From assembly GCA_018398765.1 (NCBI GenBank), contig JAHBMJ010000790.1:1-33688 (forward strand): a DNA stretch of 33,688 nt, given 5' to 3'. The stretch is from Chromera velia (lineage: Eukaryota > Sar > Chromeraceae). Shown in pieces: positions 1 through 33,688 of this stretch. A program made the translations under genes and the position numbers. The notes under the pieces were generated by a model. It did not search any database and was not told the origin of the DNA. It saw only the letters and a program-made list of their open reading frames with translations. Position 1 is the stretch's first letter; each line of letters begins with the position of its first letter.

Positions 1-330
1 AATTATTGTATATATAAAAAAAAATAAAGGTTAAATGACTAGCTTCAACTAGAGTTTGAATCATATCTAGGATCCCAATTTTACTTTTAGCTTGGTAGAT
101 ACTTAAAAGGATTGACCAAAACTAGTTTCGACTAGAGCTTCGAAATATATATCGTCCTAGATATCGTCAAAGAGCCAGTTAAAGAACTTCTCCTCTGTCT
201 GCTCTTCTGTCTGTATCTATACATCCATCCTTCTTGTCACTCTTTACATAGGACAAAAGAGAGCCCCCTTTTCCCTTCGCCTGCCTGCTCACTTTCGTCC
301 CTATAATCCCTTTGATGAAGTACAATGGTT
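1..330. other. AT-rich non-coding edge of window
   Basis: AT-rich sequence with CTAG motifs and then a pyrimidine-rich stretch (about 185-310). I see no supported gene. It could be the intron or flank upstream of the decayed coding-like segment that follows. Confidence 0.4.
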
Positions 331-711
331 AGAAGATGTTTTCTAGGTCGACAGCTTTGCATCTGAAGAACTGTATGAAGATACTGAAGACGAGGGGGAG
401 AAGGAGGATGAGCAAAGTGATGATGCAGATGCAGTGGCCAGCCATGAAAATGTGTTCAACCAAGAGCACGAGTCGATACCACGTGGGGATGATACTGAAG
501 TGGCTACAAAATTTATAAAAAAGAAAGGGTGGATGCACGTCAATATGAATGGAAAACAAGAAGACATGGTTAGTTTTTTTAACACACACAGCAAAGAGAA
601 GAGAGAAAAGTCTGGTGACAGTGCAGTTGAATAAGGGAAAAAAGATCGGTTGGTCTGTGTTCAACAAAGTTGATGATGGAATAGTGAAGACACTAGTAGA
701 GACACTAGTAG
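287..711 (+). pseudogene. Decayed or partial coding-like segment, acidic protein, unknown family
   Basis: One frame reads as coding-like from about 300 (RPYNPFDEVQWLEDVF), meets an in-frame TAG at 345-347, then continues with a very acidic segment (VDSFASEELYEDTEDEG onward) and a basic segment (FIKKKGWMHVNMNGKQEDM). The TAG is also a possible acceptor (TTTTCTAG before GTCGAC). A GTTAGT donor near 569 and a TGCAG acceptor near 628 would join in phase to a segment ending IVKTLVETLVEINVQ before a TAA. The acidic then basic layout resembles the start of some transposon-encoded proteins, but no domain is recognisable. It may be a transposon remnant or the 3' exons of a gene starting outside the window. 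Confidence 0.25.
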
Positions 712-1700
712 AGATAAACGTACAATAACAACTAGGACTAGAACTAGGGTTGAAACTAGGGTTGAAAGATGTTTAAAACTTTAAGTTGAGTAATAAGTTC
801 GCGAGGAAGTTAATTTAAAAGTACTTCTAAAAGGTGCTCCTCTAGGTGCTCCTAGAGGTGCTCTAGGAAATCCTTCATAGAAAAAAAGATCGAAAAAAAA
901 AAATATATGGAAAGATCTATTTTTTTTTTTTTTTACCACTGTGCGTCGCCTAGGTCTTAATCTCTTCTCTCAATTCTTTCTCTCCTTTTCACTCTTGCAT
1001 TTTAGTACTAAAAGCCATTTCGCTTTTGGTAGCCTTTTGCCCCTCTGCCAGATGGCCCCAGATCGGAACGAGAAAGCCATTCAGATAAAGGAAAAATGAT
1101 GCCGCGTATGCTTTTTCTTCAACTGTAAACCGTTTACGGCACAGGCTAGACCTGTGCGGGCCGGCCAGGGAGGTTTGATGCGTCTAGGCGCTTTCCTTGG
1201 GAGCTGCATGTCGGATATTCGGCATTGGGGTGGGAGGCAAATCCTCCAGACATAAATCCTAATCCTAATCCTAATGGTGCAAGGCGGACGTCAGATAACT
1301 GGCACGCAGGTCTAGGGCTTCGGCGGCGTCCGGCCCCGAACATAATATAATCCTGTAATATATAGGCAGTCGACCGCGGGAGCCTGAGGCTCCCAAAACT
1401 TATGACATACCTAGTGATATACGTATGATTTACCTAGTGATTTACTCTATATGTAGAGTCTATAAAAATAGAGTTAGTTTCATAAAATAAAAAGCTAGGT
1501 AAATTCTAGGATAAATTTTAAAGTCGTAAAGAAAAACCATATTGAGTAAATTGGTCATCAATTATATCTTCGAGATGGACGTAGCTCTCAGTTGATCCTA
1601 GAGTTGATCAAAAGATGGGCGAAAAGTGTATGTAATTAAGTGTTTTTTTACACATACACCGCTAGATAAACCGCTGGTTTGAGCAGCTAGTTGAGCAGAA
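680..1700. repeat. CTAG-rich, AT-rich dispersed-repeat zone
   Basis: No gene seen. Short internal repeats are visible: ACACTAGTAGAG twice near 690-710, GAAACTAGGGTT-like units near 745-765, CTAGGTGCTC-like units near 835-865 and three TCCTAA units near 1256-1273. A 20-base motif at 1334-1353 recurs with one mismatch, inverted, at 18131-18150, suggesting one dispersed repeat family. Composition differs from the GC-richer coding regions. Confidence 0.45.
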
Positions 1701-4444
1701 CTATCGTGGAAGTTCCCCCTCTTTCCCTAAGTTCCCTTTGAGTCCTCTCTTGAAGACTGCATGGTTAGTCTTCCAATAACTTAGTTTGCAATTTGACCAT
1801 ACATGCTGCATGATGCTCGCCGCACTTCCTTGTGCAGTCGGTGCGTCCGACCTCTCCCAGCATACTGGAGAGGCCCAACCAACAAATTAATTCCCTAGTT
1901 AATTCCATTTCAAGTAACCTCAACAGCGTGGCTGACAAACCGCTTCGGACTGACTCTCCCTTAGTTTGCGCGATCGCACATCGAGACTTCATTTTTTCGT
2001 TCGATCATTCAATCATCCACGTAATATTCTGTAGACCGCACGTGCATTTTCCGTCTACCATCTTTCATCGGTTGTGTCTATCTTTCTCTCTGTATTCTAT
2101 ATGCATGATCGACCTTCACCAGTCACAAAAATGCAGCAACAAGGTATTCATATTCAATTCATGCATCTGGGGTGAGCAGGTGGGTGGGTAAGTGGGTGTA
2201 CGGCGGAAGAAGAAGAAGACGAAAAAAAAGCAGCGCTGACTCTCAGGCTGCTTGCAATGGCATCCGGGGACTTTGCTTTGTCGATCGCCACTCCCATGGC
2301 GCCCGTTGTGCTTTCTTCATTGCCCTCCTTCCCCCCACGTTTTCTCGTTTTTCTTTCTCAGCAGACCTCCTTGCTTGCCCGCTTTGGCCTTCTTGAGGTA
2401 CCCCCTTCTTCCTGGACACCTAAACGGAAACAAACAGCCCAAATTTGGTGTGCCCTGCACGCACTCTGGCAAGAACAGAACAGAAGATCATGTAGGTAGG
2501 CCCAACAATCTGCCTTCCCTCCCTCCCTCCCTCCCTCCACCACAGGAGGGCCACGACTGAAGAAAAAGGGGAAGGCAGGGAGGGAGCCTGCAGATTCGAG
2601 AAGAGAAAAAACCCACCCACATGCACTCCTTATTTGCTTACACCCATTTTTGTGTTGTATTCTCATGTTCCGATTCGACATGCCCTTCCCCCCTCTCGTC
2701 TTTCACTTGTCACACAGTCCCTTTCACGAACACATGCAGAAAGAACGCCCAGGGAAAGAAGAAAACCCAAAGAGGACGAAAGAAAAAGGACGGAGAGTGA
2801 GCAGAGAAGAAAAAGAGAAAGCTTCAGCCGGCCTTCTTACGGGAAAATTGTCAAGGAGGAGGGGGTTGAGGCCTCAACCTTCGCCAGACTTCCACTTTTC
2901 TTTCAGGAAAAGAACGCTTTGAATTGTTGAGAGAGAAAAATACCACTAAAAACTGCTTCCACCCACAGGCCCTCTCGCTTCTTCTGGATGCCTGTCGATT
3001 CAGGACTGCCGGTCCATTCATGGAGAGGACGGAAGAAAGTACCAACTAGCTCTCTGTGCTTCTTTGTGACCTCCTCCAACGAAGAACAGAAGACACACAT
3101 GCCAAGGAGGGAAAGAGTGGTTTGTCCAGTTCTTCGTCCGTTCGTTCGTTAATTCTGCCTTTCTTTTTGATCATGCACATTCCCCGTTGGTGCTTCAGTC
3201 GAAGCACACGGAAGAAACACTGAGCGCGGCCACTCCTCAGGTGCCTTCCTTCCTTCCTTCCTACCATCTCTCGATCCTACTCAATGCAACAAACAAAAAA
3301 CGAGAAAATCGTTTCGACAACTAAATCACTGCCTGGAAATTATTTTTTCCCCTTCCATGTTTGCCTTTGGAGAAGAAAAAAAAGAACCGTTCATGCCTCC
3401 CTCCCTTGCACTCATGAAGTGTCGACCACGGTTTCATGGCCGTCGGGTGCTGGGGTCTTCTTATGCAATCAGCCATTGTGTGTCCTTCCACGTTCTGGAC
3501 TTGACAGACAGATCACGGCATGCAAACCGTCATGCATGACAAGAATGCAGGAGAAAGAGAGGAGCGAAGACAACGTACGAGTCCAGGGAGAAATTCAAAT
3601 GCGTTGTTTCCTTGCAATTGATGTCAAGCTACAGGCACTCTTGCGGATAGTGAGTGCTTGATTGCCAGACTGATTGTCTAATTGGTCAGTACGAAGAAGG
3701 AACAGAAGACGACAGGGAGGCTGGTCGGACTGCAGCACTTCTTCACAGCTCCGTCCCCCCAACTCCATTTCCATCGGTCAACCCGCTTATTATTATACGC
3801 ACCAATCAGACGTTCGCACATTCAAGCCAGTCGGTTCATGTCTGGCGAAAGGAAGGAAGGAGGCGGTCCATCCTTTGTCTGCTGACTTTTTGAGTGGAAA
3901 GAAGAAGAAGACGGTGAGAAAAGAAGGAAGGAACTGTGGAGGGAAAATTGATTATTGATTCATTCATTGATGCATGCATGGACGGAAAATTGGAAGGAAG
4001 GCCTCCATGTTGACCCCCTCGATCGGCACTTTTCTTTTCATTCATTCCGTCATGAACATACTCACAACGCATCAATCAATCAATCAATCATGAAAAACCA
4101 GACAGGCTATTCAGACCCACTCCTCACGCAACCACCAAACGAATAAAGGAAGAGTGGAGGAATGAAAGAGCGGACAGCATCAGCGAGAGGGCACTCGAGT
4201 CATTCACACAATGACTCACTCTTAAGAAGATGCGAATCGGGGGGCAGGTGCGGATTCCAAAATGCAGCAATCAGATTTCTGAACTTACACTGCCCTCCCT
4301 TTTCTTCTTCTTTTCTGCCCCCTATTGTTCTGTTCTCTCTGCTCGGAGAAAGAGAAGAGCGAACTCGCGAAACCCACCAGTCCACTCCTTTCCACCCCCC
4401 CCACCCCCCCTAATCCCCCTATGAACGGACCGCTCGATCCTCCC
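1700..4444. other. Microsatellite-rich spacer, no gene supported
   Basis: Only short open frames on both strands, with no splice-consistent chain and no recognisable domain. It holds CCCT, TTCC and AATC runs (for example 2516-2538, 3246-3262, 4071-4090) and purine/pyrimidine tracts. The end nearest 4444 would include the 3' untranslated region of the minus-strand decarboxylase gene. Confidence 0.5.
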
Positions 4445-7095
4445 TCAAGGCCCCCAGAATCTCATCACATCCTCCAGGGACTCTGCAGGTTTCAGAACGC
4501 CCACGTTCACCTTCAGGGCGTTGAATGCCGACCCCCCCGGTCCCCCCCCCGTCTTCAGACGAGTGAAGCCAATCACGGGGGGAGCAGGGCGGCTGCAGTG
4601 TCTTGAGAACATGCTGATCGAGTTCGCACCTGCATCCAGGACTACTGCAAAGTCCCCGCTCTGCACCTCGTACGGCAACGAGATGCGCTTCTTGAGTACG
4701 TCTCCTGCAAAACACAGCGGCCCCGCAAGGCTGTATGTGTGCACACGGCGGGATCTTCCGGGGGATGCAGGCTCGGCAGGATCCCCCTCTACCCCTACCC
4801 TTTTCTCTCCTCTGGAGGAGTAGAATGCACAGCGGATGGGGAACTTATCGGGACAGTAGGAGGGTCGGAGGAAGAGGTCTGCTCCGACGTGGAGCACCAA
4901 AGTGCCGTCAAATCGGTCAGTCTCGGGAATAGGAACCGATGCGACGGTTTCAATTCCTCCTGTCGTGTCTGTGGTGTGTGCGGGTTCTCTGTTGGTGGGG
5001 CTTCTTGAAGCAGTGGAGGCACCGTCTGTGGGGGGTTTCATCAGGGCTGCGGGTTTTCGATACTCGATCTGACTCACAACAAACGCGGTCTTCCCAACGA
5101 TTGCGTGTCCAAACTCAGTGAAGACGGTGCGGGATGCTGAGGAGAAAAGAGACGGGGCACGCTCTCTCAACGAGTTTGCATACTCCAAAAACGTGGGACC
5201 CCAAGACGTGCTCTGGGTGTCAATCGGCAACCCCCCCCCGATATCCAGAGCCTTCACGAACGGAGCTTCTCCTCTTGGGACCTCCGTGTGAGACGGAGGG
5301 AAGAGGGCGAAAAACGGTTTCAATCGGGCCACTGTGGCCTGCTCTCCTGCACTGAAATCAAGAACGACTCTATCAACCTCCTCTGCCAATTCTGCTATGG
5401 CTGCTGCCCCATCTGCAAGGTGATGGACAGACATACCCCGAGACCCCACATGACAATGAAGGGCTCTCAGCCAGGGGTAGGTGACAAAAGCCGCAAGAAC
5501 GGCTTGTCTGTTGTGGGGGGTCAGGGGGACCCCGAACTTAGAGTCAATGGTGCTCACGGAGAGGGCCTCAATGGCACCGGACCCGACAAGCGGATTTACG
5601 CGCAGACCTACCAGGCCAGGCTGAAATCCTGCGTTTTGGGTCTGACAGAGTTCGACTGCTTCGTCGATTCTCTGCAACTCCTCGAAGCTATCGGCATTGA
5701 TGTACACTTTCCGGGACACTGCAGCGTAAATGTCCTCTGCAGTCTTGCAAGGTGAGTCGAAAATGATGCGCGGGGGGGGGCACCCGATGTTCATCGCTTG
5801 CATAACCTCTCCCCATGAGGCGCACTCACAGCCAACACCAGCTGCAGTGACCTCACGAAGCACACAGCTGAGAGGCGCGGCCTTGATTGCAAAGGCATGT
5901 GCGAAATGGGGGGGGAATGCCGAGACGAGGGCGCGGAGGTTCGCACGGAGTGCATCGAAATCATACACCACTGCATGAGAGAGCCCCATGGTTGTGGTCC
6001 TCCCTCCCCCCTGCCCCCAACCCGAGGGCCCCCCTGCAAGCGTCTGTGCCTCCCTTCCCAGCAACACCCCCGTCCGCAGAAGTTTCTGAAGCACGGGCTC
6101 GATTGCCTCTTCACAGAGACGACCGACCTCGTCACCCCCCCTCTGAATTGCTTCCTGCATGACTGCGAGGACATCAGAAGTACTCGGAGGAGCAAGAGGC
6201 GGTGTGAGGGGTTTGGGCCATCCCTGACCGGCAGAAGTTTGGCTGCTGTTGGCTCTGTGGAGTCCGGCCCCGTTGTCATACTGAGCAGGCTGTGCGTAGG
6301 AAGAGGAGGAGGATCCCCCCATGTATCCCCCAGACACACCAAGGTAGTGGTCGTTGTGAGAGACGGCGGACATCCCCCCAGTCACCCTCGAAGGGCCGGG
6401 GTACAGGGGGGCGGAGGGCCAGGGGTAAGGCTCACCTCCAGCCACGCCCCCCTGGTTCCCCGACACGGACCGCGTTCGGGCCTCGAGGGCCGGGCCCAGG
6501 ACCGGGGTGCCGACAGCGGCCGGTCCCGTAAAGCCGGTCGTTCGGTGTCCCCAGCCTGTGTCGCTTGTTGCGAGGTGGGGGGAGAAGGCCGGATCCTGAA
6601 AAGAGAAAGGGACGAAGAGGGAGAAAAAAAGAGACTATGAACAGGTTTGCAGGCTTCAAAAGGCAACAGAGAAGTGCGGTGCTGTCGAGAAGGAGGCATG
6701 TAAGTGAAAAGAAAAAGAGGAGACTGACAGACTGACTGACAGGTGCATGCTGCTGCATCTGCATCGCAGGTCCTGCCGTCTGCAGAGGAGAAGCGTGGAC
6801 AGCGGCAGAGGCAGAGGCAGAAGCTGCCCCCTCAGCAGGCTGCTGTTGCTGCTGTGCCACAGCCCCGAACATGTTGAGGGGCACAGCGTGGGGGGGGGGC
6901 GGGGAGCTTGCTGTGTGCGTCTGCCCCTGCTGCGGGGGGCGAGATACCAGAGGGAAGACTGGCTGCTGGGGATCAGCCTTGAGGGCCTCTGGACGGCCTG
7001 CAGACTGCTGGTGGGTAGTCTCCTGCTTTGCCTTCTCCTCTGTCTCGTGCTGGACCGCCTTCTGCGCAGGTTTCGGAGATGCAGTCAGAGAATAC
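4445..7095 (-). CDS. Fold-type III PLP-dependent decarboxylase-like module (DapDC/ODC superfamily), probable C-terminal half of a fusion
   Basis: Two exons: 7095..6741 (Q/A/P-rich linker) and 6595..4445 (TGA stop at 4447..4445). The join is phase 0 between a GTCAGT donor and a TTTTCAG acceptor. Residue numbers are for the 1566-aa fusion model. The barrel Lys is in AFAIKAAP (K1088); then CECASWGE, IIFDSPCKTAED, a SKFG motif, HCHVGS (1230-1235), DIGGG (about 1301-1305), and GPLCFAGD with the active-site Cys at about 1478. These are the landmarks of diaminopimelate/ornithine decarboxylase enzymes, PLP-dependent with an alanine racemase-like barrel. Two landmarks differ: the usual EPGR reads EFGH and the usual GAY reads GAN. 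Substrate therefore cannot be assigned; lysine or polyamine synthesis, or a divergent subfamily such as Y4yA-like, are options. There is no in-frame ATG at the 5' end: the linker frame runs up to an acceptor (TTTCTGCAG) at 7096, with a TAG just beyond. An internal Met in NMFGAV is the only obvious alternative start for a stand-alone gene. Confidence 0.8.
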
Positions 7096-7596
7096 CTGCA
7101 GAAACGCAAACGAAGCAGCTAGGCAGCAAGGGGGGGGAGAGGGACGAAACCGAAAGGCTGAGAGCAACTCTTCTGCGCTGTACTTGTGTAACAGCAGGAA
7201 AGCAGTCTTATTCCTCTTCCCTTTCTCTGCGCACGCCCTTCTTTCAGCCTGATGATACAGCAGAAAGAAAGACAGATCCCTCTTGCCGCGAGGGAATATT
7301 CATTCACCCATTAGAATGCCAAACAAGCACAGCAGAGAACGAGACCCTCCGACTACAGGCAGGCAGAAAGGCAGGTAGCACACAGGTGTGGGCAAAAGGG
7401 AGGGGGAAGAATGCCCTCACAGTGACCTCTCTGTGTGTGTGTGTGGGGGGGGGGGGTGTCCACCATGTCCTTTCTTCAACGAACTGCAAAAGCAATCCTG
7501 CGTCCCTCCCTGTCTATCTGCTGTCTGTGCGCGAGAGAGCACGGTCAGACCCCGCACTTATTCCCTTCTGACCAACAAACCCACCCACCGACTCAC
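7096..7596 (-). other. Candidate intron joining the two PLP modules
   Basis: Read on the minus strand, this 501-base stretch begins GTGAGT, directly after TG of the last Trp codon of the fold-type I enzyme. It ends in a pyrimidine-rich tract and TTTCTGCAG. Splicing it out completes TGG and enters the Q-rich linker frame in phase. If it is instead intergenic, the downstream decarboxylase lacks an obvious start codon. It contains CA/poly-C microsatellite near 7431-7457 and no convincing exon of its own. Confidence 0.55.
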
Positions 7597-10047
7597 CAGT
7601 ATTTACAGATCATCACCAGCTTGTCGAGTATCATTTCGTCTTCTGCGAGGAGAGCCTCGACGCGGGCCCGCACACCTGCATCATCGAGCAACCCGTCAGA
7701 CCCACGCTTTCCGGGGACCGCAGTCTCATCACACCCGGAGGGGCCCAGGAAATCATCCTCAAGGGCCCCAAACGCCTTGTTCACCATGTCTGCCCCCAAC
7801 GCGAGCCGAATCACACCACAATTTGACTCCCCCAACGCCACAGGCTGTCCCACCATCACCTGCAAACCCGCCACGGTTCTCTCACGGTCACTCCACCCAC
7901 TTGTCACTCCCTCTTCGTTCTTCTCTAAAAGAACGCCTAGATCCTGACCTAGCATTTTATGTACTTTCTTCAGATCGGCAGTCCCAAGGACTTTGTGAGG
8001 GAGGCCCTCAGGACCGCAATCCCTGGGCACCACACGAACGAGAAGGGACAAAATCGTGTTCTGACTTCCCAAACGAGTGCATGCTTCGAACCCGTCCTTG
8101 GGTGGGATCAAGGCACTCATCAATGGCCACCTTTCTGCAGCCAGTGAGAGCACACCCTGCATCCACTGGGTGATCATCAAATCCATTCGGGGCGCGGGAA
8201 CCCGAGCAAATGCCTCCATCTCAGCCAGCGCGGCCTCTACTCTCACCAGCAGGCCTGCGTTGCAGTGGGGGGGTAGCTGTTTTCGGACAGCGCTCAACTC
8301 AACAGGCACCTCAAAACGACCAAAGTAATCACCCATCCCCAAGGGCATCACTGGCTCTCCATCTTTTCTTCCGACCCCACCCGAATACTGCAGTGCTTCT
8401 TTGAGGCTTGGGGGGAAAACCGCGGCTGCTGAAAAGGGGGGGCCGCAAAAGAACTTGGAGCCCGTGATCAGACAGGGGCAGCCGAGTTGGAGAAATTCAG
8501 TCAGACCCCCCTTTGGCAGACGCATTTGGCAAGCGTCCACCACACACAGAAATTGTTCTCCGTGCTTCTTTTGCAGACGCTCAACGAGATCCATAGACGG
8601 ATAACAGAGCCCCGTTTTGGATCCGAGAACTACATGCAACAACACCACTTTCGCCTTCCTCCCCTCTAATGTTTCTTTCACAGTTGTCTCAATATCGTCC
8701 TCATTCGGTTCAAACGAACCGATTTTCGCACGGGGGGCGAAGCACTCGACCCTAACCGAACAGAGGTCAGACTCTCCAACACCCCTGATGGGCTCCCCGA
8801 CTTTTTGGGTCCCTCCTGCAGGGGCGAAGGCAGAGAAGTGACGAAGCCCGCTCGCGTTGGCGGTTCCACTTCCCACCTCCCCCGCCGCTGTCACAATTGA
8901 GACTACCTGAGTCTCCGTCTGAAGGTGACGGAACTTTTGATCGGCAATGGCTAGAGCGCAGACGGTCGGCCACATTTCTGCATCTGTGCCGGAGGGGCAG
9001 AGAATGACACTGAGACCCTCCTTGGCCATGGCGTCGAGACCGATGGCATGGGTGAGGCGGGATCGAACTTCGCACATCTCTTGGTCGAATTGCTCTGCCA
9101 AAATTCGGTCACTTGGGACCTTCTGGGCAGAGGGGCTGCTGGTATTTGAGAGGAGGGAAGCCATTGTCTTGACACGGCGGCGCTCTGCTGCTGTGAAAGT
9201 TTCGATGTGGGCGTTGGATGAGGTGCACGAAGACCGGGCTCGCAGCCCTGGGAGCGGCACTGTTGAGGTGAAGTACTTGTTCAGCTTTCCGTTCTCAGGG
9301 AAAACCATGCAACGGTCGTCACTGCAGACAGAGTGAGCACAAGGTGGAAGGGGAGGTAAGTATATCCATAAATAAGTGTAGCCTAGGAGGCAAAAGGCTG
9401 AGACAGACAGGAAGAGGGAGGTGACGTGCGCAGAAAAGATGTCCGGCTATAGTCTGAAAGTGGTGAAAGGTCGCGCGGAAGTAGTTTGAGAGATATGGAA
9501 AGAATGAGAGACGCTGGGCCTGTCACGGCAATTGAGTCTCACAAAGAAGAGAGACGGGGGGGAGGGCGGTGGCTTACCCTCCCTGAGTCATGAGAGTCTC
9601 CGTCCTTTGCACAAAGGGGAGTGCAGGGAGAGCACGGGTGATCACGGCAGCCTGAACCTCCTGAGGGATCCCCGCCAGACCACAGACCTCCTCAGGGCTT
9701 ATGGCAGCCCCCCCGTCTCTCTCCCTCAGAACAGCAGTTGTCTCTCTCTGAGCGGCCTCAGAAGAGATGGCAAAACGCTGTAGTTCCTCAACTGTGAATG
9801 TTCGAAGGTATGAAAGCCTGAGGTGGATGACAAGGAACTCGACCAGCTCTTTGGAGGCATCAGAAACTTCCTTCTCGATGCACAGACGGTCAAGAGCGGA
9901 TCCCAGGGCAACTCCCTTCCTCACACATGTGAGGTCTCCCTCTAGGAGCGCTGGGTCAACGGAATCAGCGCCATGCTTCCGATACAGAGGGAAGAGCTCA
10001 GGCCTCTGTTTGAAGACCTTGACCTCAAGGCTCCCCGATGTGGGCAT
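7593..10047 (-). CDS. Fold-type I PLP-dependent enzyme (aminotransferase class V-like), probable N-terminal half of a fusion
   Basis: Two exons: 10047..9578 (ATG, protein starts MPTSGSLEV) and 9321 to either 7593 (TGA stop, 732 aa) or 7597 (splice donor). Exon 1 ends in GGTAAG, exon 2 follows CTGTCTGCAG, and the phases agree. Residues 1-156 form a helical N-terminal region of unknown function. The catalytic part has NKYFTSTVPLP and SSCTSS (about 171-192), PSGTDAE (266-272, cofactor-binding turn), VVDACQ (about 417-422, the Asp expected to contact the pyridine ring) and TGSKFFCGPPF with the Schiff-base Lys at about 446. This order is that of the cysteine-desulfurase/kynureninase-like superfamily. 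The precise reaction is not identifiable. No signal peptide is seen. The final codon TGG and stop TGA overlap a strong donor (TG, then GTGAGT at 7596), so the frame may not end here. Confidence 0.8.
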
Positions 10048-10741
10048 TCTGGGAGGGGATGTGTGTCACGGTTAGTTTGGGTTGGGAAGAGACCCGTCCT
10101 TGGAAGAATAACAACGGTTGATCGTGAGACAAGAAAGGTGGCATTCAAGACGGAGAGGTGGAGGACAACACTCTGTCCCTTCCGCAAACCTCTTCAGAAT
10201 AGAACATGTATGATGGTGAAGTGGGCTCGGTTCTGCTGAAACCTGACATCAATCAATGCTGAGCCAACGAAGTGATCGCGGCCATGATCGGGGCGTCGGA
10301 CTGCGTGCGTCAGACGATGAGATCGGATAGAGCGCGCGCATTGCGCGATCATGCAAGTGCTCTAACAAAATTTTGCGCCATATATATGCGCGATTATGCT
10401 CGTGGAAGCTTAAGTTGCAATCGCGACCCGGCGCGGATTTTTTTTTTCTTTTTCGAGGGCACGGAACCTGATCAAAGCAATTCAGGGGTCACTGACATGT
10501 GCTGGTGCAAAATCCAACAAATTGAGAGTTTTGGTCTGTACGTCCAGTGATTGCTAATAGTCATCTGGTGGGCCCTTCGCCTGCAATCTTCGTCTTGAGC
10601 TTTCCTGCTTGGATCCGCTCCAACAACAGACTGGAGACCGGCATGCAGTCTCCCTAGACAGTCTCCTCACTTAATTGGAAGTATTCATTCGCAGGTTATC
10701 CGGTCCTCCGTGTCCTTACATTTCGCTTTGCATTCGTCCCA
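10048..10741. promoter_or_regulatory. Divergent intergenic promoter region
   Basis: About 690 bases separate the ATG of the minus-strand PLP gene from the ATG of the plus-strand RAP gene, so it should carry both promoters and 5' leaders. It contains a near-palindromic GCGC/ATATAT segment (about 10373-10393) and two near-identical TGCGCGATYATGC motifs (near 10342 and 10387). No core promoter element can be assigned by eye. Confidence 0.45.
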
Positions 10742-11744
10742 ATGGCTTGTCCTCGAACGATTCTTGCCTTGCTTGTATGCTTTCTACCTTCCTGTCTCCT
10801 TTCAAACTCGGTACCGCCGGGTTTCGTTCTGCTTCCCCGTCTCCTTACCGCCCCTTGTCCCCCAATCATCGGGCCACCTTCGTGCGGCCACCAGAGTTTC
10901 CAGGAGAGACTGAAAAGGGAGTCAGTCCTCGGGGAAGACAGACAGAGAATGTCGCCTCGCCATTCGACTGTCCTCTCTGCACTCCAGCGACAACGAGACG
11001 GCTGGAGAGGTGCATCGAGACGGAACATGGGAAGCGGACGGGGGACGGAGAACAGCGGCGGTAAACCCGTCAGAGGTTCCTCCAGAAAAGTCAGGGAGAT
11101 CAGCAGAGATGCGCTTCGAAAGGCAAAGCCTGGAAGCCTGCCGATGCACATCAAGAGCAGTCGGTACTATCAACTGGCAATTCAAGAATTTGTGTTAGCG
11201 TCAAGTGACCCTAATGCGATTCTGCAGTTCGTCAAACACCGAATTCCTGACATGAATGCACGATGCGTTGTGACCACAATCTACCGTCTGTCGAAGCTGA
11301 GTCAAAGATCTCCGGAGAGGGACAGCCAGAGCCAGCTGTCTGGAAGTGATTGGGGGGATGGAATGAACCTGGACTTCTTTCATGAGAATCCGGAAAGGAA
11401 AAAGAACAGCGGGAGGGAGGAAGCTTCAACGTCATGGAGGCACTCGGAGACCTTCCAGAAGCTCCTGAAGCGCCTCTTCTTTTTTGTTGAATTCTCTCAT
11501 AGCTTCCGTCCTGATCTCGTCGCACAGACAGCTGTGGCGTCTGTGGGTCTGAACTTTCACTCAAAGGAGGTCAGTTGTTTCTGTCTTTCGTTCGTTCAGC
11601 GAGCAACTTGAGACTGCAGACGCTCAACGTCCTGTTTCAGAAAGCACTTGCAAGAAGGATGGACTTAAGACTCCGTCGCATCGGTACGGTTGTCAGTCAG
11701 GATCTTCCCTGTTTCTTTAAGTAAGCTGTCGCGTGTCACTGTAA

Positions 11745-11780
<36 letters not shown>

Positions 11781-11804
11781 TCTGTCTGTCTCTGTCTCTC
11801 TCTT

Positions 11805-11871
<67 letters not shown>

Positions 11872-12320
11872 GGGCGCTGAGGGGGCAGGAAGGGAGCAGA
11901 ACTCTAAGTGTGTGACTGTGGAGTGCGCTTCCTTCTCCGGACACCAGCAGATGCGTTGGTGAAATTTGCGTAGATTTGATTTTCGTGTCGAAATCGCGCT
12001 CCCGATGTCGCTTTGCGAAGGCTTCCATTGACCTCCAGAACTGCTTCTTTGTTTTCTTTCTCTTGGCGTGATGTGTGCAGCTTTTCGAGATGCTCATGCG
12101 GCAGGCGTTGGAGCGTCCCAAAAGTTTCTCTCCTCAGGAACTGGTCCTTCTCTACTGGAGCTTTGCCAAAGGTCCGATCGTTCGTTTGTGTGCTCCTTCA
12201 ACTCGCTGAGGGACGGGGTGGCGGGGAAGAAGGGGGAGGGCATGTTCGACTGTTTGGCAGATCGCATGGAGAGGCCTCGTATGCAGCGCTGATTGGGTTA
12301 TTTCCCGATCGTGCAACCCC

Positions 12321-12382
<62 letters not shown>

Positions 12383-13628
12383 ACTCGTTTGTTTCTTTTG
12401 TTCCTGCAGTTGGTCACGTCAACGCAGCCCTTCTGTTTGGACTCTCTGAATCGGTTCGGTCTGCTCTGAGCTCGGACAGCCTTCTGCCGGGACAGCTAGT
12501 CTCGATGCTCTGGTGGGTTTGCATTGGTGGATGGATGGATGGATGGATGGGAAGATGGATGTTCTAATGTGGTGTTAGGCAGACCTTGACACAGAGGTGG
12601 TCTACGCGCTAATGAGCAGCCTTATGACTGCTTTTCCTCTTTCTTTTTTTTTTCGTCGTTTCTTCGAAGCTCTTTCTCGGGCAGCCGTCCCATGTTCTTT
12701 CTACCTCTGCTTGAATTCATATTTTTTTTGCTCCTCAAGAAGGGACCAAATGAAGTGACCGTGTTCACACCTGCTGCGCCTCAGGTCTCTGACACAACTG
12801 GGGCTGGCCCCCTCCCCTCTTCTCTCAGAAGCTCTGTCCAAGGTTGCAAGGGAGGTGGAGAAGTACTCTCCTCGTGACTTGGCGGAGCTCTTGTGGGTTT
12901 GTGCTGCTGCCGAAGGGTGCTCGTACGCGACCTTCAGGTCCCTTCTGCGACATGCTGTGAAGACGATGGTGAAGAAGGACAGTGAGGGGAGGTCCGTTGT
13001 GGTTGCAGGGGCACAAGAGCTGTCAGTCGCTGTATGGGCTTCTGCAGTGGCAGGTGTGAGAGATGAAGAGTCGTTGAAGACTCTCTCTTGCGCTCTTGCG
13101 GCAGTGCTCGTTCAGAGCGAGGAAGATTTAGAGGACGCGAAATTCATCGTTGAGTCCGAAAAATCTCTTGACAGGGGCTCATCTGCTTCCGGAGGTGGGG
13201 CGTCGGGGGTGATTCTCCCTGACGACATTTCGGACGTCCGTGAGAGGATTAGGCTTCGTCGGCAGCTTGTGCGGGAAGAGGCAGCGGAGAAACGGCTACA
13301 GGAGGCCATGGGGGGTACCTCCAACAAAAAGACAAAAGGGAGAGGACAGACCGGGATAGGAGATGAAGGGGAGGACGAGGAGGTAGTGGACTTTTCGCCT
13401 GAGAAATGGTCATTGGGGGTTCGGGGCATTGCCAACATGCTTTGGGGTTTTTCTGTTTTAAACTTTGTTCAACCCGAACTTTTCCGTCTGGCAATCTCCA
13501 AACTGCGTCGCATGGGCGGGGGCGGAGAGGATGGGCTCCTCAGGGCTACAGAGGGAGAAGGTGAGGAGAGGAGGGAGCGTGAGAGGGAAGAGCTGATTTG
13601 TTTTCCCTTCAGTTGTTTGGGTTCGTTT

Positions 13629-13720
<92 letters not shown>

Positions 13721-13724
13721 TNCC

Positions 13725-13756
<32 letters not shown>

Positions 13757-15002
13757 ACTCGTTTGTTTCTTTTGTTCCTGCAGTTGGTCACGTCAACGCA
13801 GCCCTTCTGTTTGGACTCTCTGAATCGGTTCGGTCTGCTCTGAGCTCGGACAGCCTTCTGCCGGGACAGCTAGTCTCGATGCTCTGGTGGGTTTGCATTG
13901 GTGGATGGATGGATGGATGGATGGGAAGATGGATGTTCTAATGTGGTGTTAGGCAGACCTTGACACAGAGGTGGTCTACGCGCTAATGAGCAGCCTTATG
14001 ACTGCTTTTCCTCTTTCTTTTTTTTTTCGTCGTTTCTTCGAAGCTCTTTCTCGGGCAGCCGTCCCATGTTCTTTCTACCTCTGCTTGAATTCATATTTTT
14101 TTTGCTCCTCAAGAAGGGACCAAATGAAGTGACCGTGTTCACACCTGCTGCGCCTCAGGTCTCTGACACAACTGGGGCTGGCCCCCTCCCCTCTTCTCTC
14201 AGAAGCTCTGTCCAAGGTTGCAAGGGAGGTGGAGAAGTACTCTCCTCGTGACTTGGCGGAGCTCTTGTGGGTTTGTGCTGCTGCCGAAGGGTGCTCGTAC
14301 GCGACCTTCAGGTCCCTTCTGCGACATGCTGTGAAGACGATGGTGAAGAAGGACAGTGAGGGGAGGTCCGTTGTGGTTGCAGGGGCACAAGAGCTGTCAG
14401 TCGCTGTATGGGCTTCTGCAGTGGCAGGTGTGAGAGATGAAGAGTCGTTGAAGACTCTCTCTTGCGCTCTTGCGGCAGTGCTCGTTCAGAGCGAGGAAGA
14501 TTTAGAGGACGCGAAATTCATCGTTGAGTCCGAAAAATCTCTTGACAGGGGCTCATCTGCTTCCGGAGGTGGGGCGTCGGGGGTGATTCTCCCTGACGAC
14601 ATTTCGGACGTCCGTGAGAGGATTAGGCTTCGTCGGCAGCTTGTGCGGGAAGAGGCAGCGGAGAAACGGCTACAGGAGGCCATGGGGGGTACCTCCAACA
14701 AAAAGACAAAAGGGAGAGGACAGACCGGGATAGGAGATGAAGGGGAGGACGAGGAGGTAGTGGACTTTTCGCCTGAGAAATGGTCATTGGGGGTTCGGGG
14801 CATTGCCAACATGCTTTGGGGTTTTTCTGTTTTAAACTTTGTTCAACCCGAACTTTTCCGTCTGGCAATCTCCAAACTGCGTCGCATGGGCGGGGGCGGA
14901 GAGGATGGGCTCCTCAGGGCTACAGAGGGAGAAGGTGAGGAGAGGAGGGAGCGTGAGAGGGAAGAGCTGATTTGTTTTCCCTTCAGTTGTTTGGGTTCGT
15001 TT

Positions 15003-15042
<40 letters not shown>

Positions 15043-15716
15043 GCTTGCTTGCTTGCTTTCTTTTGTTGTTTCTTCCATTCATTTTTGCTTCGTCTTTTTC
15101 TGTCCTTCTGTCTGTCTTTTTTCCTTTCTTTTCCCCCCCTCTTCCCCCCTTGGCTGCCCGCACTCTCAGGTCTCAGATCGCACTACTATTATATAATCAT
15201 TGCATTCATTTCCTTTGCAGGATCGGAAAAGTCCCAATCGATTCGCCGATCTCAAATCTATCAGGCGCATCTCCTCTTTCTCTGTCTTCAGACGCTCGGC
15301 AGCGGGGGGCAGGGGGGCGGCAAGGGGAGTGACGAAGAAGTGAAAGGGAGCCGGGGTGGGGGGGGGCTGTTGAGCGAAAAAGAAGCAGCAGTCTTCCGAA
15401 AGAGCATGTCCGCCTCGGAGAGAAGCAAACTCAGCGCATCATCAGGCGAGGAGGAGGAAGAAGAAATCGAAGAGGGAGAGGAGAACCCGGGTGCTCAGTC
15501 TGAAAAGACAGCAGTTGCCGGGGCTGCATCTCCTCAGCAGAAGACACGGAGTCGCAGATGCGTCAGCGCAGTTTCCTCGTCTCTGCACTCACAGATATCA
15601 GACGGCCTACATCGATTTCTCCGGGTGGGTAAGCCGGCCATCAAACCCATCCCTTCGGACATGGGCTCGTTCTCACGCTCCTGTGTGGTGCCGAAGGATG
15701 TTTTTACTCCTCCTCT

Positions 15717-15747
<31 letters not shown>

Positions 15748-17821
15748 AGAGACGGAAAAAGAAAAGTACATGCAGTCTTTCTACGAATGTCTGTGTGTGT
15801 GAGTGATGTTTCAATGAAGCCGTAGCGATTTCTTGTTTTCTTGACCGCAGGTCGACCACGAAAACGAATTCTTCGCGGAGGATGCGCTCCTTGTCGACAT
15901 CGCGTTTCCGGAACTGAAGGTCTGTCTCCCCGTCTCTCTGCTGCCCGCCTGCCTGTCTGTCTGTCTGTCTGTCTGTGTGGGGATCTGATAGGGGAGCCTT
16001 TGGGAGTCTTTCCGATGGTGTTTGGACGGTGGATAACAACGCCTGTACTGTGCCCTGTGTCAGTGTGTGTTTGATTACCAGTACCTTGTAGTTTGTGTCT
16101 TCGTGCGTCTGTTTCTTTGGTGGCAAATCCTTTTCTTTTTTTCTATTCTTGTGCTCGATCGAGCCTTTGTGCATCGTTGTGCCCCCTTCAACATATCCGC
16201 TCCTCCAGCAAGCCTCCCCATCCATCCTTTGGGACACTTGAGGCTCTGCCCTCATCCCTTGCTTGCTTATTCCATTGTGCTACCTCTCGACTCAGCTAGG
16301 CACTCGTGCGTGCCTCATCCATCCTCCAGATCGGGTCTCCCGCTGTCTTCCCTCGTCTGTCTACCCGCAGTCCCTCTACTGTCTCTAGACCTTTCAGGTT
16401 TCTTACGTTTGTTTACTTTGTCTTCGTATCAGCATTCAATTTTTTAAAGAAGACGCGCTCTTGCATTTGCTTTTATTCATACTCTCATCCTTGTTGTTTC
16501 CTTTTTCCGTCACGCTTCTTTCTCCCTGCCGTCCTGCCTGTCTCTCTGCCTGCTCACGTCTATTCGATCGCGCAGGTTGCAATCGAAGCCGAGGGCCCCT
16601 TCCACTTCAAATCGAGGGGCCTGTCGAGGAAGTTGAACTCCCGGACTCTCTTCAAACAAAGACTACTAAGGGCCCTCGGGTGGAAGGTCGGTCGGTCCTT
16701 CTTCTTTTTCTTTTTGCGGGAACAACTTTACATTCGTAGGCCCCCCCTCTCTGCTTCCCGCTTTCTTGGTCTCTATCTCATTTTGTTTTCTGTTTTTCTC
16801 CTTGACCATCTTTTTGTCTGTTTCTTTCTTTCTGTCGTGGCAGGTGACTTCCATTCCCTTTTTCCAGTGGGAGCAGAAGTCTCACAGGTCAAGGAGTGCA
16901 AGGGCGGCATTCCTGCTTCGTCTGCTGGACTCTGACCCCTCCACAAAGTCTCTGGTGACGCCTGAGATCAGGGAGGAGATTGAACAGATGAAGAAGGGAA
17001 AAGAGAGAGGGGAAAGGGGAGGGAGTCGGGGAAGTGACCAAGAGGAGGGGGTAGTAGCTCGGACAAGGGAAGTCAATTCTTCGTCTCAAGAAGAGGAAGA
17101 GGAGCAAACGGAAATTGAGCCGTTGGAGGACTGGGAGGCAGATCTCTCAGTAGCCGTCCAGGACTTTCCACTTCTTCCTGATGAGTCCTCCTTCGTCCTT
17201 AGTCCCTTGTGGGCGCTTCGGGATCGTTTCGGCGACTGGCAGGAGGTGTCCGATGCCGCGGCCTTTCAGAGGGAAGCGCAGAAGAGGTCAGAGGAGAGAA
17301 AACGGAAGAAGAGAGAGAAAAGAGAAGAACTCATACGAAAAAGGGAAGAAGAGAGGTTGCAGAAGGAGAAGGAAGAAGGAAAAGAAGACGAACCAGGAAA
17401 GGAAAGCAGTCAGGGTGAAACTGTGCTTCCTGCTGAATCAGGGGAAGAGGTAAGGGGTGAGAGTGGGGTTTTTGGAATGAATGAAGCAGTTTTGAGAGAG
17501 CAGATTCCAAACAGGAGTAGTCTCTCCAACCTGGAGGATGAAACGGAAGAGGAAGAAACTTTGAGCCAGACCTCTCTGGAGGCATCGCGGAGAGTCATGC
17601 AGAGTTTGATGGAGGAGGGGCCAATAGAGTATTTGCAACAGGAGCCGGCGGATCAAGCACATGAACTGCGGGAGCGTGCGAGAGATCTGGCAGCCATGAG
17701 GGCAGGGGAGGCGTCTTGGGCCTCCAGGGGGAGAAGAGGGAAGCAACGGCAACGCCCAGCAGCACAAATAAAAGAAAGCGGGTCATCATTTTCATCTTCG
17801 CAAGGAACAGCACAAACATAG
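10742..17821 (+). CDS. RAP-domain RNA-binding protein with signal and transit-type leader (probably plastid)
   Basis: Exons read from splice sites and phase: 10742..11569, 12081..12171, 12410..12512, 12785..13560, (second copies 13784..13886 and 14159..14934), 15221..15624, 15851..15919, 16576..16686, 16844..17821. The product is 1412 aa with both copies, 1119 aa with one; both stay in frame. The N-terminus (MACPRTILALLVCFLPS) looks like a signal peptide followed by a basic leader, the bipartite pattern of complex plastids. Helical-repeat segments (AILQFVKHRIPDM; FSPQELVLLYWSFAK; YSPRDLAELLWVCAAA) recall the helical arrays of octotricopeptide/FASTK-type RNA binders. Exons 6-8 encode the RAP domain: VDIAFPELKVAIEAEGPFHF, then FKQRLLRALGWKVTSIPFFQW. 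RAP proteins act in organellar RNA processing, stability or translation. About 240 charged, Glu/Lys-rich residues follow the domain, which is unusual as RAP normally lies near the C-terminus. RNA target unknown. Confidence 0.85.
11745..11867 (+). repeat. CT/GT compound microsatellite in RAP gene intron 1
   Basis: Alternating CT runs and GT runs with short TGTC parts. It lies between the exon 1 donor (GTCAGT at 11570) and the exon 2 acceptor (GTGTGCAG before 12081). Confidence 0.9.
12321..12382 (+). repeat. Poly-C then CT/GT tract in RAP gene intron 2
   Basis: About 30 consecutive C residues followed by CT and GT dinucleotides. Copy 2 of the tandem block begins inside the equivalent of this poly-C, implicating it as an assembly break point. 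Confidence 0.9.
12349..13667 (+). repeat. Tandem block, copy 1 (RAP gene exons 3-4)
   Basis: This block of about 1.32 kb recurs at an offset of 1374 bases. It starts at the end of a poly-C run followed by CT and GT dinucleotides, contains exon 3, its intron and exon 4, and ends in a TTTC tract. No difference from copy 2 was seen in intron or exon, including translations in several frames. Confidence 0.9.
13627..13721 (+). repeat. TTTC tetranucleotide tract closing copy 1
   Basis: About 95 bases of uninterrupted TTTC, running straight into the N. The matching tract in copy 2 (15001 to about 15042) is shorter and continues into TTGC units and unique sequence. Confidence 0.9.
13722..13722. other. 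Single ambiguous base (N), probable contig join
   Basis: The only N in the window. It sits exactly between the long TTTC tract closing copy 1 and the CCCTCTCT opening copy 2. This is the arrangement expected when two overlapping contigs are abutted without merging. Confidence 0.85.
13723..15041 (+). repeat. Tandem block, copy 2 (RAP gene exons 3-4)
   Basis: Apparently exact copy of 12349-13667. After the shared TTTC tract it passes into unique sequence (TTGC units, then the intron before 15221). Exon 4 ends in the same phase as exon 2, so the extra copy adds 293 codons without a frameshift. Confidence 0.9.
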
Positions 17822-18486
17822 ACGGTCACTACATAGTACCGGCTTTAACCGCCTCACTTCATTCATTGAGTAGTTACCAACCAACTTAATTAAACTTAGG
17901 AATTGTATTCACCTCTGATTCATTCGATCAAACTACAGCATGACTCTCAGCAACTAAAATAATTTTAAAAACCTCTAAACGATATGCTAGATGTGATATG
18001 ATATTGATTGATTGATTGAACTTTTTTGAATCCTGGCTAGCACGCTAGGATCTAGGCTAGGATCTGTTATACGATCATGATGTGTATGATATAAAGTAGG
18101 ACCCTAGTAGATCATAGAGGATTACCTAGAGGATTACATTATGTTCGGGGCTAGGTTTGGGGCCATGAAGCCCTGGAGCTTCTAGTATACAATAGTAATA
18201 AGTTTGTTTGCGCCTAGTGTTGCGCGTATTCACGCGCAAAGGGCAAAAGACATACAAGTATGAGAATAAAATTTATGCATTCAAGTTATAGTTAAAGTTA
18301 TTCTAAGTTATTTTAGGCATTCTTACTCCGAGGCTAGCTCTGAGGGCTAGTCGGATCGAGAGGGTGCAACTTCATAGGCAGAAAACCCGATACGCTTAAA
18401 AGTATTAGAAATTTTTATTTACAAATTCTATGTACTGCACAGTCACCACAGTATGCATGCATATAATTTTTTAATAACACTGTGGC

Positions 18487-19171
18487 TAGTGACCATGTTT
18501 GATTTGATTATATTTGATTTGATTTGATTTAATTTGAGCTTCAACCTCAAATATTTGATATTTGAGGTAAGATTTCAGGTTAACCTCTTAGGGTTCCTCA
18601 CTGAGTCACTGACTTACTGTCACTCTGATCATTTTTCTCATAATAATAGTTATCAGAACATTTCTAATGTGTGTTTCAAAAATTTAAAAAAACATATATA
18701 AAATTATAACTTATCAGTTTCATAAAAAAAATATGCCTGTGTGGCAGTGTATACACACTAGTCACTGAGATGTTTGCAGACGCTCAAAAAGGGGGCCGTG
18801 AAAGATGTTCCAGCACCAGAAAAGTCAACACAGCTGTTCGGGAAAACGTTCAGCTGATCGGTTTACCTCTGCATGAAGTAAAAAGGGGTGAAGCGTCAAT
18901 TTCAGTGCAACTCAAAACGTTTTTTTTTTGAGAGCAAACCATCAAGATTTAGGTTTTTTCATTTGAATCAGCATGCGTGACGGATCGGTACTTGCAAAAG
19001 TTTTTTCGGGACCTTCATATATATTTGAGGTTAAAAGTCATATTGATCAAATATTTGATCGTATTTGATAGGTTTTTAAACACTAGGTCCTCCCTGACTG
19101 GATATTTGATTTGAGCTTAAGCCCTACCTCAAATCAAATCAAATATTAAATCAAATCAAACATGGTCACTA
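18487..19171. mobile_element. MITE-like element bounded by inverted repeats
   Basis: A 23-base arm at 18487-18509 (TAGTGACCATGTTTG and on) is repeated exactly in inverted orientation at 19149-19171. Both arms run inward into TTTGAT-rich sequence. A perfect palindrome (11-base arms, ACCTCAAATAT) lies at 18544-18568. There is no coding capacity. Element limits and target-site duplication are not established. Confidence 0.5.
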
Positions 19172-19660
19172 ACTGTGGCACTGCCTATGTGAACACCCAG
19201 TAAAACACTCACCTGGGGGTGGGTCTGCCTTTGTAATATCAATAATAATCATTGTAACGGTTGAAATGCCATATTATATATATGCGGCATAATATGTCAG
19301 TGATGATTTTTAGCCACACTGATCCTAATCCTATCTTAGCTACCACTGCCTACCAGTTTGAATTATCATTTCACTAGCAGTTTCAATAAGTGGAGAGAAT
19401 GCCGATCGAGAACTTAAGTTTGAAAGCAGCCACGTGGGGAGTGTTCCTTTGCCAGTGCCGCCGACACTCAGGCTGTGCCGGTAGCATTACCGTAGCACAA
19501 GCACCCATGCAGGGACAGACGGTGACTGGGAGTAAATAGACAGCAGCGGCCCGACAGCCTAAGTTTTGAAACTAAACTTTTAGACTAAACCAAATGCATT
19601 AAGTCAAATTGAATTAAAAAAAAAAAATAAATAGAGTTGTAACATCGGTGCTAGCATCAG

Positions 19661-19971
19661 TGGGTTAACTCAAAGCCGATTTGAATAATGATTATCAATG
19701 TCACTAGTGGAGATTAAAATTAGTAATCATTATTCAAATCGCTAAATTCGACGTCAATTTTAGTTAATGATTATATGGGTCATTTTTGTAAAAAAAAAAT
19801 TGTTCAAAACCCTTTTCTTATAGATAAATTTCAATTTAAACTTTTAGAGGTAAAAAAACGTTTCATTATGCATATTTTCATTAACGACCCCCATAATTAA
19901 TGATTATCAATGTCATTAGTGGACTAAGTGGAGATTAACACCAATAATGATAATTGAGTTAACGTACCCAC
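19661..19971. mobile_element. Nested inverted-repeat element with a strong hairpin
   Basis: Outer arms around GTTAACTCAA (from about 19664) and TTGAGTTAAC (to about 19963), each flanked by TGGG or CCCA, enclose a perfect 17-base stem (19678-19694 with 19724-19740, loop 29 bases). The phrase AATGATTATCAATGTCA occurs at about 19686 and again at about 19901. No coding content. Consistent with a foldback or MITE-type element. Confidence 0.45.
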
Positions 19972-20199
19972 AGATGGGAAATTATGCGTTTACATATATA
20001 ATCGAAATGATATTAAACACTATTGTCTATTATAGTATTGTTAAACTAATTGTTAGTGAATAGTCATTTGTTATATAACTGTGAATTTAACGCTGTTATA
20101 GGAAAAAAAACTGTTTGAAGTCTGCTTTATGCACTGGCAGGCGTTGCCGCCAACCGGTAAAAGCTCAGAACTAGGCTGAGAAATAGGCTGACAGCGATC

Positions 20200-22551
20200 A
20201 CGTATATACATCATGATGAGTCATTGATGACCATTGACCAGAGACCGTCGGACCGACTCACTTTTAGACCTATAGTGTTAGACTCTAGGTTAGACTGATC
20301 GATCTGCAATTCAAGGGTTAGTTCAAGGGTCCTCGGTCCTGCCCTGAGGACCCGCCCAGCGGCCCGGAGACCGTCGACGGCGTCGAGCGAACCGCTGTAT
20401 GGATCGATTCGTTCCTTCAAATGAAAGGAAAACTCCCAGGCAAATAGGTTGATGCTTCTCTCCCTCCCTGCATGCATGCAGTCTTGCCTCCACGCTTCCA
20501 TCCTTCTCGCGAGCTCGGAGCTCGATCGATGGGTCCATCGACTCTCTTCTCTTCTCTTCTCTTCTCTTCTCTAAAGCTAACGAAGGCTACCAAGCAAGCA
20601 GCTCCCGTCCCGTGTCGGTAATTGGATCAACTGATCGATCGATCCGCCGATGGATCCATCACAGAGCTTCAAGCTCTAAGGAAGCGGCTGTGGGAGGGCA
20701 GAATCAATGAAGTCAATCGAGCACGTGGTGTCTAAGTCGGTCGATCAGATGAGAGAGACAGAGAGAGGTACTTAATTCGCCTGTCAATTCATTCACACAT
20801 GGATGGATCTCTCTGCCCAATTACTTGTCCTCCAAAATGTTCTCTGCATGTTGCCCGTCTCTTTGAATGCTCTGAAGCAAACGAAGGGTGCTGGGTGAGT
20901 ACTTGGCGTAGTGATCTCATCCATCGAGTTCATCCAGCGGCATGCAGGATCGATGCCAGCTGGACGTCGAATGAATCGAGCGGAGCAGCCGGAAGATGCA
21001 TGGATGAATCGATCGGATAAGGAGGATCTCCACCACGCACTCACCCAGTCTCAGAATTGAAAGAAACGAATGTACGTGTCTGTCCGCCTGCAAAACTCTG
21101 AAATATATTCATTGTCTTTGTGGTCATGAGTACGGACAGAGCGTGCACGATCACGACAGGAAGGAAGTAGAGTCACACGAAGCGCGTGACAAAATCCCTC
21201 CTGTCTTCAAGGGTGTTCTGTTCGATCTTGCTTGTCTGTATGGAGGTACAGGCGGGGTCTAAAGAAAACCAAAAGATTGATTCTAGATTCTGTCTGAGAC
21301 GAAACCAAGGCGCCGGCCTTCCATCCGCCCCTCCGTTTTACTTCCTACTTTTCTCGACCTTTGCCTTGGTGTCTGAAACCTCTTGCCAGTCGAAATAAAT
21401 GAGTTCTTTCTTTTGTTCATTCATTCATTCGTTGTCTCTTCATCTCAGCGGGACAAAGAGAGAGAAAGAGAGAGCGAGAGGACACCACTGGGATGCATTT
21501 CCCCACCCTCTTCCCTCTGTTAACACACAGCACAGTCAACGCGTCTGTTGACGTGCGCATGCCAATCTGAGCATGTACTCCGGTCCCCCCCCTCCCCTCC
21601 CTGCATGTCTACGCATTAGGGTCACAACAGCCCGGTCACGAGTGGGCATTTCAACCCTGAAGGAAATAAGTATCACAGTACGTCTTTGTGTTACGAAATG
21701 GAGCAAAAGTGGGAGGGGAAAAGGACGAGAAGCGGGGGCGAAGGGAACACATGAAGGATGGGAAAGTGCACTGAATTCCAGTTTTTTTGAGTATCGAAAT
21801 CTCACTCGAACGAATCACATCGCTTTGGCCCTACGGCTGGAGAGATTCCTCCTTCACGATTCGACCGACTGACCGAGTGATCGACTGTCAGCTTCCTCTC
21901 TTTTTTTATTATAAATACTTGCATCAAGAAGAAAGAAAGAAGTCAGAGAAGAAACAACGGAGAGAAGAGTTTTAAAACAGCTCACCACAAACTTGGTGAA
22001 TAGAAAAGAGTAGCAGCATGTCTGAGGTCCTCGAGAAGGAAGCAAGGAGGCAGTGTAAGACGGACCACAAGCATCCTTCTCTGTCCTCCCTCTTCTTTTC
22101 CCTCCCGGGTGTTGACTCAAAGAGTCCTTTCAGTGGGAAGGAAGGACACTCTCTTTCCTTCTATCTGGAAAAGTGAGTGAGTCACATTCCATTCGTTTGT
22201 TGTGTCCTACATACTTAATTGCAGTCAGGACCAACGCTTCGATTCATCGCACGGAAACATAGACAGACCACTTTCCTCTTCCTTTTCTTTAAAATGCCCC
22301 CGCGCCCTGCATGATGAAATCACACAAGCGGGTTGCGCAATCCTCATGAAGTCGGTCGCATTTGGAGGCTGCATTTCCCACGCAAATCTACTGCCAAGTG
22401 ACTGTCACACGTAAATAAATCTACCGCCAAGTGCGGAGCCTTGTCTCCAATACAAATGAGAAGAGAGGGGAGGAAGGAATGAAAGAGACGGCTTCTCCCC
22501 CCACTTTTGCCACCGGTGCTTTCGAAGACAGACGTCGAGACTGACAAAAAT

Positions 22552-22586
<35 letters not shown>

Positions 22587-24104
22587 AAGAGGGAGAGAGA
22601 GAATGGTGGTCAGGAAAAAATCCAGAACAGCAGTTGGGAGAGGCGGACGGACGGACGAAGGGAAGGATAACAAACACAATGACTGACAGAGACATGCCGA
22701 GCTAGACAGACGACTGCTTGACAACAGAGGCTCACAAAGATGCTGACAGACAGTCGGTCTCGCCCACAGGAAATGACAAAATGATTCTAGGAAGAACCAC
22801 AAGCAACCAAGTAGGCGAAGAAAAGGAGGAGGAAGAGGAGGAAGCGGGACAACAAGGCAAGTTACATTATCAAACGAAAACGAAACGACGATGGGACAAC
22901 AGAAGCAACTACAGAGAGTAATGAATGGAAACCGAACGAAACGCAACGAATCGCATCGGGTTGTTTTTAAAGAGTTTCTTCAAACAGTCTCTCTCTCTCT
23001 TCTTGCATCTTCCTGTATTTTTTTTATGACGAGGTCTTTTTTTTTTTAATCAATTCCTTCCCATTCTTCACCTTTTTTTGACTGTCTAGTTTCTTTTCAT
23101 GCACCTGCCATGCAACAATTCCTTCCCCGCATGATCGATCGAACCGCTTGCGTGCACAAGGAATCGATCCATCTGGGGAGAACAGAAGGGCCGGACAGGA
23201 ATCTCGGACTAGCTTACAAAAGAACACACACACACACACACACACACACACAGCGTGTGACCATCCAGCCCGTGCTTAAACATGTTCACAGGCGTCCACA
23301 TGCAGGAAAGAACTTCCATCCATTCAACTAGGGTCGTGTTTGAATTTGTTTGAAATGCGTTTGCACAACAAATTGAGAGGCAATTCAAGAACAAACAGAC
23401 AGACAGACAGACAGACAGGCCGACAGAGAGACAGATCGAAAGAAACGAAGAAAGACCAACTTGCGGAGGGGTAGACAAGACAGACATTCATTCACGGTTT
23501 TCCAAAGAAAAACCGATGATTGATCGCGCGCACACAGACGGCGATTGAAGTTGCACAAGAGAGCGGTCCATGCCATACACAACCGGCTCATTCACTCATT
23601 CCGTCGTTCTCTCTTTCCTTCCTCAACTGACTCTTCTGACTGACTCTTCTGGGAGTCTATCAGTGAGTGAGTCCGTCAGTCATGCCCTGTCACAGCCAGA
23701 TGCAAGAAAAGGAAGCCTTGCACTGGAAGAAAAGAAAAGAAGAGAAAAAAAGATAGATCTGAGAAACGGGGCAGAGAAAAGGTTTGGCTCACAAGGTTTC
23801 TGCGCTATAATGTGTACCTATCTGTTGCTCCCGTGTGAGAGTGAGTGAGTGAGTGAGTGTGTCTGTGTGTGCGCGCCTGCGTGCCTGTGTGCTTGTGCGG
23901 CTGAATGAAGCGTCACTCCACCGCACCCCGCGCGGACACAAGCCGGGACGCCCAGGAAGGAAGGAAGGAAGGAAGGAAGGAACGAAGGGTAGGACGAAAG
24001 AAAGGGGGTCAAGTGGAACGAATTACAGAAAAAGAAAAAAATAAATCAGAGCCTGATCAGGCAACAAAAAAAAAAGGCCTCCCTTCCCCCCTCTTCAAAT
24101 ACGT

Positions 24105-24145
<41 letters not shown>

Positions 24146-25426
24146 CACACAGCGAGAGAGAGAGAGAGAGGACACGAGATTCCCTTCACGAGCGCCTTCA
24201 CTGCTGCATCCCTTTCCTCTCGGTAGGTGAAGGAGAGGACCAGTCCGGAAAAAAGAAAACAAAAATGCGGACTTGATGCGATGCGTCTTCGCAGCACGCG
24301 TCCCAGACAGAAAGGGGGAGAGAGACAGAAAGAGAAAAGCAGCGAGAGAGAGAGAGAGAGAGTGCACAGCGTGGAAAGACCAGACGGCACGCACCCTCTC
24401 TCTGTCTGTCACGTTCTAAAACTCTTGCTTGGTGCTTCGCAGCCAAAACAGTCAGTGGTGTTTTTTCTGCACTTCCACAAAGAAAGAAAGAAAGAAAGAA
24501 AGTTAGGTCGAGGAAACAGTCAGTCAGGCGTGGTGCATCAGCGGTGTCAATCGGCAAGCCGTTTGGCGGTCCGCTCTTACTTCGACCCATCCACACTTTT
24601 GACTTTCTTTCGACTTCTTCGACTCTGTCGGAACAAATTGAACGAACGTTCACTGAATATAAATGGCATGGATGAGAAAAGGAGAAAGAATGGGAGAATT
24701 AAGCCAGACCAGTTAGAGATATACAGCAAATGGAATATTACGATTACATAGGTAAGAGGGCAAGGCAGAAGAAGAGAAGAGAAGAGAAGAGAAGAGAAGG
24801 GAGCCATTCTTTCCATGTAGACAAAAAAAGTGAGCGAGGCTCCGTTCTGATATGCAGCAGGGAAAAGTAGGAGCAAGACAGCGGGTTTGTTGCCCGCCCG
24901 CCCCACAATTCTCCGTTTCTAGCGCCTCTCGAGTGTCTTTCAAAAGGGTTGGATGCTCTGATCCCTCTCTCTTCCTTCTCTCCCTCACTCTGCAGGTCAC
25001 TGCATTCCCTCTGTTCTATTTCCTTCTCCATTGATTCCTTTCGTACCTTTTTTGTATCAGTGGATGGGTAAGGAAGGAAGGAGAAGCTCAAAAAAACCAC
25101 AAACAAACTTCACAATAATCAGGAAAGGTTGCGTGCCAGTTTACAAATTCATTGAATCACGCTCGATCGAGGCACTGACTTGGTTCGGTGGTGCACATCT
25201 CTGATTGGCACTCGACTTAGGAGTGTCTATCTGAGGGCACTAACGAGTGTCTGTGTGTATGTGTGTGTATGTGTGCGTATGTGTGCGGGTGTGCGTGTGC
25301 CCGTGAGTCCTGGGTGTTAATTCGGCGAAGGGGGAATAAAACGTTTGTGCGTATTTCTGTGAGAGGCATAAAGTTCCCCTACGCCGCTGCAAATAAAAAA
25401 TTCGTGCACTTCCAGGGTCCTTCCAT
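20200..25426. other. Long microsatellite-rich spacer, no gene supported
   Basis: Short open frames only, none with recognisable domains or a splice-consistent chain. Notable tracts: TTCTC units at 20543-20571, GT/GA at 22553-22586, CA at 23224-23252, GACA at 23395-23417, GGAA at 23956-23981, CA then GA at 24109-24170, GA at 24344-24362, GAAA at 24478-24502, AGAAG at 24771-24800. From about 22440 the plus strand is purine-rich, so the minus strand is pyrimidine-rich like the introns of the minus-strand gene next door. Unrecognised minus-strand exons or a long 3' region are possible. Confidence 0.45.
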
Positions 25427-26991
25427 TCATCTTCTCTCTCCGGAAAGGTCGGGGTAGAAAGCTTCTTCTTTCTCGCTGTAGCTGAAGGAAGAATTCCCAT
25501 ACAGTGTTTGTACGGTCGCCCAAACCCCATGCAAGAATGCAGAATTCCTCGACCCTTCAAGAATCCCGCCCCCCCATACGCTTATCTCCGTATGACCGTC
25601 TCTTTCACCGTCGAGGGAAGACTTCCGTCCGCCCTCATTCCTCGGAACCTGCAAAGAAATAGACATGCAAACAAACAAATTAATGAATAAACAAACACAA
25701 AAAGCACGAAATATGCGCAATGCAGCTAACTGCGAGGCACTTGAACATCGCTGGATGACAGCAGTCAAAGTCATACGCCAAGTGCAAGGAAGCGCCCTCG
25801 GCTTAATCCAAACGAGAGAGAGAGAGAGGGAGAGAGAGAGAGAGAAAGAGAGAGAGGAGAGAGCCCGGAGGTCCACAGAAGGAACCGTTCGATCGATAGA
25901 ACCTGTCTGGCCGCAAGCCGCAAGCGCGGGCCGCAAAAGTGGGGCCGGCAATTTCAGGAAGGAAAAAAAAGAACAAAAAGCTCACACAGAGTTGACTACA
26001 CGTCTACGAGAAGGACACCGAAGAAGACAAAGAGGGTCTGTCAACATGCAGAAAGAGTACAGACAGAATATATGTTTCTTCATGTACATAACAGACAGAC
26101 AGACCATATGGTTTCTTTCCCTCCTCTTACAGACTATATCGTCTTTTCTTTCCTTTTTCTCTTCCTTTCTTACAGACAGACAGACTATATGTTTCTTCTT
26201 CTCCCTTCTTTTCTTCATGAACACAACAGACAAAAAGACAGACAGACAGACAGACAGACAGACAATAAAGAAAAAGGACGCAAGACAAAAGAAAAACCCA
26301 GACAGGCAGACAGAGAGGGGACTTTCACCAACTGACCAGAAAGGCCGAAGCCTCCGACGGTGTCGACAGTGGAGGGCGTCTCGCTCCCGCAGCGGAATGC
26401 TGGAGCAGGAACGCGTCTCAATGCAGCCAGGGGGAGGGGGGGGGGACGTTGAGGGCGCCGAGCTCTGCCGACCTGTTCATCTTCGGCTACTTCTTGCTGC
26501 TGCTCTCCCAGCAGAATCATTTCGAGTGTCGGCGACTCACCCCCAAAAGGAGGGGGGGAAAGGGGTTCCGCGTTGGCTTCTTCAGCCTCAATTGCTTCCA
26601 CTTCCCCGTCTCCCTCTGCCCTCCTCTCCCGAGGTTGCATTAATGCTTCTGTGTCTAGAAGAAAGGGGAGACGGGCTCTTGCGACTTCGAGGCGACGGCG
26701 CCTCTCTCCCTCTGCATGTGAGCTTGAGGACTCAGCCTGTGGTCGAAGATTGAGACGATTGCGGAGAAGCAACGAACTACCCACGGGACGGAGGGTAAAG
26801 GCTTCTTGAGTCGCCAGAGAAGTCACCTGAGCACGAAAGGTGCCCTCCCCGTCTCTGCTTTGGAAGTTTGGTGCGTAGGTGACAGGTCTCACGGGCTCAT
26901 ATGGGTCGTCGAGGATCATGCACTTTCCACAGGTGCAGACTCCTTCGAGGACATCGGGGAGAGGGGTAGGGGCAGCGAGTTCCGAACTCAT
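25427..26991 (-). CDS. Two-exon protein of unknown function with CxCxxC motif
   Basis: Exon 1 26991..26329 (ATG; starts MSSELAAPTPLPDVLEG) and exon 2 25648..25427 (stop TGA). The donor GTGAAA after GGTCAGTTG and acceptor TTTCTTTGCAG are both phase 0, giving 294 aa. A cysteine cluster near the N-terminus (CTCGKC, C19/C21/C24) precedes ILDDPYEPVRPVTYAPNFQ. The middle is Arg/Glu-rich and low in complexity. The tail (TEISVWGGGILEGSRNSAFLHG; ends YPDLSGERR) looks well-formed. I recognise no family. The cysteines could bind metal, but this is speculation. The intron (about 680 bases) is rich in GACA and GA on the plus strand, matching intron composition elsewhere. The first exon is more certain than the second; an upstream exon is not excluded. 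Confidence 0.5.
25813..25860. repeat. GA microsatellite in intron of the unknown minus-strand gene
   Basis: Nearly pure GA dinucleotides on the plus strand (CT on the transcribed sense strand), typical of the intron tracts in this window. Confidence 0.85.
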
Positions 26992-28357
26992 CGTTCCTTT
27001 CTGACCCGCCGATAAATCTACTGATCGAAACAAAATTTCACTCTGTGTTTGTTGATGAATCAAGAAGGACCCGGAGAAGCAGCTGTAGATCAAATACAAG
27101 ATCAAGAAGGGAGCAGAGATACTTAAAATTAAAGGCCTTCGACTCCACGAAGGATCGTGTGTGTGTCTTCCACAATCAGATAGGCTTCGATGGTTTCAGA
27201 GAGGCCCACTGACTTTGTGGCTGGATGTTTTTTTCAACACTTTCTTCAGTCGATCGAACCTTTCTTTCTTGAGCACTCCGGTGGACGATTCAAAGCCTCA
27301 GTCGGTCACTGCACTCCTTGCAGAATACACCTACGTACGCAGGACCTGTTCGAGTTCCGGTCTCAGCCAGTTCCTTTGAAAAACTGTTCGGCCAGACATG
27401 GCAGAGGACTCAGTGAGAGAAAAGGGTGGAATTTCAGTTCTTGCAGCGGCGCGGCATGGCGCGGCTGCATGCAAGCTGCATGCAACTGCAATTGAGGCGC
27501 GGCGCATGGCGGCGCCGCGGCGGCGCGCCTGCGCATATATATATATATATCTATCTGACGCACTCCGTGCGAATGGCCCGGAAAGCGAAATTTATTCTTG
27601 TTGCCCCTGCTTTAAATTTGGAAAGTGCCTCCTCAGCTGAATTGTCTTTCCGGGGCCGAGCTTGGCGTGCGTTCAGATCTTCCTGTAAACGTCGGACGCA
27701 GCCACCCGTGTGGTCTGGGGGGGTGCAATTTTTGTTAAGTGCCCTCTCAGCTTCGCTTTCCGGGCCATATATAGATACGACCATATGCGCGCGGCCGCGT
27801 GCAAGAGAATGCGCGGCGCCGCGATGGCTTCCAGCTCGTGGATGATCGACCCGAGTGGGGGATCAAGCCAGCTAGGTCCCTTGCGAGACATGTGCCTGTA
27901 CGAAAGATTTCGTGAGGAGGAATGGAGAATTTTTTAACTTTGACGTTCACTGGCATGAAACATTTTCCCCTTTATTTCTGTCCGCGGCGGTAATGCTCAA
28001 GCCGTCTCCTAATTACGCCGTCTCTCCGTCTCCCTGTTCTGAGAGTCCGCATCAGCGGGTGCACGCAGGCGCTTTAGGTCGTCCCTTCGCAAGGAGCCTC
28101 TCAAAGGGTAGTACAGGGGCAACAGTACGAAGAAGTCTTCTTCGACGGGATTTGCAAGGTCCCAGAGAGAACAGTATATAAAGCACAACGGCGGAAACAC
28201 TCAAGCGCACCTCCACGCTCGTCTCGACTCTGTTCTGAGGGGATTTGTGCAAAGGTGTCTCTCTTCGATTGGAAACATCTGATGCCCATGCCAATCTGAT
28301 TGCCCTTGATTGTATTTCCGACTCGGCGCAAGGAAGAAAGAAGCAGAGCGCTGAACA
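26992..28357. other. Divergent intergenic region between unknown gene and tilS-like gene
   Basis: Should contain the promoters of both flanking genes. It includes the GC-rich inverted-repeat element described separately. No open frame here shows a recognisable protein. Confidence 0.45.
27430..27850. mobile_element. GC-rich inverted-repeat element with AT alternation
   Basis: GGCCCGGAAAGCGAA at 27575-27589 recurs inverted at 27752-27766. Outside these arms both sides carry AT-alternating stretches (TATATATCTATC on the left, ATATATAGATA on the right) and then GGCGCCGCG-type GC blocks. Related phrases (GTGCCTCCTCAGCTGAATTG and GTGCCCTCTCAGCTTCG) lie between the arms. This layout resembles a foldback repeat; no coding capacity seen. 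Confidence 0.4.
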
Positions 28358-29727
28358 ATGCAAACAACAAATCGACATACTCTCTTATTAGACGTGGCTT
28401 CCTCTCATACTCCAACCCCATCCCGCCGTTTGACGTTTTCTCTGTTTCTGAGTCTGCTGCCCCTCGCACTCGCGGATCCCCCTAGCAGTTGTCCGTCTTC
28501 TTTTCTCATCGGGCGTTCCGATTCCCTTCGCAGCAGACGGGAGAGAGATGGATCCTCTCCTTCTATCAGGCGTTGGGGGAGGAAGCGACGAAGCGGCGTG
28601 GGGGTAGCAGCCCGAAGGCCAGCAAAGGAGGAAAACACCGGGTTATCGCCAGGTTCTGCTCTGGAAACACACGTCAGAAACAAACTGGAGAGGCTCTTGG
28701 ACGACCGCGGGGAGGGGGGTCGGAAGCAGAGCTGTCATTTGTGGATTCTTTGCAGTGGTGGGGTCGACTCCTCTGCACTCCTTCACCTCCTTGCTCGAGC
28801 CGTACGTTCTCCCCCCTCCCTTTCATGCATTCAGCTTCACGTGTTGCACTTCGACCACCGCCTGCGCACCACCTCGGCCCTCGACGCCGCACATGCCGAG
28901 AGCGTTGCTTCGTTCTACAGCGTCCCTTTCAAAAAGTTCGTCGCGCAGCCTGGGGACCTCTCTGGAGTTCTTTGCGATCAGGAATCGAGGGGTGGGACAG
29001 AAGGCATAAATGCAGAAGAAAGAAAAAGCGGTCGATCTCCCTCGATTCAAAACGCTGCACGAAGATGGAGGTACGGCAAGACTCAGTACTTCATCCGAGA
29101 GTGGTCCAAAGAGAAAGAGGAGGAGAGGGGCATCCTCACAAAGGGCGGTCGAGCTCAGACAGAGGACACACGGGCACCAGATACTGAGTTACTGAGAATC
29201 TGGGGGAACCAAAGAGAAGAGAAGTGCAAAGAGAACTCGGGCAGCAGTTTCTCCTCAGCAGCAGAGCCCCACCATGGCCATGAGCATCACCTGGTTGTCA
29301 CAGCCCACCACCAGGACGACCAGACAGAGTCGTTTTGGATGAAACTGCTCAGGGGAGCGCATGTCACCAATCTTCGGTGCGTACGTTGAGGCAGTTGTGT
29401 GGGAATGGGGAACGAAGAAGAAGACATTTGGAGTGAGAGAGTGCGGCACGTACATATACATACATACGCAGAGAGGTGCACAGAAAGGTGTTGACACACA
29501 GAGATACAGACTTTACAGCGGGGAGAAGGGGAAGAGAAGGAACGGAAGAAGAGAAATGAAGCAGGGGGCAGGAACGAGTGGGGGAAAGGGGGTGAGAGAA
29601 AAAGGGAAGGGGAGCTGGTTAGAAACGGAAGAAGAAGAAAAGAAATGAAGAAGCAGAGAAGGACAGAAGAAAGCAAAGAGGGAGGGGAGAGTCCAGAGGG
29701 AAAAACAATATAGCTCTCGCTCTCGCT

Positions 29728-29771
<44 letters not shown>

Positions 29772-32700
29772 CTGTGTGTACGTGTGCGTGCAGGGGTATG
29801 GAAGAGATCACTCGCATGAATGTGATGGAAGAAGAAGAAGAGACGGACGTCCCCTCACCAGAACATCAACAAGCATCCCTCAGCGGCACGAATCAGCAGT
29901 CAGGTGCCGGAGCCCCTCTCTGCATCTGGAGACCTCTCCTCGACATCCCCAAGTCCGACCTCGTTGAGTACATGCAAGTGAGTGAATGAGTGAGTGAGTG
30001 AGAGAGTGATTAGGTCAAAGAGGTGCATGAAAGAATGAAAGAGGGGAGGCGCGAGAGACGATCGTTCAGACGACTGCAACTGGGCCGTGTTGTTTTTTTC
30101 TTCCTGGCTCACGGACAACGGCAATCGATTTGTACGGCCCTCTGCTGGCATTCCCTCTCCCTGTGGGTTGCCCTACTTTTCCTTACTCGCTCTGTCCTCC
30201 TTTCCTTTCCTTTCTCTTCTCTTATGCTGAAGTAGACGGCATTCATCTGATTTTCGTCCACGTTTTTTCTTTTCTTTTTTCCTTTTTGTGCAGGGCCGAG
30301 GTCTCTCTTGGTGTGAAGATTCGTCGAACGCTGATGCCTCCAAGTACACCCGCAATAGGGTCAGACTGGAACTTGTCCCGCTGTTGGAATCCCTTATGCC
30401 TCAACAGTCTGTCGGAATAAGAAGAAACGCTCAGCGGGGGGGAAAAGAGGAAAAGAAGGAAGCCGAGCGTCTTCGAGAATTCATTCGACGGTTCGAGCGC
30501 CAGACTTCAGCGCTCCGTTCTCTGGTTGAAACTCAGACAGACGAATTCTTCTCGCGTCTTCAGAGGGACCTCTCTCGAGGTCCTTCTTCTTCTTCTTCTG
30601 CCATTGAGGCTGGCCTTGGTTTCGCAGACACCCCTCCTGAGGGAATGAGACCTCCACAGGGCTGCTGGATGCCGCTGGCACCTTGGAGAGATCTGCCGGA
30701 AGCTGTTCGAATGGTTGGTAGCCTGTTCTTTTCTTTTCTTTTCTTTTTCTGCCGTTGCACTCCGTGGCTTCTTGTCTTGGTCTTTTGTGGCCTGGGACAT
30801 AGTGATTTCCTGGGGACGCAGAAAATTTGGCTGTCCATTTTTGGAGGCGTACTGCTTGTGTTTTCATTGTGCCCCTGCGTTCATTCACTTTGTTTTCCTT
30901 CTCTCCGGCTCGCTTTCTCACAGTCCAGCACACTTCTGCTTTCCTCCTTTTTCTTCTTCTGCAATTTCTTTCGGATGTCCGCAGGAGGCTCTGTACAGAT
31001 TCATCAGAGCACCTGTAGAGCCTCGTTCCCTTCTGTTGCATGAGTGGCAACAAGGGGAGACCCAGGAAGCCCGACCCCCAGCCCTCGACTTTGGCCGTCT
31101 GGAGTCCCTTGACGAGACCCTGCACAGACTTTCTGACGCACGCGGGAGTGGAGAAAAGAAAGTCTGGGGACAGGACGTGGGAGGGGGGTGGAGACTGGAG
31201 TGTTGGGGTGGGGGCAAGGTCGCCGTGATGCGAAAAAAGATGGTGGGGACAGGGTATCAACACAAGGGAGATAAGAGCCGGAAAGGAAAAGACAAGACAG
31301 ACGCTTATGAGCCTCTGGCGCTACAACACAGTTTCGAATATCCGGGAGGTGGAAGGTTGGAGCTGTGCAGTGGGAAGGGATTGAAAATTGAAGGCATTGA
31401 ATGGTGTGTGGGTAGGTCGCAGAGTTCTTCTTCGTGTCCCTGTATGTGAAATGGTTGCAGATTCCCGTTTCTGCTGCATCTCTGTCTCGATTTCTCTTGC
31501 ATTTCTCCTCCCCTCTCTTCTCCTCCCCTCTCTTCTCCTCTCCTTCGCTTCATCTGCTTTCCGGCCCCGTTTTCTTGAGATATGAAGTCATTCTACCGGC
31601 TCCCTCGCGTATTTTCTGCCTTCTGTCACCTTCTCTTTCTGCCGGCCTATTGCCTTTCTCTTTCCCCGTCTCTGTCTCTGCCTGTGCCTGTGTCTCTCTC
31701 ATCTCTCTCCCATTGCACCTCTCTACCCTGCCTGAATGCATCTTTCCGCGTCTGCCTGTCTCTCCAGTCGAACGTCACGAGGGTTTCTTTCTCATTCCCT
31801 GTTTTTTCAATGCTCTTGTGCGTAAGTTTACAGCGGTGGGCAGGGGTCAAGCGTGCTTGCACGTCTGGCCCCCTCGCTGCCGATTGTGGTTTGTATGTCA
31901 GTATCACGCCCTTCGCTGCTGATTGTCTCCGTGGCTGTCTTTGGAGCCCCTTTCTAGCGCTACGATAAGACATTCCACATGAAAAGTGGGCCCTGCTTCG
32001 TTTGTGTGCAGGGAGGGGGTTCTCTCCAAGGGAGAGAGAGGAAGAGCGAGTCGCTTCGAGGACGAGGGCGTCAGCCTTCAACAGCCTTTGTTGATGGCAG
32101 ACTTCACTCTGCCAGAGGACTTGATTACATCTCTAAGTGGACAGTTTGAGGGAGACGGGAAGGAACGGGCAGACAGATGTATTCGTCTTGGGGTTCGTTT
32201 GAGACGAGACGGGGATCGGTGCAGTGTATCTTCTCTTGACGGAGACTGGAAGAAGATTGTGTCGTCGAGGTCTGGAGATCGTCTTTTCAGGTGGGTTTGT
32301 TGGTATTTATTTGGAGACACTTGGTGTGATGTTTCCCTGCATGGATAGACGGTGCGCTTTTGGGGAGAGGAATCCTTTTGCAACCCTCACCAATTGTCTC
32401 TTGGCCTCTTTCCCTCCTTCGTCTGCGTATCGTTTCTTCTCTCATTCAACATGCCGTCTCGCAGCGAACCACCCCTTCGTGTTTGTCTATATTGCCATCC
32501 GGTTGCAATCAGTTTCTCCGCATTTCCTTGAGTCTCTCTGCGTGAATTGGGGTCCATGCGTTGTCTGTGGGGAAGAGTGTTTGAATTGTGCTTCTCTCTT
32601 TCTCCTTTCCTCCTTGTGCGACAGGCCGGCAGACTCTCTGCGGAACCCGCCACCGCCTGGCAGGAACACAGGGCAGCAGACTTTTCGTGAGAAGAAGTTC

Positions 32701-33225
32701 GAGTCCTCCGTACCCGTTACAAGTCTGTTGAAAAGGGCTGGTGTGCCTGGGTGGCTGAATGCACTTCTAGGTGTAGTCGAGCTGTGGGGGGTGCAGGAGG
32801 ACCCGAGAGGTACCTCTACAGAGGCGCAGAAAGATGGATTGACCGATAAATCTGTAAGTGTGACCAGAGAGGATGAAGGTGACAAAACCCTGGCCCAGTG
32901 CCCGACGGCAAAAGCAGACAGGCTGTCCACGTCGGGACGCGTCGTCAGATTTTTTCTCCCTCAGGGGTGGAACAAGTGTGAGCCTAGTGGTGCGAGAGAA
33001 GGGTCTATTGAAGACCGAACGGGGGGCGCGGTTCTTGAGGAGGGACGTGCGTCGGGTGTAGACATGCAGGAGCAGACTGTCGCCCTTCCGTCGTGTGACC
33101 CCTCAAAAAGTCTGCCAGGAAGGCTATCCTCATCTTCAAGCGACGTAGTGAAGAGAATACATCGTGTAAAAGTGTGGGCCTCATTGGAATGGGAGAAGAT
33201 AGGACTGTTTCCGCGAAGCATTTGA
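28358..33225 (+). CDS. tilS: tRNA(Ile)-lysidine synthetase, probably plastid-targeted
   Basis: Six exons: 28358..29376, 29794..29977, 30294..30713, 30985..31403, 32012..32290, 32625..33225 (TGA). All phases agree, giving 973 aa. TilS uses ATP and lysine to convert C34 of tRNA-Ile(CAU) to lysidine so that it reads AUA; the enzyme is bacterial and organellar. Visible landmarks: PP-loop SGGVDSS (133-139), HFDHRLR (164-170), AARRWRY (233-239), TAHHQDDQTE (315-324), GM plus RPLL in exon 2, and WCEDSSNAD with YTRNRVRLELVPLL (about 407-432). The C-terminal TilS-like region includes VTSLLKRAGVPGWL. Residues about 25-40 are hydrophobic (LTFSLFLSLLPLALA) and followed by a Ser/Arg-rich leader, fitting signal plus transit peptide. 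The protein is over twice the roughly 430 aa of the E. coli enzyme, with low-complexity insertions. The first Met is the least certain point. Confidence 0.88.
29728..29780 (+). repeat. CT/GT microsatellite in tilS intron 1
   Basis: A CT run followed by GT dinucleotides, just upstream of the acceptor (GTGCGTGCAG) of tilS exon 2. It may serve as an extended polypyrimidine tract. Confidence 0.85.
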
Positions 33226-33688
33226 CATTCAACTCTCCGGCTTTTAATTTGATCATATTTAATCAGAAATTCCATTTATTTTAATTTTAAAAAAAAGAAA
33301 GAATACAATGGCATAAAAAAAAATTTTTAAATTTAAAAGATTTTTATGCATTTGTGTGTTTCTTTTGTTAAGTAATTAAATGAAAGTAAATGATACAAAA
33401 CGATTTCAGGATATTTTATATGCAATGTTTGGGAACTATAAGGGTTGCATAGGGTTGCAATGTTTTAAAGTTGATCGAATAGTACAAATGGAAGTGTCTT
33501 GCACAGCTACATCGGTTCAAAAGCTACGGAGGACAACTTCTATGACAGTTAAAGTCACAGTTTCAGTTTTTTTGGACAATTCTATCAAACATGACTTCCT
33601 CCGAGTGTCAGATCAGTCTGAGTGAGTCTGCCGTAGTCTGCCTGAGCTCCAGCCTCACGGCGCGGCCCTTCCCCCCCCCCCCCCCCCC
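33226..33688. other. 3' flank of tilS and window edge ending in poly-C
   Basis: AT-rich sequence with A/T runs after the tilS stop, expected to hold its 3' untranslated region and polyadenylation site. No supported gene. The last 19 bases are all C, a homopolymer like the one at 12321, and may mark another assembly break. Confidence 0.5.

Follow-up and report, generated by a model that had tools for sequence, protein, structure and literature searches.

Among described PLP enzymes, the cysteine desulfurases NifS/SufS carry their catalytic Cys on a mobile loop, and the decarboxylases of the PF00282 family use L-amino acids. In LysA, the diaminopimelate decarboxylase, the Glu of the CESGD motif presumably binds diaminopimelate through its second amino group. 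The archaeal-type cysteate synthase is a fold type II enzyme, and Gluconobacter has been linked to taurine lipid. A review mentions the archaeal type together with CapA in Bacteroidota (PMC10191378), and in a diatom metabolic model, cysteate is assumed to arise through a 2-aminoacrylate sulfotransferase (PMC7990286).

We analyzed a window of 33,688 nucleotides of the Chromera velia genome (the entire stretch of contig JAHBMJ010000790.1, positions 1 to 33,688). A spliced gene on its minus strand is predicted, by gene model and homology, to encode a single polypeptide that combines two distinct PLP enzyme heads, a fold-type I head (FTI) and a fold-type III decarboxylase-like head (FTIII). No description of this fusion or of the FTI family was found in titles and abstract openings of the literature, most subscription journals being outside the scope.

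Gene structure and fused homologues

The four exons (Table 1) join into 4701 nt, i.e., 1566 codons and a stop in one unbroken frame, in agreement with the 1567 codons of the initial annotation, and all three introns are of the GT...AG type. The spliced protein is identical over 1566/1566 residues to a public Chromera velia entry, P0236 (UniRef/EukProt, gene model). The join of exons 1 and 2 rebuilds a GGDDR motif, in which the first Asp is present in 80/82 aligned rows and the Arg in 82/82. The end of the FTI frame, previously described as TG/GTGAGT with a TGA overlapping the donor, was reproduced: the codon TG/G is split over intron 2 (7598, 7597, 7095), and the spliced reading is Trp-Tyr-Ser-Leu, whereas the unspliced frame gives Trp followed by TGA at 7595..7593. 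Intron 2 has the predicted length and keeps the frame into the linker. In the linker frame, a TAG lies at 7121..7119, and no ATG occurs from this TAG to the intron 2 acceptor, as had been claimed. The observation of a spliced two-headed reading is confirmed.

Table 1. Features of the two-headed gene in the window (rows, aligned homologues)
Feature	Position	Strand	Remarks
Exon 1	9578..10047	-	Start codon and N-terminal part of FTI head; GT donor at 9577; identical to P0236
Intron 1, 256 nt	9322..9577	-	GT...AG
Exon 2	7597..9321	-	FTI catalytic core; identical to P0236; relatives found; fold from relative P0050
Intron 2, 501 nt	7096..7596	-	Separates the two heads; donor overlaps apparent TGA; missing from P0236
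Exon 3	6741..7095	-	Trp-Tyr-Ser-Leu junction and Q/P-rich linker
Intron 3, 145 nt	6596..6740	-	GT...AG
Exon 4	4445..6595	-	Remaining linker, FTIII decarboxylase-like head, stop
K392 of FTI (SKTG), second invariant Lys	8616..8618	-	Lys in 82/82 rows
D419 of FTI (VVDACQ), presumed PLP-ring Asp	8535..8537	-	Asp in 82/82 rows; role by motif
K446 of FTI (TGSK), presumed PLP Schiff-base Lys	8454..8456	-	Lys in 82/82 rows; role by motif
K1088 of FTIII, presumed PLP Lys	5882..5884	-	Lys in 53/56 rows; lost in 3 Saprolegniales
Phe1479 of FTIII (GPLC-F-AGD)	4709..4711	-	Glu in LysA; Phe in 50/50 non-Saprolegniales rows with a letter

Both heads were found in 37 of 57 long homologues, 36 in the FTI-FTIII order and one (P0108) reversed. 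The same domain order, which the initial annotation proposed to look for in other proteomes, thus occurs in 36 fusions, including those of oomycetes and other protists. Pairing of FTI with FTIII, fused or as adjacent genes, extends over oomycetes, other protists, and some bacteria, and the two-headed architecture, as judged from these sequences, is not private to Chromera. The suggested physical coupling of two PLP heads is strengthened by these fusions and by six bacterial FTI-FTIII gene pairs, and the earlier interpretation of one polypeptide with fold-type I and fold-type III modules is supported. FTI is also fused to PF00282 domains (n = 16) and, in two proteins, to asparagine synthase.

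In a quick tree of FTI, L024 and L028, which have an FTIII partner, lie within a 37-row clade (support 100, starred) whose FTI are mostly partnered with PF00282, and two PF00282-FTI fusions, P0242 and P0243, are placed apart from the clade that holds the other fusions. The Chromera FTI belongs to no starred set of this tree. In the FTIII tree, Chromera is a long branch, again in no starred set, and the fused rows do not make one clade. Neither tree supports a single origin for the fusions of Chromera and oomycetes.

It should be noted that the gene model could have wrongly joined two neighbors, an FTI gene ending at the TGA and a decarboxylase with its own start. The unspliced frame does end there, a separate decarboxylase might in principle begin at an ATG within exon 3 or 4, and P0236 is itself a gene model. 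However, this explanation is very unlikely given the 36 homologues fused in the same order and the two-headed homologue P0018, which carries an MMETSP transcriptome name truncated at 'Ochr'. The junction itself argues against misjoining as well: W-x-x-L beyond the exon 2/3 boundary is present in 11 of the 14 rows compared, including the window protein and the unfused P0001 (18 proteins were tried, and 4 were left out because the motif used missed them). Finally, no separate near-identical Chromera FTI or FTIII protein (about 400-1280 aa) was found among the matches listed, where the top identities are 35% and 44%.

The fold-type I head

The fold of FTI, read from its relative P0050, is fold type I of the class V kind. 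In the Foldseek search, a PF00282 enzyme (6eei) is the first row, and carbon-sulfoxide lyase is the third. The window FTI frames have no trusted Pfam or NCBIfam family match, and PF00266 does not reach the Pfam gathering score in these frames or in FTI of L043, L097, and L100. Three Cys columns are filled in more than half of the 82 rows (56, 61, and 56 rows), none of them invariant, and the C-terminal one is Val in the window protein. Of the aminotransferase/desulfurase-like first domain proposed initially, the class-V-like fold therefore stands, whereas no trusted family match and, among the 82 rows, no invariant desulfurase-type Cys were found.

A relative of FTI is encoded by 426 stretches in the collection of bacterial and archaeal genomes, and relatives occur among many protist proteins; the sole match in the Chromera genome is the present locus. 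Among actinobacteria at large, two of 396 genomes have FTI, namely the centre genome itself and that of L103, where no partner was seen (gene caller; gene names judged by eye). A viral origin was rejected: 10 stretches of viral_contigs fit a pattern, and none is a relative.

The fold-type III head

Matches to PF02784 and PF00278 above the cut-off, together with a barrel fold, qualify FTIII as a fold-type III PLP decarboxylase of the ODC/DAP/ADC superfamily. LysA is its nearest known relative by sequence and fold, and the LysA-type PLP Lys, the second His of HxHxGS, and the GGG loop are retained in the window (K1088, H1232, G1303). Of 54 rows that have a letter at the FLR Arg, 53 retain it, and one Saprolegniales row has Thr instead. 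The Glu that follows the active-site Cys of LysA is present in all three PDB rows, and Phe stands at this position in the window. Against TIGR01048 (LysA, curated cut-off 297.9 bits), the window frame scores 154.3 bits and the bacterial FTIII genes paired with FTI score 192-253 bits.

Accordingly, the second domain, first described as DapDC/ODC-like, proved to be of fold type III, and sequence marks it as a paralogue of LysA in which the substrate pocket is altered; the Phe and the sub-cut-off score do not fit a standard DapDC. A role in the lysine pathway, with FTIII as the DAP decarboxylase and FTI making or adjusting diaminopimelate, would suit this kinship. We rejected it as highly improbable, because the score is below the cut-off, the Glu is replaced by Phe in 50/50 rows, and separate lysA-like genes exist: one in each of the five pair-bearing bacterial genomes searched (above 297.9 bits in four of them; in the fifth, a partial match of 296.4 bits), as well as a further locus, C2973, in Chromera. 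Loss of the PLP Lys in three Saprolegniales implies that FTI can persist without a working FTIII.

Bacterial neighbors of FTI

Neighbors were counted in 79 readable bacterial loci; L071, where the gene caller missed FTI, was left out, and a cruder gene call put a PF00282-cluster frame upstream of FTI in this locus. An FTIII relative lies at +1 on the same strand in 6/79 loci (L001, L002, L024, L028, L076, L077; identified by Pfam in L077 and L024 and by clustering in the others). A PF00282-type decarboxylase gene lies within four genes, either upstream or downstream of FTI, in 16/79 (Pfam in 6 of the 16, clustering in the rest). With our own gene caller, neither type was found within four genes in 57/79. 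The overlap between FTI and partner is exactly 4 nt for 7 of the 22 partners. Two PF00282 partner types were compared with PDB, one member each: that of L030 is closest to sphingosine-1-phosphate lyase, not to acidic amino acid decarboxylases, and that of L043 to tryptophan/DOPA-type decarboxylases, CSAD and GADL1 ranking further down. Pieces of PF00282 genes also occur elsewhere in the Chromera genome. The pairing of FTI with exchangeable decarboxylases suggests an equivalent role for all of them in converting the FTI product.

In Phytoactinopolyspora, FTI overlaps CysH, a sulfite-making PAPS/APS reductase, in 3/4 loci (identity tested in L030, by clustering elsewhere). The three genomes with CysH at FTI have three PF01507 matches each versus two in the fourth, which lacks CysH there; therefore, we read the three as holding a second, extra CysH. 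In both cases examined, out of four, the other CysH adjoins sulfite reductase. CysH beside FTI was found in this genus only. In two Parabeggiatoa loci (L001 tested, L002 by clustering), a permease of the broad TauE/SafE family is encoded upstream of FTI.

Other contexts are diverse. FTI on a rhizobial plasmid overlaps a giant NRPS gene, another FTI comes after an NRPS/PKS gene, and one comes after D-aminopeptidase and D-alanine aminotransferase genes. An epimerase-like/ATP-grasp gene is near FTI in five actinobacterial loci (L028 and L030 tested). ATP-grasp companions are only a hint: matches are stronger in L028 and L030, weak in L038 and L097 (R2K, 18.9 of 26.3 bits, and Synapsin_C, 20.6 of 22.5 bits, respectively), and absent for this family in L011 and L078. 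Taurine-ornithine lipids were weighed as an explanation of why acetic acid bacteria carry FTI (PMC12493201, PMC10191378); in the excerpts of these sources, Gluconobacter appears just in a reference title.

Proposed reaction and alternatives

The presumed PLP Lys is kept in both heads, several lineages have the heads fused or as neighboring genes, and FTI is found with unrelated PLP decarboxylases as well, which suggests that the two heads would catalyze successive steps on one substrate. Sulfite as the co-substrate of FTI is suggested by the overlap with an extra CysH and by the permease gene of Parabeggiatoa, and cysteate as the intermediate by the FTIII pocket, which keeps the FLR Arg and has Phe in place of the LysA Glu. 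Our main reading, with a probability of roughly 0.4, is that the Chromera protein is a two-step enzyme with taurine as the product. FTI would attach sulfite to an amino-acid (alanine) skeleton of three carbons, donated by serine, phosphoserine, O-acetylserine, or cysteine, to give cysteate, and FTIII would decarboxylate cysteate to taurine. A wider proposal is more doubtful: FTI might be a new class of PLP enzyme making cysteate in algae, other protists, and bacteria, the Chromera protein being a self-contained taurine synthase and the bacterial decarboxylases interchangeable, drawn from three or more kinds that are unrelated or distant. Several observations speak against taurine, i.e., the 57 loci without a nearby decarboxylase, the two tested partners that are not nearest to CSAD/GADL1, and the three Saprolegniales that keep FTI with a presumably dead FTIII. 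The NRPS, asparagine-synthase, and D-amino-acid contexts would also suit it less well, and neither these nor the epimerase-like/ATP-grasp neighbors are predicted by taurine synthesis.

Three other functions were weighed. FTI could be a class V-type amino-acid racemase or epimerase, with FTIII decarboxylating the resulting D-amino acid; this is unlikely, since the PF00282 partners act on L-amino acids, the extra CysH would be left without explanation, and the Glu for a second amino group is replaced by Phe. Alternatively, FTI could be a beta-substituted-alanine synthase with another nucleophile, e.g., ammonia, giving 2,3-diaminopropionate, which the partner would decarboxylate to ethylenediamine. 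The asparagine-synthase fusions could supply ammonia, and NRPS genes, whose products often need unusual amino acids, lie near FTI; however, FTIII has no acidic residue for a distal amino group, and CysH is a neighbor of FTI, so we consider this possibility to be low. The order of steps could also be opposite, the decarboxylase acting first and FTI then acting on the amine, as the variable position of the PF00282 gene and the FTIII-first P0108 would allow. This is quite improbable, because NRPS neighbors would suggest that FTI makes an amino acid building block and because FTI is retained where FTIII looks dead.

Repeated fusion or pairing of FTI with unrelated PLP decarboxylases predicts a two-step pathway sharply enough to be tested. 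Should sulfite be the co-substrate, a gene would be offered for the kind of cysteate step assumed in the diatom model (PMC7990286), and oomycetes, algae, and bacteria would be linked in organosulfonate production. Even with another substrate, a two-headed PLP architecture is described here for a public entry named after its decarboxylase half only.

Comparison with known systems

FTI has its fold kind in common with class V enzymes (NifS/SufS, the C-DES cystine C-S lyase, alanine-glyoxylate aminotransferase), but differs from them in the lack of a PF00266 or other trusted family match, in its own motifs GGDDR, PSGTDAE, SKTG, and GQPV, and in an extra N-terminal helical region; nor has it an invariant Cys in the aligned rows, unlike the cysteine desulfurases with their catalytic Cys. 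Compared with LysA, FTIII has Phe for the CESGD Glu, scores under the curated cut-off, and is fused to FTI, and the genomes searched that carry its bacterial counterparts have a separate lysA-like gene as well. The bifunctional aspartate kinase/DAP decarboxylase (NF006515) also fuses a LysA-like domain to a second enzyme; however, the partner in Chromera is different, and the match is just 77.3 of 802 bits. CSAD/GADL1, the cysteine sulfinate/cysteate decarboxylases of PF00282, catalyze the reaction proposed for FTIII and have relatives paired with bacterial FTI, whereas the Chromera decarboxylase is of fold type III and, in the PDB comparison, the PF00282 partners of L030 and L043 lie closer to S1P lyase and to tryptophan/DOPA-type decarboxylases, respectively. 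Finally, the archaeal-type cysteate synthase makes from sulfite the same product, cysteate, as is proposed for FTI, which is, in contrast, of fold type I.

Gene Structure and Spliced Reading

The four exons proposed in the initial annotation were borne out in the window, which is contig C789 of the 177.8 Mb Chromera assembly: joined, they comprise 4701 nt, i.e., 1566 codons and a stop. All three introns are GT...AG, and the junction Trp codon is interrupted by an intron (7598 and 7597, then 7095). From end to end, the spliced protein has the same sequence as a public Chromera velia entry (P0236, "Orn/DAP/Arg decarboxylase 2 N-terminal domain-containing protein"), which is itself a gene model rather than a cDNA. 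The gene model and conservation uphold the union of fold-type I (FTI) and fold-type III (FTIII) heads in one polypeptide; on these grounds, the two-headed PLP enzyme is real.

Features of the window in forward-strand coordinates
Feature	Coordinates	Strand	Observation
Fusion gene, exon 1	10047..9578	-
Fusion gene, exon 2	9321..7597	-
Fusion gene, exon 3	7095..6741	-
Fusion gene, exon 4	6595..4445	-
Direct repeat, copy 1	12349-13668		1320 bases, perfect
Lone N between copies	13722
Direct repeat, copy 2	13723-15042		1320 bases, perfect
ATP_bind_3, piece 1	28355-29389	+	PP-loop match, 59.6 bits
ATP_bind_3, piece 2	30231-31043	+	weak, below cut-off

The direct repeat looks like an assembly artefact. 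The ATP_bind_3 pieces are probably one intron-split gene, which, going by its SGGVDS motif, probably encodes a TilS-like tRNA lysidine synthetase.

Fusions and Gene Pairs in Other Organisms

Homologues were collected as 57 long proteins (851-1499 aa; P0236 excluded) from three protein searches, two of them represented by the best 120 of 434 and the best 120 of 767 matches, so that the counts below are lower bounds. Both heads were matched in 37 of the 57; the domain order that the initial annotation proposed to look for elsewhere, FTI-FTIII, recurs in 36, and one (P0108) is reversed. Fusion carriers, by name, include Aphanomyces, Saprolegnia, Achlya, Pythium, Lagenidium, Phytophthora and Albugo, among others. 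Of the 57, 18 matched FTI only, 16 with PF00282 (a decarboxylase family unrelated to FTIII) and two with asparagine synthase (Pfam), and two matched FTIII only. The fused FTIII of three Saprolegniales proteins (P0003, P0005, P0007) lacks the PLP Lys, the His and other residues, and is, judging by these losses, a putative retained pseudo-decarboxylase. Asparagine synthase is N-terminal to an apparently intact FTI in P0241 and P0250. FTIII relatives also occur joined to an isochorismatase-type domain, PF00857 (P0185, Triparma strigata), or with an N-terminal part of ~430 residues without a match to FTI (P0138, P0176).

A scan of bacterial and archaeal genome contigs yielded 426 FTI relatives; neighbourhoods were taken from the best 80, many contributed by Acetobacteraceae, and a codon-based gene caller could parse 79 of these loci (L-numbers). 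In six (L001, L002, L024, L028, L076, L077), FTI is directly followed on its strand by an FTIII relative; 16 have a PF00282-type gene no more than four genes away; and neither partner was called, within these limits, in 57 of the 79. Partner identity was established by Pfam for 2/6 and 6/16, respectively, and by clustering for the remainder; for seven of the 22 partners, the overlap with FTI is exactly 4 nt. At least two kinds of PF00282 partner occur, the nearest relatives being tryptophan/DOPA-type decarboxylases for L043, and sphingosine-1-phosphate lyase, followed by MfnA, for L030. A histidine-phosphatase-type gene is often found 3' of FTI in Acetobacteraceae (27 neighbour counts in 79 loci, including L015, L026 and L057; L053 tested).

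In a quick FTI tree of 82 selected rows, the FTIII-partnered L024 and L028 are nested in a clade of 37 rows (100*), most of them FTI with a PF00282 partner. L001/L002, L076/L077 and two PF00282 fusions (P0242, P0243) fall outside this clade, and the reversed fusion groups with a stand-alone FTI (99*). This mixed placement suggests that partners were swapped and that fusion arose more than once; most simply, different partners would perform the same job. Chromera belongs to no starred set in the FTI or FTIII tree, so neither tree singles out its nearest fused relative.

Possible Substrates

Three of the four Phytoactinopolyspora loci have a CysH gene overlapping FTI (Pfam for L030, clustering for the others). 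The three genomes concerned have three matches each to PF01507 (CysH/CysD-type), taken to be two CysH-like genes and a CysD-like one, and the fourth, without CysH at FTI, has two. The other CysH adjoins sulfite reductase in both cases inspected out of four (L095, L093), and in L095 also a tetrapyrrole methylase. Since CysH releases sulfite, and the extra copy at FTI has no adjoining sulfite reductase, this gene context suggests that sulfite is used by FTI. A TauE/SafE-family gene lies 5' of FTI in L001 and L002. The FTIII pocket, with Arg kept and the amine-binding Glu lost, would fit a small acidic substrate, e.g., cysteate. FTI would thus consume sulfite to form cysteate, which the partner decarboxylase would convert to taurine; from context and pocket, we consider this the best single reading, at a probability of roughly 40%.

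Other contexts fit less simply. In Sinorhizobium medicae, FTI shares 4 nt with a giant NRPS gene; it follows an NRPS/PKS gene in Rhizobium jaguaris and D-amino-acid genes in Neorhizobium, and overlaps a PF00282 decarboxylase gene by 1 nt in Rhizobium tumorigenes; elsewhere there are asparagine-synthase fusions and epimerase/ATP-grasp neighbours. Because of the NRPS, D-amino-acid, asparagine-synthase and epimerase/ATP-grasp contexts, FTI may represent a broader family whose products are D-amino acids or beta-substituted ones, and sulfite would be just one case. Rhizobial plasmids carry FTI at the end of giant NRPS or NRPS/PKS genes in L096 and L111 (pSMED03) and in L098. No description of the FTI family was found in the literature searched.

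Comparison with LysA

The Chromera genome has two further FTIII-like loci: the exons of C2973 are lysA-like, and the ending of C51 is presumably ODC-like, going by its motif. The window FTIII scores 154.3 bits versus the lysA cut-off of 297.9, and paired bacterial FTIII genes score 192-253 bits. The Glu of the LysA CESGD motif, present in the three PDB rows printed, is replaced by Phe in all 50 non-Saprolegniales FTIII rows with a letter at this position; the FLR Arg is retained in 53 of 54 FTIII rows. Among five searched bacterial genomes with the gene pair, a separate gene exceeds the lysA cut-off in four, and the fifth has a partial match of 296.4 bits. Lysine synthesis by FTIII is very unlikely given the sub-cut-off score, the Glu to Phe replacement and the separate lysA-like genes, which set this head apart from LysA.
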